64,000 nt of DNA from Chelativorans sp. AA-79 (GTDB lineage: Bacteria > Pseudomonadota > Alphaproteobacteria > Rhizobiales > Rhizobiaceae): contig NZ_CP120361.1 of the NCBI RefSeq assembly GCF_029457495.1, positions 124,001-188,000 of the forward strand, in the 5' to 3' direction. The position numbers were made by a program, and so were the translations under genes. This document shows positions 1 through 64,000 of this stretch, one piece after another. How positions within the stretch are numbered: the stretch's first letter is position 1; every line of letters starts with the position of its first letter. The notes beneath the pieces are model-generated. The model saw nothing but the letters and a program-made list of their open reading frames with translations, searched no databases and was not told where the DNA came from.

Positions 1-337
1 CATGGTAATCGCGATTCCGCGCATAGACGGAGATGGCCGCCCTGTCCCTTTGTTCGAGGACCGGCAGCGGGTCCTCCTCGGGCCCGTAATTCATGCCGAG
101 CATCACGATGGAGCGCACATCCGGCCAGAGCGCGCGCGGGCGGGCGCGGCGCATGGCCGTTTCCGCCATCCATTCCATGCTGCCGTGCCGGCCTTCGCTC
201 AGGAATTCGGCAAGCCGCGCCGGGGCCGAAGGCGCGGCGTCGGGCGTGGTGAAGGCCACCATGTCGAAACCTGCCGCGCGCGCCTCCCTCCCGATGAACG
301 CGCGCAGCCGTTCCGGCTCGGCTCGCGCGGTACGCAT
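1..337 (-). CDS. queG: Epoxyqueuosine reductase QueG, N-terminal part (runs off the window)
   Basis: QueG carries out the last step of queuosine biosynthesis, reducing epoxyqueuosine in tRNA with cobalamin and two [4Fe-4S] clusters. Only the first 112 codons are present. They encode the family's N-terminal DUF1730-type region, including FLSEGRHGSMEWM, RPRALWPDVRSIV and SVYARNRDYH, which are characteristic of QueG. The ferredoxin-like cysteine motifs lie beyond the window edge. The ATG overlaps the TGA of the upstream GST-family gene by one base (TGATG), so the two are probably translated in tandem. Identification rests on recognised motifs only. Confidence 0.88.
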   Translation of the reverse strand, partial: MRTARAEPERLRAFIGREARAAGFDMVAFTTPDAAPSAPARLAEFLSEGRHGSMEWMAETAMRRARPRALWPDVRSIVMLGMNYGPEEDPLPVLEQRDRAAISVYARNRDYH

Positions 338-1026
338 CAGAAATCCAGATCCGAGTAGTGGGAGGCGGGCGAGACCCCCCGCACGCGGTCGTTCAGGAGG
401 GAACGGAAGGAGGGACGCGACTTCATGCGACTGTACCAGTCGCGCGCGGCCTCGAATTCGCGCCAGTCTATCTCGCCGAGATAGTCGAGGATCGAGAGCG
501 CAGCAGCAGCAGCCGCATCGGCATAGGAAAGGCGCGGCCCGGCCAGCCAGTCCCGCGTCGCCGCCAGCCAGTTCGTATATTTCAGGTGCTGGCGCACATT
601 GGCGCGCGCGGTGCGGATCGCGCCTGAATCGGGGGAGCCGCCGCCTTCTCCGCCCATCAAGGGCTTGAGTGCCCGCTCGCGCACGAGGTGCTTGGTAACT
701 TCGTTCTCCATCTTGACGAGATACCAGTCGACAAGCCGGCGGATCTCTGCCCGGGTCAAGGGATCCTCCGCCATAAGCCGCCGCTGGCGCTGCAGCGCGC
801 CGCGCGTCTCGTCGATATATTCAGCAATCACCGTGGCGCCGATGATGGCATGATCCCCTTCCGCCAGGAGGACGGGGATGGTGCCGGCCGGATTGAGCGA
901 GAGGAATTCCTTGCGCCGCGCCCACGGGCGCTCCTCGATCAAGGCCAGATCCTCGCCGTATTCGCCAAAGGCGAGGCGCACGAAGCGGCAGGAAGCATAA
1001 AGTGAATGATGGAACAGCGTCAGCAT
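337..1026 (-). CDS. Glutathione S-transferase family protein (FzlA-like)
   Basis: This is a GST-fold protein of about 229 residues. The N-terminal thioredoxin-like domain starts MLTLFHHSLYASCRF and contains NPAGTIPVL, the usual cis-Pro substrate-binding segment. An alpha-helical C-terminal domain follows. In alphaproteobacteria a protein with this opening is FzlA, a GST-like partner of FtsZ that controls filament curvature and constriction. I infer that relationship from the N-terminus, so it needs an alignment. The start at 1026 gives the family's normal N-terminus; ATGs at 1041 and 1056 are in frame, and none of the three has a strong ribosome-binding site. It forms a unit with queG (one-base overlap). 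Confidence 0.8.
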   Translation of the reverse strand: MLTLFHHSLYASCRFVRLAFGEYGEDLALIEERPWARRKEFLSLNPAGTIPVLLAEGDHAIIGATVIAEYIDETRGALQRQRRLMAEDPLTRAEIRRLVDWYLVKMENEVTKHLVRERALKPLMGGEGGGSPDSGAIRTARANVRQHLKYTNWLAATRDWLAGPRLSYADAAAAAALSILDYLGEIDWREFEAARDWYSRMKSRPSFRSLLNDRVRGVSPASHYSDLDF

Positions 1027-1160
1027 TGTCGCACTACTCATGTACGCTCTGGCCATTTTCCGGCCGCAACGGTAATCCTCGGATTGCCTGATTCCAGGCC
1101 CTCCGCCGAGCTATAGGGGGAGATGCCAAGCCTGACAAGCAAGCCCGACAAGGAGAAATC

Positions 1161-1967
1161 GTGGCGGAACAGACCATTGCTGAGGCGCTCCTGCTGGGTG
1201 TGCTGGAGGGGCTGACCGAATTCATACCTGTCTCCTCGACCGGGCACATCCTGCTCGCCGGCCATTTTCTCGGATTCGAATCCACAGGCAAGGCGTTCGA
1301 AATCCTGATCCAGCTCGGCGCCATCCTGGCGATTCTGAGCGTCTACGCCACACGGCTCTGGAAGATGCTGGTCTCGCTGCCCGGCGACCCCGCCACAAGG
1401 CGTTTCGTTCTCGGCATCCTGATCGCCTTCCTGCCCGCCGCAATCATCGGCGTGCTCGCCTACAGGATCATCAAGACGGTGCTGTTCGAGACGCCGATGC
1501 TGATCTGCGTCATGCTGATCCTGGGCGGCATCGTGCTCCTGTGGGTGGATCGCTGGGTGAAGGTGCCCCGCTACCGCGACATCACGCAGTTTCCACTTTC
1601 GGTATACCTCAAGATAGGCCTGTTCCAGTGCCTGTCCATGATCCCCGGCACGTCGCGCTCCGGCTCCACGATCGTCGGCGCGTTGCTGCTCGGCGTGGAA
1701 AAGCGCGCGGCGGCGGAGTTCTCGTTCTTCCTCGCCATGCCCACCATGACCGGCGCCTTCGCCTACGATCTTTACAAGAATTACAACGTACTGACCGCGG
1801 CTGACCTTCAGATCATCGGCGTGGGCTTCATCGCCGCCTTCGTGGCGGCGCTCTTCGTGGTGCGCTCGCTGCTCGATTTCGTCTCCCGGCGCGGCTACGG
1901 CCTGTTCGGCTGGTGGCGCATTCTCGTCGGCGGGCTGGGGCTGATCGCGCTGCTCACAGTCGGCTGA
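1161..1967 (+). CDS. uppP: Undecaprenyl-diphosphatase UppP (BacA)
   Basis: This integral membrane phosphatase recycles undecaprenyl pyrophosphate to the monophosphate carrier used for peptidoglycan and polysaccharide export. The 268-residue length is normal. Both family signatures are visible: [14 protein letters not shown] near residue 16 and [10 protein letters not shown] near residue 160, which hold the catalytic Glu and Arg. Many hydrophobic segments follow. The start codon is GTG, supported by AAGGAG 6 bases upstream. The gene is divergent from the GST-family gene and convergent with the TSUP gene, whose stop lies only 3 bases away. Confidence 0.95.
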
Positions 1968-1970
1968 CGG

Positions 1971-2738
1971 TCAAAGGAGTCCCGCGAGCCCCTGCCGGAC
2001 AAGGTTCAGCGCGAGCAGGGTGAGGCCGATGCGGAACCAGCGGCGGAAGCGCTCCTCAGGCAATTTTTCCAGCAGCCCGGTGCCGTAGATCGTGCCGAGA
2101 TAGCCCGAGCCGACCATCAGAAGGATGAAGGGCAGCCACTCGGCGAAGGCAAAGCCGGCGAGTGCGAAGCCTATCACCTTCAGCGCATGCTGCACCGTCA
2201 TGCCGGCGGCATGTGTCGCGATCAGCGCCTTCCGGTCGTCCGGGATCAATTGCGCGAAGAAGGCCGAGAGAAGCGGACCGGTCGCGCCCAGGAGCATGCC
2301 GAGAAGCGCCATGACCGCGCTGCCAACCGCCAGCCCCGCATGGCTGAGGCGGGCCAGGCCGGGAATTTTCCCCCATGTAACGGCGATGACGAAGAGGCCC
2401 AGCGCCAGCTTCAGCACCGAATCGGGAAGCTGGACAACAAAATAGACGCCGGCCACCGCCCCCACGAGGCTTCCGGCTATGAAGGGCGCGGCAAAGCCCT
2501 GCACGATGTGCATCCGCTGCCGCCAGGCCCGGCCGGTGTTCGAACCGAGCTGAACCGCGCCATGCACGGGGATCAGTGCGGAAACGGGAACGAAGAAGCC
2601 GAGCAGGGCCAGCATGGCGATGCCGCCGCCGACGCCGAAGGTGGCGGTCAACGCCGAGGTGAAGAAGCTGGCGACGACGAGGAATGCTCCCGAAAGGGCG
2701 CCGATGCCCTCCGGCAGGAAAAACGCCAGGGCGTCCAA
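1971..2738 (-). CDS. TSUP family permease (sulfite exporter TauE/SafE type)
   Basis: A 255-residue polytopic membrane protein of the TauE/SafE (TSUP) family, which moves small anions such as sulfite or organosulfonates. The N-terminal half carries the family's GxGGG-type segment (FGVGGGIAML), and the C-terminal half repeats the fold. The reading frame stays open far upstream, but that stretch lies inside the preceding dehydrogenase. The first usable start after that gene's stop is TTG at 2738, 11 bases downstream, followed by LDALAFFLPEG and the first membrane helix. No ATG or GTG fits. It is probably co-transcribed with the NDUFA9-like gene. The substrate cannot be inferred. Confidence 0.82.
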   Translation of the reverse strand: MDALAFFLPEGIGALSGAFLVVASFFTSALTATFGVGGGIAMLALLGFFVPVSALIPVHGAVQLGSNTGRAWRQRMHIVQGFAAPFIAGSLVGAVAGVYFVVQLPDSVLKLALGLFVIAVTWGKIPGLARLSHAGLAVGSAVMALLGMLLGATGPLLSAFFAQLIPDDRKALIATHAAGMTVQHALKVIGFALAGFAFAEWLPFILLMVGSGYLGTIYGTGLLEKLPEERFRRWFRIGLTLLALNLVRQGLAGLL

Positions 2739-2749
2739 GCCGCGCCCGC

Positions 2750-3721
2750 TTACATCTGCGGCTGCGTGAACTGCCCTGCCGGCCGGTAGGTCCAAAGATA
2801 GGTGGGCAGGATGGCGCTCAGCGTGTGGCGCGGAATGCCGAGCCCTTCCAGGGTGAGGCCGCGCTTCTTCGCCTCCTCCGACACCACATTGTCGACTTCG
2901 AGCATATGCACCTGGTCGAGCGTGAGGAGCGGCTTCGGCAGAAGCCCGAGGATGCGACCCTGCAGGCGGGCAATCGGCCAGGGCACGGAGATGAAGCTCC
3001 GCTTGCGCTCGATCACCTCCAGCATCTCTTCCATGCATTCGCGGAAGGTCAGGACCTGTGGGCCGCCGAGTTCGTAGATCGCGCCGCCCTTCAGTTTGCC
3101 GTCGACGGCGCGCGCATAAGCCTCCGCCACGTCACCCACATAGACCGGCTGGAATCTCGTGTGCCCGCCGCCGATGAGCGGAAGGAAGGGCGAGAAGCGG
3201 GCCATGTTGGCGAAACGATTGAAGAACTTGTCCTCCGGCCCGAAGATGATGGAAGGGCGGATGATGACGGCGTTCTTCACCGTCTCCAGCGCGGCCTGCT
3301 CCCCCTCGGCCTTGGTGCGGCCATAGGTGCCGGGCGAATCGGGATCGGCGCCGATGGCCGATGCCTGGGTCAGACCGGCGCCCGCGGCACGCGTGGCCTC
3401 GGCCACCGCGCGAGCCCCGAAGCTCTGGACCGCTTCAAAGCGCTGACGGCCGGATTCGTGCAGGATGCCGACCAGATTGATGACGTGATCGGCCCCTTCC
3501 ACCGCGCGGTCCACCGACCAGCGGTAACGCACATTGGCCTGGATGGCATGCACCTGACCCATATTGCCGAGCGTGTTCACATGGATTGCCGTATGCGGAT
3601 TGCGGCAGGCGACGCGTACGCGGTAGCCTCTGCGCGTCAGCGCGAGCACCACATGCCGCCCGACGAAGCCGGAGCCGCCGAACACAGTGACGAGCTTTGG
3701 TTTCTCGCTGATGATGGCCAT
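2750..3721 (-). CDS. Complex I NDUFA9 subunit-like NAD-dependent epimerase/dehydratase
   Basis: A 323-residue atypical short-chain dehydrogenase. The N-terminal Rossmann motif VFGGSGFVGRHVV binds NAD(P). NLVGILHE and the rest match the family related to the mitochondrial complex I accessory subunit NDUFA9, commonly annotated 'complex I NDUFA9 subunit family protein' in rhizobia. The classical YxxxK active-site pair is replaced by YGRTKAEGE. A role in membrane or quinone-associated redox is inferred from homology. It is the first gene of a two-gene unit with the TSUP permease and is divergent from gyrB. Confidence 0.85.
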   Translation of the reverse strand: MAIISEKPKLVTVFGGSGFVGRHVVLALTRRGYRVRVACRNPHTAIHVNTLGNMGQVHAIQANVRYRWSVDRAVEGADHVINLVGILHESGRQRFEAVQSFGARAVAEATRAAGAGLTQASAIGADPDSPGTYGRTKAEGEQAALETVKNAVIIRPSIIFGPEDKFFNRFANMARFSPFLPLIGGGHTRFQPVYVGDVAEAYARAVDGKLKGGAIYELGGPQVLTFRECMEEMLEVIERKRSFISVPWPIARLQGRILGLLPKPLLTLDQVHMLEVDNVVSEEAKKRGLTLEGLGIPRHTLSAILPTYLWTYRPAGQFTQPQM

Positions 3722-3832
3722 GGACGCCTCGGGATTTGGTTGTGTGCCTGCCTGCGCTTCATAATGCCTTTCGCGGCAAAGGCAAAGGGCGCTTCACGCC
3801 GGATGCGTCCCCAGGCCGGTCAGCCGGCAAAA

Positions 3833-3861
3833 CTTGGAAAAACAGGCTGGAAGCCCTATAT
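3833..3861 (+). promoter_or_regulatory. Probable sigma-70 promoter of gyrB
   Basis: The -35 box CTTGGA (3833-3838) and the -10 box CTATAT (3856-3861) are separated by exactly 17 bases. This matches the rhizobial housekeeping pattern CTTGAC-N17-CTATAT with two mismatches in the -35. Transcription would start near 3868, giving a leader of about 68 bases before the gyrB ATG. Confidence 0.6.
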
Positions 3862-3923
3862 TTTAGACATCTTCGGCTGCTGATTCGCAGCCATCCCATG
3901 ATGCCCCGAGGGGCGCCCCTTAA

Positions 3924-6383
<2,460 letters not shown>

Positions 6384-6443
6384 GCGCAGCTTCCGGGAGA
6401 TGGTTCTGACGGCGGCCGACCAGGCCGCGCCAAGGGCAAGGTC

Positions 6444-6647
6444 ATGCAACAGGACCGTTTGGAGAAACTCGAGCTTCTTGCCGCCGAACAGGAACGGACG
6501 ATCGAGGAGCTTTCCGAGCAGCTTGCGCGGCAGTGGGCTCTCATCGAACGCATGCAGAAGAAGCTCGACCTTCTGAGCGAGCGGTTCTTCGCACTTGAAG
6601 AGCGCACGGCGCCTGACATCCCTGTCACCAAGCCGCCGCATTGGTAG
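6444..6647 (+). CDS. slyX: SlyX family protein
   Basis: A 67-residue coiled-coil protein matching the SlyX family: an N-terminal heptad-rich stretch (RLEKLELLAAEQERTIEEL) and the typical C-terminal PPHW. The family's molecular function is unknown. It lies 60 bases after gyrB on the same strand, with no terminator seen between them. The rpsA terminator from the opposite strand lies beyond its stop. Confidence 0.85.
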   Translation: MQQDRLEKLELLAAEQERTIEELSEQLARQWALIERMQKKLDLLSERFFALEERTAPDIPVTKPPHW

Positions 6648-6756
6648 GAACTGTTGCGGCGGGAGTGCCCGTGGCGAGGACGGAGTGCCCCTGCTATGCC
6701 GTCTATCCGTCACCGGGCGAATAGTCGGGCGCCATTGTCGCCAACCACACATGAAC

Positions 6757-6792
6757 GAAAAAGCCCTCGCGTGCTTTCGGCACGCGAGGGCT
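6757..6792 (-). terminator. Intrinsic terminator of rpsA
   Basis: A perfect 13-bp hairpin: AGCCCTCGCGTGC (6762-6774) pairs with 6780-6792 around a 5-base loop. On the minus strand it is followed by a run of five T (6758-6762 in complement). It lies 30 bases after the rpsA stop. Confidence 0.85.
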
Positions 6793-6821
6793 CCCTGGAG
6801 AAGTTATGAAACAGGGAAGAA

Positions 6822-8531
6822 CTACTCCTCCTTGTCGCCGCCCTGCTTCTTGAGCGCGGCACCCAGGATATCGCCGAGCGAGGCGCCGGAGTCGGTCGAG
6901 CCGAACTGGGCCACCGCTTCCTTCTCCTCGGCGATTTCCAGCGCCTTGATCGAGACGTTGATCCTGCGCGTCTTCTTGTCGAACATCGTCACGCGGGCAT
7001 CCACCTTCTGGCCGACGGCGAAGCGCTCGGGGCGCTGCTCGTCGCGGTCACGCGAAAGGTCGGAGCGCTTGATGAAGGCATCCAGGTCATGGTCGACCAG
7101 GCGCACCTCAAGTCCGCCGTCCTTCACCGCCGTGACCTCGCAGGTGACGACCGCATTCTTGCGCAGGTCGCCGGAGGCCACCGCCTCGCCCACCGCGTCG
7201 CGGCCGAGCTGCTTGATGCCGAGAGAAATACGCTCCTTCTCGATGTCGACGTCGAGAACCTGCGCCTGCACGACATCACCGCGGTTGTACTCCTCGATCA
7301 CCTGCTCGCCGGGGCGCGACCAGTCGAGGTCGGAGAGGTGGACCATGCCGTCCACGTCGCCTTCCAGCCCGATGAAGAGGCCGAATTCGGTCTTGTTCTT
7401 GACCTCGCCCTCGACCTGGCTGCCCACCGGATGGTTGCGGGCGAAGGCTTCCCACGGGTTCTCCAGCGTCTGCTTGAGGCCCAGCGAGATGCGGCGCTTG
7501 ACCGGGTCGACCTCGAGCACGACCACCTCGACCTCCTGCGTGGTCGACAGGATCTTGCCCGGGTGCACGTTCTTCTTGGTCCATGACATCTCGGAGACGT
7601 GGATGAGGCCCTCGATGCCCGGCTCCAGCTCCACGAAGGCGCCGTAGTCGGTGATGTTGGTCACGCGGCCTGCAACCTTCTTGCCGAGCGGATACTTCGC
7701 GCCGATGCCTTCCCACGGATCGGCCTCGAGCTGCTTCATACCGAGCGAGATGCGGTGCGTCTCCTGGTTGATGCGGATGATCTGCACCTTCACCGTCTGG
7801 CCGATATTGAGGATCTCGGTCGGATGGTTGACGCGGCGCCATGCCATGTCGGTGACGTGCAGCAGGCCGTCGATGCCGCCGAGGTCGACGAACGCACCGT
7901 AGTCGGTGATGTTCTTGACCACACCCTCGACCACCTGGCCTTCCTCGAGGTTCTGCACGATCTCCGAGCGCTGCTCGGCGCGGCTTTCTTCAAGGACGGT
8001 CCGGCGCGAGACGACGATGTTGCCGCGGCGCTTGTCCATCTTGAGGATTTCGAAGGGCTGCGGCGTGTGCATGAGGGGCGTCACGTCGCGGATCGGGCGA
8101 ATGTCCACCTGGCTGCGCGGCAGGAAGGCCACGGCACCATCCAGATCGACGGTGAAGCCGCCCTTGACCTGGTTGAAGATGACGCCTTCGACGCGCTCGC
8201 CTTTGTTGAATTTCTCTTCGAGCTTGACCCAGCTCTCCTCGCGGCGGGCCTTCTCGCGGGAAAGCATCGCCTCGCCCAGCGCGTTCTCGATGCGCTCGAC
8301 ATAGACCTCGACCTCGTCGCCGGGCTTGAGCTGGCCGTCCTTGGCCCTGGCGCCGAATTCCTTCAGCGGAACGCGCCCCTCGACCTTCAGGCCGACATCG
8401 ATGATGGCCATGTCCTTTTCGATGGCCGTGATCACGCCTTTGACGACAGAGCCCTCGGAGGCGTCGCGCTCGGTAAAGGATTGTTCGAGAAGGCTCGCAA
8501 AATCATCGCGAGACGGATTGAGTTGTGACAT
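6822..8531 (-). CDS. rpsA: 30S ribosomal protein S1
   Basis: Ribosomal protein S1 binds mRNA and helps unfold structured leaders during initiation. The 569 residues hold six S1/OB-fold repeats. The N-terminal two are ribosome-binding types, and the later ones carry repeated NITDYGAFVDLGGIDGLLH and NITDYGAFVELEPGIEGLIH signatures. The start at 8531 is chosen because AGGAG sits 6 bases upstream and the protein begins MSQLNPSRDDFASLL, as in other rhizobia; longer in-frame starts exist upstream. It follows cmk on the same strand (cmk-rpsA), a conserved pair, and ends at a strong intrinsic terminator. Confidence 0.97.
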   Translation of the reverse strand: MSQLNPSRDDFASLLEQSFTERDASEGSVVKGVITAIEKDMAIIDVGLKVEGRVPLKEFGARAKDGQLKPGDEVEVYVERIENALGEAMLSREKARREESWVKLEEKFNKGERVEGVIFNQVKGGFTVDLDGAVAFLPRSQVDIRPIRDVTPLMHTPQPFEILKMDKRRGNIVVSRRTVLEESRAEQRSEIVQNLEEGQVVEGVVKNITDYGAFVDLGGIDGLLHVTDMAWRRVNHPTEILNIGQTVKVQIIRINQETHRISLGMKQLEADPWEGIGAKYPLGKKVAGRVTNITDYGAFVELEPGIEGLIHVSEMSWTKKNVHPGKILSTTQEVEVVVLEVDPVKRRISLGLKQTLENPWEAFARNHPVGSQVEGEVKNKTEFGLFIGLEGDVDGMVHLSDLDWSRPGEQVIEEYNRGDVVQAQVLDVDIEKERISLGIKQLGRDAVGEAVASGDLRKNAVVTCEVTAVKDGGLEVRLVDHDLDAFIKRSDLSRDRDEQRPERFAVGQKVDARVTMFDKKTRRINVSIKALEIAEEKEAVAQFGSTDSGASLGDILGAALKKQGGDKEE

Positions 8532-8778
8532 TGATTCTCCTGAAAACGTCCCGGTTTGCGGGACGATGCGCCGGCGGGTTGGCGTTGCGTCAGGTCTTGC
8601 CCAAGCATCCGGCCCTCTCGGGCCAAGGCCGCTTCCAGCGGCAATCCGGCGCATGGGGTGCGGGCAGACCGGTTTTTCATTCCTTATGGAACGCGATCGG
8701 AAACACCGTCTCCAATTGCGTTACACAAAACCAAACAGCACCCGCCGCTCCCCTCGGGAAGCCGCCGGCGCCATCCAT

Positions 8779-9429
8779 TCAGATCCCGTTTCGCGCCGCC
8801 AGGGCCTTTTCCACCAGGGACCGGGCCGCGAGAAACGCGGTCTCTATATCCATTTCGGTGGTGTCTAGCAAGTGCGCATCCGCAGCCGGTCTCAGCGGAC
8901 TGTCCGTGCGGCCCATGTCGCGCGCGTCGCGACGCTCCACATCGGCGAGGATCTCCGAGTATTCGGCATCGCCGCCCCCGGCCAGAATCTCGCGCCAGCG
9001 GCGCTCGGCACGGACGGAGGCGCTTGCCGTCACATATAGTTTCACATCCGCCTCGGGGCAAACCACCGTACCTATATCGCGGCCGTCGAGCACGACACCA
9101 GGCGGCATTCCGGCAAATTCGCGCTGCTTTTCCACCAGCGCCCGGCGCACCGCCGGGATGACCGCGACCGTCGACGCCGCCTCGCCCACGCCGTGCGCAG
9201 AAAGCAGCCGGCGGTCGAGCAAGCCGATATCCAGGGCGCGTGCGGCTTCTTCCGCTGCCGCCGTGTCGTCGAGCGGCAGGCCGGCATCGAGCAGGGCCTT
9301 TGCCACAGCCCGGTAGCCCAGGCCTGAATCGAGATGGTGCAGCCCGAAATGCGCCGCAAGCCTGCGCGCGAGCGTGCCCTTGCCGGACGCAGCCGGCCCG
9401 TCGATGGCGATGATGAAGCTTTTCGTCAT
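8779..9429 (-). CDS. cmk: Cytidylate kinase
   Basis: Phosphorylates CMP and dCMP to the diphosphates using ATP. The 216 residues begin with the P-loop GPAASGKGT (about residues 11-19), followed by [14 protein letters not shown], the CMP-binding region, and [14 protein letters not shown]. Length and motif order are normal. It lies between aroA and rpsA on the same strand, a gene order common across bacteria. The spacers to aroA (98 bases) and rpsA (247 bases) allow separate promoters. Confidence 0.95.
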
Positions 9430-9527
9430 GCGCCGCTTGAAGCCGATAACGAAGCGGGAGGCAAGCCGCCTCGCAACGCGATGATCAATTTTGCGCCGGA
9501 TGCGGCACTTGCAGACGCCGGGCCGAT

Positions 9528-10928
<1,401 letters not shown>

Positions 10929-10985
10929 TCATCCCCCATGAATTCGGGCTGGCGCGGAGGCATGGAACGGGCCATCTATTAGGCT

Positions 10986-11014
10986 TTGACAGGCGCACGA
11001 TCTGTGGTTATGGG
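10986..11014 (+). promoter_or_regulatory. Candidate sigma-70 promoter of the FYDLN gene
   Basis: A perfect -35 TTGACA (10986-10991) is followed after 17 bases by TATGGG (11009-11014). Transcription would begin near 11021, about 80 bases ahead of the GTG start at 11102. Confidence 0.5.
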
Positions 11015-11101
11015 ACCCCGAAAAGACATGGCGGTGGCGGCGCTGGTCCCCCGCCGGACGAGCCGGTTCATCAGGCCGGCCAAAGGACAAGAGGCAAGAC
11101 G

Positions 11102-11482
11102 GTGGTTAAACCCGAACTCGGCACAAAACGCATCTGCCCGGAGACGGGCCGCAAATTCTACGATCTGAACAAGGATCCGATCGTGTCGCCCTATACGGGC
11201 AACTCTTATCCGCGCAGCTTTTTCGAATCCGGCGCGGAAAAGTTGGTCGAGGAAGATGAGGAGATCGAGGAGAAGGAACTGGACGCGGAGGACGGTCCGG
11301 AAATCGTCTCTCTCGAGGAGGCGGACGAGGAGACCAAGAGCGACGACACCGACCTGCCCGACATCGATGACGAAGAGGTCGATCTCGGGGACGACGACGA
11401 CACCTTCCTCGAAGAGGAGGAGGAAGACAACGATGATGTGTCTGACATCATCAGTGTGGGCGAGGAGGATGACGAGCACTGA
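11102..11482 (+). CDS. TIGR02300 family protein (FYDLN acidic domain)
   Basis: A 126-residue protein with the alphaproteobacterial TIGR02300 signature at its N-terminus: GTKRICPETGRKFYDLNKDP, then VSPYTG. From about residue 45 on it is extremely acidic, with long Asp/Glu runs. The function is not known. The start is GTG at 11102, because the conserved segment follows immediately and a purine-rich ribosome-binding region (AGGACAAGAGG) precedes it. The tRNA-Ala gene follows on the same strand 145 bases later. The spacer contains a 9-bp hairpin (about 11,569-11,597) without a T-run. Confidence 0.88.
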   Translation: MVKPELGTKRICPETGRKFYDLNKDPIVSPYTGNSYPRSFFESGAEKLVEEDEEIEEKELDAEDGPEIVSLEEADEETKSDDTDLPDIDDEEVDLGDDDDTFLEEEEEDNDDVSDIISVGEEDDEH

Positions 11483-11627
11483 AGCCGGGGACTGCCAATT
11501 CAACAGTCCAACTTCAATTGCGGACTTGATTCTGCGGGCGGTCGGGTTTAGAAGCCGCCAGCATCTTCGGCGAAAGCCGAAAGACCTCTTTCGCCGGAGA
11601 CGGCGGCGGTTCGCAAGAGCCGAGTGT

Positions 11628-11703
<76 letters not shown>

Positions 11704-11743
11704 ATTCCTGTCCTGCCATGATATGAAGAAGGGGATCTGAGGC

Positions 11744-11887
11744 CTAGCTGCGGTCTCTCGAGACGAGGGCATATGCCGCGCCAAGGGCTACGCCGATAGC
11801 GATTCCCACCGGCATATCATCGAACAGCGCTTCGCCCAGGGCCGCTCCCAGTCCGACACCGATCGCAATGCTCAGGCCAACATTCAT
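11744..11887 (-). CDS. Small glycine-zipper-like membrane protein
   Basis: A 47-residue hydrophobic protein beginning MNVGLSIAIGVGLGAALGEALF, with a second GIAIGVALGAA segment. Gly/Ala small-xxx-small repeats of this kind resemble glycine-zipper membrane peptides. The start at 11887 is supported by GGAGGTG 6 bases upstream (GAGGTGTCGTCC-ATG). I do not recognise a named family. It is divergent from the DUF982 gene and sits just past tRNA-Ala. Confidence 0.6.
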   Translation of the reverse strand: MNVGLSIAIGVGLGAALGEALFDDMPVGIAIGVALGAAYALVSRDRS

Positions 11888-12112
11888 GGACGACACCTCC
11901 AGAGCCGGTAACGGGATCTGAGAAGAAGCTGCGAGGAGGCCACTGAAGTGCCTGCGCCATGCGCGCTGCTTCGGCAACCCCGTCTTGCGCCCTTTTCGCA
12001 CGGGCGATGCCGTTCTCCAACGGGGTGTGGCGGTGAATGCCTGGAAGCCCGTTCTGATTGCCTGCAGCCGGCGGCCATCCGCGCTGACCCCGCGCCGCTG
12101 ACGCGGCCCAAG

Positions 12113-12137
12113 GGAACCGCAGCGGCAATTCCACGTT
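12113..12137 (+). promoter_or_regulatory. EcfG-type general stress promoter before the DUF982 gene
   Basis: GGAAC (12113-12117), 16 bases, then CGTT (12134-12137): an exact match to the alphaproteobacterial EcfG/SigT consensus GGAAC-N16/17-CGTT. The predicted transcription start, about 6-8 bases later, almost coincides with the ATG at 12145. Confidence 0.65.
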
Positions 12138-12144
12138 CACCGGC

Positions 12145-12393
12145 ATGAACATTGGGCATTGGAATGAACCGGTTACGGTGCGTCTCGGCCGCTCCGGCGC
12201 GATGGTCGATGCAATCGATTCCGCGCTCGCCGCCCTTCAGGTCCTCATTCACCAGTGGCCCGTCCAAGGCGGCCCCGCCCATGCGAACGCCTGCGACATC
12301 TGCTTCGCTGCGCTCGACGGGACAGCGGATCCCGAGGCGGCACGGCTGGCCTTTAAGGAGGCAGCAATGGAGGCGGATATTCTGGCAGAGTGA
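12145..12393 (+). CDS. DUF982 domain-containing protein
   Basis: An 82-residue protein matching DUF982, a family abundant in rhizobia and of unknown biochemical role. Typical features are the opening WNEPVTVRLG, a central IHQWP, CDICFAAL, and the C-terminal RLAFKEAAMEADI. An exact EcfG-type promoter ends 8 bases before the ATG, so the gene is probably part of the general stress response and its mRNA may be nearly leaderless. No Shine-Dalgarno lies between the promoter and the ATG. Confidence 0.8.
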   Translation: MNIGHWNEPVTVRLGRSGAMVDAIDSALAALQVLIHQWPVQGGPAHANACDICFAALDGTADPEAARLAFKEAAMEADILAE

Positions 12394-12516
12394 TGAGCTT
12401 TTCAGCCTTTCCGCGCCCTGGTGCGAGCCACCCGCCCGACTTCCTCCGGCCGCGCGGCGATTGTTAGCCGCGACAAAACAATTGACGTTCAGAGACTTCA
12501 TCCGCTAGCGTTGCCC

Positions 12517-12726
12517 ATGCCCTATCGCCGCAAAGCTAAAGAAGCTGGCATTCTGAACCCGGTCGAGGTGGAACTGCTGGGGCGTGTCTTCGACACGACA
12601 GCGGTGCCGGGCGAAACCGAACATGATCGCGAGACGCGCGCTTCGCGCATTCTCGGATACTACCTCGCCGGAATCACCGACGAAGAAGAGCTGGTCGGCC
12701 TCGCGAAGCAGCCGCTCGGCCGGTAG
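12517..12726 (+). CDS. Hypothetical protein (rhizobial-type, 69 aa)
   Basis: A 69-residue soluble protein starting MPYRRKAKEAGILNPVEVELL. It is basic at the N-terminus and otherwise acidic and helical, with TEHDRETRASRILGYYLAGITDEEEL. I recognise the style of protein from rhizobial genomes but no function. The start is the ATG at 12517; the frame is open 32 codons further upstream, but that stretch reads as non-coding. It is a separate unit downstream of the DUF982 gene. Confidence 0.6.
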   Translation: MPYRRKAKEAGILNPVEVELLGRVFDTTAVPGETEHDRETRASRILGYYLAGITDEEELVGLAKQPLGR

Positions 12727-12784
12727 GGCGAGGCCTCCGGCACTACAGTGATTTTGCCTGAACCTCTAAACCTGTATCCCCGGG

Positions 12785-13297
12785 CTATTCTGCGGTGCGC
12801 CGCGCCCCCGCTGCTTCGGGATTACGGTGATAGCCGGGGCCGACGGTCAGCGGAGCGTCGGGAACGATCGTATCGCTGATCTGGCTCTTGTAGCTTCGCT
12901 CCGCCTCCCAAAGGAGCTGCTTGCGTTTGCGATCATAGACCCGGATCGCCACGCGATAGGCCTTGCCGGCTTCCACACCGCGGATCGAGGGCGAGCGCAG
13001 GGAGTAGCGGTCCGTCATCGTGCTCACGCGCTCGGATACCGTGTGCGGAGGCCCGCCTGCCGGGTCCTCGAAGCTTGCTTCGATGATAGAACCGCTCGCA
13101 AGCGGGCGCACCACCTGGGCCGTGAAGCCGTAATAGACGTCGGCGATGCGGTAGTTGTACATAAAGCCGCCGCCCATGATCTTCAGGTAAGCCTTGTCGG
13201 ACGGGTCCTCGCGGGAGAACCAGCCCGCCACGAAGAGGACGGCGCAGAGCGCCAGGGCGATGCACAGGACCTTTTTCTCGGACCATCTCCAGCGCAT
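12785..13297 (-). CDS. Membrane-anchored hypothetical protein
   Basis: A 170-residue protein with a short basic N-terminus (MRWRWSEKK) and one membrane segment (about residues 10-27, VLCIALALCAVLFVAGWF), then a soluble domain that should lie in the periplasm. That domain contains repeated beta-like stretches (YRIADVYYGF, YRVAIRVYDRKRKQLLWEAER). I do not recognise the family. The start at 13297 has GGGAAGG directly upstream. It begins 13 bases after the CGNR regulator's stop and is probably co-transcribed with it. Confidence 0.65.
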   Translation of the reverse strand: MRWRWSEKKVLCIALALCAVLFVAGWFSREDPSDKAYLKIMGGGFMYNYRIADVYYGFTAQVVRPLASGSIIEASFEDPAGGPPHTVSERVSTMTDRYSLRSPSIRGVEAGKAYRVAIRVYDRKRKQLLWEAERSYKSQISDTIVPDAPLTVGPGYHRNPEAAGARRTAE

Positions 13298-13310
13298 CCT
13301 TCCCCTCCCG

Positions 13311-13937
13311 TCAAGCGCCGTGCCGCGCGGCGTAGCGGCGCGCCTTGGCCGCGCCGCCGCAATGCTCCATGCTGCACCAGCGGCGCGAGGCGTTCTTCGT
13401 CTCGTCGTAGAACAGCCAGCCGCAGCCATCCGGCCCTGGGCACGCCTTCACCCGTTTCAGGTCCTCCCGGGCGAGAAGATCGGCCGCCGACAGCGCTACC
13501 GCGCAAGCCGGCAAGTGCAGGTCTATCCGCATCGCGTCCCATGTCCATGAGAAGCCCTGGTCCGTTTCGGCGAGAACCTGCCGCCCGTTCGCCTCGTGCA
13601 GCCAATCATTGAGGAGCCGCATCTCGGGTTTCGGCGCGGACGCCTTGTCCATGACGCTGCGGAAGATCCCATAAAGCGCCTCGCGAAGCGCGATCGCTGC
13701 CTCACGCGCCTGCGCCGCCTCGGCGGGAGCCGCCTCGGCCCGTGCCGCGAGCCGGCCCAGCGCCGCGGGCTCGAATAGGCGCATTTGCCTGCTCCAACCG
13801 AGCACCTCTCGGAAACCCGGCAAATAGTCCCTCGTGGCGGGCCTCGTCCGGCTGTTCACCGTGTTGACGAAATTGAGGCACAGCCTGCCACCAAAGAAAA
13901 ACGGCACGGGCCCACCCGCCGCCAGTGATGCGTTCAT
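13311..13937 (-). CDS. CGNR zinc-finger / ABATE domain putative transcriptional regulator
   Basis: A 208-residue protein with an N-terminal ABATE domain (FFFGGRLCLNFVNTV, then an all-helical region) and a C-terminal zinc-finger region: ACPGPDGCGWLFYD and RRWCSMEHCGGAAKARRY, providing four cysteines. Members of this family are predicted stress-related regulators. The start at 13937 is preferred over GTG 13943 because GGAGG is correctly spaced from it. A 9-bp inverted repeat 19 bases upstream of the ATG could be its own operator. The membrane-anchored hypothetical gene follows 13 bases later. Confidence 0.82.
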   Translation of the reverse strand: MNASLAAGGPVPFFFGGRLCLNFVNTVNSRTRPATRDYLPGFREVLGWSRQMRLFEPAALGRLAARAEAAPAEAAQAREAAIALREALYGIFRSVMDKASAPKPEMRLLNDWLHEANGRQVLAETDQGFSWTWDAMRIDLHLPACAVALSAADLLAREDLKRVKACPGPDGCGWLFYDETKNASRRWCSMEHCGGAAKARRYAARHGA

Positions 13938-13955
13938 CGGCACCTCCGCTTTTGC

Positions 13956-13985
13956 GTAACCAGCTAAATTCCTTTTGCTGGTTAC
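13956..13985. repeat. Perfect inverted repeat upstream of the CGNR gene (candidate operator)
   Basis: GTAACCAGC (13956-13964) and GCTGGTTAC (13977-13985) flank a 12-base AT-rich centre. The repeat sits 19-48 bases upstream of the CGNR regulator's ATG, where a dimeric repressor would act. There is no T-run on either strand, so a terminator is less likely. Confidence 0.45.
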
Positions 13986-14049
13986 GTCAAGCGGTGATGT
14001 GGCGTCGCGGACCAGCGGGTACCTTGCGCCCGTTCTCGTCGTGCCGGCG

Positions 14050-14529
14050 TTAGAGTTCGACCTTTACATTCTCGCCCATGGCCGGGCGGGCGCCGGAGAC
14101 GGCGGCCGCGGCCATTTTCACATAGCTGATGACGGTACCGGGACTGACCCAATACTGGGCGTCCTGCGGGACCACCTTGAGCACGCGGATACTCGGATCG
14201 TCCGGACTCTGCCACCAGGCTTTTGCGGGCGTCGACCACAATTCGCGCACCTTTCCGCGGTCGTTCGACACCTCGGCAATGCCGCTCAGGGAAAGATAGG
14301 TCTGTCTGCCGGTATCGGCGAAGGCCAGGACCACGTGCGGATCGCGGTCGAGCTCCTCCTTCTTGTGGCTGTCGGCATCCGTCAGGAAATAGATGACACG
14401 CGTCTCGGCGTCGAAATGGGCCGCCATGGGGCGCGCACGCAGCATGTCACCGTCACGGCTCGCCAGCATGCATATGCCGATCTTGCGGATCAGCTCCCAC
14501 ACGCGTTCTTCCTTGTCCGTTTCCGCCAT
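14050..14529 (-). CDS. Pyridoxamine 5'-phosphate oxidase family protein (general stress type)
   Basis: A 159-residue split-barrel flavin-binding protein of the 'general stress protein 26'-like group: LIRKIGICMLASRDGDMLRARPM, FLTDADSHKKEEL and YLSLSGIAEVSNDR are typical. These proteins bind FMN or FAD, and their substrate is usually unknown. GGAGAG precedes the ATG. A near-consensus EcfG promoter (GGAAC-N16-TGTT) reads toward it from 14585 to 14561, which fits a stress role. Confidence 0.82.
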   Translation of the reverse strand: MAETDKEERVWELIRKIGICMLASRDGDMLRARPMAAHFDAETRVIYFLTDADSHKKEELDRDPHVVLAFADTGRQTYLSLSGIAEVSNDRGKVRELWSTPAKAWWQSPDDPSIRVLKVVPQDAQYWVSPGTVISYVKMAAAAVSGARPAMGENVKVEL

Positions 14530-14558
14530 CGGGCACTCTCCATCGTTGGTTTACCAGT

Positions 14559-14585
14559 GGAACAACCCCGCTCGGCCCTTGTTCC
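14559..14585. promoter_or_regulatory. Symmetric near-consensus EcfG promoter / inverted repeat
   Basis: GGAACAA (14559-14565) faces TTGTTCC (14579-14585) as a perfect 7-bp inverted repeat. Each strand reads GGAAC-N16-TGTT, one base off the EcfG consensus. The minus-strand copy is well placed for the stress-type flavoprotein gene starting at 14529. The plus-strand copy points at the nucleoside operon. Confidence 0.4.
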
Positions 14586-14693
14586 CCTGCGGTGCGGACA
14601 ATCCGCCCGCGCCCGCATCGCGGTCCCGGTTGGCAGCCCAAAAGCCGCATGCTACCTGTTGACCAAACGATAAAATCGCAGGGAAAAGCTGGC

Positions 14694-16226
14694 ATGGGGA
14701 ACGCCGCGATCGAGCTGGTTGGCATCGACAAGAGCTTCGGCACGGTCCACGCCAACCGGAACATCAGCCTGAAGGTTCCGGCCGGCACGATCCACGGCAT
14801 CATCGGCGAGAACGGGGCGGGCAAATCCACCCTGATGTCGATCCTCTACGGCTTCTACCAGGCCGACCGGGGCCAGATCCTCGTGCGCGGCGAGAGGGCG
14901 AAGATCCAGACGCCGAGCGACGCCATTGCGCTCGGCATCGGCATGGTGCACCAGCATTTCATGCTTGTGCATAATTTCACGGTGATCGAGAACATCATCC
15001 TCGGTGCCGAGGGCGAGGCACTGCTCAACACCTCCATCGCCAAGGCGCGCTCGGAGCTGGAGCGGCTGGAGCGCGACTATGGGCTGGAAGTGGACCCCGA
15101 CGCGGTGGTGGACGACCTGCCCGTGGGCCTGCAGCAGCGGGTGGAGATCCTGAAGGCGCTCTACCGCGGCGCCGAGGTGCTCATCCTCGACGAGCCGACG
15201 GGGGTGCTGACGCCGGCCGAGGCCGACCATCTCTTCCGCATCCTCCGCCAGCTCAAGGAGGAGGGCAAGACCGTCGTCCTCATCACACACAAGCTGCGCG
15301 AGATCATGGCCGTTACCGACAATGTCTCCGTCATGCGCCAGGGGGCGTTGGTCGCCACCCGCAAGACCAGCCAGACCACCGTCGAGGAACTCGCCGAATT
15401 GATGGTGGGCCGCCGGGTGCTTCTGCGCGTGGAGAAGGGACCGGCCGCCCCCGGCGAGGTCCTCCTCTCGGTCAAGAACCTCACCGTGAAGGATTCGCGC
15501 GGTGTCACCATGGTGGACAACGTCTCCTTCGACCTGCGCGCCGGCGAGATCGTGGGCATCGCCGGCATTGCCGGCAACGGCCAGTCGGAACTCCTCGAAG
15601 CCATCACCGGGATCCGCAAGGCGGTCTCCGGCACGGTGACGCTCGACGGCAGGCCCGTGGACCTCACGGGTGCGGCCGATCCCGCGGACTTGCGCGCCCG
15701 CGGCCTCGCCCACGTACCGGAGGATCGGCATCACATGGGCCTCGTTCTGCCCTTCGATGAAAGCGAGAACTCCATCCTCGGCTATCACCGGCAGGAAAAG
15801 TACGCCAAGGGTCCCTTTCTCGACATCAATGCGATTCGCAACGACGCTCGGGAGAAGATCGGCAAATTCGACATCCGCCCGCCCGATCCCCTCCTGAAGA
15901 CAGCCAATTTCTCCGGCGGCAACCAGCAGAAGATCGTGCTCGCCCGCGAGATCGAGCAGGATCCCAGGGTGCTCGTCGTCGGTCAGCCCACGCGCGGCGT
16001 GGATGTCGGCGCCATCGAGTTCATCCACAAGCGGCTGATCGAGATGCGCGACCGGGGAAAAGCCGTACTTCTCGTCTCCGTCGAGCTTGACGAGATCCGT
16101 TCTTTGTCGGACCGCATTCTCGTCATGTTCGGAGGCCGCATCGTCGGCGAGCGCGACGGGGAGGCGACCGAGGGCGAACTCGGCCTTCTCATGGCGGGCG
16201 TGGAAGAAGAGGAGGCGGCCGCGTGA
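14694..16226 (+). CDS. Nucleoside ABC transporter, tandem ATPase subunit (NupA/NupO-like)
   Basis: A 510-residue ATPase with two ABC domains. The first has Walker A GENGAGKST and Walker B LILDEPTG; the second has the degenerate P-loop GIAGNGQSELL and signature FSGGNQQK. This double arrangement is shared by sugar importers and by BmpA-type nucleoside importers. The cytidine deaminase, purine nucleoside phosphorylase and thymidine phosphorylase downstream point to nucleosides. The start at 14694 (MGNAAIELVGIDKSFG) is chosen; an in-frame ATG at 14649 is possible. The permease gene overlaps its end by 4 bases. Confidence 0.88.
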   Translation: MGNAAIELVGIDKSFGTVHANRNISLKVPAGTIHGIIGENGAGKSTLMSILYGFYQADRGQILVRGERAKIQTPSDAIALGIGMVHQHFMLVHNFTVIENIILGAEGEALLNTSIAKARSELERLERDYGLEVDPDAVVDDLPVGLQQRVEILKALYRGAEVLILDEPTGVLTPAEADHLFRILRQLKEEGKTVVLITHKLREIMAVTDNVSVMRQGALVATRKTSQTTVEELAELMVGRRVLLRVEKGPAAPGEVLLSVKNLTVKDSRGVTMVDNVSFDLRAGEIVGIAGIAGNGQSELLEAITGIRKAVSGTVTLDGRPVDLTGAADPADLRARGLAHVPEDRHHMGLVLPFDESENSILGYHRQEKYAKGPFLDINAIRNDAREKIGKFDIRPPDPLLKTANFSGGNQQKIVLAREIEQDPRVLVVGQPTRGVDVGAIEFIHKRLIEMRDRGKAVLLVSVELDEIRSLSDRILVMFGGRIVGERDGEATEGELGLLMAGVEEEEAAA

Positions 16227-17362
16227 GCGCGCCATACGCAAAGCTGCCGGCCTGGGCCGATTACGGGCTCATCCCCCTCATCAATCTTACGGTCGCCTTC
16301 ATCGTCGCCGGCCTCGTCGTGCTGCTCATCGGCGAGAATCCCTTCCGCGCCGCCGCGATCCTGATCGACGGGGCGCTGGGGCGCGGGCAGGCCATCGCCT
16401 ACACGCTCTATTACGCCACGAGCTTCATCTTCACCGGGCTCGCGGTCGCCGTCGCCTTCCATTGCAGCCTCTTCAATATTGGCGGCGAGGGGCAGGCCTA
16501 TATCGGTGGGCTTGGCGTGGCGCTCGCCTGCCTCGCCTTCGACGGCATCCTCCCGTGGTGGCTCACCTTTCCTCTGGCGATCGCCGGCGCTGCGGTCTTC
16601 GGTGCGGCCTGGGCCTTCATCCCGGCCTATCTGCAGGCAAAGCGCGGCTCGCACATCGTGATCACCACCATCATGTTTAACTTTATCGCCGCGAGCGTGA
16701 TGGTCTATCTCCTCGTGAACGTCTTGAAACCCGCCGCCAGCCAGGCGCCGCAGACGCGCACCTTCCTGGAGGGCGGACAGCTTCCCAAGCTCAATTTCCT
16801 GCTCGAGGCCATCGGGCTTTCGGTGCGCTCCTCGCCCTTCAACCTCTCCTTCCTGCTGGCGCTCCTCGCCGCCTTCCTCGTCTGGGTGCTCATCTGGCGC
16901 ACGCAGCTCGGTTACGAGATCCGCACGCGCGGTCACAGTCCGAAGGCGGCGCGCTACGCGGGCATCAGCGAGGCGCGCGTGATCGTCATCACCATGCTGA
17001 TCTCCGGCGCGCTGGCCGGCATGATGGCTCTCAACCCGGTCATGGGCGACCAGAACCGGCTGACGATCGACTTTGTCACCGGTGCGGGCTTCGTGGGCAT
17101 CGCCGTGGCCCTGATGGGCCGCTCGCACCCGGCGGGCATCGTGCCCGCGGCCATCCTCTTCGGCATCCTCTACCAGGGCGGCGCGGAACTCGCCTTCGAG
17201 ATGCCCGGCATCTCGCGCGACATGATCGTCATCATCCAGGGCCTCGTCATCCTCTTCGCGGGGGCGCTCGAAAACATGTTCCGGCCGAGCCTTCAGACGC
17301 TGTTCGCCAGCCTCCGTCCAGCCTCGGTCGTGGCCGAGGCGAAGCAGGGGGAGCGGGCCTGA
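16223..17362 (+). CDS. Nucleoside ABC transporter permease 1 (NupP-like)
   Basis: A 379-residue polytopic permease of the BPD_transp_2 type found in nucleoside and sugar importers. It contains the segment ISGALAGMMALNPVMGDQNRL and several hydrophobic helices, including NIGGEGQAYIGGLGVAL, which is typical of BmpA-linked permeases. It starts with GTG overlapping the ATPase stop (GTGA). Together with the next gene it would form the heterodimeric channel. Confidence 0.88.
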   Translation: MSAPYAKLPAWADYGLIPLINLTVAFIVAGLVVLLIGENPFRAAAILIDGALGRGQAIAYTLYYATSFIFTGLAVAVAFHCSLFNIGGEGQAYIGGLGVALACLAFDGILPWWLTFPLAIAGAAVFGAAWAFIPAYLQAKRGSHIVITTIMFNFIAASVMVYLLVNVLKPAASQAPQTRTFLEGGQLPKLNFLLEAIGLSVRSSPFNLSFLLALLAAFLVWVLIWRTQLGYEIRTRGHSPKAARYAGISEARVIVITMLISGALAGMMALNPVMGDQNRLTIDFVTGAGFVGIAVALMGRSHPAGIVPAAILFGILYQGGAELAFEMPGISRDMIVIIQGLVILFAGALENMFRPSLQTLFASLRPASVVAEAKQGERA

Positions 17363-18333
17363 TGGAGATCTTTCACACGCTCGTCTTCCTGCTCGATTCC
17401 ACCGTTCGCGTCTCGGTACCGCTGCTGCTCGCGGCACTTGCCGGCCTCTATTCGGAGCGCTCCGGCGTCTTCGATATCGGGCTTGAAGGCAAGATGCTCG
17501 GGGGCGCCTTCGCCGCCGGAGCGGCGGCGGCCGTCTCCGGCTCCGCCTGGATCGGCCTTGCCGCGGCGGTTCTCATCGCTGTCTTCCTCTCGCTGGTGCA
17601 CGGCTTCGCCTCGGTCACCCATCGCGGCAACCAGATCGTCTCGGGCGTGGCGATCAACTTCATTGCCGCCGGCTCCACCATCATCCTCGGCCAAGCCTGG
17701 TTCAGTCAGGGCGGGCGCACGCCGCTTCTCGCCAGCGAGGCGCGTTTCGGCGCGATTCAGTTGCCGTTTGCGGAAGCCCTGAGCGGTGTGCCTGTCATCG
17801 GCGAGATTTATTCCGACCTCCTCTCCGGCCATTCCCTCATAGCTTATGTCGCGTTCCTGCTCGTGCCCTTCACCTGGTGGGTGCTGTTCCGCACCCGCTT
17901 CGGGCTGCGGCTCAGGGCCGTTGGCGAGAGCCCCGCCGCAGTGGACACGGCCGGCATCTCCGTTGCCTGGCTGCGCTATCGGGCGCTCATATGCACGGGC
18001 ATTCTCACCGGCCTCGCCGGCACCTATCTCGCGCTGTCGCAAAATGCGGGCTTCGTGAAGGACATGACCGCCGGGCGCGGCTTCATCGCGCTTGCCGCCC
18101 TCATCTTCGCCAAATGGCGGCCGGTACCCGTCATGTTCGCCTGTTTGCTCTTCGGCTTTCTCGATGCCTTTTCGATACGCGTCCAGGGCTCGCCATTGCC
18201 GCTCATCGGCCAGGTGCCGGTGCAGTTCATGCAGGCGCTGCCCTATATCCTCACCGTCATCCTGCTCGCCGGCTTCATCGGCAAGGCCGAGCCGCCGCGG
18301 GCGGGCGGTGTCCCCTATGTGAAGGAGCGCTGA
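17362..18333 (+). CDS. Nucleoside ABC transporter permease 2 (NupQ-like)
   Basis: A 323-residue permease and partner of the preceding one. ERSGVFDIGLEGKMLGGAFAAG near residue 32 is the hallmark of this subunit, with VSGVAINFIAAGSTIILGQAWF further on. The start overlaps the previous stop by one base (TGATG), and the next gene (cdd) overlaps its stop in the same way, so translation is coupled. A substrate-binding lipoprotein of the BmpA family would be expected but is not in the window. Confidence 0.88.
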   Translation: MEIFHTLVFLLDSTVRVSVPLLLAALAGLYSERSGVFDIGLEGKMLGGAFAAGAAAAVSGSAWIGLAAAVLIAVFLSLVHGFASVTHRGNQIVSGVAINFIAAGSTIILGQAWFSQGGRTPLLASEARFGAIQLPFAEALSGVPVIGEIYSDLLSGHSLIAYVAFLLVPFTWWVLFRTRFGLRLRAVGESPAAVDTAGISVAWLRYRALICTGILTGLAGTYLALSQNAGFVKDMTAGRGFIALAALIFAKWRPVPVMFACLLFGFLDAFSIRVQGSPLPLIGQVPVQFMQALPYILTVILLAGFIGKAEPPRAGGVPYVKER

Positions 18334-18728
18334 TGAGTACGGACGAGCTTTTCGCCGCCGCCAAGGCCGCGATGGAACGGGCTTATGCGCCCTATTCGCG
18401 CTTTCCCGTCGGTGCCGCGATCCGTACGGACACAGGCGCTGTCTACGCCGGATGCAACATCGAGAACGCCTCCTATCCGGAAGGCTGGTGCGCCGAGACC
18501 ACTGCACTCGGCCACATGGTCATGGCGGGCGGGGGACGCGTCTGCGAGATCGCCGTGGTGGCGGAGAAGATGCCGAGGATCATGCCGTGCGGCGGCTGTC
18601 GGCAGCGCCTTTCGGAATTTACCACCGCAGATGCCAAGCTCCATCTGTGCGACACGGAAGGCGTTGTGGAGACCGTGCCCTTCTCCTCCATCTTCCCGCG
18701 TGCTTTCGATCTGGAGTCCCGCGCATGA
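18333..18728 (+). CDS. cdd: Cytidine deaminase
   Basis: Deaminates cytidine and deoxycytidine to uridine and deoxyuridine. The 131 residues show the substrate loop PYSRFPVGAA and the zinc site: WCAETTAL (Cys ligand and catalytic Glu) plus PCGGCRQ (two Cys ligands), the homotetrameric cdd type. The ATG overlaps the permease stop by one base, and its own stop overlaps the next start by four bases (ATGA). Confidence 0.95.
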   Translation: MSTDELFAAAKAAMERAYAPYSRFPVGAAIRTDTGAVYAGCNIENASYPEGWCAETTALGHMVMAGGGRVCEIAVVAEKMPRIMPCGGCRQRLSEFTTADAKLHLCDTEGVVETVPFSSIFPRAFDLESRA

Positions 18729-19531
18729 AGGACACCGTGGACATTCTCGTCGAGCGGCTCGGCGGACTCGCGCCACGGCTGGCCATCGTTCTCGGCTCCG
18801 GTCTCGGCAAGCTGGCCGACGGACTGGCGAAACCCGTGCGCGTCCCCTATGCGGACCTGCCCGGTTTTCCGCAGAGCGGGGTGACAGGCCATGCGGGCGA
18901 GCTCGTCGCGGGCTATTTCGACGGCATCCCGGTCGTCATGCTTGCCGGCCGCGCGCACTATTACGAGCACGGCAACGCCGCCGCCATGCGTCCCGCTCTG
19001 GAAGTCCTGGCGGGCATAGGGGTCGTCGCGCTCATCCTCACCAACGCCGCGGGCTCGCTCCGGACCGACATGCCGCCGGGCTCGGTGATGCTCATCGAGG
19101 ACCACATCAACTATTCCGGCGCGAACCCGCTGATCGGCGAGCAAAGGGAGGCCCGCTTCGTCGGCATGAGCGAGGCCTATGACCGGGAGCTGCGCCAAAC
19201 ACTGGAGCAGGCGGCAGGCAAAGCCGGCGAGACGCTGCACAAGGGCGTCTATATGTGGTTCTCCGGCCCCAGCTTCGAAACGCCGGCCGAAATCCGCATG
19301 GCACGCATTCTCGGTGCCGACGCCGTCGGCATGTCCACCGTGCCGGAGGTGATCCTCGCCCGTTTCCTGGGCCTGCGAGTCGCCGCCTGTTCGGTAGTTA
19401 CCAACCTCGCCGCCGGCATGGCCACGGGCGAGCTTTCGCATGAGGAGACGAAGGACATGGCACCGGTGGGCGGAGCCAAGCTCGCAAGAGTGCTCACTCA
19501 ATTCGTGCGCGATAGCGCGGCGGAGATCTGA
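18725..19531 (+). CDS. punA: Purine-nucleoside phosphorylase
   Basis: Phosphorolyses purine nucleosides to base plus (deoxy)ribose-1-phosphate. The 268 residues match the trimeric high-molecular-mass-type family: VLGSGLG (phosphate site), GRAHYYEHG, TNAAGSL and FSGPSFETPAEI. The order is conserved and the length normal. The start overlaps the cdd stop by 4 bases. The gene symbol is assigned by family; a xanthosine-active variant cannot be excluded. Confidence 0.93.
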   Translation: MKDTVDILVERLGGLAPRLAIVLGSGLGKLADGLAKPVRVPYADLPGFPQSGVTGHAGELVAGYFDGIPVVMLAGRAHYYEHGNAAAMRPALEVLAGIGVVALILTNAAGSLRTDMPPGSVMLIEDHINYSGANPLIGEQREARFVGMSEAYDRELRQTLEQAAGKAGETLHKGVYMWFSGPSFETPAEIRMARILGADAVGMSTVPEVILARFLGLRVAACSVVTNLAAGMATGELSHEETKDMAPVGGAKLARVLTQFVRDSAAEI

Positions 19532-19534
19532 TCC

Positions 19535-20851
19535 ATGCCGCTGCCGCAGGAAACCATCCGCAGGAAACGCGACGGCAAGGCGCTGTCTGAGGCCGAGATC
19601 GCCGACTTTGCCGAGGGCCTCGCCTCTGGCTCCTGGAGCGAGGGGCAGGTAGCGGCCCTCGCCATGGCCATCATCCTCAACGGCATGGAGCGCGAGGAGA
19701 CCGTCGCGCTCACCCTTGCAATGCGCGATTCGGGTGACGTGCTCGACTGGTCCTCCCTGCCGGGGCCGGTCACCGACAAGCACTCTACAGGCGGCGTGGG
19801 CGACAATGTCTCGCTCATGCTCGCGCCCATCGTGGCCGCCTGCGGCGCCTATGTGCCGATGATCTCGGGGCGTGGGCTCGGGCATACGGGCGGCACGCTC
19901 GACAAGATGGATTCCATCCCCGGCTATCGCAGCCAGCCCACGCAGGCGGATTTCGAAAAGACCGTGCGCGCCGCCGGCTGCGCCATTATCGGCCAGACCG
20001 GGGATCTGGCACCGGCCGACCGCCGCTTCTATGCGATCCGAGACATCACCGGCACCGTGGAATCGATCCCGCTCATTACGGCCTCGATCCTCTCCAAAAA
20101 GCTCGCCGCCGGCCTGCAATCGCTGGTGCTGGACGTAAAATCCGGCAACGGCGCCTTCATGGCGCAGAGGCGCGACGCCGTGGCGCTCGCCGCAAGTCTG
20201 GTGCAGGTGGCGCAGGGCGCAGGCCTTTCGGCAAGCGCCCTCATAACCGACATGAACGAGCCGCTCGCCACGGCGGCCGGCAATGCGGTCGAGGTGCGCA
20301 ACGCCGTCGATTTCCTCACCGGCAAGGCGCGCGACCGGCGGCTCGAAGAGGTCACGCTAGAGCTCGCGGCGGAGATGTTGACGGCCGCCGGAATAGCGGG
20401 CGGCGTGGATGATGCGCGCAAGCGCGCCCGCCAGGCTCTCGAAGACGGCACCGCTGCCGAGCGCTTCGGCAAAATGGTGTCCGCGCTTGGCGGCCCGGCC
20501 GATTTCGTGGAGCGCATGGAGGGATATCTGCCCCGCGCACCGGAGCAAATTGCGGTGAAGGCCGATCGGAACGGATTCGCCGCCGGTATCGACACACGGG
20601 CCCTCGGCATCGCCGTGGTCGAACTCGGCGGGGGCCGGCGCAAGCCCGAAGACGTCATCGACCACGCAGTCGGCCTCACCGCCACACAGCCGATCGGCGC
20701 AGAAATCCGCTGCGGCGATCCGCTTGCGATCGTGCACGCCCGGACGGCGGACGATGCCGAGCGGGCAGCCGAAGCGGTACGCCGGGCCTACCATCTGGCC
20801 GATGGGCGGCCCTCCATGGAGCCGCCGGTCCTGGATAAGTTCTCCGGGTGA
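19535..20851 (+). CDS. deoA: Thymidine phosphorylase
   Basis: Phosphorolyses thymidine and deoxyuridine. The 438 residues carry KHSTGGVGD (substrate and phosphate contacts), SGRGLGHTGGTLDKM and KSGNGAF, which are typical of DeoA. It begins 3 bases after punA and is the last gene of the nucleoside operon. The operon thus covers import, deamination and phosphorolysis of both purine and pyrimidine nucleosides, delivering pentose-1-phosphates and free bases. Confidence 0.95.
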   Translation: MPLPQETIRRKRDGKALSEAEIADFAEGLASGSWSEGQVAALAMAIILNGMEREETVALTLAMRDSGDVLDWSSLPGPVTDKHSTGGVGDNVSLMLAPIVAACGAYVPMISGRGLGHTGGTLDKMDSIPGYRSQPTQADFEKTVRAAGCAIIGQTGDLAPADRRFYAIRDITGTVESIPLITASILSKKLAAGLQSLVLDVKSGNGAFMAQRRDAVALAASLVQVAQGAGLSASALITDMNEPLATAAGNAVEVRNAVDFLTGKARDRRLEEVTLELAAEMLTAAGIAGGVDDARKRARQALEDGTAAERFGKMVSALGGPADFVERMEGYLPRAPEQIAVKADRNGFAAGIDTRALGIAVVELGGGRRKPEDVIDHAVGLTATQPIGAEIRCGDPLAIVHARTADDAERAAEAVRRAYHLADGRPSMEPPVLDKFSG

Positions 20852-20884
20852 TTGCAGGCGGCGGATTTGCGTGAGCCTCACGGG

Positions 20885-20906
20885 TCGGCGGAAGCAAGTC
20901 CGCCGA
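20885..20906. terminator. Possible bidirectional terminator hairpin (no T-run)
   Basis: TCGGCGGA (20885-20892) pairs perfectly with TCCGCCGA (20899-20906) around AGCAAG, in the 59-base gap between the convergent deoA and CAP-domain genes. No T-run follows on either strand, so termination is only a guess from position. Confidence 0.3.
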
Positions 20907-20910
20907 GCAA

Positions 20911-21429
20911 TCAATGATCGCGCGGTCGAACGAAAGTCTGCACGGCGTAGACCTTTCCCGCCGCCTGGGCGATACCGAATCCGAAGGAGTCGAATCGAGC
21001 GTCCAGGATGTTGCGCCTGTGGCCCGGGCTGCGCATCCAGCCTTCCTGGAATTTCCGCACTTGCCCGGCGTTAGCCGCACAGTTGAGGCAGGTCGAGATG
21101 TTTTCTCCGATGATGTCCCACAGGCCGCCCCCGTTGGCCTTGTAGCGATCGGCCACATCCCGCCTTTCCGGCGAACGATGGCCATAGAAGCCACGCCGGG
21201 CCATGTCCTCGGCATGGGCCTGGGCCGCGGCATTCAGCGTTGAATCGAGGCGCAGCTCCGGCGCGCCGTCCACCCGGCGTACCTGGTTGGCCAACGAGAG
21301 CGCTTCCGAACGGAGCGCCTCGGGGTAGGCTACATTATCCAGCGCGTTGTTCTCATTGGGCGCACTCGCACACGCCGCACAGAGAAGCGCAATGCTGACG
21401 AGCGCCGCCGCCCGTATCTTGGCTGTCAT
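20911..21429 (-). CDS. CAP (SCP/PR1) domain lipoprotein
   Basis: A 172-residue protein with a lipoprotein signal ending LLCAAC (Cys at about residue 20), so the mature protein is predicted to be membrane-anchored outside the cytoplasm. The CAP domain shows LRSEALSLANQVRR, AQAHAEDMARRGFYGHRSPE, IGENIS and SPGHRRNILDARFDSFGFG, the usual order of conserved His and Glu residues. The role of bacterial CAP proteins is unsettled. It is convergent with deoA. Confidence 0.85.
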   Translation of the reverse strand: MTAKIRAAALVSIALLCAACASAPNENNALDNVAYPEALRSEALSLANQVRRVDGAPELRLDSTLNAAAQAHAEDMARRGFYGHRSPERRDVADRYKANGGGLWDIIGENISTCLNCAANAGQVRKFQEGWMRSPGHRRNILDARFDSFGFGIAQAAGKVYAVQTFVRPRDH

Positions 21430-21478
21430 GCAGTGAATCCCGTTGCGGGCGGCTTGTTAGCACGGGAATGAGGCTCGT

Positions 21479-21727
21479 CTAGCCTTTTTTCGGCTTCTCC
21501 ACGGCCCGCGGCTCGCCCGTCCTGTTCGTCTGGCGGGCCAGCGCATCGGCCTGCGCCTCGGTGCCGTAGGGCGAGGCCTGCCCCTCGCCAACATCACCCG
21601 CATCAGCCACCCGTTTGGCGCCGCCGCCCGCGATCCGCTCCCCCTCTTCATCGGCGGGGGTGCGTTCGGCGTCTTCCCAGACCTCCTCCGGATCGGTCAG
21701 GTCTTCGCTGTCGGGCTCTGCGTCCAT
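21479..21727 (-). CDS. Acidic hypothetical protein
   Basis: An 82-residue, very hydrophilic, acidic protein (DAEPDSEDLTDPEEVWEDAE) with a Gly/Ala/Pro-rich, basic end. I do not recognise a family. The ATG has no strong ribosome-binding site and lies inside the last 31 bases of the preceding small ORF in another frame, so it may be translated by coupling or may represent one protein split by a frameshift. Confidence 0.45.
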   Translation of the reverse strand: MDAEPDSEDLTDPEEVWEDAERTPADEEGERIAGGGAKRVADAGDVGEGQASPYGTEAQADALARQTNRTGEPRAVEKPKKG

Positions 21728-21807
21728 GCGTTCATGGGTTCGGTTCCGGTCGTCTCGGTGAGGTCCGTCTCGACCTTCACATGCTGCTTCGCGTCGTCCT
21801 CTGGCAT
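21697..21807 (-). CDS. Small hypothetical protein (36 aa) with strong ribosome-binding site
   Basis: A 36-codon ORF beginning MPEDDAKQHVKVETDLTE, with an excellent AAGGAGG 6 bases before the ATG. Its 3' end overlaps the start of the next ORF (82 aa) in a different frame. A near-consensus EcfG promoter (GGAAC-N17-GGTT) lies 28-53 bases upstream. No family is recognised. Confidence 0.45.
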   Translation of the reverse strand: MPEDDAKQHVKVETDLTETTGTEPMNAWTQSPTAKT

Positions 21808-21834
21808 CGTCGCCTCCTTGGCTTTCCGCCCGTG

Positions 21835-21860
21835 AACCCGGCGCGGCCCGCCTTTGTTCC
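21835..21860 (-). promoter_or_regulatory. Near-consensus EcfG-type promoter before the 36-aa gene
   Basis: On the minus strand GGAAC (21860-21856) is followed by 17 bases and GGTT (21838-21835), one base off CGTT. It falls within the loop and left arm of a strong GC-rich hairpin (21840-21877). Confidence 0.4.
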
Positions 21861-21877
21861 GTCTTGCGGGCCGCGCC
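21840..21877. repeat. 12-bp GC-rich hairpin between gcd and the small genes
   Basis: GGCGCGGCCCGC (21840-21851) pairs perfectly with 21866-21877 across a 14-base loop. It lies 7 bases beyond the gcd stop, so it may protect or end the gcd mRNA; there is no T-run. The EcfG-type -35 element sits in the loop. Confidence 0.5.
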
Positions 21878-21883
21878 GGCGCA

Positions 21884-24460
21884 CTATTGCGGCAAGGCAT
21901 AGGCGATGATCGAATCGCCCGCCTTGGTGCCCGTCGAACCGTGGCCGCCGGCGACGACGATGAGATATTGCCGCCCGTCGGCACCCATATAAGTGGACGG
22001 GGTGGCCTGGCCGCCGGCCGGCAGGCGCGCCCGCCAGAGTTCCTCGCCGGTGCGCAGGTCATATCCGCGCACGTAGTAATCGAGGGTGCCACTCAGGAAG
22101 GCGACACCGCCCGCCGTCACGATAGGCCCGCCGATTCCCGGTACCCCCATCTCGAAGGGCAGGGGAACGGGTGCGAGATCGCGCACCGTGCCGTTCACGT
22201 GCTGGTAGACCGCTTCGCCCGTAGTGAGATCCACTCCCGCGACATAGCCCCATGGCGGCTGCTGACAAGGCAGATTGAGGGGCGAATAGAACGGCCCCAT
22301 TTCCGCTGCGTAGGGCGCGCCGAAATTCTCGTTGAACACCGGATCGCCTTCCTGCGTCACCACGCGCGACAGTGCATCCTCGCGCGGGATCAGTTTCACC
22401 GTGAAGGCAAGATAGACAGGCATGCCGAACATGATGTCCCGGTTCGGGTCGACCGCCACCGAGCCCCAGTTGAAGGTGCCGAAATTGCCGGGATAGACAA
22501 TCGTTCCCTGTGTGGAGGGCGGTGTGAAGGCGCCTTCATAGCGTAGCTGGTTGAAGCGAATCCGGCAGTAGAGCTGATCGACCAGGGTAGCGCCCCACAT
22601 GTCGGCCTCCGTCAGCGGCTCCGGCAGGAAGGAAACGGCCGAATGCGGTTGTGTCGGCGCCGTCTGGTCCCCTTCGACCGCCCCTTGCGGCACCGGCACC
22701 TCCTCTACCGGCAGAACCGGCTCGCCGGTCGCGCGGTTCAGCACGAAGATTTCGCCCTGCTTTGTGGGCGCTATCAGCGCCGGCACGGCCTCCCCGTCGA
22801 TCGTGAGGTCCGCGAGCGCAGGCTGGGCGGGTACGTCATAGTCCCAGATATCGTGATGCGCGGCCTGGAAAACCCAAGCCACCTCGCCGGTGTCCGCGCG
22901 CAGCGCCAGGATCGAGGAGGAGAACCGCTCCGTATTCTCGCCGCGGTTTCCGCCGAACTGGTCGGGCGACTCGTTGCCCATCGGCAGGTAGATGAGACCA
23001 AGCTCGGGATCGTAACTTGCCACACTCCAGAAGTTGGGAGCGTTCTGAGAGTAGGTTTCCCCGGCGGGAATGGGCTCCGTCGCGTCTGGGTTCTTGCTGT
23101 CGAAATTCCAGACCAATGCACCGGTATAGGCGTTGTAGGCACGGATGACACCGGAAGGCGAGGTCGTGGCGACATTGTCGTTCACCGCTCCGCCGATGAT
23201 CACGAGATCCCTTGTGACGACTGGCGGCGAGGTGGAATAGAACGAACCGGGTGTGACATTGGGCAGGTTTGCCCACAGGTTGACCGTGCCGTCCTCTCCG
23301 CCGAAGCCGGCGCAGACCTCGCCGGTTTCAGCGCTGATCGTGATCAGCCTTCCGTCCGAGGTCGGGACGAATAGCCGGTTCATGCACTCGGGAGACAGCG
23401 TAACGCTGGCAGGCGGATCTTCCCGTTCCACCAGGGGAACCGGGCCGCCCGGCTCCGCCTGCCCGGTGACGATGTTCTGCGGCACGGGAGCGGCCTGCGT
23501 GGTCACTTCGTCAACGCTTTCGTCCACCAGGCGCTCCTCCTGTGCTTCCGCGGTTTGCTGCTCGTCGGCCTCGCCCGCCGTCGTTCCGCCGCCCGCGGGC
23601 GCGGCGGCCGCAGGGCTCGTGGCCGGCAGATCCTCCGGCCGGGCGGAATGGTAGGAGACCCCACGGCAGGTCATGTGCTGGGTGGTCTGCGTAGGCGGTT
23701 GCCGGAGCTGCGGATCGAAGCGCCACTTCTCCTCGCCCGTGACCGGATCGAGCGCGATCACCGTGCTGAACGGGGTGCAGATATAGACGGTGTTGTTCAC
23801 CATCAGCGGCGTCACCTCGTAGGTGGTTTCGCCCGGATCCTCCTCGTCGCGCACCTGTCCGGTCTGATAGGTCCAGGCCACCTCCAGATCGGAGACGTTC
23901 TCCGGCGTGATCTGGTCGAGCGGCGAGTAGCGCCGCCCATAGGACGTACGCCCATAGGCCACCCACTCGCCCGGCGGTACATCCACATCCACCGCGTTTT
24001 CGACCGTCATCCGGTCTTCCGCGAAAGCGCCGGCGATTTCGTGCGGCTGCTGGAACATGGAATAGATGCCGACGGCGGCCGCAATGACGACCGCCACCGC
24101 GAGCGCTATGCTGTTTGCGCCATAGCCGGCCCGGGGACCTCCGGGCGGATGCACTGCCCGCACCATCGGCGGCAGAAGCAGGAGCACGCCTAGAATGAGA
24201 AGCAGGCTGCCGCGCGGCGCAAGAGCCCACCAGTCGAAGCCCACCTCCCAAAGCCCCCAGGCCAGAGTGATGAGAATGGTCGCGGCGTAGAGCCCAAGCC
24301 CGATCGCACGTCGGGCGATCAGCAACCCGCCGGAGACGATGAGCAGGATGCCAAGCAGAATATAGTACCAGGACCCGCCGACCACCGCGAGCCAGACGCC
24401 GCCTGCCGCGAGGACGAGTCCAAGAATGATGACGATGACGGAAAGAACGATGCGATACAC
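21884..24460 (-). CDS. gcd: Membrane-bound PQQ-dependent glucose/quinate/shikimate-family dehydrogenase
   Basis: An 858-residue quinoprotein dehydrogenase that oxidises aldoses or cyclic polyols in the periplasm and passes electrons to ubiquinone. About five membrane helices occupy residues 1-140. An eight-bladed propeller follows, with TCRGVSYH, LIYLPMGNE and WGYVAGVDL typical of the glucose/quinate/shikimate group. Between CRGVSYH and the next conserved CMNRLFVP is an Ala/Glu/Pro-rich insert at about residues 273-358. The start is GTG at 24460, giving the family-like opening VYRIVLSVIVIILGLVLAAGG; longer in-frame starts (24508, 24601) are less likely. The exact substrate cannot be read from sequence. 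Confidence 0.87.
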   Translation of the reverse strand: MYRIVLSVIVIILGLVLAAGGVWLAVVGGSWYYILLGILLIVSGGLLIARRAIGLGLYAATILITLAWGLWEVGFDWWALAPRGSLLLILGVLLLLPPMVRAVHPPGGPRAGYGANSIALAVAVVIAAAVGIYSMFQQPHEIAGAFAEDRMTVENAVDVDVPPGEWVAYGRTSYGRRYSPLDQITPENVSDLEVAWTYQTGQVRDEEDPGETTYEVTPLMVNNTVYICTPFSTVIALDPVTGEEKWRFDPQLRQPPTQTTQHMTCRGVSYHSARPEDLPATSPAAAAPAGGGTTAGEADEQQTAEAQEERLVDESVDEVTTQAAPVPQNIVTGQAEPGGPVPLVEREDPPASVTLSPECMNRLFVPTSDGRLITISAETGEVCAGFGGEDGTVNLWANLPNVTPGSFYSTSPPVVTRDLVIIGGAVNDNVATTSPSGVIRAYNAYTGALVWNFDSKNPDATEPIPAGETYSQNAPNFWSVASYDPELGLIYLPMGNESPDQFGGNRGENTERFSSSILALRADTGEVAWVFQAAHHDIWDYDVPAQPALADLTIDGEAVPALIAPTKQGEIFVLNRATGEPVLPVEEVPVPQGAVEGDQTAPTQPHSAVSFLPEPLTEADMWGATLVDQLYCRIRFNQLRYEGAFTPPSTQGTIVYPGNFGTFNWGSVAVDPNRDIMFGMPVYLAFTVKLIPREDALSRVVTQEGDPVFNENFGAPYAAEMGPFYSPLNLPCQQPPWGYVAGVDLTTGEAVYQHVNGTVRDLAPVPLPFEMGVPGIGGPIVTAGGVAFLSGTLDYYVRGYDLRTGEELWRARLPAGGQATPSTYMGADGRQYLIVVAGGHGSTGTKAGDSIIAYALPQ

Positions 24461-24558
24461 GATTGCACCCCCTGCAAGCTCAAATCGGATGGCGGCGATC
24501 AAGGCCATCCCAACATGCCAAGGCGGCGAGCCTGGAGGCCGCTCGCTGGCAAGGGTAC

Positions 24559-24584
24559 AACTCCGCTCGCGGACTAAACGTTCC
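24559..24584 (-). promoter_or_regulatory. Near-consensus EcfG-type promoter before gcd
   Basis: Minus-strand GGAAC (24584-24580), 17 bases, then AGTT (24562-24559), one base off CGTT. The transcript would start near 24552, about 90 bases before the GTG of gcd. Confidence 0.35.
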
Positions 24585-24759
24585 GTAGCACAACCTCTCA
24601 TTCGCTTGCGCCAGGCCGGGGCGACGTCTCCGGAAGCCCTCGCGGTTTCGCGGCATCGCTTTTTTGCCTGCTGGGGCGAACAATCCCTTTCGCCCTTGGT
24701 TCGGTTGGCGAGCCGGGCAAAAGGGCCCGAACATACCCAAAGAGTTAGGAGGACTGGAT

Positions 24760-25197
24760 ATGAGCTCCACCGGCCTCGACGTTTTGGACAAGAGCGTTCA
24801 GACTACGAATATCTGGCTCAACGAGATCATGGAGAACCATGGCCATGATCGGCAGGTTGCCTGGCACATTCTTGGTGCCGTGCTGCACGCGCTGCGTGAC
24901 CGCCTGCCGGCCGATCTGGCCGCGCATCTGGCGGCCGAGCTGCCGCTCGTCATCCGCGGTCTCTACTACGACCAGTACAAGCCCTCCGAGCAGCCTGACG
25001 TCACGCGCTCTCTCGATGAATTTCTGGAGCGGGTGCAGCAAGGGCTGAGGATGATCAGGCCAGTCGATTCCAATGAGGCGACACGCTCGGTCTTCCGTGT
25101 GATCGCTCATCATGTGGATCTCGGCCAGTCAGCCAAGGTGCGCGACGCGCTGCCGAAGGAGATCCAGGCGCTTTGGCCGGAGAGCGTCGGCGTGTGA
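24760..25197 (+). CDS. DUF2267 domain-containing protein
   Basis: A 145-residue helical protein matching DUF2267: WLNEIMENHGHDRQVAWHIL, VLHALRDRLPADLAAHLAAELP and LIRGLYYD-like spacing. The family is often found with stress genes and has no known biochemical activity. TAGGAGG lies 7 bases before the ATG. It is the first of five closely spaced plus-strand genes (esterase-like, metallo-hydrolase, phosphoribosyltransferase, PEBP). Confidence 0.82.
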   Translation: MSSTGLDVLDKSVQTTNIWLNEIMENHGHDRQVAWHILGAVLHALRDRLPADLAAHLAAELPLVIRGLYYDQYKPSEQPDVTRSLDEFLERVQQGLRMIRPVDSNEATRSVFRVIAHHVDLGQSAKVRDALPKEIQALWPESVGV

Positions 25198-25207
25198 GGA
25201 ACTGTAC

Positions 25208-26551
25208 ATGGTCGATGCCACCACCACCGAACGCAGTCGCACACGCCACACGGACGAGGCGGCGTCTTGGATCCGGGACAAGTGCGAATCCCTCCCGCCG
25301 CCGGAAAAAGCGGACGCCTTCGGGGCCTTGTTCGACCGCTTCTCCGATGCACGCGTCGTGCTGCTCGGGGAGGCGACCCATGGCACGGCGGAATTCTATC
25401 GTGCGCGTGCCGCTGTTACGCGGCGACTCGTCGAAAAGCACGGCTTCAACATCGTGGCCGTCGAGGCGGACTGGCCGGATGCGGCACGGGTCGACCGCCA
25501 CGTCCGGCATCGTCCGTCCGGACGTTACGATGCAGAGACCTTCGCGCGGTTTCCCAGCTGGATGTGGCGCAATCGGGAATTCGCCGACTTCGTGGAATGG
25601 CTGCTATCCCACAACAGGGGCCTGCCTGAGGCCAGGCGGGCGGAGTTCCGCGGCATCGACGTCTACTCTCTCGATTCGTCCATTGAAGCCGTGATCGGCT
25701 ATCTCGATCGTGTTGATCCGGAAGCTGCCAAGAAGGCCCGCGAGCGCTACGGCTGCCTCACACCGTGGCAGGGCGAACCCGCGCACTATGGCCGCGCCAT
25801 GCTGCGCGGCGGGCGTGACACCTGCGAGGATGCAGTGGTGGCCCAGCTACAGGAAATGCTGGAGCACCGTCTCGACTACGCGGCTCGGGACGGAGAAGAC
25901 TTCTTCGATGCCGCGCAGAATGCCAGTATCGTTCGTGCGGCGGAGCATTATTACCGCATCCTGTATCACGGCTCGACCGAATCCTGGAATTTGCGCGACC
26001 GGCACATGTTCGACACGCTGAGAGCTCTGCTGGCAAGGCGCGGTCCGGAGGCGAAGGCCGTGATCTGGGCCCACAATTCCCATATCGGAAACGCGGCGGC
26101 GACCGCGATGGGCTGGCAGGGCGAGTTCAACATCGGTGAGCTCTGCCGCACGGCCTTCGGCGATGGAGCGGCGCTGATCGGATTCGGCACAGACCGGGGC
26201 ACGGTGGCTGCCGCGGATGATTGGGGAGCCCCCATGCGCATCATGAATATCAATCCCTCCCGGCCGGATTCGTACGAGCACGTCTTCAGGAAATCGGGCA
26301 TCACCTCGTCGTTGACGGACTTGCGCGCGCCCGCCGGACGTGAGTTGCGGGATGCCCTTTCCTCTCCGCGCCTCGAGCGCGCGATAGGGGTCGTATATCG
26401 GCCGGAGTCGGAGCTTTACAGTCACTATTTCGAGGCGGTTCTGCCCGAACAGTTCGATGCCTTCGTATGGTTCGAGGACACGCGTGCGGTCACCCCGCTT
26501 CCGACCGAACGGCCGCATGGCGTGCCGGAAACCTATCCATTCGGAGTCTAG
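25208..26551 (+). CDS. Erythromycin esterase family protein
   Basis: A 447-residue member of the erythromycin esterase (EreA-like) superfamily. It contains VLLGEATHGTAEFY near residue 59, VEADWPDAARVDRH, and WAHNSHIGNAAATAMG near residue 285, which provide the conserved His and Glu residues. In Ere enzymes these hydrolyse the macrolide lactone; chromosomal members within stress operons have no established substrate, so resistance is not inferred. The start at 25208 (MVDATTTERS) has GAGGAA upstream. It begins 10 bases after the DUF2267 gene. Confidence 0.82.
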   Translation: MVDATTTERSRTRHTDEAASWIRDKCESLPPPEKADAFGALFDRFSDARVVLLGEATHGTAEFYRARAAVTRRLVEKHGFNIVAVEADWPDAARVDRHVRHRPSGRYDAETFARFPSWMWRNREFADFVEWLLSHNRGLPEARRAEFRGIDVYSLDSSIEAVIGYLDRVDPEAAKKARERYGCLTPWQGEPAHYGRAMLRGGRDTCEDAVVAQLQEMLEHRLDYAARDGEDFFDAAQNASIVRAAEHYYRILYHGSTESWNLRDRHMFDTLRALLARRGPEAKAVIWAHNSHIGNAAATAMGWQGEFNIGELCRTAFGDGAALIGFGTDRGTVAAADDWGAPMRIMNINPSRPDSYEHVFRKSGITSSLTDLRAPAGRELRDALSSPRLERAIGVVYRPESELYSHYFEAVLPEQFDAFVWFEDTRAVTPLPTERPHGVPETYPFGV

Positions 26552-26559
26552 GAGGCGTC

Positions 26560-27393
26560 ATGTCGACCCAGATTCCCCCGGACCATCAGAACGAGGCGGG
26601 CACGGAACCGGTAGGCGCAATGGTCGAGATAAGGCCGGACCTCGCCTACCGCCGTCTGATGATGGTCAACGTCGTCTTCTACGGGTTTCCGGGTGCAAGG
26701 GACTGGGTGCTGATCGATTCCGGCATAGCGGGTTCGGCGGGAGCCATCCGCGAGGCGGCCGGAATGCGCTTTGGAGAAGGCAATCCGCCGTCTTCGATCG
26801 TGCTTACGCATGGACATTTCGATCACGTCGGTGCGCTCGAAGTGCTTGCGGAAGAGTGGGACGTGCCCGTCTATGCGCATCCGCTGGAGCATCCGTATCT
26901 GGACGGCCGCCGCTCCTATCCGCCTGCGGATCCATGGGTGGGCGGCGGCTCGATGGCGCTTCTTTCGCCTTTGTTTCCAACCCGTCCTATCGATGTGGGC
27001 GCGCGCTTGCAGGCGCTTCCCGATGACGGCACCGTGCCTGGCATGCCGGAATGGTGCTGGATGCATACGCCCGGTCATTCACCCGGCCACGTCTCTCTGT
27101 GGCGCGAGGAGGACTCCTCGATCATCATTGGGGACGCGGTCGTCACCACCGGCCAGGAATCGGCCTATGAAATCGCCGCCCAGTCGCCGCAGATGCACGG
27201 ACCTCCGCGCTATTTCACGCCGGATTGGCAGGAAGCATGGGCGTCCGTCCGCAAGCTGGCCGCCCTTGAGCCCGAACTTATCGTCACCGGCCATGGACAC
27301 CCGATGCAGGGCGCGGAGATGCGTCGCGCACTCCACAAGCTAGCCGACGAGTTCGACAGCACCGCATTTCCGGTGGACATGCGGGCGATGTGA
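26560..27393 (+). CDS. MBL-fold metallo-hydrolase
   Basis: A 277-residue metallo-beta-lactamase-fold hydrolase. Its metal ligands are in HGHFDHVG (about residue 85), TPGHSPGHVS and IGDAVVTT, followed by TGHGHPM. This is the glyoxalase II-like group that binds two metal ions; the substrate is unknown. The start at 26560 follows GGAGG 5 bases earlier, and the spacing of 8 bases to the esterase stop indicates an operon. Confidence 0.85.
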   Translation: MSTQIPPDHQNEAGTEPVGAMVEIRPDLAYRRLMMVNVVFYGFPGARDWVLIDSGIAGSAGAIREAAGMRFGEGNPPSSIVLTHGHFDHVGALEVLAEEWDVPVYAHPLEHPYLDGRRSYPPADPWVGGGSMALLSPLFPTRPIDVGARLQALPDDGTVPGMPEWCWMHTPGHSPGHVSLWREEDSSIIIGDAVVTTGQESAYEIAAQSPQMHGPPRYFTPDWQEAWASVRKLAALEPELIVTGHGHPMQGAEMRRALHKLADEFDSTAFPVDMRAM

Positions 27394-27420
27394 TTTTGTG
27401 CAATCGCAGGAGCACGCGCC

Positions 27421-28095
27421 ATGTTGGGCAGGAAAGCCGAGTTCAAGGATCGCCGCGAGGCAGGACGGCGCCTGGCTGCGGAGCTCGGCCATCTGAAGGA
27501 GGAGCGTCCGGTGGTGCTGGCTCTGCCGCGCGGCGGCGTGCCCGTCGCTCTCGAGGTCGCCAGGGCTTTGTCCGCCCCCCTCGATCTCCTGATGGTCCGC
27601 AAACTCGGGGCTCCCGGTCATTCGGAGCTGGGCATCGGCGCCGTGGTGGACGGCAAGGACCCCCAGCTTGTTCTCAATGACGAGGCGATGGAGATCATCA
27701 GGCCCTCCTCCGATTACGTAGGTGCCGAGATGGAGCGCCAGTTGACCGAGATCGAGCGGCGGCGGGCGGCCTATTTCGCAAAGCATAGCCCCACGCCGGT
27801 TGCTGGCCGCGTGGTCGTCCTCGTGGATGACGGCATTGCAACCGGAGGAACGGTACGCGTCGCCCTCAAGGCGCTGCGAAGATCGAGCGCTACCCGCGTG
27901 GTGCTCGCTATACCCGTTGCACCGCGCGACGCGCTCGATTCGCTGCACGATGATGCCGACGAGGTGATCTGTCTCGCCGCGCCCGCCGAATTCCACGCCG
28001 TTGGCCTCCACTACGAAAATTTCGACCAGACGAGCGATGAGGAAGTGATCCGTTGCTTGCAGGAAGCCCGGGAGTGGCAACCCGAAGTGGAATGA
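27421..28095 (+). CDS. Phosphoribosyltransferase family protein
   Basis: A 224-residue type I phosphoribosyltransferase fold. The PRPP-binding motif VVLVDDGIATGGTVRVAL is near residue 137, with LPRGGVPVALEVAR and VRKLGAPGHSELGIGAV earlier. Such proteins often sit in rhizobial stress clusters beside esterase- or hydrolase-like genes. No specific base is suggested by the sequence. It starts 27 bases after the metallo-hydrolase. Confidence 0.85.
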   Translation: MLGRKAEFKDRREAGRRLAAELGHLKEERPVVLALPRGGVPVALEVARALSAPLDLLMVRKLGAPGHSELGIGAVVDGKDPQLVLNDEAMEIIRPSSDYVGAEMERQLTEIERRRAAYFAKHSPTPVAGRVVVLVDDGIATGGTVRVALKALRRSSATRVVLAIPVAPRDALDSLHDDADEVICLAAPAEFHAVGLHYENFDQTSDEEVIRCLQEAREWQPEVE

Positions 28096-28123
28096 TCTCT
28101 ATGACGAGCGGAAGGAGAACTGC

Positions 28124-28588
28124 ATGCCCTTGACCCTGCTGAGCCCTGCATTCGCCGATGGTGAGCAGCTGCCGGGCAAATATGCCCGCGATGACGAAAA
28201 TCTCTCGCCGCCGCTCAAATGGACCGGTGCACCCGATGGCACGAAGAGTTTCGTGCTTGTCGTCGATGATCCGGACGCCCCGAACGGTACGTTCGGACAT
28301 TGGGGGCTCTTCAATATTCCTGCTGATCAGGATCACCTGCCGGAAAGCGTCGAGACGGGCCCGAAGAAGGACATGCTGCGTGTCTGCCGGAACGGCTTCG
28401 GGAACAATTACTACGATGGTCCACAGCCGCCTCAGGGTCACGGTGTGCACCACTATCACTTCCGTCTCGGGGCGCTCGACGTGCCGTCCATCGGCCTGCC
28501 GCCGACCGCCAGCGTGGCGGAACTCTGGGACGAGGCCGGGAAACACACGCTGGAGGAGGCGACGCTGGTCGGCACCTACGAGCGCTAG
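28124..28588 (+). CDS. YbhB/YbcL (PEBP, Raf kinase inhibitor-like) family protein
   Basis: A 154-residue phosphatidylethanolamine-binding-protein fold. Typical signatures are SPPLKWTGAPDGTKSFVLVVDDPDAP, HWGLFNIP and GVHHYHFRLGAL. The bacterial role is unknown. GGAGAA precedes the ATG. It is the last gene of the five-gene operon starting at 24760; a 159-base gap follows before the convergent DUF1428 gene. Confidence 0.88.
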   Translation: MPLTLLSPAFADGEQLPGKYARDDENLSPPLKWTGAPDGTKSFVLVVDDPDAPNGTFGHWGLFNIPADQDHLPESVETGPKKDMLRVCRNGFGNNYYDGPQPPQGHGVHHYHFRLGALDVPSIGLPPTASVAELWDEAGKHTLEEATLVGTYER

Positions 28589-28747
28589 ACCGGTTATCGG
28601 CTTCCGAGGGAGAGGAGACGTCTTCGTTTGGTCTCGCCGGCAACAGAGGGCTGCGGGGTGATCGCCGCCAGAGCGGCTTTTACCGGCCCGCAGCCGGAGG
28701 GGAAGGTTTCCCCCTGTTCCCGCGTTCCCGAATGCCGCAGGACGAGG

Positions 28748-29095
28748 TCAAAGTCCCAGGAATGGCTGGAAGCCACCGAAGATCATGCGTTTGCCGTCAA
28801 AAGGCATGTCTTCGGCTTTCATGCGCGGATCGGCCATCACCTTGGCGAGAACCTCGTCGCGATGTTCTCGCGACCTGTAGACGATCCAGGAAAACACCAC
28901 GACCTCGTCTTCCCGGGCCTGTACGGCGCGAGGAAAGGACGTCACCTCTCCATACGGCACGTCGTCGCCGATGCATTCAACATAGCCGATCGCGCCGTGT
29001 TCCCGCCACACCTGCTGACCGAGCTGCGCTTGCTCCTTGTATTCCTCGATCCTGTCCTTCGGCAGGGGAATGATGAAACCGTCGACGTAAGGCAT
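28748..29095 (-). CDS. DUF1428 domain-containing protein
   Basis: A 115-residue protein of the DUF1428 (YbaA-like, dimeric alpha-beta barrel) family: MPYVDGFIIPLPKDRIEEY, VWREHGAIGYVECIGDD and ADPRMKAEDMPFDGKRMIFGGF. The function is unknown. The start at 29095 has AAAGGAG upstream. The araC-type gene interrupted by the IS ends 78 bases before its start and, before disruption, may have controlled it. Confidence 0.85.
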   Translation of the reverse strand: MPYVDGFIIPLPKDRIEEYKEQAQLGQQVWREHGAIGYVECIGDDVPYGEVTSFPRAVQAREDEVVVFSWIVYRSREHRDEVLAKVMADPRMKAEDMPFDGKRMIFGGFQPFLGL

Positions 29096-29368
29096 GAGAA
29101 ATACTCCTTTGCTCCGTTGCAGCCAAAGGACGAAGGAAGAACGCCGGGGCCGACATCCAACGAAGGAAAAGTTCAAGCCTGCGAGCGTATCAGCGCCGGT
29201 GTGACCTTCTTGTATCTCCGCATGGCCGACGTGAGATGGCTCTGGCTCGAGAAGCCACTGAGATAGGCCACTTCCGCGATTGTCATCTCCGTTTCGACGA
29301 GCAGCTTCTCCGCGAAGCTCAGGCGCAGGTTCACGAGATATCTGTGGGGAGGCTCGCCAAAGGTCTTA

Positions 29369-29382
29369 GAGCCTTTCAGGTT
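29369..29382. repeat. IS630 terminal inverted repeat, left
   Basis: GAGCCTTTCAGGTT; matches the right end with 12 of 14 bases. The transposase stop codon lies within it. Confidence 0.9.
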
Positions 29383-30322
29383 TTGGCGGAAGCGTATCCT
29401 GCATTGACGAAGTAGTTGCTGCATTCACTGGGCTGGATTGAGGAGACGAGGCCGCCGATATGACGCCATGTCTCCTCATGGTTCACTTTTTGGGCCGCGC
29501 GCATCCAGTGCTTGATCTTGGCGAAAGCCTGCTCGATGGGGTTAAGGTCTGGGGAATAAGGCGGCAGGTACCAGAGCCTGGCACCGGCGGCTTTGATCAT
29601 CTGCCGGACGGCGGCCGACTTGTGCGAGCCGAGATTGTCCATGACGACGATGTCGCCCGGTTCAAGCACCGGCACGAGCTGCTGCTCGACATAGGCGCGG
29701 AAGCACTGGCCGTTGATCGGTCCATCGAAGACGCAAGGCGCCGTCAGCCGGTCATGGCGCAAAGCGCCGAGGAAGGTCAGCGTGCGCCAGTGGCCGTGCG
29801 GGGCAAAGCCGCGCAGGCGCTTGCCGCGTGGTCCCCAGCCCCGCAGCGGCGCCATGTTGGTCTTGATCCAGGTCTCGTCGATGAACACCAGCCGTGTCGG
29901 ATCGAGACCGGACTGCCAAGAACGCCAGCGTTGCCGCCGGCGGGCGATGTCGGCACGAGCCTGCTCAAGGGCGAACAGCGTTTTTTGAACCGAAGCCCCT
30001 CGCGGCGCAGGAACCGCCACACCGTATCGTGCGACACCTTCACGCCGCGCGCCGCCAGCTCTTCCTTCAGCTTGTGCAGCGACAGATGCGGCGTCTGGCT
30101 GATCCGCTCGGCGATGAAGGCACGGTGCGGCTCCAGCACGCGCTTGCGGTGCCCGCCCATCTTGCCCGGCGCCACAGACCCGCTCGCACGGTAGCGCTGA
30201 GACCACTTCACCGCCGACGAGACGGCAACGCCGAAACGAGCCGCCACCGACCGGCAGCTCTCGCCGGCCTCGACCGCCCCAACAACACGTTCACGCAGAT
30301 CATTCGAAAGAGGTCGCGTCAT
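29376..30322 (-). CDS. IS630 family transposase (two frames, probable programmed -1 frameshift)
   Basis: Frame 1 (30322 to 29777) begins [20 protein letters not shown] and holds the helix-turn-helix DNA-binding part, including [20 protein letters not shown]. Frame 2 (ending 29376) holds the DDE catalytic domain: VFIDETW (first Asp), [12 protein letters not shown] (second Asp) and [16 protein letters not shown] (Glu). Both frames overlap at a run of six A (29981-29986 in complement). A -1 slip there joins GLRFKK to [15 protein letters not shown] and gives one full-length protein. The stop lies inside the terminal repeat. All catalytic residues are intact, so the element may still be active. 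Confidence 0.88.
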
Positions 30323-30399
30323 CCCATGCTGGCCTCCACTCCAGCCAGCATCTTGAATCACAAAACCTCCGAAATCGGAATCCCCTCCGATTCAGACAC

Positions 30400-30413
30400 A
30401 ACCTGAACCGCTC
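30400..30413. repeat. IS630 terminal inverted repeat, right
   Basis: AACCTGAACCGCTC, which is the complement of GAGCGGTTCAGGTT; followed by the TA target duplication. Confidence 0.9.
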
Positions 30414-31374
30414 TAGTGAAAGCTTGAATGAAGTGGCCGGCCGAGAGGTCACATACCGCCGCGAGTTCCGTCACGGAGAGTTTGCGGGCGAAATTCTCCC
30501 TCAGGTAGTTCTGTACGCGCCTGGCAGTCGCCACGGGAAGCCCGCCCTTCTTCCGGCTGGGCGGCACCGCGCGCCCCGTATAGTTGCGCAGAAGGTGAAT
30601 GCCGAAAATGGTGATCAGGGAGTCTACCATCAATTCGTTCGGCGGTTCGGCGCGCGTCAGCTCGGCCTTCAGCAACTGCGCCAACTGGAGGGCCTTCAAA
30701 TCGACCGTTCCGAACGGCGGCGGCTGGAGATCCCACGCGCTGCCGCCGAACTCGCTCTCCGCGAGTTCGATCATGCTTTCCGGCGTGATTGCCACTGCGA
30801 TATTTTCCCGGCGGGCAGACCAGCTGCTTCTGCTCTCGACGAAAGCGGGGCTGACGACGATCATCCCGAGCGGTGCGTCATAGGTCTGCGGCTTGTCGCT
30901 TCCGAACGAAGCCGTGATGCCGGACAGAGGCGCCAGCATTACGGCTGCGAAATGCATGTCGGACACGAAGGTTTGGGATCCGGCCGGGCGTACGGAATGG
31001 ACCGCGCCGCCCCGGAATGTCGTTACCCTTGGGCCGGCATTTTCAGGAATCACATCCAAAATACGAGGTTGTGCCGACGGACGGTCAGAAGAAAGCCGTC
31101 CATACGACAGTGCATTCACATGATGTTGCATCGGTAGCCGCCACCCGAATTATGTTTTTCTTACAGTCTCGGCTATTTCGGAGCCGATCGCAAGGTTGAT
31201 CGAGGCCTTGGCTGAAATCTCCCTTAGGGGATTGAGTATATTTGTAATTTTTCTCTGCATTCTGTGCAAAACGGCCGGAAAACTGCACTTTTACGACAGC
31301 GATACTTATGGTCTTCGTGGCCATGCGAGCACATCCCCGTGGCGATCGACCAGAAAAGTTGCGGACCTGCCAAG

Positions 31375-32694
31375 CTATCCGCCATGAATCAGCTTGTCCT
31401 GACGGGCCCGGAGTTCGGCAATCTTCGACCCCGCGGGCGGAGCGGCATTTTCATAGGTGAGAAGCTCGCCCTTGCCGACCGGCTTGAGAACCCGCCCGCC
31501 CTCCAGGAGGCCGCAGGGTACCGCTTTCGCCGCTCTTGCTTCCCCGGCCTGCATGATCCAGGCGCGATAGGAATATTCACCGATGGCGTCAAGCTTGTCG
31601 CCTGGCTTCAGGTCTTTCTTGGCCACCGCGCAAACCTCCGCCACCGGCCTAGCGAGCGGCACCATGTCGGCCTTGCCGTGGAGCACCACACGCGCGCAGG
31701 TGAGCGGCACTTCGAGAGACGTAAGATGATAGGGCCGATGGAAAGTGAAATAGGGGCCCTCGCCCATCTTGAGGTCCTCCATGCGCTCGCGGATGCGCGG
31801 ATGGGACATTTCCGCGATCACGAACACACCGGGTGCAACCCCTTTGCCGATCGAATAGTCCACCACGCCGCTGCGCGAAAGTATACCGCCATCCCTTTCC
31901 GGGATGAGCGTCCTGTTGAGTTCGCCGAGCGTAGCGGATGGACCGTGCATGCCGGGCCTGTCGGGCACGAGGCCGGTGGCGTTGGCTATTGCGGCCATCT
32001 CGACCATGGTCTTCGAGCCGTCGACGAACTCCACCAGCATGCGCACATTCATGTTTCGGCGCCGCGCTTCCTCGGCATAGTCGTCGGGGACGGCGCAGAT
32101 ATTGAGCGGGTTGTTCTTGCCCTTGCCTGCTGCGACAATCGGGTGGCCCATGGCGGAAACGAACTCGATCAGTTCCATGCACGCGGAAGGCTCGTCGCCG
32201 GCTCCCAACGAGTACGTGACGCCCAGACGGTCCGCTTCGCTCTTCAGATAGGCGCCGATGGTTACATCCGCCTCGACATTCATCATGACGAGGTGCTTCC
32301 CGTGCTCCATCGCCCGAAGGCCGATTTCCGCGCCGACGGCGGGAACACCGGTGGCGTCGACCACCACATCGATCAGGTCGCTTTCGATGATCCGGCTGGC
32401 GTCCGGCGTGACGGCGATCTTTCCGGCCTCGATCGCGCGTGTCATGGCGAGAGCACTGTCCACGGCCGTGGCGTGGCCGTCCTCCCGATAGGCGATTTCG
32501 ACAGCGATGAGTGCGGCTTCGGGTCGCAGCTCCGAGATCGCACCGATTTCTATTCCCCTCATATGCGCCACTCGGGCGACGATATCCGTTCCCATTTCGC
32601 CCGAACCGATCAGACCGATTCGGACAGGTTTTCCGGAATTCGCGCGTTCTTCCAAGTCTCGCGCGAGGCCAACCAGCGCAACATTGGTCGCCAT
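31375..32694 (-). CDS. COG4091-type NAD(P)-dependent oxidoreductase with SAF domain
   Basis: A 439-residue protein with an N-terminal Rossmann fold (RIGLIGSGEMGTDIVARV, about residues 25-42) like homoserine dehydrogenases and a C-terminal SAF-type domain (AVAKKDLKPGDKLDAIGEYSYRAW). The group is annotated as 'predicted homoserine dehydrogenase' or 'NAD(P)H-dependent oxidoreductase'. Several members act in carbohydrate or polyol catabolism, but the substrate here is open. The start at 32694 is selected for the GGGAGG 9 bases upstream. The region from 31132 to 31374 between it and the araC gene is AT-richer and holds no gene. Confidence 0.8.
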   Translation of the reverse strand: MATNVALVGLARDLEERANSGKPVRIGLIGSGEMGTDIVARVAHMRGIEIGAISELRPEAALIAVEIAYREDGHATAVDSALAMTRAIEAGKIAVTPDASRIIESDLIDVVVDATGVPAVGAEIGLRAMEHGKHLVMMNVEADVTIGAYLKSEADRLGVTYSLGAGDEPSACMELIEFVSAMGHPIVAAGKGKNNPLNICAVPDDYAEEARRRNMNVRMLVEFVDGSKTMVEMAAIANATGLVPDRPGMHGPSATLGELNRTLIPERDGGILSRSGVVDYSIGKGVAPGVFVIAEMSHPRIRERMEDLKMGEGPYFTFHRPYHLTSLEVPLTCARVVLHGKADMVPLARPVAEVCAVAKKDLKPGDKLDAIGEYSYRAWIMQAGEARAAKAVPCGLLEGGRVLKPVGKGELLTYENAAPPAGSKIAELRARQDKLIHGG

Positions 32695-32823
32695 TGAATG
32701 CAAACCTCCCGAAACGGTCACAGCGTTGTACGATCGTTAATGGGCCGGGAGCCGAGCCGCCGTCAAGAACGGCGCCATGCTGCGGTGCGACAGAATTGCA
32801 CGGCTGACATGCAAAATGGCCCT

Positions 32824-32852
32824 TTAAACGGCACCGCGGCCAGCCTATGTAA
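32824..32852 (+). promoter_or_regulatory. Weak candidate promoter of the sRNA
   Basis: TATGTA (32847-32852) is a fair -10 element; 17 bases upstream is TTTAAA (32824-32829), a poor -35. The predicted start (about 32,859) lies directly before the first hairpin of the sRNA. Confidence 0.3.
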
Positions 32853-32858
32853 CCGCCA

Positions 32859-32982
32859 AGTTCTCGACGAGGTTCTTCCCTCCTCCCAATCCTCGTCGAG
32901 CCGCGGTCAGCCCATCCTCCTCCCGGGCTGACCGAACCAAAAGGCACCCGTCGGATCTCCTCCCCCGGCGGGTGCTTTTTTG
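32859..32982 (+). ncRNA. Probable alpha-r14 / 'cuckoo' family small RNA with three anti-SD hairpin loops
   Basis: There are three consecutive stem-loops. (1) CTCGACGAGG (32864-32873) pairs perfectly with 32891-32900; the loop contains CCTCCTCCC. (2) CGGTCAGCCC (32904-32913) pairs perfectly with 32925-32934; the loop contains CCTCCTCCC. (3) The stem at 32944-32954 pairs with 32965-32975 (one G-U), with CTCCTCCC in the loop, followed by six T (32976-32981) as an intrinsic terminator. CCUCCUCCC in hairpin loops is the hallmark of alphaproteobacterial 'cuckoo' RNAs (alpha-r14), which are thought to compete at Shine-Dalgarno sites. The length of about 120 nt also fits. The 5' end is estimated. Confidence 0.8.
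32944..32981 (+). terminator. Intrinsic terminator ending the sRNA
   Basis: The stem GCACCCGTCGG/CCGGCGGGTGC, with one G-U pair, is followed by six T. It is the third hairpin of the sRNA and also insulates the glycosidase promoter downstream. Confidence 0.85.
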
Positions 32983-33022
32983 TTCTAACCGCGAGTGACG
33001 GGGAACGCCGCTCACACGCCAC

Positions 33023-33048
33023 GGAACATTCGGCTCGCGTGCGGCGTT
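33023..33048 (+). promoter_or_regulatory. Exact EcfG-type promoter of the first GH13 gene
   Basis: GGAAC (33023-33027), 17 bases, CGTT (33045-33048). It lies within a larger 11-bp inverted repeat (GGGAACGCCGC at 33001-33011 and its complement at 33041-33051). Predicted start about 33,055; leader of about 27 bases to the ATG at 33082. Confidence 0.7.
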
Positions 33049-33081
33049 CCCGGCCTGTTGGGAACACGGCGGAATCGCATC

Positions 33082-34713
33082 ATGCAGCACACGTCCCGTC
33101 CGGGCCAGATCGCGAAGACACATTCCGAAACCGAACCATGGTGGCAGCGCGGGGTCATCTATCAGGTCTATCCGCGTTCGTTCCAGGACAGCGACGGCGA
33201 TGGGATCGGCGATCTGCGCGGCATCATAGACCGGCTCGATTACCTTGTCTGGCTGGGGGTCGACGCAATCTGGGTATCGCCCATCTTTCCTTCGCCGATG
33301 GCCGATTTCGGCTATGACATCGCAGACTACCGCGGCATCGATCCGCGCTTCGGCACGGTGGCCGACTTCGACCGACTTCTCCTGGAGGCGCATCGGCGCG
33401 GCCTGCGGGTGCTGCTCGATTTCGTGCCCAACCATACTTCCGACCGTCATCCCTGGTTTCTGGAATCCCGTAGCTCGCGCCAAAATCCCCGGCGCGATTT
33501 CTATCTCTGGCACGATGCCGCTCCTGATGGCGGACCGCCGAACAACTGGCGGAGCGAGTTCGGCGGCAGCGCCTGGCAGTGGGACGAACACACGGGCCAA
33601 TACTACTATCACGCATTCCTGAAGGAGCAGCCGGACCTCAACTGGCGCAATCCGCAGGTGCGCCGGGAGATGTATGACATATTGCGCTTCTGGCTCGACA
33701 AGGGAGTGGACGGTTTTCGGGTGGATGTCATGTGGCATCTCATCAAGGATGCCGAATTTCGCGACAACCCGCCAAATCCCGACTGGACGGAGGAGATGCC
33801 GCCGCACAAGAAAGTGCTCCCGCTCTACTCCACGGATCAGCCGGAGGTGCACGAAGTCGTCTCCGAAATGCGTGGGGTGCTCGAGGAATACGGGAGCGAT
33901 CGGCTCCTGATCGGCGAAATCTACCTGCCCGTCGCCCGCCTCGTCGGCTATTACGGCCGCGATCTGCGCGGCGCGCATTTGCCTTTCAATTTCCATCTCA
34001 TCCAGGCTCAGTGGGACGCGCGGCATATCGAGCGCCAGATCGCCGAATACGAGGCAGCCTTGCCGGAGGGTGGCTGGCCGAACTGGGTGCTGAGCAACCA
34101 CGACAAGCCGCGCATCGCAGCCCGGGTCGGGCGCAAGCAAGCACGGGTCGCCGCCATGATGCTGCTTACTCTGCGCGGCACGCCCACGATCTACTACGGC
34201 GACGAAATCGGCATGGACGACGTCCCGATCCCTGCTGACCGGGTACAGGACCCCTTCGAAAGGCGTGTCCCCGGCAAAGGCTTCGGGCGGGATCCGCAGC
34301 GCACCCCGATGCAGTGGGACAGGGGCGCGAATGCCGGTTTCACCATTGGTTCGCCCTGGCTGCCTCTCGCGTCGGACCGGGACAAATTCAATGTAGAGGC
34401 GGAGCGGGAAGATCCCCGCTCCGTGCTGGCCCTCTATCGTCGTCTCCTGGGCTTGCGGCGCAAGCGCGACGCGCTCGCCATCGGCCGATACGCCGCGGTT
34501 CAGGCGTCAGGCAACATGCTCGCCTATCTCCGTGAAACGGAAGAGGAGCGCTATCTGGTCGCGCTCAACCTGGGGGCCGAGCCTGCCGCTCTTGAGCTTC
34601 CCGGACCGTGCCGCATCCTGGTCAGCACCGAAAACAGAAAAGAAGGCGAGCCTATCGCCGGCAAGCTCGACCTTGCCGGGAACGAAGGTGTGCTGGCCGA
34701 AATGGCCGAGTAG
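33082..34713 (+). CDS. Glycoside hydrolase family 13 protein (alpha-glucosidase type)
   Basis: A 543-residue (beta/alpha)8 enzyme acting on alpha-glucosidic bonds. All GH13 regions are seen: DFVPNHTSDRH (region I), GFRVDVMWHL with the nucleophile Asp (II), LLIGEIY with the acid/base Glu (III) and SNHDKPR (IV). It starts WWQRGVIYQVYPRSFQDSDGDGIGDL, typical of oligo-1,6-glucosidase/alpha-glucosidase. No secretion signal, so it acts in the cytoplasm, possibly on trehalose-related or storage oligosaccharides. The start at 33082 follows the exact EcfG promoter, implying stress induction. Confidence 0.88.
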   Translation: MQHTSRPGQIAKTHSETEPWWQRGVIYQVYPRSFQDSDGDGIGDLRGIIDRLDYLVWLGVDAIWVSPIFPSPMADFGYDIADYRGIDPRFGTVADFDRLLLEAHRRGLRVLLDFVPNHTSDRHPWFLESRSSRQNPRRDFYLWHDAAPDGGPPNNWRSEFGGSAWQWDEHTGQYYYHAFLKEQPDLNWRNPQVRREMYDILRFWLDKGVDGFRVDVMWHLIKDAEFRDNPPNPDWTEEMPPHKKVLPLYSTDQPEVHEVVSEMRGVLEEYGSDRLLIGEIYLPVARLVGYYGRDLRGAHLPFNFHLIQAQWDARHIERQIAEYEAALPEGGWPNWVLSNHDKPRIAARVGRKQARVAAMMLLTLRGTPTIYYGDEIGMDDVPIPADRVQDPFERRVPGKGFGRDPQRTPMQWDRGANAGFTIGSPWLPLASDRDKFNVEAEREDPRSVLALYRRLLGLRRKRDALAIGRYAAVQASGNMLAYLRETEEERYLVALNLGAEPAALELPGPCRILVSTENRKEGEPIAGKLDLAGNEGVLAEMAE

Positions 34714-34727
34714 GCGCAGCCACGCCC

Positions 34728-34752
34728 GGAACGTTCCCGCAGCAAGCGCGTT
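34728..34752 (+). promoter_or_regulatory. Exact EcfG-type promoter of the second GH13 gene
   Basis: GGAAC (34728-34732), 16 bases, CGTT (34749-34752), in the 79-base gap between the two GH13 genes. Predicted start about 34,759, 34 bases ahead of the ATG at 34793. Confidence 0.65.
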
Positions 34753-34792
34753 GGCCCGCAGGTTCTTCGGATATCAGCGACGTTAAAGGCTC

Positions 34793-36424
34793 ATGGATAA
34801 ATGTTGGTGGAAGGATGCGGTCATCTATGCCGTCGACGTGGAACGCTTCTTCGATTCCGACGGCGATGGAATCGGTGATTTCAAAGGGCTCGCATCGAAG
34901 CTGGGATATATCTCCGATCTTGGTGTGACCTGCATCTGGCTGATGCCCTTCTATCCCTCTTCGGGAAGGGATAACGGGTACGATATCACCGACTACCTGC
35001 GCGTAGACACACGCTTCGGCCTCTTCGAGGACTTCCTGGAATTCGTGCACCGGGCGGGAGAGTACGGAATCCGTATTGTCGTCGATCTCGTGGTTCACCA
35101 TACGTCGACCCAGCATCCCTGGTTTCAGGCCGGCAGGCATAACGAGTCGTCGAGCTACAGGGACTATTACGTGTGGACGCACAATCCTCCGCCGACTCCG
35201 CCCGGCAAAGGCACCATTTTTCCTGGCGAGGAGGAGACGGTCTGGACCTATGACGACGTGGCGCGCGCCTATTACCACCATCGCTTCTATCACTTCGAAC
35301 CGGGGCTGAACCACGCGAACCCCGAGGTGCGCGCTGAGATCATCCGCATTGTGGATTACTGGTTGAGTTTCGGAGTAGCAGGATTCCGCGTGGATGCCGC
35401 TTCGCATATCGAAGAGGACCCCCTGTCGAAAACGGGCAAGGAGCAGACCTCACCCGACGTGCTGAGAGAGATTTACGACCGCGCGTCGGGTTTCAAGTCC
35501 GACGTGGTGCTTCTCGGCGAAGTCGACGAAACACCTGAAAAACTCGAAAAGTTCTTCGACGGCACACGGTTGGACATGATGTTCAACTTTCTGCTCAACT
35601 GCCACATGATGCTTTCCCTGGCTTCCGAAACGGCAGAGCCCCTGCAGCGCGGGCTCGCGTTACAGCCAGTGCCGCCGCCGAACGGCCAGTGGGCCAACTT
35701 CCTGCGCAATTTCGACGAGGCCGACCTGGAGCGGCTGTCGCCGCAGGAACTCGAATTCGTTCTCGATCGTTTCGCGCCCGACGAAAGAATGCGCATCTAC
35801 GATCGCGGGATCAGAAGGCGCCTCGCTCCCATGCTGGGCGGAGATCCCCGGCGGATAAAAATGGCGATGAGCCTTCTCTTCTCCATGCCGGGCGCGCCGC
35901 TCGTTGTCTATGGCGACGAAATCGGCATGGGAGAGGACCTTTCCCAGGATGGGCGCAATTCCGTGCGCTCGCCGATGCAGTGGACCGGCGGTCACAACGC
36001 CGGCTTCTCCTCGGCCCAGAAGAACAAGCTCGTGCAGGCTGTGATCGAGGACGGCCCTTTCGGCTACGGGAAGGTCAATGTCGAAGCCCAGACCCAGGAT
36101 AAGGATTCACTGCTGTCCTTCGTAAAGAAGCTGGTGAAAATCCGCCGCCAACGCATCGAGATCGGTTCCGGGTTCTGTGCGTTTCTCGAAAGCGGTTCGG
36201 ATCACGTCCTGGCACACCATTACAAGTCCGAATTCGCACCTTTGGTACTGCTGCACAACCTCAAGGGTGACGAGGCGGAGGTAAACGTGCCGCTGCCTCC
36301 CGGCGCAACGAGATTGGCGGCGCTCGTGGGAGACGAGCCGCCAGCCGTTGAGAACGGCCGCCTGCGGCTCACACTCGAACCTTATGGCCTGCGCTGGTTT
36401 GGTCTGCCGCATGAGGGAGGCTGA
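34793..36424 (+). CDS. Glycoside hydrolase family 13 protein (trehalose synthase-like)
   Basis: A 543-residue GH13 enzyme with the trehalose synthase-like opening WWKDAVIYAVDVERFFDSDGDG. Region I DLVVHHTSTQHPW, region II GFRVDAASHIEED and region III LLGEVDETPEKLEKF are intact. Region IV reads FLRNFDEADLERL instead of the usual FLRNHDE, so the conserved His is Phe (residue 307). The Asp after it is kept. No signal peptide. It has its own exact EcfG promoter, and with the first GH13 gene it may adjust trehalose or maltose pools under stress (inferred). Confidence 0.85.
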   Translation: MDKCWWKDAVIYAVDVERFFDSDGDGIGDFKGLASKLGYISDLGVTCIWLMPFYPSSGRDNGYDITDYLRVDTRFGLFEDFLEFVHRAGEYGIRIVVDLVVHHTSTQHPWFQAGRHNESSSYRDYYVWTHNPPPTPPGKGTIFPGEEETVWTYDDVARAYYHHRFYHFEPGLNHANPEVRAEIIRIVDYWLSFGVAGFRVDAASHIEEDPLSKTGKEQTSPDVLREIYDRASGFKSDVVLLGEVDETPEKLEKFFDGTRLDMMFNFLLNCHMMLSLASETAEPLQRGLALQPVPPPNGQWANFLRNFDEADLERLSPQELEFVLDRFAPDERMRIYDRGIRRRLAPMLGGDPRRIKMAMSLLFSMPGAPLVVYGDEIGMGEDLSQDGRNSVRSPMQWTGGHNAGFSSAQKNKLVQAVIEDGPFGYGKVNVEAQTQDKDSLLSFVKKLVKIRRQRIEIGSGFCAFLESGSDHVLAHHYKSEFAPLVLLHNLKGDEAEVNVPLPPGATRLAALVGDEPPAVENGRLRLTLEPYGLRWFGLPHEGG

Positions 36425-36448
36425 CACGCTTCGAAACGGGAGATTCTC

Positions 36449-37474
36449 ATGAGAAGGAGCAAGCGCACCCGCCCTCGCATCGTCGCAATCACGGGCGCTT
36501 CCGCAGGCATGGGGCGCGCCACGGCCCACCGATTCGTCCGTTCGGGTGCTGCGGTTGCGCTGATCGCGCGCGATCAAGCCGCATTGGAGGAGACGCGGGC
36601 CGAGCTGGAAGCTCTCGGCGGGAAAGTCATGGCCATTCCGCTTGACGTCGCAGATGCGGACGCGCTCTTCGCTGCCGCGCGCGACATCGAGGCGGAGCTG
36701 GGGCCCATCGATGTCTGGGTCAATGACGCCATGGCAACGATGTTCGCGCCGGTCTCGGACATGACGCCGGAGGAGTTCCGTCGGGTCACGGAAACTACAT
36801 ATCTGGGTTTCGTGCATGGGACCATGGCGGCGCTGCAGCAGATGAGCCGGCGCAACCAGGGTGTGATCGTGCAGGTCGGCTCCTCGCTCGCCTATCGCGG
36901 GATTCCCCTGCAGTCGGCTTATTGCGGTGCGAAGCATGCGATTCGCGGCTTCACCGATTCGCTGCGTTGCGAGCTTATCCACGCAAGAAGCCGGATCCAG
37001 CTTACGATGGTGCATCTGCCGGCGATCAACACGCCGCAATTCGATTGGGCTCGTACGCGCCTGCCGCACGAGCCACGGCCCGTCGCTCCCGTTTTTCAGC
37101 CGGAGGTAGCGGCCGACGCGATCTATCATGCGTCGCGCAATCCACATCGGGAGGTGTGGCTCGGCGCGAGCACCGCAAAGCTGATCCTGGCAAACGCGCT
37201 CGCGCCCTGGTGTCTGGACCGCTATCTCGCGCGCACCTGCTATAGCGGGCAGCAAAGAAGGGCGAAGCTGCCATCCGGCCGTCCGGACAACCTGTTCCAC
37301 CCGGTGCACGGCCCCCATCGGATGCATGGATCGTTCGACAGTGAGGCGTCGGCTTCGGCGCAAGCCTTTTCCGGAAATGCGACGAGACTCGCAGCCGCGG
37401 TGGCAGGTTTCGGCGTGGCGCTTGCCGCCGGAATTCTGGCGCGCAGCATTCTTTCGTTGCCGCCAAAACGGTGA
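36449..37474 (+). CDS. SDR family oxidoreductase with C-terminal membrane segment
   Basis: A 341-residue classical short-chain dehydrogenase: TGASAGMGRATA (cofactor site, about residues 15-26), the NDAM region in place of NNAG, a Ser at GSSLAYRG, and YCGAKHA for the catalytic Tyr/Lys. The extended C-terminus ends with a hydrophobic segment (VAGFGVALAAGILARSIL), so it may be membrane-attached. GGGAGA precedes the ATG. It starts 24 bases after the second GH13 gene and may share its EcfG promoter. Confidence 0.85.
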   Translation: MRRSKRTRPRIVAITGASAGMGRATAHRFVRSGAAVALIARDQAALEETRAELEALGGKVMAIPLDVADADALFAAARDIEAELGPIDVWVNDAMATMFAPVSDMTPEEFRRVTETTYLGFVHGTMAALQQMSRRNQGVIVQVGSSLAYRGIPLQSAYCGAKHAIRGFTDSLRCELIHARSRIQLTMVHLPAINTPQFDWARTRLPHEPRPVAPVFQPEVAADAIYHASRNPHREVWLGASTAKLILANALAPWCLDRYLARTCYSGQQRRAKLPSGRPDNLFHPVHGPHRMHGSFDSEASASAQAFSGNATRLAAAVAGFGVALAAGILARSILSLPPKR

Positions 37475-37507
37475 GTTGCTCCGTCTCCCCGGTTCGACGG
37501 ATTGCTT

Positions 37508-37533
37508 GGAACAATCCCGGGCAGGGCCGGGTT
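37508..37533 (+). promoter_or_regulatory. Near-consensus EcfG-type promoter before the SRPBCC gene
   Basis: GGAAC (37508-37512), 17 bases, then GGTT (37530-37533), one base off CGTT. Predicted start about 37,540, ahead of AAGGAG and the ATG at 37571. Confidence 0.45.
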
Positions 37534-37570
37534 CGGGCCGCATCGCAGAAGGCTCGGCAAGGAGCGTTCC

Positions 37571-38230
37571 ATGACTTATCGACATCAGTACCGGGCTGGC
37601 GGCCGCGCATTCGCGGCAGGCATGCTGGGCGCCGCTGCCGGCGCCGTGATCCTCGTGGCCGCCCGCAACATGATGAAGGACAGGCATCCCCTCGAGCCGG
37701 AGGACGCCCCGCGTCGGGCTTGGCGCCGCCATGCCAGTCGCAACTGGCGCGAGGGGGCGGTCGTCGGGCGGGCCATCACCGTCAACGCCCCGCGCGAGGA
37801 GGTTTATTCGCGCTGGCGCGACTTCTCCACTTTCCCGAATTTCATGGAGAACGTGATCTCGGTCACGTCGCTGGATCAGACCCGGTCGCGTTGGGTGGTC
37901 GAGGGACCGGCCGGCAGTACGGTCGAGTTCGAGACGAAGATCATTGAGGATAGGCCCGGCGAGCTTATCGCCTGGGAGTCGGATGAGGATGCGGAAATCC
38001 GCAACAGCGGCAGGGTGACGTTTCGTGATGCGCCCGGCGGGCGCGGCACCCAGATCGAGGCCGTCATTTCCTATGACCCGCCGGGCGGCGCGGTTGGCCG
38101 CATGGCGGCAAAGCTTTTCCGCAAGGAACCGGGCATCCAGGCAAAGCGCGAACTTCGGCGCTTCAAGCAGTTGATGGAAACGGGCGAGATCGCCACCGCG
38201 GCTGCGGGTCCCGCAGCGCCCCGCGCCTAA
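37571..38230 (+). CDS. SRPBCC (polyketide cyclase/dehydrase-like) family protein
   Basis: A 219-residue protein. A membrane segment lies at about residues 13-31 ([18 protein letters not shown]), followed by a START-like SRPBCC domain: [25 protein letters not shown], then [17 protein letters not shown] and [13 protein letters not shown]. Such domains bind hydrophobic ligands; no specific ligand is known. AAGGAG lies 6 bases before the ATG. It heads an SRPBCC-ADH-SDR series with small gaps and a near-consensus stress promoter. Confidence 0.83.
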
Positions 38231-38246
38231 CGGAAAAGGGACAGCA

Positions 38247-39440
38247 ATGCGCGCTCTCGTCTGGCATGGAAAAAAAGACGTTCGCGTCGACACCGTCGAC
38301 GATCCGCAGATCGTCAATTCGCGCGACGCGATCATCAAAGTGACCTCTACGGCGATCTGCGGGTCGGATCTGCATCTTTACGACGGCGTGATTCCCACCA
38401 TGCGGGCAGGCGATATTCTCGGTCATGAATTCATGGGCGAGGTCGTGGAGGTCGGCAAAGGCAACACGAGGTTGAAGAAGGACGACCGGGTGGTCGTTCC
38501 CTTCGTGATCGCCTGCGGCAAATGCTTCTTCTGCGAAAAGCAGCAATATTCCGCCTGCGACAACTCCAATCCGGCGGAGAAGGCGGATATTTCCGAGATG
38601 CTCTACGGCCACCAGACGGCCGGACTTTTCGGCTATTCGCATCTCACCGGCGGCTATGCGGGAGGGCAGGCGGAATATGTCCGCGTGCCGTTTTCCGACG
38701 TCGGCCCGATCGTTGTTCCCGACGGTATGGAGGACGATCAGGTTCTCTTCCTGTCCGACATCCTGCCCACGGGCTGGATGGCGGCGGAGAACTGCGAGAT
38801 CGAGGAGGGCGATACGGTGGCTGTCTGGGGCTGCGGACCGGTCGGCCTCTTTTCCATCCAGAGTGCGCTCATCATGGGGGCAGCCCAGGTGATCGCCATC
38901 GATCACTACCCGCATCGGCTGGAACTTGCGAAGAAGCTCGGCGCCAAAGTCGTCAATTACAGGAATGCCCGCGTCTACGAAGCGCTGATGGAGATGACGG
39001 GGGGCATCGGCCCTGATGCAGTCATCGATGCGGTCGGCCTCGAAAGCCATGGCTTCGCTCCCGACAACGTGTACGACTATGCCAAGCAGACGCTGAAGCT
39101 CGAGACCGACCGACCGCATGTGCTGCGCCAGGCGATCTATGCCTGCCGCAAGGGCGGTCGCGTCTCGGTGCCCGGCGTCTATGGCGGTTTCGTCGACAAG
39201 TTTCCGATCGGAGCTCTCATGGAAAAAGGGCTTACGCTCCGTTCCGGCCAGACCCACGTGCAGAGATACCTGCCCAAACTCCTGGATATGATCCGCGACG
39301 GCAAGATCGATACGACCTTCCTCATAAGCCATCGCCTCCCACTCGAGGAGGCGCCGGACGGCTACCGGAAATTCGCCTATGAGCAGAACGAGACCACGAA
39401 AGTCGTGCTGAAGCCCGGATGGGAGAAGAGCGATGGCTGA
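38247..39440 (+). CDS. Zinc-dependent alcohol dehydrogenase family protein (formaldehyde dehydrogenase-like)
   Basis: A 397-residue medium-chain dehydrogenase. Catalytic zinc site residues are seen in [13 protein letters not shown] and [12 protein letters not shown]. The structural zinc site is [15 protein letters not shown], four cysteines. The NAD(P)-binding segment is [17 protein letters not shown]. The overall pattern is that of the glutathione-independent formaldehyde dehydrogenase-like group; the substrate is unconfirmed. It begins 16 bases after the SRPBCC gene, and its end overlaps the SDR by 8 bases. Confidence 0.88.
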
Positions 39441-40224
39441 CGAAGCGGGACTTGCCGTCATCACCGGCGCATCCAGCGGCATAGGCTATGAACTGGCGAG
39501 GTGCTGCGCGGAAGCCGGCTATGATCTCGTGGTGGCGGCGGACGAACCCGAAATCGCCAGAGCTGCGGAAGATTTCCGCGCCATCGGTGCCCAGGCAGAG
39601 CCCGTCCAAGCGGATCTCGCGACGGCGGAAGGCGTCGAGAAGCTCTACATGACCCTCGAAGATCGCCCGGTGGAACTGCTTCTGGCCAATGCGGGGCAAG
39701 GGCTCGGCAACGCCTTTCTCGATCAGGAGGTGGCCGATATCCGTCGCGTGGTTGATACCAATATTACAGGCACCATCCTGCTGGTCCACCGTATCGGGCG
39801 CGACATGCGCCTGCGGAACAAAGGGCGCATACTCTTCACCGGCTCGATCGCCGGCTTCATGCCCGGGAGCTTCCAAGCGGTGTACAACGCGACCAAGGCG
39901 TTTGTGGACAGCTTTTCCTGGGCGTTGCGCAATGAACTGAAGGATACCGGAATCACCGTTACATGCCTTATGCCCGGTCCGACGGATACGGAATTCTTCG
40001 AGAGGGCTGGTATGACCGACACCAAGATTGGCTCGGACCCGAGCGGAATGGATGACCCGGCCAAGGTCGCGCGAATCGGCTTCGAGGCCATGATGCGGGG
40101 TGATCCGGGTGTCGTCACTGGATTCTCCAACAAGATCCAGGCTGCGATGGCGCATCTCGTCCCTGCCGGAATGCTCGCCGAGATGCACCGCAAGATGGCG
40201 GAGCCGGGCAGCGCCAAGCGTTAA
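39433..40224 (+). CDS. SDR family NAD(P)-dependent oxidoreductase
   Basis: A 263-residue classical [18 protein letters not shown] near residue 8 (cofactor), LLANAGQG, the catalytic Ser in GSIAGFMPG, and YNATKAFV. Substrate unknown. Its ATG lies within the end of the ADH gene (8-base overlap), so translation is coupled. It is the last gene of the stress-type series before a 142-base gap that holds no gene. Confidence 0.85.
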
Positions 40225-40366
40225 CCAGATCGCCCCCCGGCATCCTAACGCCCGGTGGGCGGATCGCCTTCTTTTTGCTCTTTCCCAAAATGCCCGCTCA
40301 TTGTAGCAGGTTGCAAATGGGGACGGTCGGATAGGGAATCCGTCCGCATGGAGGGGTGGCGCGTCG

Positions 40367-41008
40367 ATGTACATCGTGACCCGGGCTGCCGCGATGGCGA
40401 TCATCGTGTTCGCGCGCTTCCTCACGGCCGTGCGCGGCATCTGGCAAGGGTCGGAACCGGTCCCACGCCAGCGCATCTACTTCGCCAACCATGCCAGCCA
40501 TGGCGATTTCATCCTGATCTGGACCGTACTGCCGCCCCGGCTTCGCGGGAAAACCAGGCCGGTGGCGGGGTCGGATTACTGGTTGAAGACGCCGCTGCGG
40601 CGTTTCATCGGCTGCGGCGTCTTCGGTGCGGTGCTCATCGACCGCGATCGGGAAAGCCGCAGGGAGGATCCGATCGAGATCATGGCCAGGGCGCTTGATG
40701 CCGGCTCCTCGCTCATCGTCTTCCCCGAGGGTACACGCAACGAGACGGACGCACCCTTGCTGCCCTTCAAGAGCGGGATCTACCACCTGGCAAGAACGCG
40801 GCCGGAGGTTGAACTCGTCCCGGTCTGGATCGAGAACCTCAACCGCGTCATGCCGAAGGGCGAGTTCGTCCCGGTTCCGCTGATCTGCACCGTCACCTTC
40901 GGGGCGGCCATGCGTCTGGGTGCGGAAGAAGGCAAGGAGGCCTTTCTGGGCCGTGCCAGAGGCGCGCTGATGGCACTCTCTTCCAAGTTGACGGAGGCGA
41001 ATGGATGA
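40367..41008 (+). CDS. 1-acyl-sn-glycerol-3-phosphate acyltransferase-like protein (PlsC family)
   Basis: A 213-residue lysophospholipid acyltransferase. The catalytic HX4D box is NHASHGD near residue 44, and the second motif FPEGTRNETDAP lies near residue 121. There is an N-terminal hydrophobic segment. It transfers an acyl chain to a lysophosphatidate or similar acceptor at the membrane. Its stop overlaps the ATG of the CdsA-like gene by 4 bases (ATGA), so the two work together in phospholipid precursor synthesis. Confidence 0.88.
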   Translation: MYIVTRAAAMAIIVFARFLTAVRGIWQGSEPVPRQRIYFANHASHGDFILIWTVLPPRLRGKTRPVAGSDYWLKTPLRRFIGCGVFGAVLIDRDRESRREDPIEIMARALDAGSSLIVFPEGTRNETDAPLLPFKSGIYHLARTRPEVELVPVWIENLNRVMPKGEFVPVPLICTVTFGAAMRLGAEEGKEAFLGRARGALMALSSKLTEANG

Positions 41009-41955
41009 GCCTGATGCATGCTCATCTATTCATGCTGCTTCTGGCCGTTGCGGCGTTTCTTGTGGCCGCTTCCGTCGCTGGCTACATTCTGGAGCGCCGT
41101 CTTTCGCCTGACGGCTCCAATGCGGTGATCGAGAATCTCAACGCCCGCATCAAGGCCTGGTGGGCGATGGTGGTGCTGATGGCGATCGCTTTTATCGGTG
41201 GCCGCGCTGGTGTGATCCTCCTCTTCGCTTTCTGCTCATTCGCCGCATTGCGCGAATTCGTCACCCTCACCAACGCTCGCCGCGCCGATCATTGGGCCCT
41301 GGCGGCGGCCTTCTTCCTCGTCTTGCCGGTTCAGTACTACCTGGTCTGGGTGGACTGGTACGGGCTCTATTCAATCTTGATTCCTGTTTACGCCTTCCTT
41401 CTGATGCCGATCATCTCAGCGCTCCGCGGTGATACCGATCATTATCTCATCCGCGTTGCCGAAGTGCAGTGGGCCCTGATGATCTGCGTGTTCTGCGTCT
41501 CCCATGTGCCGGCGCTGCTCAGCTTGCAGATTCCCGGCTATGAAGGGCGCAACGTGCTGCTGGTCGCTTTTCTCGTCGTGGTGGTCCAGCTCAGCGATGT
41601 CCTGCAATATGTCTGGGGCAAGCTCCTGGGCCGGCGCAAGATCGCGCCCCTCCTATCGCCATCCAAGACAGTCGAGGGCTTTGTTGGAGGTGTGGCGAGC
41701 GCCACTGCGGTCGGGGCGGGCCTCTGGTGGATGACGCCCTTCACCATCATCCAGGCCGGCCTTCTTGCCCTTGCGATCGCGCTCATGGGCTTTTTCGGCG
41801 GGCTGGTCATGTCGGCCATCAAGCGCGATCGTGGCGTGAAGGATTGGGGACATCTCATTGCCGGTCATGGGGGATTCATCGACCGGCTGGATTCGGTGAT
41901 CTTCTCCGCTCCGATCTTCTTCCATCTCGTCCGTTACTGGTGGTCGCTGACATGA
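41005..41955 (+). CDS. cdsA: Phosphatidate cytidylyltransferase (CdsA family)
   Basis: A 316-residue polytopic membrane enzyme making CDP-diacylglycerol from phosphatidate and CTP. The C-terminal family signature is complete: SAIKRDRGVKDWGHLIAGHG, then GFIDRLDS. About eight hydrophobic segments are visible. The length is slightly above many CdsA proteins. This may be a second CdsA, as it is grouped with other lipid genes and not with the usual uppS/dxr/frr block. Confidence 0.87.
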   Translation: MSLMHAHLFMLLLAVAAFLVAASVAGYILERRLSPDGSNAVIENLNARIKAWWAMVVLMAIAFIGGRAGVILLFAFCSFAALREFVTLTNARRADHWALAAAFFLVLPVQYYLVWVDWYGLYSILIPVYAFLLMPIISALRGDTDHYLIRVAEVQWALMICVFCVSHVPALLSLQIPGYEGRNVLLVAFLVVVVQLSDVLQYVWGKLLGRRKIAPLLSPSKTVEGFVGGVASATAVGAGLWWMTPFTIIQAGLLALAIALMGFFGGLVMSAIKRDRGVKDWGHLIAGHGGFIDRLDSVIFSAPIFFHLVRYWWSLT

Positions 41956-42025
41956 GCATTTTTCCTGTCCGTGACCGTCTTCGCACCCGCTTGCAACCAT
42001 GCGCTCAGGAAGGGGAGGAACCGAC

Positions 42026-42670
42026 ATGGCGGAGGATGCCAACCGCCGGCCACTGGCGAGCCGCAACACGGGATGGGCCGCGGCGCTGACGCGCTTCCTC
42101 GCGCAGACATCCGTCACACCAAACCAGATCTCCGCCGCCAGCATGGCCATGGCCGCCCTTTCCGGTGCCGCGTTCTGGCTGGCCGGCGCGGCCGAGGGGT
42201 GGGAACGTGTCGTTTCGCTTCTGTGCGGCGCCGCCTTTTGCCAGCTTCGCCTTCTGTGCAACCTGCTGGACGGAATGGTCGCGATCGAAGCGGGCAAGAA
42301 GACGCCCGATGGCGCCTTCTGGAACGAATTCCCGGACCGGATCGCGGATATCCTGATCTTGGCCGGCGTCGGATATGGCATCGGCATACCCGCACTCGGC
42401 TGGGCCGCGGCGGCGTTCGCCGTTCTCACCGCCTATGTCCGCGAGCTGGGGCGCGCGTCGGGTGTTCAGGCCGACTTTTCCGGTCCCATGGCAAAACCTC
42501 ATCGGATGGCCGCCGTCACGGCTGGTGCGTTGCTATCCTTGCTGGAGCCGCTTTGGAGCGGTCGCAACGACATCCTGACCTTCACGCTGTGGGTGGTCGC
42601 CATTGGCGCCTTGCTCACCGCGCTGCGGCGCTCATCGCGACTTGTCGCGCAGCTGCGGACGTCATTGTGA
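42026..42670 (+). CDS. CDP-alcohol phosphatidyltransferase family protein with a variant active site
   Basis: A 214-residue membrane protein of the CDP-alcohol phosphotransferase family, which exchanges CMP for an alcohol on CDP-diacylglycerol. The motif region reads N79-xx-D82-G83-xx-A86-I87 ... G96-xxx-N100-xxx-D104. Thus the first and third Asp and the Arg of the canonical DxxDGxxAR...GxxxDxxxD are changed to Asn, Asn and Ile. About six hydrophobic helices are present. The start at 42026 is supported by GGAGG 8 bases upstream; the frame opens at 41999. It follows the CdsA-like gene and should use its product. Confidence 0.8.
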   Translation: MAEDANRRPLASRNTGWAAALTRFLAQTSVTPNQISAASMAMAALSGAAFWLAGAAEGWERVVSLLCGAAFCQLRLLCNLLDGMVAIEAGKKTPDGAFWNEFPDRIADILILAGVGYGIGIPALGWAAAAFAVLTAYVRELGRASGVQADFSGPMAKPHRMAAVTAGALLSLLEPLWSGRNDILTFTLWVVAIGALLTALRRSSRLVAQLRTSL

Positions 42671-42679
42671 TGCGCTCCG

Positions 42680-43564
42680 TCAGGCCGCGAAGCGCTCCGC
42701 CTCGGCACCGTAATAGGCGATGTAGCGCTCAGAGATCGCTTCGATCGGCAAAATCACGAAGACGTCGGTGGTAAAGAAATCCCGGTCGATCACGCAGCCA
42801 TCACCGAATTTGGCGCCAAGCCGAAGATACCCCTTGATGAGCGGAGGCATGGCGGAAAGTGCTGCCTTCGCATCGATCGCCTCGCGCGGCATCAGGTCCA
42901 TGGAGACGTAACGCTCGTCCTTGGCGCGCAAATACCACGGGCCTTCGGCCTGACAGAAGTGAGCCAGGAACGAAAGCGCCTGCGCATGGGCCGCCGGTAT
43001 GGTTCCATGGAACGAGGCGCAGCCGGTCATCACATCGATGTTCCGGCGGCGGCAATAGGCCCAGATCCCCTGCCACAAGAGCTCGATGGTGCGCTTGGAG
43101 CGGTAAGCCGGCAAAACGCAGGAGCGGCCGAGTTCCAGGAAACGGCGCCCGGCATGGCGAGCCAAAAGCGTCTTCAATTCGAACTCGGCCTCGGAATAGA
43201 AGCCGCCCGAGGCCAACGCCTGCTCCTGGGGGAGGAGCCGGTATGTGCCGACGATACGGTCCCATTCCGCTCCGACCAGCGAGGTGTCGATGACCAGAAG
43301 ATGGTCGCAGACGGCATCGAAGCGGTCGGCATCGTGCTGCTCCTGCGCCTCGACCGCGGCCTGCTTCGCGCCCATCTCCTGATAGAAAACCCGGAAGCGG
43401 ATGGATTGTGCGGCCGCGACTTCATCGGCATCACGGGCGAGCCGAACCACCAGGGGTCCTATTCGGCCCAGGACGGACTGATCCGGAAGCGCGCCGGCTT
43501 CGACAAGCGCCAGCGTTTCCGCGTTCTCGCGGCTGATGATCGGCTTCAGCGTCTGGCTTTGCAC
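42680..43564 (-). CDS. olsB: L-ornithine N(alpha)-acyltransferase OlsB
   Basis: Attaches a 3-hydroxyacyl chain from acyl carrier protein to ornithine, the first step to phosphorus-free ornithine lipids. The 294 residues match the GNAT-type OlsB fold: VRLARDADEVAAAQSIRFRVFY, LELGRSCVLPAYRSKRTIELLWQGI and YCRRRNIDVMTGCASFHG. The length is near the 296 residues I recall for the Sinorhizobium protein. The start is GTG with GGAGGAGA upstream. A near-perfect Pho box precedes it, as expected for a phosphate-starvation lipid gene. OlsA is not in the window. Confidence 0.92.
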   Translation of the reverse strand: MQSQTLKPIISRENAETLALVEAGALPDQSVLGRIGPLVVRLARDADEVAAAQSIRFRVFYQEMGAKQAAVEAQEQHDADRFDAVCDHLLVIDTSLVGAEWDRIVGTYRLLPQEQALASGGFYSEAEFELKTLLARHAGRRFLELGRSCVLPAYRSKRTIELLWQGIWAYCRRRNIDVMTGCASFHGTIPAAHAQALSFLAHFCQAEGPWYLRAKDERYVSMDLMPREAIDAKAALSAMPPLIKGYLRLGAKFGDGCVIDRDFFTTDVFVILPIEAISERYIAYYGAEAERFAA

Positions 43565-43611
43565 GGCTGATTCTCCTCCACGACGCGACGATGGGGAAAT
43601 AAGGGCAAGCT

Positions 43612-43629
43612 GCGACAGAACGATGACAG
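43612..43629 (-). promoter_or_regulatory. PhoB binding site (Pho box) of olsB
   Basis: On the minus strand: CTGTCAT-CGTT-CTGTCGC. The first half-site matches CTGTCAT in 7 of 7 bases and the second matches CTGTCAC in 6 of 7. It lies 48-65 bases upstream of the olsB GTG. Confidence 0.8.
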
Positions 43630-43666
43630 GAAACTGGCCGGCTTACAATCATCCATGTAAATGGCC

Positions 43667-45895
43667 CTATGCCGGGGTGTGTAATTCCAGGGCGGAAAGC
43701 AGGCGGGCAGGATCGAGCGGCTTGGTGACGAACCCGGTGGCCCCGTGGGCAAGGGCGGTGTGCCGGGTCTTCTCCTGTCCGTCTGCCGAGAGGACGAGGA
43801 TCGGGATCGGGGCGAGGCCCGTATCTTCCTCGTGCCGGCGAATCTGCACGATGGCATCGAGGCCGTCCATAACCGGCATATGCAGGTCCATCAGCACCAT
43901 TTCGTAGTCGCGGGCGGGATGGGTGAGCGCTTCAACGGCGGCCCGGCCGTTCGAGACCAGAACGACCGAATGTCCGGCCTTGGAAAGTGCGGCGCGCGCC
44001 AGCATGGCGTTGATTTCGTTGTCCTCGGCCACCAAAACCTTGAGGCCGCGGCTCGCCCGGGTTGCGTCGCCGCGCGCGTGGTCATCGGGAGCAGGTGCGG
44101 TATCCGTCATCTGGGTGTTGAGGAGCAGGCGCAGCAATGTGCGGTCCCGAGCCGGCCGCGCGATGAAGGCGTCGTAGCCGTTGGCGCGAAACTCGGTCAG
44201 CCGGCCGCGGTCGGTCGGCGCGATAAGCGTGAGCGCCTGGGTGGCCCGAAGGCCTTTTCGGCGCAGGCGGCCCAGGAGATCCCCCTTTTCGTTTTCGAGG
44301 GCGGCGTCGATGATGATGGCGTCGAAAGCAGTCTTTCGCCGGCGCAGGAGCGCCAGTGCGCTCTTCTCCCCTTCAAAGACCCGTGCCTTGCCGCCGTGCG
44401 CGCGCACGGCCATTGCGAGCGCCTCGCCTTCCACCACATGAGGCGTCAGGATGGCGATGTCGAAGCCCTTGAGCGCCAGCCGGGTTTCCGCCTCGGTTCC
44501 CTCCGGATCCACAAGCGGGATGAAGACGGTGAAGCCGGCGCCCTCTCCGGGGGCGCTCTCGACCGTGATCGTGCCTTCCATGGCACTGATGAGGCGCCTC
44601 GTGATGGCAAGACCGAGGCCTGCACCGCCGTGTTTTCGGGTGGAGCTGGTGTCTGCCTGCTCGAATTCCTGGAAGATTCGGGAGAGACTTTCCGGCTCGA
44701 GACCGGGGCCCGTGTCGTCCACCTTGAAGGCCAGCTTCACTGCGCCGTCCTGGACCACCATCGTGACGGTCACCAGGACACCGCCCTCTTCGGTAAACTT
44801 TATCGCGTTGCCGAGAAGATTGAGTAGGACCTGCCGAAGCCGCCCGGGATCGGCCAAGATCGTATCCGGAACTTCCGGGGCGATGTGGCAGCCGAGGCCG
44901 ATCTTCTTCGCGAAGGCCCGTACGGCCATAAGCTCCACCACGCTTTCGACCAGCTCCCGTACGGACATGCGCTGCGGTTCGATCTCGAGCCGTCCGGCTT
45001 CGATCTTGGAGTAGTCGAGCAAATCCTCGATGAGGGCCAGAAGCGCGCTGGCCGAAGTCGAGATCGCCCCGACATAGGTGCGCTGTTCGGACGAAAGCCG
45101 GGTATCGGCCAGGAGGGTCGCCATTCCGATGATGCCGTTCATCGGCGTACGGATCTCGTGACTCACCGTCGCGAGAAAGCGCGATTTGGCAAAGCTCGCC
45201 TGTTCCGCCCGTTCGCGCGCGTTCACGAGAGCGGTTTCGGCGCGCTTCCGCGCGGTGATGTCGCGGGCGATCGCCCAGTGGGAGACCGTGCCGCTTTCGC
45301 CCTCTCGCAGGGAAATTTCCGTCCAGGAGAACCAGCGCAGGCCGGCCTTGGTCTGGATCGAGACGTCGGACGAGCTCAGGAGTTCGCCCTCGATGAGGGC
45401 GGTCTCGGATGCCATACCGATATCAATGCCGAGTTGCGGTAGGGTTTGGCCTACAAGATCGCGCGCGTCGCACTCCATGAGTTCGCCCAAAACGCGGTTT
45501 GCATAGAGGATGCGGCCTTCGCCGTCCCTGTTGATCACGAGGTCCCCGAGCGTCTCCAGGAGCCCATAGAAGCGCTGCTCTGCCTCCCGCATCGCCGTAA
45601 CGCGATCGGCCAGCTCTTCCAGGTGGCTCGCCGCCTGCGCCGGCTCTGCCGCCGATGTCTTGCCGCTGCTGTCGGGCAGGGCGATGGCGGCGGCGAATGC
45701 CGAGATGGCGAGGAAGACGAGCAGGAACGTGAGCAGGGGTACAGCGCCGCTGACATGGGCGGCGACAGCCAGAAGAAACGCCGCAACGCTGAAGATGAGG
45801 AGGGAGAGCCCGCCGTAGCGGGAAAAATCGTTCGCCGGCCGCGTTTCCCCGCTCCGTAGCCACTGCATTATACGGTTTCTGCTCACCGACCCCAT
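43667..45895 (-). CDS. Hybrid sensor histidine kinase / response regulator
   Basis: A 742-residue protein. Two membrane helices lie in about residues 28-72, then a PAS domain at about 105-220. The HisKA phospho-acceptor site ATVSHEIRTPMNG has His246. The HATPase has LLGNAIKFTEEGG (N box), DDTGPGLEPE and GGAGLGLAI. A degenerate receiver-like domain follows (ILTPHVVEGEALAMAV...IIIDAALENEKG), then a complete receiver with AEDNEINAML and VLMDLHMPVMDG. The signal is unknown. It starts 67 bases after the AcuI-like gene on the same strand. Confidence 0.9.
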   Translation of the reverse strand: MGSVSRNRIMQWLRSGETRPANDFSRYGGLSLLIFSVAAFLLAVAAHVSGAVPLLTFLLVFLAISAFAAAIALPDSSGKTSAAEPAQAASHLEELADRVTAMREAEQRFYGLLETLGDLVINRDGEGRILYANRVLGELMECDARDLVGQTLPQLGIDIGMASETALIEGELLSSSDVSIQTKAGLRWFSWTEISLREGESGTVSHWAIARDITARKRAETALVNARERAEQASFAKSRFLATVSHEIRTPMNGIIGMATLLADTRLSSEQRTYVGAISTSASALLALIEDLLDYSKIEAGRLEIEPQRMSVRELVESVVELMAVRAFAKKIGLGCHIAPEVPDTILADPGRLRQVLLNLLGNAIKFTEEGGVLVTVTMVVQDGAVKLAFKVDDTGPGLEPESLSRIFQEFEQADTSSTRKHGGAGLGLAITRRLISAMEGTITVESAPGEGAGFTVFIPLVDPEGTEAETRLALKGFDIAILTPHVVEGEALAMAVRAHGGKARVFEGEKSALALLRRRKTAFDAIIIDAALENEKGDLLGRLRRKGLRATQALTLIAPTDRGRLTEFRANGYDAFIARPARDRTLLRLLLNTQMTDTAPAPDDHARGDATRASRGLKVLVAEDNEINAMLARAALSKAGHSVVLVSNGRAAVEALTHPARDYEMVLMDLHMPVMDGLDAIVQIRRHEEDTGLAPIPILVLSADGQEKTRHTALAHGATGFVTKPLDPARLLSALELHTPA

Positions 45896-45961
45896 GCCGA
45901 CACGATACTTCCGGCAGACTTATAGAGAGTTACGGCCGCTCTTCTTTCCTGCACATTTGCT

Positions 45962-46951
45962 TTACATTTGTATAACCAGCCGCCCGCGCACGCGCCCGGC
46001 AACGATGTCTGCACCGGCTGAGATGACATCATGGAACGGGATCGTCTGCGATATCGCGGAAAGCTTGGCGCGGTCGAGATCGCCGGCGATGCGCTTCCAC
46101 GCCTCCAGCCGCAGCGGTCTCGGCGCCATCACCGAATCGATCCCGAGCAGGGACACCGCCCGCAGGATGAAGGGAGCCACGGAGGCGGGCAGGTCCATAC
46201 CCTGTGCGAGGCCGCAGGCAGCGACGGCGCCGCCATAATTCGTCATGGAGAGTACATTGGCGAGCGTATGGCTTCCGACGGTATCGATCCCGCCCGCCCA
46301 GCGCTCTTTGCCGAGCGGCCGCACGGGGCCGGAAAGCTCGTCCCGCGGGATGAGCTCGTGGGCGCCGAGTTCCTTCAGATAGGTTTCTTCCCGCATCCGG
46401 CCAGTGGATGCGATCACTTCATAGCCAAGCCTTGCCAGGAGGGAGACGGCGATGGAGCCGACCCCTCCTGCAGCCCCCGTGACGACCACCGGACCGCGAT
46501 CCGGCGTAATGCCATGCCATTCGAGCGCCATCACGCAAAGCATAGCCGTGTAGCCGGCCGTACCGACCGCCATCGCCTCTTGCGGGCTCATGCCTTCGGG
46601 TAGCGGTGTCAGCCAGTCGCCGCTCACACGGGCACGCCCTGCATAGGCTCCGTAGTGCGTCTCCCCCACGCCCCAGCCATTGAGGATGACCTTGTCGCCC
46701 TCTTTCCATTCACGATGACCAGAGCGCATGACAGTGCCTGCGAGGTCGACGCCCGGTATCATCGGAAAACGCCGCACGACCGGGGCCTTGCCCGTCAAGG
46801 CGAGACCGTCCTTGTAGTTCACCGTCGTCGCTTCGACCGCGATGGTCACATCGCCCGCCATCAGTTCGTCCTCGCCCATCTCCACGAACGCGACGGACTG
46901 ACTCTTCTCCTCGTCGCACGTGATCAGCACGGCTTCGAAACGATCGCTCAT
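45962..46951 (-). CDS. Acryloyl-CoA reductase AcuI/YhdH-type oxidoreductase
   Basis: A 329-residue zinc-free medium-chain reductase. It shows [30 protein letters not shown], the NADPH-binding [17 protein letters not shown] and a GIDTVGS segment. YhdH/AcuI proteins reduce acryloyl-CoA to propionyl-CoA and detoxify acrylate. The start at 46951 ([20 protein letters not shown]) has GGAGAG upstream. It is probably independent of its neighbours: gaps of 62 and 66 bases lie on its two sides. Confidence 0.85.
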
Positions 46952-47013
46952 GGCGCGCTCTCCAGATGACACGGCCTAAAGTGCGTCGCTGGGGCTTCGC
47001 GGTCAACGCCGGT

Positions 47014-47499
47014 TCAAGAATCCCGCCGCTCGCGGCGGTAGGCGAGCACTTCTTCCAGGATCACGAGCACTGCTCCGATGGTGATGAAGGCATCGGCCAG
47101 GTTGAAGATCGCGAAGGACCAGACCGGCGTGTGGAAATAGACATAGTCCACCACATAGCCGCGGGCCGCGCGATCGATGAGATTTCCGATAGCTCCGCCG
47201 AGGATCAGGGCAAAGCCCAGCCGTGCAAGAAGCTGCGCCGAATCGGTGCGGAAGGCGAGCACGGCAATGAAGATGATGATCCCGAATACCAGGAGGCTCA
47301 GCCAGAACCCGCCGACGCCGGAGAAGAACGAGAAGGCGACGCCCGTGTTTCGGGAGTGGAGGAGGGCAAGGAACGGCAGGATTTCGACCTGCTGGTGCAG
47401 TGGAAGCCACGCTTCGACAAGTGCTTTGACGCCCTGGTCGAACAGGATCGCAACGATCACGATGAGAGCATAGGGTGCGACTCGACGAGCTTTCATCAC
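47014..47499 (-). CDS. lspA: Lipoprotein signal peptidase (signal peptidase II)
   Basis: Cleaves prolipoproteins before the lipidated Cys in the inner membrane. The 161 residues with four hydrophobic segments carry both catalytic Asp motifs: GNLIDRAARGYVVDYV and FNLADAFITIG. The ATG overlaps the upstream methyltransferase stop by four bases (ATGA). The clustering with two RNA methyltransferase genes is a tight unit. Confidence 0.95.
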   Translation of the reverse strand: MMKARRVAPYALIVIVAILFDQGVKALVEAWLPLHQQVEILPFLALLHSRNTGVAFSFFSGVGGFWLSLLVFGIIIFIAVLAFRTDSAQLLARLGFALILGGAIGNLIDRAARGYVVDYVYFHTPVWSFAIFNLADAFITIGAVLVILEEVLAYRRERRDS

Positions 47500-48353
47500 G
47501 CGGCCCCGTGGCTTGCAGGCAGTGCTGCCCGGCGGATTTCATAGAGCATCACACCCGTGGCGACGGCGAGATTGAGGGAATCGGCCCGGCCCGCCTGGGG
47601 GATGCGGACCAGCCGGTCGCATGCCTCGGCGAGTGTTTCGGGCAGGCCTTGCTGCTCATTGCCCATGAGGAGCAGAATGGGGCCTTTCGAATAGTCGACG
47701 TTGCGATAGTCGACCGAACCCTTCAGATGCGTGCCCACCATGAGACCCGGGAGTCCCCCTCGCCAGGTGAGGAATGCCTCCCGCTCCGCCCGTGTGATGG
47801 ACACCGAGAACAGCGATCCCATGGTGGCGCGCACGGTCTCGATGGAGAAAGGGTCCGTGCACTCGCCGACAAGGATCACGCCCTTGGCGCCGACCGCGTC
47901 AACCGTGCGGATGACAGTGCCGAGGTTGCCCGGATCCCGCACGCGATCGAGCGCGACCCAGACGTCCTGGTCGGAGGGGCGGATTTCCTTGAGCGGCAGA
48001 TATCTCTGCTCGAAGACGCCCACCACCATCTGCGGGTTCTCGCGCCGGGTGATGGAGGAAAGCACCTTTTCGCTGACCTCGAGCACCAGCCCCCCTGCCG
48101 CCACCGTACGGGCGGCCGCCTTCTCCACGGTGGCATTTCCGCGCCCGGCCTTTGCGTAGACGAGCGTCCGAATGATCCAGCCGGCATCGAGCGCGTCGAG
48201 CACCAGCTTCAACCCCTCGGCCATGAAGGCGTGCTCGCGGTCCCGGTACTTCTTGAGCGAGAGCGCCTTGATGTCCTTGACGAGGGGATTGGAGAGGCTC
48301 GTCACCTCCTTCACCTGGCCCGGCGCCCGCCTGCTCCTCTCCCCGCCGGTCAT
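47496..48353 (-). CDS. TrmH family RNA methyltransferase (SpoU type)
   Basis: A 285-residue SPOUT methyltransferase acting on ribose 2'-O of rRNA or tRNA. The N-terminal substrate-binding part begins VTSLSNPLVKDIKALSLKKYRDREHAF. The knotted SAM site shows ALDRVRDPGNLGTVIRTVDAVG, LLMGNEQQGLP and IPQAGRADSLNLAVATGVMLYE, the three SpoU motifs. The target base is not evident. Four-base overlaps join it to both neighbours. Confidence 0.9.
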   Translation of the reverse strand: MTGGERSRRAPGQVKEVTSLSNPLVKDIKALSLKKYRDREHAFMAEGLKLVLDALDAGWIIRTLVYAKAGRGNATVEKAAARTVAAGGLVLEVSEKVLSSITRRENPQMVVGVFEQRYLPLKEIRPSDQDVWVALDRVRDPGNLGTVIRTVDAVGAKGVILVGECTDPFSIETVRATMGSLFSVSITRAEREAFLTWRGGLPGLMVGTHLKGSVDYRNVDYSKGPILLLMGNEQQGLPETLAEACDRLVRIPQAGRADSLNLAVATGVMLYEIRRAALPASHGAA

Positions 48354-49345
48354 CGGGCCACCCAGCGCGAGAAAAGCGAAGTGGAAAGCGCGCGGCCCGC
48401 CGACTTCTCGCGGATGACCAGTTCACCCGATTCGACCCGACCGCCCATCCCGACAAAGCTGTCGCGCATCAGTGCATGGATCGCAAAAAAGGACGCGCGG
48501 ATCGAATAGGCCGTCAGCACCACCGCGAGCGGCTTCGGCGAAAGGATCGCGCGGCAGGTCTCCACCAGCGCCGGCAGGTCTTCGAAAAGCTGCCAGACCT
48601 CGCCCTTGGGGCCGCGGCCATATGCAGGTGGATCGAGAAGGATGATGTCATAGCCATTGCCGCGGCGCGCCTCGCGCTCGGCGAATTTCACCGCGTCCTC
48701 GCAGATCCAGCGGATGGGACGGTCCGAAAGGCCGGCCATTTCCTGGTTCTCGCGCGCCCAGCCGATTGCTTTCTTCGAGGCATCCACATGGGTCACCTGC
48801 GCGCCGGCCTGGGCCGCGACGAGAGAGGCAAGGCCGGTGTATCCGAACAGGTTGAGCACCTTGATCGGCCGCCGCGCTTCTTCGATGAGGCCACGCATAT
48901 GCGCCCAGTGCGTCGCCTGCTCGGGAAACACGCCGACATGCCGGAAGGACGTGAAGCGGCCGAGATAGGCGATGCCTTCATGCCGCATGGGCCACGTCTC
49001 GCCGAGCGGTGCGGCGGGGAAGCGCCAGCGGCCCATACCCTCCTCGTCGGTGTCGCCGGTGAAGACCGCGTCTGCCTTCTCCCATTCCGTCGCATTCCAC
49101 GCCGGCTGCCAGATCGCCTGGCCCTCCGGGCGGATGATGCGATAGGGGCCGTATTGCTCGAGCTTGCGGCCACCGCCCGAATCGAGCAGCGCGTATTCGT
49201 CATCTGGCTGCACTTCCAGGATCACGGGCAGGCGTTCGTCCGGCAAGGGGCCGGCGCGGCGACCCATCTTTGCAGGCTCAGGCCGCGGGCGGGCGTTAGC
49301 GTGCTGGCGGGGATTTCTGTTCTTGTCCCGAGGAGGCTTCAACAA
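48350..49345 (-). CDS. Class I SAM-dependent methyltransferase (RlmI/K-like, COG1092 type)
   Basis: A 331-residue methyltransferase: the SAM-binding KVLNLFGYTGLASLVAAQAGA, then the motif LLDPPAYGRGPKGEVW, typical of rRNA cytosine C5 or guanine N2 enzymes of the RlmI/RlmK group. The N-terminus is basic and probably unstructured (RDKNRNPRQHANARPRP). No PUA domain is obvious. It is the first gene of the three-gene overlap with the TrmH-type gene and lspA. Confidence 0.83.
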   Translation of the reverse strand: MLKPPRDKNRNPRQHANARPRPEPAKMGRRAGPLPDERLPVILEVQPDDEYALLDSGGGRKLEQYGPYRIIRPEGQAIWQPAWNATEWEKADAVFTGDTDEEGMGRWRFPAAPLGETWPMRHEGIAYLGRFTSFRHVGVFPEQATHWAHMRGLIEEARRPIKVLNLFGYTGLASLVAAQAGAQVTHVDASKKAIGWARENQEMAGLSDRPIRWICEDAVKFAEREARRGNGYDIILLDPPAYGRGPKGEVWQLFEDLPALVETCRAILSPKPLAVVLTAYSIRASFFAIHALMRDSFVGMGGRVESGELVIREKSAGRALSTSLFSRWVAR

Positions 49346-49421
49346 GGGCTCCGAATGGATTGTGCATCACCGGCTTCTGCCATAGGGCTCCGATGCACGC
49401 AACAACGCTCCCCGGGTGGCT

Positions 49422-50378
49422 TCAGCCCCTGGAAGCCCGGTAGATGGCTATTCCCGCGGCGAGGTCCTCGATTGCAGCGCCGACGGACTTGAACAGGGTG
49501 ATCTCGCCGCCAGTCTGCCGCCCCGGCTTCTCTTCCCGCGTGAGTTCGAAGAGATCGGCCTTGATTCCCTCCGGCGTCAGCGCGCCGGACAGGATCGCCT
49601 GCACGATGTCACCGGCCTCCTTGGTAGCGCCAGCATGGGTGTCGACGAACACCGAGGCCCGGGAAACCGCTTCGTCGTCGCTTTCGCGCATGGTCGGAGA
49701 GAAGGCTCCGACGAGATCGACATGAGTGCCCGGTCTCAGGAGAGCGCCTCGGACCAGGGGGGTCTCCGAGAGCGTGGCGCAGGAGATGATGTCGGCCCAG
49801 CCGAGCGCCTCATCGAGGTCGCCGGCAACCGAAGCGTCGAGCCCTTCCTCCCGCAAGGACCGGACCACCTTTTCGGCATTGGCGGGGGTGCGATTCCAGA
49901 TTCGCACCTCCTCGATCGTCCGCTGGCTGGCATGGGCGCGCGCAAGATGCGGCGCAAGTGCGCCGGCACCCACCACCAGAAGCCGTGACGCGTCCTGGCG
50001 CGCGAGATAGGAGGCGGCAAGCGCAGAAGCGCAGGCGGTCCGCCATACCGTCAGCCGCGGGCCGTCGATCAAGGCCTGCGGCTCGCCGGTCCTCCCGTCC
50101 ATGAGCAAGTAGACGCCCATGACCGCGGGTTTGCCGATCCCGTTGTTATCGGGTGAGACGGTGACGATCTTGACGCCGATATGGCCGTCGCTTTCCGCCG
50201 AGCTGCCCGTCCATGCCGGCATCAGGAGCAAGGTCGCATCGCTTCCTCGCTGTCGGGCGATGGTATGATGGTGGCGCACCGGCTGCACCGCCCCGTTTTT
50301 GAATGCACTGCGCAGCGTCTCCACCAAACCGGGATAGGTAAGACATCCGTCGACGTCGTCAGGGGAGATCGTGATCAT
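49422..50378 (-). CDS. Ornithine cyclodeaminase / mu-crystallin family protein
   Basis: A 318-residue protein with a central NAD(P)-binding core: LLVVGAGALAPHLARAHAS near residue 131 and RLTVWRTACASALAASYLA, which is characteristic of this family. Members include ornithine cyclodeaminase, alanine dehydrogenase and ketimine reductase; the sequence does not decide which. The genomic neighbour olsB needs ornithine, but it is 6 kb away, so I make no link. It begins 9 bases after the LapA-domain gene. Confidence 0.85.
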   Translation of the reverse strand: MITISPDDVDGCLTYPGLVETLRSAFKNGAVQPVRHHHTIARQRGSDATLLLMPAWTGSSAESDGHIGVKIVTVSPDNNGIGKPAVMGVYLLMDGRTGEPQALIDGPRLTVWRTACASALAASYLARQDASRLLVVGAGALAPHLARAHASQRTIEEVRIWNRTPANAEKVVRSLREEGLDASVAGDLDEALGWADIISCATLSETPLVRGALLRPGTHVDLVGAFSPTMRESDDEAVSRASVFVDTHAGATKEAGDIVQAILSGALTPEGIKADLFELTREEKPGRQTGGEITLFKSVGAAIEDLAAGIAIYRASRG

Positions 50379-50387
50379 GCCGCGTTT

Positions 50388-50711
50388 CTACGCATCCGTG
50401 CGCAGCAACGCGGTCGTGCTTGCCTCCGGAGCGGCGCGCGTGCGCAAGCGCTCGATTTCCGAGGCCCGCTCGCGAGCGAGCCTGCGGTATCGCCCCTGCC
50501 GGAACCAGGTGACCGCGCCGCCGATGATCATGCCCAGGATCATGGCGAGGAAGAGATAGACGAACAGCGGCATCTCCACCGTCAGCCCCGGGTTTCCGGG
50601 ATTGAACGGGTCGATGGTGAACGGCATGAGGGCTCGGTTCGCCACCGCCAGCGCAATCAGGATGATCGCGAGGGGCACGATGATCAGCACGAGCACGGCA
50701 CGGTTGAGCAT
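50388..50711 (-). CDS. LapA domain-containing membrane protein
   Basis: A 107-residue protein with two membrane helices: VLVLIIVPLAIILIALAVANRAL and LFVYLFLAMILGMIIGGAVTWF. Between them, PFTIDPFNPGNPGLTVEMP is typical of the lipopolysaccharide assembly protein A (LapA/YciS) domain family. The C-terminus is a charged helix (ERASEIERLRTRA). ihfB lies directly upstream in the same direction, an order (ihfB-lapA) widely conserved in proteobacteria. Confidence 0.85.
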   Translation of the reverse strand: MLNRAVLVLIIVPLAIILIALAVANRALMPFTIDPFNPGNPGLTVEMPLFVYLFLAMILGMIIGGAVTWFRQGRYRRLARERASEIERLRTRAAPEASTTALLRTDA

Positions 50712-50738
50712 TCGAGCGGGTTCCTTCGCTGAGACAGG

Positions 50739-51023
50739 CTATTCTTCCGCATTCAGCCGCTCGCGCAACTCCTTTCCGGTTTTGAAGAAGGGAACCCATT
50801 TCTCCTCCACGGGAACGGATTCCCCGGTGCGCGGGTTGCGCCCCGTGCGGGCGGGGCGGTTCTTCACTGAAAAAGCACCGAAGCCGCGCAACTCCACCCG
50901 GTTTCCCGCGGCGAGCGCCTCGGTGATCTCGTCGAATATCGCATTGACGATGTTTTCCACGTCACGAAGAAACAGGTGCGGATTGCGATTGGCAATGGTC
51001 TGCACGAGTTCGGACTTGATCAT
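50739..51023 (-). CDS. ihfB: Integration host factor subunit beta
   Basis: A 94-residue DNA-bending protein that acts with IhfA in recombination, replication and sigma-54-dependent transcription. The sequence [32 protein letters not shown] and [18 protein letters not shown] (the minor-groove arm with its Pro) is typical. Normal length. sppA lies upstream on the same strand (54 bases), as in many proteobacteria. Confidence 0.95.
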
Positions 51024-51077
51024 AGTCTTTTCCGCCGCTCTGATTGTTCACATATTCCCCTGAATTTATTCTTTTTT

Positions 51078-52043
51078 TCATTCTTGAAACCCGGCTTCAG
51101 GTTGCCAGAGCGACACCAGACCGTCAAGGAAGATGTGTTCCATTCCGAGACGATTAAGGAACGCTCCTTCTTGCGGCAGACCCAGCACGGCCGCGATCCA
51201 CCGGATCGCAGCGCCCGGAAGGAGGAACGATCCGCCCGACCCTTCCGGCTTCCACTCGACCACTTCGAGATCGCCGCTGAGGCCCTGTTCGGTCAGCCAC
51301 GCCTGCGCTTCGCGCTCGCCGCCCAAGGCGTCGACAAGCTTGCGCTCCAGCGCCTGGCGGCCGGTGAAGATGGAGCCGTCCGCCAACGCCAGCACGTCTT
51401 CGCGAGGCAGCTTTCGCCGCTCGCTGACGAGGTCTACGAACCAGTCGTAGCTGTCGCTGATCATGGAGGCCAGCATCTGGCGTTCCTCTTCCGTGGTCGG
51501 ATTGAAGGGAGAAGGCTCCGCCTTCAACGGGGAGGATTTCACCTCTTCCACCTTGATGCCGAGCTTGTCCAGCAGTTCGGTGACCTCCGGATACTGGATG
51601 ATGACGCCGATCGAGCCGACGATCGAGGTCTGGCGCGCAACGATGAAATCAGCCGCGCTCGCCACCATATAGCCTGCTGAAGCGGCCAGCGTCCCGACCT
51701 GGGCCACCACCGGCTTTTCGGCCGCAAGCCGGCGCAAGGCATCGAAGATCGCCTCCCCGCCTGCCGTCGTGCCTCCGGGGGAATCCACGGTGACGATCAC
51801 GCCCTCCACGGCGTCGGTTTCCTGCAGGTCCTTGATCAGGTCGAGAAGCTCCCTGTCCTCCAGGATGGTGCCTTCGATTCGAACCTGCGCGATATGCGGG
51901 CCGGCGGCCAGCGTATCGCCGAAGAGCCAGCGAGCGGTAGCGGCGATGGCAAGGACCAGCACCAGCAGGGCGGCGGCACGCCAGAACGTCAGCTTGCGCC
52001 TCAGGCGCCTCCGGTCAACAAGATCATCGGCTCGGGTGGACAT
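51078..52043 (-). CDS. sppA: Signal peptide peptidase SppA
   Basis: A 321-residue membrane-anchored serine/lysine peptidase degrading cleaved signal peptides. The N-terminal anchor is at about residues 20-43 (FWRAAALLVLVLAIAATARWLF). The protease core has VTVDSPGGTTAGGEAIF and LAASAGYMVASAAD with the nucleophilic Ser, then SIGVIIQYPEVTELLDKLG. The short, single-domain form is the bacterial SppA36-type. ihfB follows. Confidence 0.92.
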   Translation of the reverse strand: MSTRADDLVDRRRLRRKLTFWRAAALLVLVLAIAATARWLFGDTLAAGPHIAQVRIEGTILEDRELLDLIKDLQETDAVEGVIVTVDSPGGTTAGGEAIFDALRRLAAEKPVVAQVGTLAASAGYMVASAADFIVARQTSIVGSIGVIIQYPEVTELLDKLGIKVEEVKSSPLKAEPSPFNPTTEEERQMLASMISDSYDWFVDLVSERRKLPREDVLALADGSIFTGRQALERKLVDALGGEREAQAWLTEQGLSGDLEVVEWKPEGSGGSFLLPGAAIRWIAAVLGLPQEGAFLNRLGMEHIFLDGLVSLWQPEAGFQE

Positions 52044-52160
52044 GGCGGGCTCTTATACTCACATATGATCAGGCTTGCCTTTTAGACGAAGCTGCGCATA
52101 TGAGCTACCCGTGTTTCGCTCCGGATCACGGGTGGGCGTCGGGTCCACTGCTGCTAAGCC

Positions 52161-52189
52161 TTTGAAGGCAACCCAAAATCGGCCATAAT
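52161..52189 (+). promoter_or_regulatory. Candidate sigma-70 promoter of the lpt-rpoN operon
   Basis: TTTGAA (52161-52166), 17 bases, CATAAT (52184-52189). Predicted start about 52,196. The ATG at 52188 lies in the -10 element, so the lptC start is set at 52224. Confidence 0.5.
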
Positions 52190-52223
52190 GCGGTGGGACG
52201 GCGAGAAAGGGCGAGGAACCCCG

Positions 52224-53030
52224 ATGCAGCGGCCGGCAAAAGGCGGCGAAAGCAGCAGTGCTGCCGAAGACGCGAACGGGCAGGATGCAAAGGGCCGGAA
52301 GACGTTTTTTTCGTTCGCCAGGAGTGGATTGTTGAACAGCATCGCCAAAGCAGAAATGAGCGGGATTTCCGCCCCGGCCACGCGGCACACCGAGCGTGGC
52401 GCGGAAGCTTTCGCGCGCGCCGTTCGCCACTCGCGCCGCGTCCGCGCTCTCAAATTCATATTGCCGGCGGCGGCCATCGTGGTCTCCGGGCTCTTTTTTG
52501 GCTATTCTCTGCTTTCTCCGACAGGACTCGAGGCGATCGATCTCGATTCGGCGACAATCGAAGGTGGCAGCCTGGTGATGCACAATCCTTCCCTCAATGG
52601 CTTCACCAGTGAGGATCTGCCCTACAGCATGACCGCCGAACGGGCGCGGCAACCGATCGGCTCCGATACGGGGCCGATCGAGCTTGAAAAGATCAGGGCG
52701 ACTTTGCCGATCGACGAGGAGCACAAGGCGACGATCAGCGCCGGCGGCGGGGTTTTTGACAGGCAGGCGAACAAGCTGGTGCTTGATGACGAAATCACGG
52801 TGACGATGAGCTCCGGCATCGTGGCGCGGCTGCAATCCGCCAATGTCGATATCGAATCGAACGATCTGGCGACCGATGACCCGGTAGAGATCGAGATGGA
52901 GGGGATGCGTGTGAACGCGGATACCTTCCAGGCGACGGAAGGCGGCAGCAAGCTGATATTCGAGAAGCGCGTGCGCGTGGAGCTCGACCCCGCGCGGCTG
53001 CGGCAGCGGCAGGAGAGCGGAGAACAATGA
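52224..53030 (+). CDS. lptC: LPS export ABC transporter periplasmic protein LptC
   Basis: LptC is a bitopic inner membrane protein that connects the LptBFG transporter to the LptA bridge. The 268 residues have an unusually long, polar cytoplasmic N-terminus (about residues 1-80) followed by a single membrane helix (LKFILPAAAIVVSGLFFGYSLL) and a periplasmic beta-jellyroll domain (IEGGSLVMHNPSLNGFT...). The start at 52224 is preferred because GAGGAA precedes it. Its stop overlaps the lptA start by 4 bases. Confidence 0.87.
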   Translation: MQRPAKGGESSSAAEDANGQDAKGRKTFFSFARSGLLNSIAKAEMSGISAPATRHTERGAEAFARAVRHSRRVRALKFILPAAAIVVSGLFFGYSLLSPTGLEAIDLDSATIEGGSLVMHNPSLNGFTSEDLPYSMTAERARQPIGSDTGPIELEKIRATLPIDEEHKATISAGGGVFDRQANKLVLDDEITVTMSSGIVARLQSANVDIESNDLATDDPVEIEMEGMRVNADTFQATEGGSKLIFEKRVRVELDPARLRQRQESGEQ

Positions 53031-53575
53031 CGAAACTTCTGGGGGCACTCCTGGTGTCGGCGCTTGTGCTTGCGGCGCCGGGCGCATCGGCGCAGGACAC
53101 GCAGACACAGTTCGGCAGTCTCAGTCTTTCGAGCGATGAACCGATCCAGATCGAGAGCGACCGCTTCGAGGTGGACGAGAACAAGAGTCTCGGCACGTTC
53201 ACGGGCAATGTGACGGTCGTCCAGGGGCCGACCACCATGAAGGCCGCAGTGATGAATGTCTATTACCGCAATGACGGAGGCTCCGCCACGGCCGGCAGCG
53301 CGCAGATCGACCGCATCGAGGCGGAAGGCGGCGTCTATATAAAATCGGAGACACAGGTCGCAACCGGCGACCGCGGCACCTTCGACATGGGAACGGAAGT
53401 GCTGGTGCTTTCCGGTGACGAGGTGGTCCTTTCTGAAGGCGACAACGTGATCGTGGGCTGTAAGCTCACCGTGCAGATGAAAAGCGGTCAGGCCACCCTG
53501 GAGAGCTGCAAGGGCGGCGGATCGAACGGCCGCGTGAAGATGCTCCTCACCCCGAGTTCCGAGAACAGGCAGTAA
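53027..53575 (+). CDS. lptA: LPS transport periplasmic protein LptA
   Basis: Periplasmic LptA (OstA-like) bridges LPS from the inner to the outer membrane. The 182 residues start with a signal peptide (MTKLLGALLVSALVLAAPGASA, cleavage after about residue 22), then an OstA-like jellyroll: IQIESDRFEVDENKSLGTFTGNVTV and GTEVLVLSGDEVVLSEGDNVIVG. Length and position between lptC and lptB are diagnostic. Confidence 0.92.
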   Translation: MTKLLGALLVSALVLAAPGASAQDTQTQFGSLSLSSDEPIQIESDRFEVDENKSLGTFTGNVTVVQGPTTMKAAVMNVYYRNDGGSATAGSAQIDRIEAEGGVYIKSETQVATGDRGTFDMGTEVLVLSGDEVVLSEGDNVIVGCKLTVQMKSGQATLESCKGGGSNGRVKMLLTPSSENRQ

Positions 53576-53581
53576 GCGCCA

Positions 53582-54376
53582 GTGGCATTTCTACAGTCGC
53601 GCGGGAATGGCGGGGCCGGGAAGCCGGATTCCAACGCGGTTCCGGAGCCCTACAAGGGCACGCTGATCGCCCGCGGTCTCACCAAGTCGTACAAGAACCG
53701 CCAGGTCGTCAGCGGCGTGTCGCTCGGCGTGCGCGCCGGCGAGGCGGTTGGTCTTCTCGGGCCCAATGGCGCCGGCAAGACCACCTGCTTCTACATGGTG
53801 ACCGGTCTGGTCCCGGTCGACCAGGGCACGATCCACATAGACGGTTATGACGTCACCTCCATGCCGATGTACCGCCGGGCGCGTCTCGGCATCGGTTATC
53901 TGCCGCAGGAAGCCTCCATCTTTCGCGGCCTGACGGTCGAGGCCAATATCCGCGGCATCCTCGAAGTGGTCGAGAAGAGCCGCAAGGAGCGCGAGCGCAC
54001 GCTCGATTCGCTTCTCGAGGAGTTCCATATAGGTCACCTGCGCAAATCGCCCGCCATCGCTCTCTCGGGCGGCGAGCGGCGGCGGTTGGAGATCGCGCGG
54101 GCCCTTGCCAGCAAGCCGAACTTCATGCTGCTTGATGAGCCCTTTGCCGGTATCGACCCAATTGCGGTGACCGATATCCAGCAACTGGTGCGGCACCTGA
54201 CCGCGCGCGGTATCGGTGTCCTGATCACCGACCACAATGTGCGTGAGACGCTCGGTCTGATCGACCGCGCCTATATCATCCATGCGGGCCAGGTCCTCAC
54301 CCACGGGAGGCCGGAGGACATCGTCGGCAACGCCGATGTCCGTCGGCTGTATCTCGGCGAGGGCTTCACGCTTTAG
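53582..54376 (+). CDS. lptB: LPS export ABC transporter ATP-binding protein LptB
   Basis: The ATPase of the LptBFG exporter. The 264 residues have an N-terminal extension of about 25 residues (GTG start at 53582) before the ABC domain. Walker A is [11 protein letters not shown], the signature is [12 protein letters not shown], Walker B is [13 protein letters not shown] and the switch His is in [11 protein letters not shown]. It lies 7 bases after lptA and precedes rpoN by 191 bases. Confidence 0.95.
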
Positions 54377-54567
54377 TATTCCGCGGCGCGCGGCGTCCCG
54401 CCGGGATTGCGACCCGGGAAGCTGTCCTGCGCCCAAAATGCGAAAAGTACCGTCTTCGAGCGTGCTTTCGCCTTCTTTTGACGCTTGTTTCTTGACAAGC
54501 AAATACCGGGCCAGTTTTATCGCGGCCAGGCGGAATGGTCCGCGGGAACGGAATCGAACGGCGCGGC

Positions 54568-56040
54568 ATGGCGCTTTCACCCAGCATATATTTGCGGCAG
54601 GCCCAATCGCTGGTGATGACGCCGCAACTGCTGCAGTCGATCCGGCTGCTTCAGCTTACTCACGTGGAGTTGGAGCAGTTCATCTCCGCCGAGATCGAGC
54701 GCAATCCCCTTCTGGAACGGGAGGAGGCGAACGAGGGAGATGCCCTTTCCGACACCACGCAGCCTCCTTCCTCTATCGCCGAGGGGATGGCCGATCGGCT
54801 GGACAGTTCGCTTGAGAATCTCTTTCCCGACGATCCCGGCATGCGGGATGCCATTGGACCGGATCTCTCCGCACAGTGGCGCTCGGCTTCGGGCAACGGC
54901 CTCGCGGGAGGTGAGGACTGGAATCTTGAGGCGATAGCGGCAGCGCCGGTGACGCTGCGTGACCACGTGCGCGAGCAGATCGTCCTTACTTTTCCGGATC
55001 CCGCCTCCAGGTTGCTCGCCGAGGAATTCGCCGAGGGCCTCGACGATGCCGGCTACTTCACGGGTGACCTGACCGAGATCACCGAACGCATGGGCGCAGA
55101 TCCTGCGACGGCGGAGCGCGTGCTTCAAACCTGCCGGACATTCGATCCGCCGGGGCTGTTCGCCAGTGATCTGGCGGGATGCCTCGCGCTGCAGCTTGAG
55201 GCGCGCGATCGCCTGGACCCGGCCATGCGGGCGCTGCTCGATCATCTTCATTTGCTCGCAAAACGGGATTTCCAGTCGCTGAAGCGGATCTGCGGCGTTG
55301 ACGAGGAAGACCTCATCGAAATGCTGGGCGAGATCCGGGCATTGGACCCGAAGCCGGGTGCTGCGTTCACGTCCGTGCCCGCCGAGCCGGTCGCGCCGGA
55401 TGTGATCGTGCGGCCTGCTCCGGACGGCGGATGGGCGGTCGAGCTCAATCAGGACGCGCTGCCGCGCGTCCTCGTCAACGAGACCTATTTCACGACCGTT
55501 TCCAAACGTGCCACCAAGGGTGAGAAGGCGTTTCTTACCGAGTGCCTTCAGAACGCCAATTGGCTCGCCCGCAGCCTGGACCAGCGGGCGAAGACCATCT
55601 TGAAGGTAGCGGCGGAAATCGTGCGGCAGCAGGATGCCTTCCTGCTGCACGGGATACGGCATTTGCGCCCGCTGAAGCTTCGCACGGTGGCTGAGGCAAT
55701 CGATATGCACGAGTCGACCATCAGCCGGGTGGCGGCCAACAAATACATGATGACGCCGCGTGGCCTCTTCGAGCTTCGCTATTTCTTCACAACGGCGATC
55801 GCAGCGGCGGACGGGGGCGATGCGCATTCGGCGGAATCCGTACGTGACCGCATCCGCGGCCTCGTCGAAGCCGAAGACCCCAACGACGTGCTTTCCGACG
55901 ATACGATCGTGGACGTGCTGCACAAGGAAGGGATCGATATCGCCCGCCGGACGGTCGCCAAATATCGAGAGGGCATGAATATTCCGTCTTCGGTGCAACG
56001 CCGGCGCGAAAAGAAGGCGATGGCCGGCGCCGGCGCATGA
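54568..56040 (+). CDS. rpoN: RNA polymerase sigma-54 factor
   Basis: Sigma-54 directs transcription from -24/-12 promoters with activators for nitrogen and other functions. The 490 residues have region I rich in Gln and Leu (LRQAQSLVMTPQLLQSIRLLQ), the core-binding domain, the helix-turn-helix (VAEAIDMHESTISRVAANKYM) and the C-terminal RpoN box ARRTVAKYRE. The start at 54568 (MALSPSIYLRQ) is preferred to 54535. It is in the usual place downstream of lptB. Confidence 0.97.
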   Translation: MALSPSIYLRQAQSLVMTPQLLQSIRLLQLTHVELEQFISAEIERNPLLEREEANEGDALSDTTQPPSSIAEGMADRLDSSLENLFPDDPGMRDAIGPDLSAQWRSASGNGLAGGEDWNLEAIAAAPVTLRDHVREQIVLTFPDPASRLLAEEFAEGLDDAGYFTGDLTEITERMGADPATAERVLQTCRTFDPPGLFASDLAGCLALQLEARDRLDPAMRALLDHLHLLAKRDFQSLKRICGVDEEDLIEMLGEIRALDPKPGAAFTSVPAEPVAPDVIVRPAPDGGWAVELNQDALPRVLVNETYFTTVSKRATKGEKAFLTECLQNANWLARSLDQRAKTILKVAAEIVRQQDAFLLHGIRHLRPLKLRTVAEAIDMHESTISRVAANKYMMTPRGLFELRYFFTTAIAAADGGDAHSAESVRDRIRGLVEAEDPNDVLSDDTIVDVLHKEGIDIARRTVAKYREGMNIPSSVQRRREKKAMAGAGA

Positions 56041-56074
56041 ATGCTGCTTGCGCCCGATTGTCCGCGCGCTTCGA

Positions 56075-56103
56075 TTGACAACGGTCTGTGAAGCCACTAG
56101 AAG
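56075..56103 (+). promoter_or_regulatory. Candidate sigma-70 promoter of hpf
   Basis: Perfect -35 TTGACA (56075-56080), 17 bases, TAGAAG (56098-56103). Predicted start about 56,110, leaving a leader of about 170 bases before the hpf ATG. Confidence 0.45.
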
Positions 56104-56282
56104 CCCGCCCCCAAGAGGACGGCGGGTTCGGCGCTCGCGCCTGCTCCCTCGGGGGCAGGCGGAAAATGAGCCGAAGTCCCGACTGCATGGACCTCATTTT
56201 GCTTCCGCGGAACCTTGTATGCGCGGACCACGGGTATAAACTCGCATCTGTTGGTATCCTGACCAGGAAAGGTCGTTCTCTC

Positions 56283-56861
56283 ATGAGCCTCCGTATTTCT
56301 GGCAAGCATATGGAAATCGGTGATGCGTTTCGGACGCGCATCGAAGACCGGATCCACGAAGCGGTGGAAAAATACTTCGACGGCGGGTCTTCGGGGCGGG
56401 TAACTGTGGAGAAGTCGAACAGCCGCTTCTCGGCGGATTGTACGATCCATCTCGACACCGGGGCTATGCTGCAGGCAACGGGCGAGGCACAGGAGCCGCA
56501 GCTTGCATTTGACATGGCCGCGGAACGGATAGAAAAGAGGCTGCGACGCTACAAGCGGAGGTTGAAGTCTCACAGCATCGGCCAGAACGGGTCCGGGTCC
56601 TTCGAAGCGGACTACCGGGTCTTCGCTTCCTTTGACGAGGGCGAGGACGAGGTGCCGGAGGACTATGCGCCGACCGTCGTGGCCGAATCGAAGATGCCGC
56701 TCAGATCCATGTCCGTCGCTTCCGCCGTCATCGAACTCGACATGAAGGACAGCCCCGTTTTCGTCTTCCGCAACGCCGGAAGCAATGAGGTGAACATCGT
56801 CTACCGGCGTTCGGACGGAAATATCGGCTGGATCGATCCTTCGGCAGCCACCAACGGATAA
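56283..56861 (+). CDS. hpf: Ribosome hibernation promoting factor (long form, HPF/RaiA)
   Basis: Stabilises inactive 70S/100S ribosomes in stationary phase. The 192 residues have the N-terminal S30AE domain (LRISGKHMEIGDAFRTRIEDRI) and the C-terminal dimerisation domain (AVIELDMKDSPVFVFRNAGS). That is the long form, which makes 100S ribosomes without RMF. The start at 56283 follows AAAGG; the frame is open further upstream, but the upstream part is non-homologous. It lies downstream of rpoN, as usual. Confidence 0.93.
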   Translation: MSLRISGKHMEIGDAFRTRIEDRIHEAVEKYFDGGSSGRVTVEKSNSRFSADCTIHLDTGAMLQATGEAQEPQLAFDMAAERIEKRLRRYKRRLKSHSIGQNGSGSFEADYRVFASFDEGEDEVPEDYAPTVVAESKMPLRSMSVASAVIELDMKDSPVFVFRNAGSNEVNIVYRRSDGNIGWIDPSAATNG

Positions 56862-56895
56862 AGCTTGGCCGCTGGGCAAGCAGAGGAAGCATGAA

Positions 56896-57360
56896 ATGGA
56901 TCTTAGCGATCTGATCGAGGTTTCGGCGATCCTGCCGGCCTTGAAGGCGAATTCCAAGAAGCAGGTCCTGCAGCTTCTTGCTGAAAAGGCGGCTGCCGAG
57001 ACGGGGCTGCCGGAGCGCGAAATCTTCGACACCATCCTGCAGCGGGAGAAGCTGGGCTCCACCGGTGTGGGCAACGGCATAGCCATCCCGCATGGAAAGC
57101 TGCCCGGAATCAAGCAGATCACCGGTGTGTTCGCCCGGCTGGAGACGCCGGTCGATTTCGATTCCCTTGATGATCTGCCCGTCGACCTGGTATTTTTGCT
57201 GCTGGCCCCCGAAGGGGCAGGCGCCGATCATCTCAAGGCGCTTTCGCGCATCGCGCGTGTCCTGCGCGATGCGGAAACCACGGCGAAAATCCGCGGCACG
57301 CATGACGCCGTGGCCATTCACACATTTTTGTCTGAAGCTCCCGCCTCGAACGCCGCCTGA
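56896..57360 (+). CDS. ptsN: PTS IIA-like nitrogen-regulatory protein PtsN (EIIA-Ntr)
   Basis: The terminal phospho-acceptor of the nitrogen PTS, which controls K+ transport and stress regulators. The 154 residues form one EIIA domain; the phosphorylated His66 lies in NGIAIPHGKLPG. The length is standard. It follows hpf by 34 bases, and the rpoN-hpf-ptsN order is conserved. A GC-rich hairpin (57374-57397) lies just beyond its stop. Confidence 0.95.
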   Translation: MDLSDLIEVSAILPALKANSKKQVLQLLAEKAAAETGLPEREIFDTILQREKLGSTGVGNGIAIPHGKLPGIKQITGVFARLETPVDFDSLDDLPVDLVFLLLAPEGAGADHLKALSRIARVLRDAETTAKIRGTHDAVAIHTFLSEAPASNAA

Positions 57361-57421
57361 CCATCAGGCATCCGCCACGCAGGCATTCCGGCGTGGCGCC
57401 ATCGGCTTGTTCAGCTCCTCG

Positions 57422-57679
57422 TCAGTGCAGGCTGACCGGCTGCAGATCGTTCTGGAACGCGCCGGCAAGGGCTGCATCGCGCGCATCGGCCAGCAGGATC
57501 GGCTGACCATTGGCGGCAAACAGCGCCCACAGCTTGGTGCCCGGTGCCATGTCGGGCACACCGGGGAACTTCACCTTCAATTCCGCCGCGTCCATTTCGC
57601 GCATATAGGCGATTGCACCTTCGCCGAGATGGGCGAGCTGCTGCGGGGTCACCGTGAATTTCATTTCGTTCTCAGTCAT
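57422..57679 (-). CDS. DUF1150 family protein
   Basis: An 85-residue protein of the DUF1150 family, restricted largely to alphaproteobacteria: LAHLGEGAIAYMREMDAAELKVKFPG and WALFAANGQPILLADAR. The function is unknown. It follows hsp20 on the same strand by 91 bases, a common pairing in rhizobia, so it is probably part of the same heat-shock transcript. Confidence 0.87.
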   Translation of the reverse strand: MTENEMKFTVTPQQLAHLGEGAIAYMREMDAAELKVKFPGVPDMAPGTKLWALFAANGQPILLADARDAALAGAFQNDLQPVSLH

Positions 57680-57770
57680 CTTAGCCTCCTGTCCGGCAGG
57701 CCGTCCTCAAGGGACCAACCCGCCAAAGAGCTTGTGGTTCCGGTAAAAAGGGAGCCGCCGCTTTTGTCAG

Positions 57771-58199
57771 TCATGGCTCCTTCACCGAAATATTGATCTT
57801 GCGCACCAGCCGCTCGGGCTCGGGTCTGTCGAGATCGATGGCAAGCAGGCCGTTCTTGAGTTCGGCACTCAACACCCGCATGCCGTCGGCAAGAACGAAA
57901 ACGCGTTGGAACTGCCGCGAGGCAATGCCCCGGTGCAGATACTCGCGCTCGGTCTCGTCGTTCTGCCGTCCCCGTACTAGGAGCTGGTTTTCCTCCGTGG
58001 TCACTTCCAGGTCCTGCTCCGAGAAGCCGGCAACGGCAAGCGTGATGCGCAGACGTTCGCCTTGCCCATCGGTGTTGCGAATGCGTTCGATATTGTATGG
58101 CGGATAGCTGTCGCCCGACTTTGCGATGCGTTCGAGCGTCTTTTCCATACTGTCGAACCCCAACAGAAGCGGGTTCGAAAACGGCGTCATGCGCGTCAT
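57771..58199 (-). CDS. Hsp20 family small heat-shock protein (IbpA-like)
   Basis: A 142-residue alpha-crystallin-type chaperone that holds unfolding proteins. The N-terminus is FSNPLLLGFDSMEKTLERIAKSGDSYPPYNIER. The alpha-crystallin domain has RITLAVAGFSEQDLEVTTEENQ, GIASRQFQRVFVLADGM and the C-terminal GLLAIDLDRP, followed by the INISV tail with a conserved I-x-I. A good RpoH-type promoter lies upstream, overlapping the start region of the divergent nucleoside hydrolase. Confidence 0.9.
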   Translation of the reverse strand: MTRMTPFSNPLLLGFDSMEKTLERIAKSGDSYPPYNIERIRNTDGQGERLRITLAVAGFSEQDLEVTTEENQLLVRGRQNDETEREYLHRGIASRQFQRVFVLADGMRVLSAELKNGLLAIDLDRPEPERLVRKINISVKEP

Positions 58200-58267
58200 G
58201 TCTTCCTGCCCTCAAAGAGCGACGTGGAGAGGCGGAAACCCGAATGGCGTTTCCGCCCGTGCTCCTG

Positions 58268-58296
58268 ATATGGTCGATCCTGGGGACGAGTTCAAG
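58268..58296 (-). promoter_or_regulatory. RpoH-type heat-shock promoter of hsp20
   Basis: On the minus strand CTTGAA (58296-58291), 17 bases, CCATAT (58273-58268). This fits the alphaproteobacterial sigma-32 consensus CTTGAA-N16/17-CCATAT exactly. Predicted start about 58,261, 62 bases ahead of the ATG at 58199. Confidence 0.7.
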
Positions 58297-58310
58297 AAGG
58301 GTAAAGTCCT

Positions 58311-59252
58311 GTGGCGCAACCGAGAAAGATCATCATCGATACGGATCCCGGCCAGGATGACGCAGTTGCCATCCTTCTGGCGCTGGCGAGCCCCGAACTC
58401 GAAGTCCTCGGGATCACCGCTGTCGCGGGCAACGTGCCGCTCGCGCTGACGGTGAAGAACGCCCGCAAGGTCTGCGAGTTGGCGGTGCGGCCGCATGTCG
58501 CCGTCTATGCCGGCGCCACACGTCCGATGGTGAACGAACTCGTGACGGCGGAGCACGTCCATGGCAGGACGGGCCTCGGCGGTCCGGACCTGCCGGACCC
58601 GACAATGCCGCTGCAGCACGCGCATGCCGTCGATTTCGTCATCGATGCGCTGATGGCGCATGATCCCGGCGAGATCACCCTTTGCACGCTCGGGCCGCTC
58701 ACCAATGTCGCGCTCGCTCTTGTGCGCGAGCCGCGCATCGCTCCGCGCGTCAAGGAGATCGTCATGATGGGGGGCGGCTTCTTCGAGGGCGGCAACATAA
58801 CGCCCGCGGCCGAGTTCAACATCTATGTCGATCCGCACGCGGCCGACGTCGTCTTCCGTTCCGGGATCCCGATCGTGATGATGCCGCTCGACGTCACGCA
58901 CAAGGCCCTGACGACGGCAACCCGCATCGCTGCGTTCCGCGATCTCGGTACCCGCGTCGGCGCGGTCACGGCGGAACTGCTCGAATTCTTCGAGCGCTTC
59001 GACGAGGAGAAATACGGCTCGGACGGCGGCCCGTTGCACGACCCGTGCGTGATCGCCTATCTCCTTCGACCGGAGCTTTTCCGCGGGCGCCGCTGCAATG
59101 TGAGCGTCGAGACCGCTTCGCCGCTGACCCGGGGCATGACGGTGATCGATTGGTGGCGCATCACCGACCGGCCGGTGAATGCGCATGTGATGCGCGACAT
59201 CGATCACGAGGCCTTCTTCGAGCTTCTGGTCGAGCGCCTGGCGAGGCTGTAG
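58311..59252 (+). CDS. Nucleoside hydrolase
   Basis: Hydrolyses the N-glycosidic bond of nucleosides to free base and ribose. The 313 residues carry the Asp-rich N-terminal Ca2+/ribose-binding motif [17 protein letters not shown] and the mid-protein [22 protein letters not shown], followed by [10 protein letters not shown] with the last metal/active-site residues. GTG start, with AAGAAGGG upstream. It is divergent from hsp20 and precedes the phosphonate operon by about 140 bases. It is a single-gene unit and complements the phosphorolytic salvage operon at 14.7-20.9 kb. Confidence 0.92.
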
Positions 59253-59291
59253 CAACGGTCCGAAGGATGCTGCCGGCCAGGTGCCGGTGGA

Positions 59292-59309
59292 TTGTAACAA
59301 AACTGACAC
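59292..59309 (+). promoter_or_regulatory. Candidate Pho box of the phn operon
   Basis: TTGTAAC-AAAA-CTGACAC: the second half-site matches CTGTCAC in 6 of 7 bases, the first matches CTGTCAT in 4 of 7. It is 86-103 bases upstream of the phnC ATG. This is weaker than the olsB site. Confidence 0.55.
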
Positions 59310-59394
59310 CTCGCCGACATTCCAAGTTCATGCTGAGGTTTTAGGCGGTTTCCCCAACAAAGGGTGCAAAGCCCGAAACGGGGAGAAGCAGCTC

Positions 59395-60234
59395 ATGCTT
59401 CAGCTACGCCAGGTCACGCGGCGGTTTGGCTCCAATGCCGCCGTGAAGGGAGTGCAGATCGAGATCGGCGAGGGCGAGATGGTCGGCATTATCGGCCGCT
59501 CCGGCGCCGGCAAGTCGACCTTGCTTCGCATGATCAATCGCCTCATCGATCCGAGCGAGGGCGCGATCTTCTTTCGCGGCACCGAGGTGTCGGCGCTCAG
59601 GGGCGCCGAGCTTCGCCGCTGGCAGCGCGACTGCGCGATGATCTTCCAGCAGTTCAACCTCGTGCCGCGGCTCGACGTTCTCACCAATGTGCTGCTCGGA
59701 CGGCTGAACCACCGGTCGACCGCGCTCAACCTCCTCAACCTCTATTCGCGCGAGGAGCGGCTGCAGGCGATCGCGGCCCTCGAGCGCCTGGACATCGCCC
59801 AGACGGCGCTTCAGCGTGCCGGAACCCTTTCCGGCGGTCAGCAGCAGCGCGTCGCGATCGCGCGTGCGCTCATGCAGGAGCCGAAGGTGATCCTCGCCGA
59901 CGAACCGATCGCGTCGCTCGATCCGCTCAACGCCAAGGTGGTGATGGATTCGCTCGCCGACATCAATGCGCGCGAGGGCATTACCGTCATCACCAACCTG
60001 CACACGCTGGACACCGCACGTCACTACTGCTCGCGCATCGTCGGCATGGCCAGGGGTGCCGTCGTCTTCGACGGCGCGCCCGACGAACTGACCGGCGACG
60101 CCGTGCGGCGGATCTACGGCGCGGAAGGGGCGGACGCCATTCCCGAGGAGATCACCTCCACGAGCATCGACGAGCCGCTCCGGCCGCGAGGCGAAAAGCC
60201 GCGCCACCTGGAACCGGCCGTGCTCGCCGGCTGA
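59395..60234 (+). CDS. phnC: Phosphonate/phosphate ABC transporter ATP-binding protein PhnC
   Basis: The ATPase of a phosphonate importer. The 279 residues have Walker [10 protein letters not shown] near residue 36, the Q-loop [20 protein letters not shown], signature [15 protein letters not shown] and Walker [14 protein letters not shown]. The start at 59395 has GGGGAGA upstream. It is first in the phnC-phnD-phnE-phnE2 order, equivalent to the phoCDET system of Sinorhizobium. Confidence 0.94.
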
Positions 60235-60312
60235 ACCGGCGCGTTTGCCCGCGTAAAGGGCGCAGCAGACAACAAGCGAGCCGGCAGGCCCGGCCCAGAC
60301 AGGAGAGACGCA

Positions 60313-61221
60313 ATGTTGAAGCATGTAGTGATGGGCGCCTTCGCCCTCGGCGCGGTTCTGGCGAACGGCGCACACGCGGAAGACCTGAAGGAATTCCGTA
60401 TCGGCATCCTGGGCGGCGAGAACGAAGCCGACCGGCTGCGAAATTTCCAGTGCCTGGTCGACAAACTGCCTGCTGTGCTCGGCGTGGAGAAGGTCTCGCT
60501 CTTCCCGGCCGCCGACTATGACGGCGTGATCCAGGGGCTTCTGGGCGGCACGCTCGATTACGCCGAGCTCGGCGCCTCTGGCTATGCCAAGGTCTATCTC
60601 GAGGACTCGAACGCCGTCGAGCCGATCCTGACCACGGTGCAGACCGACGGTTCGACCGGCTACCATTCGGTGATGGTGGCGCGCAAGGATTCCGGCATCG
60701 AGACGCTCGCCGACCTCAAGGGCAAGAAGCTCGGTTTCGCCGATCCGGACTCCACCTCCGGCTATCTCATTCCGGCGGTCACCCTGCCGGCCGCGATCGG
60801 CAGCAGCATCGAGGAATATTTCTCCGAGACCGGCTTCGGCGGCGGCCACGAGAACCTCGTGCTGGAAGTCGTCAAGGGCACCTTCGACGCCGGCACGACC
60901 TGGGCCTCCGGGGTCGGTGACTTCTCCGAAGGCTACACGTCGGGCAACCTGCACAAGATGGTGGAGAAGGGTATCCTCGACATGGATGACCTGGTCGAGA
61001 TCTGGAAATCACCGCTCATCCCGAACGGCCCGATCGTCGTGCGCACTTCCATGGACCAGAGCATGAAGGACACGTTCAAGTCCTTCATGATGGACCTGCC
61101 GAACAACGATCCCGAGTGCTTCTCCGCGATCCAGGGCGGCGATTACACAGGTTACACGGAAGTCACGCCGGCCTTCTATGAGCCCATCTTCGAGGCGCGC
61201 CGCAAGCAGATCGGCTCCTGA
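60313..61221 (+). CDS. phnD: Phosphonate ABC transporter substrate-binding protein PhnD
   Basis: Periplasmic binding protein for phosphonates or phosphate. A signal peptide is at residues 1-21 (MLKHVVMGAFALGAVLANGAHA). The mature part shows FRIGILGGENEADRLRNFQCL, ELGASGYAKVY, YHSVMVARKDSGI and FDAGTTWASG, as in PhnD/PhoD-type proteins. The length of 302 is normal. A strong intrinsic terminator directly after it probably raises its level relative to the permeases. Confidence 0.93.
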   Translation: MLKHVVMGAFALGAVLANGAHAEDLKEFRIGILGGENEADRLRNFQCLVDKLPAVLGVEKVSLFPAADYDGVIQGLLGGTLDYAELGASGYAKVYLEDSNAVEPILTTVQTDGSTGYHSVMVARKDSGIETLADLKGKKLGFADPDSTSGYLIPAVTLPAAIGSSIEEYFSETGFGGGHENLVLEVVKGTFDAGTTWASGVGDFSEGYTSGNLHKMVEKGILDMDDLVEIWKSPLIPNGPIVVRTSMDQSMKDTFKSFMMDLPNNDPECFSAIQGGDYTGYTEVTPAFYEPIFEARRKQIGS

Positions 61222-61239
61222 ACATCGATTGCCCCACCT

Positions 61240-61272
61240 GCGCCGCCAGTCCCTCCTGGCGGCGCTTTTTTT
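61240..61272 (+). terminator. Intrinsic terminator (attenuator) between phnD and phnE
   Basis: GCGCCGCCAG (61240-61249) pairs perfectly with 61256-61265 around a 6-base loop, then seven T (61266-61272). It lies 18 bases after the phnD stop and 14 bases before the phnE ATG. Confidence 0.85.
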
Positions 61273-61286
61273 GCGGAAAGAGCGGC

Positions 61287-62255
61287 ATGAGCATAGCCAA
61301 TCAGGGCGCAACCCTCTCCAGTGTCGGCCTTGCCATCGAAGGTCATTGGCAGGCCCTGGCGGCGCGCCGCCGGCTCTACACCATCGGCGGCATCCTCTTC
61401 ATGGTGTTCGCCATGGGCGGCTCGCTCTGGTTCGCCAACGAATCCAATGCGGGCAAGTTCTTCGACCGCCTTCCCTATTTCTTCGACTTCGTCGGGCAAC
61501 TCGTGCCGCGCGACGGCTGGGAAGTCTGGCGCGCCCTGTTCGATCTGCCCTCGCCCTATGACGACGGCAGCCTCAAATACAACTATCCGGCGGGCAGGGT
61601 CTATATCACCGAGACCTTCTATATTCCCGAGTATTTCTACAAGATGCTGGAGACGATCAATATCGCGCTCGTCGCGACATTCGTCGGCTTCGCGCTGGGT
61701 TTCATGCTCTGCTTCGTCGCTGCTTCGAATATCACGACCCGGCGCTGGCTGCGTTTCTTCGTCCGCCGCTTCATGGAAGTGCTGCGCGCGTTTCCGGAGA
61801 TCGTGATCGCGGGCTTCTTCCTCGCCATCCTTTCGCTGGGCGCCGTGCCGGCCATCATCGCTGTCGCCATCCACACCGTGGGTGCTCTGGGCAAGATGTT
61901 TTTCGAGGTCGTGGAAAATGCGGATATGCGTGCCGAGGAAGGCCTGCGCGCCGCCGGCGCCAATTTGGTCGAGCGCGTCTGGTTCGGTATCGTGCCACAG
62001 GTGCTTCCCAATTTCCTGAGCTACGCGCTTCTGCGCCTGGAGATCAATGTCCGCGCCTCCACCATCATCGGTGCGGTTGGGGGAGGCGGCATCGGCGAAG
62101 CGCTCCGGCTCTCCATCAGCCAGACGCATGAGGCCAAGACGCTGGCGATCGTTCTCCTGCTCTTCCTGACGATTGTAGCCGTCGACCAACTCTCGGCGTG
62201 GCTCCGCCGCCGCGTCGTCGGCAAACAGAGCTTCGAATTCGGACGCGGAGGCTGA
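61287..62255 (+). CDS. phnE: Phosphonate ABC transporter permease PhnE
   Basis: The first of two permease subunits, 322 residues with about six hydrophobic segments. The typical BPD permease motif is EEGLRAAGANLVERVWFGIVPQVLPNFL near residue 212. It starts MSIANQGATLSSVGLAIEG. The ATG is preceded by GGAAAGAG, which lies just beyond the T-run of the terminator. The next permease starts directly after its stop. Confidence 0.92.
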   Translation: MSIANQGATLSSVGLAIEGHWQALAARRRLYTIGGILFMVFAMGGSLWFANESNAGKFFDRLPYFFDFVGQLVPRDGWEVWRALFDLPSPYDDGSLKYNYPAGRVYITETFYIPEYFYKMLETINIALVATFVGFALGFMLCFVAASNITTRRWLRFFVRRFMEVLRAFPEIVIAGFFLAILSLGAVPAIIAVAIHTVGALGKMFFEVVENADMRAEEGLRAAGANLVERVWFGIVPQVLPNFLSYALLRLEINVRASTIIGAVGGGGIGEALRLSISQTHEAKTLAIVLLLFLTIVAVDQLSAWLRRRVVGKQSFEFGRGG

Positions 62256-62256
62256 G

Positions 62257-63801
62257 ATGGCTGTTTTGACGGAAGCCGAGGCTCAGGCGATCGCCGAACG
62301 CCACCCGCAGGTCTTTGCCGCGTCGGTGCGCAAGCGGTTGACCGCATTTCTGGTCGGTGCGAGCATTGTCGCCTATCTCGTCTTCGCGTGGTGGTTCTTC
62401 TCGATCGGGCAGGTGTTCTCCGGCGGGAACTGGGGCATTGCCGGCGCCTATATGGCTGACTGGGTTTCGTATGAAGTCCGGCCGGACATCGGGTTCCGCG
62501 AGAACCACCTGGAGATCACCTATCCGCGTTTTTCGCCCCTGGGAGAGCACCCCGACCCCGATTGGGTGACCAAGGAGACTGCTATCGTCGCGATACGCGA
62601 GCAGGCGGGGACCGCCTCGGGCGGTGCAACTAGCGGCGCGGGTTTCCTCGGCCCGCTGGATAATGCGAACGCCAAGGGCGGTGAAGACAGCTTTCTCGGC
62701 TCCCTGGGCGCGGGGGCCTCCGGTACGCCGTCGGTGGAGTCCTCTCCCGCCGATGGCGTGCCGGAGACGGTTCGGCGGGAAGAAGCAGTCGTGGAGGCCA
62801 GCATCCGGTTCGGCGCAGGAACCCGCGTGGATGTCCGCCCCGGTCTCGTGCGCATCGAACGCGGCGGCGAGGCACTGACGCTCGACGTCGAGGAGGGCGC
62901 GGGCGTGATCGCCCGCGAACCCCTGCCGCGATGGGCCTCGCAGCGTGAGCCCGGAGCCAAGGTGATCGCCTATTTGGGATTTGCCGGGCGTGCCGAGATC
63001 GAGGACGACGAGGTCAAGATCCGCCGCCGCTTCCTTGGCTGGGAAAACTTCCTCTTCGACACGCGCTCGGCCTTTTTCGGCCGTCCGCTCGGCGAGGTCG
63101 CTTCGCTCATCCTCTTCGGCGAGCGGCTCGATCCGGGTGTATCCAACGCGGCGCTCGCCTGGAGCGATTTCGTGAACAACGCCGAATGGCAGCACGGCGA
63201 CGTCTGGGTGAAGCTTCTCCAGACCATCGTCATGGCCTTTGCCGGCACGGTGCTGGCGACCTTGGTGGCGTTCCCGCTTTCCTTCATGGCCGCCCGCAAC
63301 ATCTATCCGAACCGCGTCGGCAATTTCCTTCTCAAGCGCTTTTTCGATTTCCTGCGCTCGGTGGACATGCTGATCTGGGCCCTGTTCTTCACGCGCGCCT
63401 TCGGCCCGGGGCCGCTTGCCGGCATTTCTGCCATCTTCTTCACGGACACCGGTACGTTCGGGAAGCTCTATTCCGAAGCGCTGGAGAATATAGACGACAA
63501 GCAGCGCGAAGGCGTCCGCTCCGTCGGCGCGGCTCCGGCGGAGGTCCAGCGTTACGGAGTCATGCCGCAGGTCCTGCCCGTCTTCCTGAGCCAGGCGCTC
63601 TATTTCTGGGAATCGAACACACGCTCCGCCACCATCATCGGCGCCGTCGGCGCAGGCGGGATCGGCCTGAAGCTCTGGGAGGCGATGCGGACCAATTCCG
63701 ATTGGGAGAACGTGGCCTATATGGTGCTGCTCATCCTTCTTGTGGTTTTCATCTTCGATAATATATCCAACATGCTGCGCCGCCGACTGATCGGCCCTTA
63801 G
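62257..63801 (+). CDS. phnE: Phosphonate ABC transporter permease PhnE2 with long N-terminal insert
   Basis: The second permease, 514 residues, equivalent to PhoT of Sinorhizobium. It has an N-terminal membrane helix (about 30-50), then a large periplasmic-type region (about 55-290) before the conserved permease core. The core's motif REGVRSVGAAPAEVQRYGVMPQVL lies near residue 420. Within the large region, residues 117-170 are a Gly/Ser/Ala-rich low-complexity stretch. It starts one base after phnE. The 199 bases downstream hold no gene that I can support. Confidence 0.9.
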   Translation: MAVLTEAEAQAIAERHPQVFAASVRKRLTAFLVGASIVAYLVFAWWFFSIGQVFSGGNWGIAGAYMADWVSYEVRPDIGFRENHLEITYPRFSPLGEHPDPDWVTKETAIVAIREQAGTASGGATSGAGFLGPLDNANAKGGEDSFLGSLGAGASGTPSVESSPADGVPETVRREEAVVEASIRFGAGTRVDVRPGLVRIERGGEALTLDVEEGAGVIAREPLPRWASQREPGAKVIAYLGFAGRAEIEDDEVKIRRRFLGWENFLFDTRSAFFGRPLGEVASLILFGERLDPGVSNAALAWSDFVNNAEWQHGDVWVKLLQTIVMAFAGTVLATLVAFPLSFMAARNIYPNRVGNFLLKRFFDFLRSVDMLIWALFFTRAFGPGPLAGISAIFFTDTGTFGKLYSEALENIDDKQREGVRSVGAAPAEVQRYGVMPQVLPVFLSQALYFWESNTRSATIIGAVGAGGIGLKLWEAMRTNSDWENVAYMVLLILLVVFIFDNISNMLRRRLIGP

Positions 63802-64000
63802 AGGGCCTTTCGACCAAGGCGACGGCATCACTTGGCGTTGCACAAATACGGCAAGAACAATCGGAACGCCTGCGGATGTGAGCGCCTTCCCAGGCTTCCG
63901 AAGGCGGCTGACGGGCGCTGCACGCCCCCAGCCGAGAAGAACCCGGCAGATGCTTTTCTGTGGCGGCTTCGTTAATCTGTCATGCAAATCACTTAATCCA
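63802..64000. other. Downstream of phnE2: no gene recognised
   Basis: About 200 bases up to the window edge. No ORF with a ribosome-binding site and no clear terminator is visible. The last bases become AT-richer, which could be a promoter region of a gene outside the window. Confidence 0.4.

Follow-up and report, generated by a model that had tools for sequence, protein, structure and literature searches.

The window, a stretch of 64,000 nucleotides from the Chelativorans sp. AA-79 genome, carries a small RNA locus (Table 1) whose product is, by its covariance-model match, an ordinary and well-conserved member of the ar14 family (alpha-r14, or cuckoo RNAs). It is very probably an NfeR1-like, trans-acting ar14 RNA that is transcribed from its own promoter under activation by LsrB and represses mRNAs with strong Shine-Dalgarno sites. 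This regulatory reading extends known biology to Chelativorans and opens no new field, while the ar14 locus itself is now well supported in the genus, with covariation. In the available portions of the small-RNA literature, a Chelativorans strain is named only as carrying a homologue of a Paracoccus sRNA candidate.

Table 1. The ar14 locus with its neighbours (window coordinates), and the further box sites and ar14 matches in the same genome (contig coordinates).
Feature	Position	Strand	Basis or remark
Left neighbour, divergent oxidoreductase (DRL_cat, NAD_binding_3)	31375..32697	-	Pfam, tblastn
Conserved 29-nt block (TGC...TTGCA...TGCA) upstream of promoter	32785..32813	+	Orthologous upstream alignments
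Palindromic box TTGCA-N2-GCTG-N3-TGCAA, candidate LsrB/VtlR site (box site 1)	32796..32814	+	Resembles published consensus
Putative -35 element CTTTAA	32822..32827	+	17 nt before -10; 14/14 orthologues
Putative -10 element CTATGT	32845..32850	+	14/14 orthologues
ar14 small RNA	32859..32981 (start possibly 32857-32859)	+	RF02344, 91.5 bits
Hairpin 1, 10 bp perfect	32863..32900	+	Stem 32863-32872/32891-32900; loop CCTCCTCCC at 32879-32887
Hairpin 2, 10 bp perfect	32904..32934	+	Stem 32904-32913/32925-32934; loop CCTCCTCCC at 32916-32924
Hairpin 3 and intrinsic terminator	32944..32981	+	Stem 32944-32954/32965-32975, 11 bp, one G-U; loop CTCCTCCC at 32957-32964
Right neighbour, alpha-amylase family enzyme	33082..34713	+	Pfam, tblastn
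Box site 2	C1:2026916		84 nt before RF00519 (suhB, AbcR-like) match, directly after LysR gene
Box site 3	C1:2949051		233 nt before ar14 copy of DUF1127 operon
Box site 4	C1:3028471		No gene assigned
ar14 copy	C1:2949302		97.8 bits; starts 8 nt after DUF1127 stop codon
ar14 copy	C1:2266104		60.2 bits
ar14 match below cut-off	C1:4611908-4612008 (L004 1501-1601)	-	49.4 bits; behind phasin gene
ar14 match below cut-off	C1:975489-975580 (L005 1501-1592)		37.8 bits; inside GapR-like protein frame (PF10073)

The match to the Rfam ar14 model (RF02344) spans 32859-32980 and all of the model (positions 1-123 of 123), with a score well above the gathering score of 58.8; the sole further Rfam match at gathering score in the window is a tRNA (11628-11700). 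This bears out the alpha-r14/cuckoo RNA of about 120 nt proposed in a preliminary description of the sequence, whose three hairpins in a row, loop motifs and closing run of six T are likewise confirmed (32863-32975 and 32976-32981). Its start at 32847 is probably too early: judged by the -10 element together with the extent of the Rfam match, the 5' end of the RNA is likely to be at about 32857-32859, some 10 nt further in. Other family traits are present as well, namely an anti-Shine-Dalgarno motif in the loop of each hairpin, conserved loops on variable yet paired stems, and multiple genome copies. The segment 32855-32982 has a folding energy of -64.3 kcal/mol, whereas its shuffles average -35.2; this corresponds to z = -7.85, with none of 200 shuffles folding as well.

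The 8-mer CTCCTCCC begins at 32880, 32917 and 32957 in the locus, preceded by C in the first two loops, which completes the 9-mer CCTCCTCCC, and by T in the third. Taken singly it is no rarity in the window (5 observed versus 4.05 expected); spaced as CTCCTCCC-N5..40-CTCCTCCC, it gives nine matches in the genome versus none for the reversed pattern. Three ar14 copies, the window copy among them, account for six of the nine with two pairs apiece. The motif pairs at two other loci of this genome (L008 and L010) have no ar14-like fold, as judged without a choice of RNA strand, and no ar14 match at E 0.1 on either strand.

The preliminary description had singled out the motif in the terminator loop as an unusual extra, which was wrong: it is the family norm. 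The ar14 consensus returned by cmscan already has CCUCCUCCC in that loop, and published accounts of NfeR1 from Sinorhizobium meliloti and of its family place the motif in all three hairpins (passages in PMC10746234, PMC7143759 and PMC3927594). Matches to ar14 occurred in 45 of 61 genomes at E 0.001 and in 37 over the cut-off, 132 matches in all. Across all 92 over-cut-off matches, the terminator part holds CTCCTCCC in 80 and at least CCTCC in 91; the 8-mer is present three times in 73 of them, twice in 17 and once in 2. A special terminator loop is rejected on these three grounds, and the earlier idea is corrected accordingly.

Thirteen of the 16 genus genomes contribute 14 orthologous copies, which have the start of the RNA and most of the block upstream in common, and the named GTDB records that match the promoter-plus-RNA pattern of the locus are all Chelativorans (7/7 stretches, 6 genomes). 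In the RNA alignment of the 14, which includes a copy from G012 placed by hand, 97.3% of the cells are paired, both sides have changed in 11 of 29 pairs and all three stems covary. The covariation on which the preliminary description had made its reading depend is therefore present, and not one of 500 shuffles comes up to the alignment in covariation score, in percentage paired or in double-change counts; the count of further pair types in the 14 orthologues shows no excess over shuffles (198/500). When the partner is shifted by 1-3 columns, only 30-47% of cells pair. Loops 2 and 3 have cores that are invariant across the 14, and CTCCTCCC is present three times in 13 of the copies.

Genes flanking the RNA are less constant. 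Within roughly 1.5 kb on each side, the oxidoreductase adjoins it at 6 of the 14 orthologous loci and a close amylase homologue is found at three (tblastn; the window is among both), a fourth locus having an amylase homologue that is only 31% identical. Since so few loci keep either neighbour, the RNA is an independent unit. The same counts bear on the proposal that the RNA serves the downstream alpha-amylase gene as a leader or attenuator with a regulated terminator at its end. Its strand, shared with that gene, and its distance of about 100 nt from it would suit such a role, yet 11 of the 14 loci are without a close amylase homologue in the compared span and nevertheless keep the RNA with its -35 and -10 elements, and the third hairpin with its T run is found in all 14. 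We therefore reject the leader reading, which we regard as exceedingly improbable. Two alpha-amylase-like genes follow each other at 33082-36424 of the window, the first Pfam-confirmed and the second an open frame only.

The independent unit has a promoter region of its own that is largely conserved. All 14 orthologues have CTT[TC]AA and [CT]TAT[GC]T at a distance of 15-18 nt, and the block upstream was aligned for 9 of the 14 loci in one alignment and for 13 (without G012) in the other. The box within this block, written as the pattern TTGCANNGCTGNNNTGCAA with 14 specified bases, is matched in full at the window locus. In the 200 nt upstream, with both strands considered, 13 of the 14 orthologues have a match of 10 or more bases, G006 reaching 8/14. 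At the same threshold, 46 of 74 upstream regions labelled non-DUF1127 and 0 of 18 labelled DUF1127 have a match, classes that are rough since the label is a regular expression that undercounts (18/92) and some 'other' rows end in DUF1127-like frames; shuffles averaged 8.7 and 8.4 bases in the two classes, with maxima of 13 and 11. Compared with the published VtlR/LsrB consensus, GCAT-N3-TG-N3-T (as given in PMC8844928 and PMC7486931), the window box has GCAC in place of GCAT.

The arrangement recalls the NfeR1 (Smr14C2) subtype, which is described with a sigma-70-type promoter and a conserved upstream element bound by LsrB, and for which an NtrC site is also reported. The window locus has a putative -35/-10 pair and an upstream TGCA-type element, both largely conserved, and the genome encodes an LsrB orthologue that may bind there. 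Like ar14 RNAs in general and NfeR1 in particular, the window RNA has three hairpins with the motif in all loops, the terminator included, variable stems, a length of about 123 nt and several genome copies; unlike them, it displays an 8-mer rather than the 9-mer in the third loop. According to sections of PMC10746234 and PMC8844928, LsrB activates NfeR1 and AbcR1 in S. meliloti and is indispensable for their expression, and the Chelativorans RNA is probably switched on by this same regulator.

Alternatively, the promoter could be served by the heat-shock sigma factor RpoH instead of an LsrB-activated sigma-70 holoenzyme. The sequences CTTTAAA and CCTATGT resemble the RpoH1 consensus CTTGAA-N16-CCTATAT (quoted in PMC8844928), and the CcsR RNAs of R. 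sphaeroides are described as having an RpoHI/HII promoter (PMC10253847). NfeR1, however, has the similar arrangement CTTAGAC-N17-CTATAT, which is reported as sigma-70 in PMC10746234, and the upstream box suggests an activator. We consider RpoH the less probable choice, though one with a real minority share. Sequence alone does not separate the two sigma factors at this promoter, which both of them may serve.

The case for LsrB activation also draws on the other places where the box occurs. With at most one mismatch, it has four sites in the 5.76-Mb genome, whereas the reversed-pattern control gives one match. The LysR protein encoded at the second site, beside an AbcR-like RNA, matches PDB 9HH1, described as the A. 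tumefaciens LsrB structure (PMC11975290), over its full length with 476.7 bits; as the next chain reaches only 124.8 bits, we take this protein to be the LsrB orthologue. An LsrB/VtlR gene beside abcR1 is the arrangement in Agrobacterium and S. meliloti as presented in PMC7486931 and PMC8844928. The RF00519 match behind this box scores 34.7 bits, below the cut-off of 41.

Across the 16 genus genomes, the box has 43 distinct sites (52 rows before merging of strands; the reversed pattern gave 17 rows, unmerged). Seventeen of the 43 precede over-cut-off ar14 matches, seven of them stand-alone copies at 41-45 nt and ten at 227-252 nt, and nine lie 81-84 nt before RF00519 matches; the remaining 17 are without an assigned gene. 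The seven stand-alone sites are circular, because the box pattern was first read off such ar14 upstream regions, while the ten DUF1127-type and nine RF00519 sites are independent. For the ten distant sites, the DUF1127 gene is assigned by Pfam in the AA-79 genome and by upstream frames of the same type elsewhere. All nine boxed RF00519 matches score below the cut-off (29.9-34.8 versus 41 bits), and stronger RF00519 matches in the same genomes are located elsewhere and have no box, so that the label AbcR1 relies on the published gene order beside LsrB, as confirmed in the AA-79 genome. With that qualification, ar14 and the AbcR-like RNA next to LsrB appear to have the box in common in this genus.

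In total, 26 of the 43 strict box sites stand before stand-alone ar14 genes, DUF1127-plus-ar14 operons or AbcR-like RNAs, and the other 17 do not exceed the control, which also gave 17 rows. LsrB/VtlR in this genus could thus be almost dedicated to anti-Shine-Dalgarno RNAs, a tentative idea to which we give slightly less than an even chance; if true, an entire group of RNAs that block translation would be under one redox-sensing protein. The idea has been published in pieces for S. meliloti and Agrobacterium, where, in the accounts available, LsrB/VtlR also has direct or indirect effects on many further genes. One box common to three kinds of anti-Shine-Dalgarno RNA gene offers a simple, testable hypothesis of co-ordination and is the by-product of this analysis with the greatest use.

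The window RNA has the same loop motif as the CcsR/CIN1 loci, in which a DUF1127 gene is followed by cuckoo RNAs (RF02791, CcsR1), and an operon of that type exists in this genome too, with the ar14 copy C1:2949302 behind DUF1127. Unlike CcsR/CIN1, the window copy has its own promoter and stands between an oxidoreductase and an amylase gene, with no adjoining DUF1127 gene, and the Rfam scan gave no RF02791 match to the window RNA at gathering score. AbcR1/2 (alpha-r15, in part RF00519) resembles it as an anti-Shine-Dalgarno regulator but belongs to another family and, as stated in a portion of PMC7143759, has two such motifs in S. meliloti.

We infer that the RNA is transcribed, that LsrB binds upstream of it, which mRNAs it targets and in which direction it regulates them, and propose the following mechanism. 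The LysR-type regulator LsrB/VtlR would bind the box at 32796-32814 and activate the sigma-70-type promoter CTTTAA-N17-CTATGT. The resulting RNA of about 123 nt would display the CCUCCUCCC-type motif in its three loops, all of them stable. Each loop could base-pair to a long Shine-Dalgarno site (GGGAGGAGG), blocking translation of the mRNA. A capacity to pair with Shine-Dalgarno sites had been suggested by the preliminary description, and the loop motifs support it on paper. Precedents come from NfeR1, which represses ntrB via its three motifs (according to parts of PMC10746234 and PMC8844928), and from VtlR, for which binding to the abcR1 and atu1667 promoters is described in PMC7486931.

Possible targets were sought through the pattern GGGAGGAG-N4..11-ATG, which has 56 sites in the genome versus 10 for the reversed pattern. 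Such an excess is expected in any organism that uses Shine-Dalgarno sites; the one-base variant GGGTGGAG is also in excess before ATG (19 versus 4). Among the first 30 of the 56 sites by position, 21 precede an open frame of at least 60 codons; 16 of these frames were scanned, all with a Pfam family, and the remaining five are short frames. Uptake components make up 6 of the 16 as a raw count (three periplasmic solute-binding proteins, an NMT1-like protein, an ABC-type permease and an ABC ATPase), and a FadL-type outer-membrane protein is a seventh candidate target. On these raw counts, the candidate targets are in line with the preference for mRNAs of transporters that has been reported for NfeR1 and AbcR.

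Matches to ar14 number five in the AA-79 genome, which is 5.76 Mb long in 3 contigs: the search for further copies that the preliminary description proposed gives two more over the cut-off and two below. This multiplicity raises the prospect that the window copy is silent, since S. meliloti has six copies of which one is reliably detected, as reported in a section of PMC7143759. Against silence, base pairing, the -35 and -10 elements (14/14) and mostly the box (13/14) are kept across 13 of 16 genus genomes, so that silence is not expected, and we judge it quite improbable.

The two matches below the cut-off lie within or behind protein-coding genes. At C1:975489, two fully paired hairpins (one G-U each, judged by eye) with CCTCCTCCC loops are embedded in the GapR-like frame, and they may reflect chance, coding constraint or a hidden RNA, which are indistinguishable here. 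The match behind the phasin gene belongs to a wider pattern: 13 of the 132 ar14 matches follow a phasin (PF09361) domain on its own strand, starting 46-92 nt after the domain ends. They come from nine of the 16 genus genomes and from one genome each of four other genera. Ten of these 13 are below the ar14 cut-off and Pfam confirmation covers four, and their placement suggests cuckoo-type RNAs that form the 3' ends of phasin mRNAs. PMC7143759 mentions both phasin and cuckoo RNAs, its phasin passage concerning MmgR.

Some relatives have two to four ar14 copies in tandem (L100, L083, L036, L039 and L101), for example at G035:C23:266663-267184. Among IMG/VR viral contigs (L182-L235), the three-motif pattern is present in 54 contigs, with 55 occurrences and 32 distinct sequences, and a loose pattern picks out a VtlR-like string upstream of 32 of the 55. 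Several of this set are plain tandem or coding repeats, and the rest may be phage cargo or host flank.
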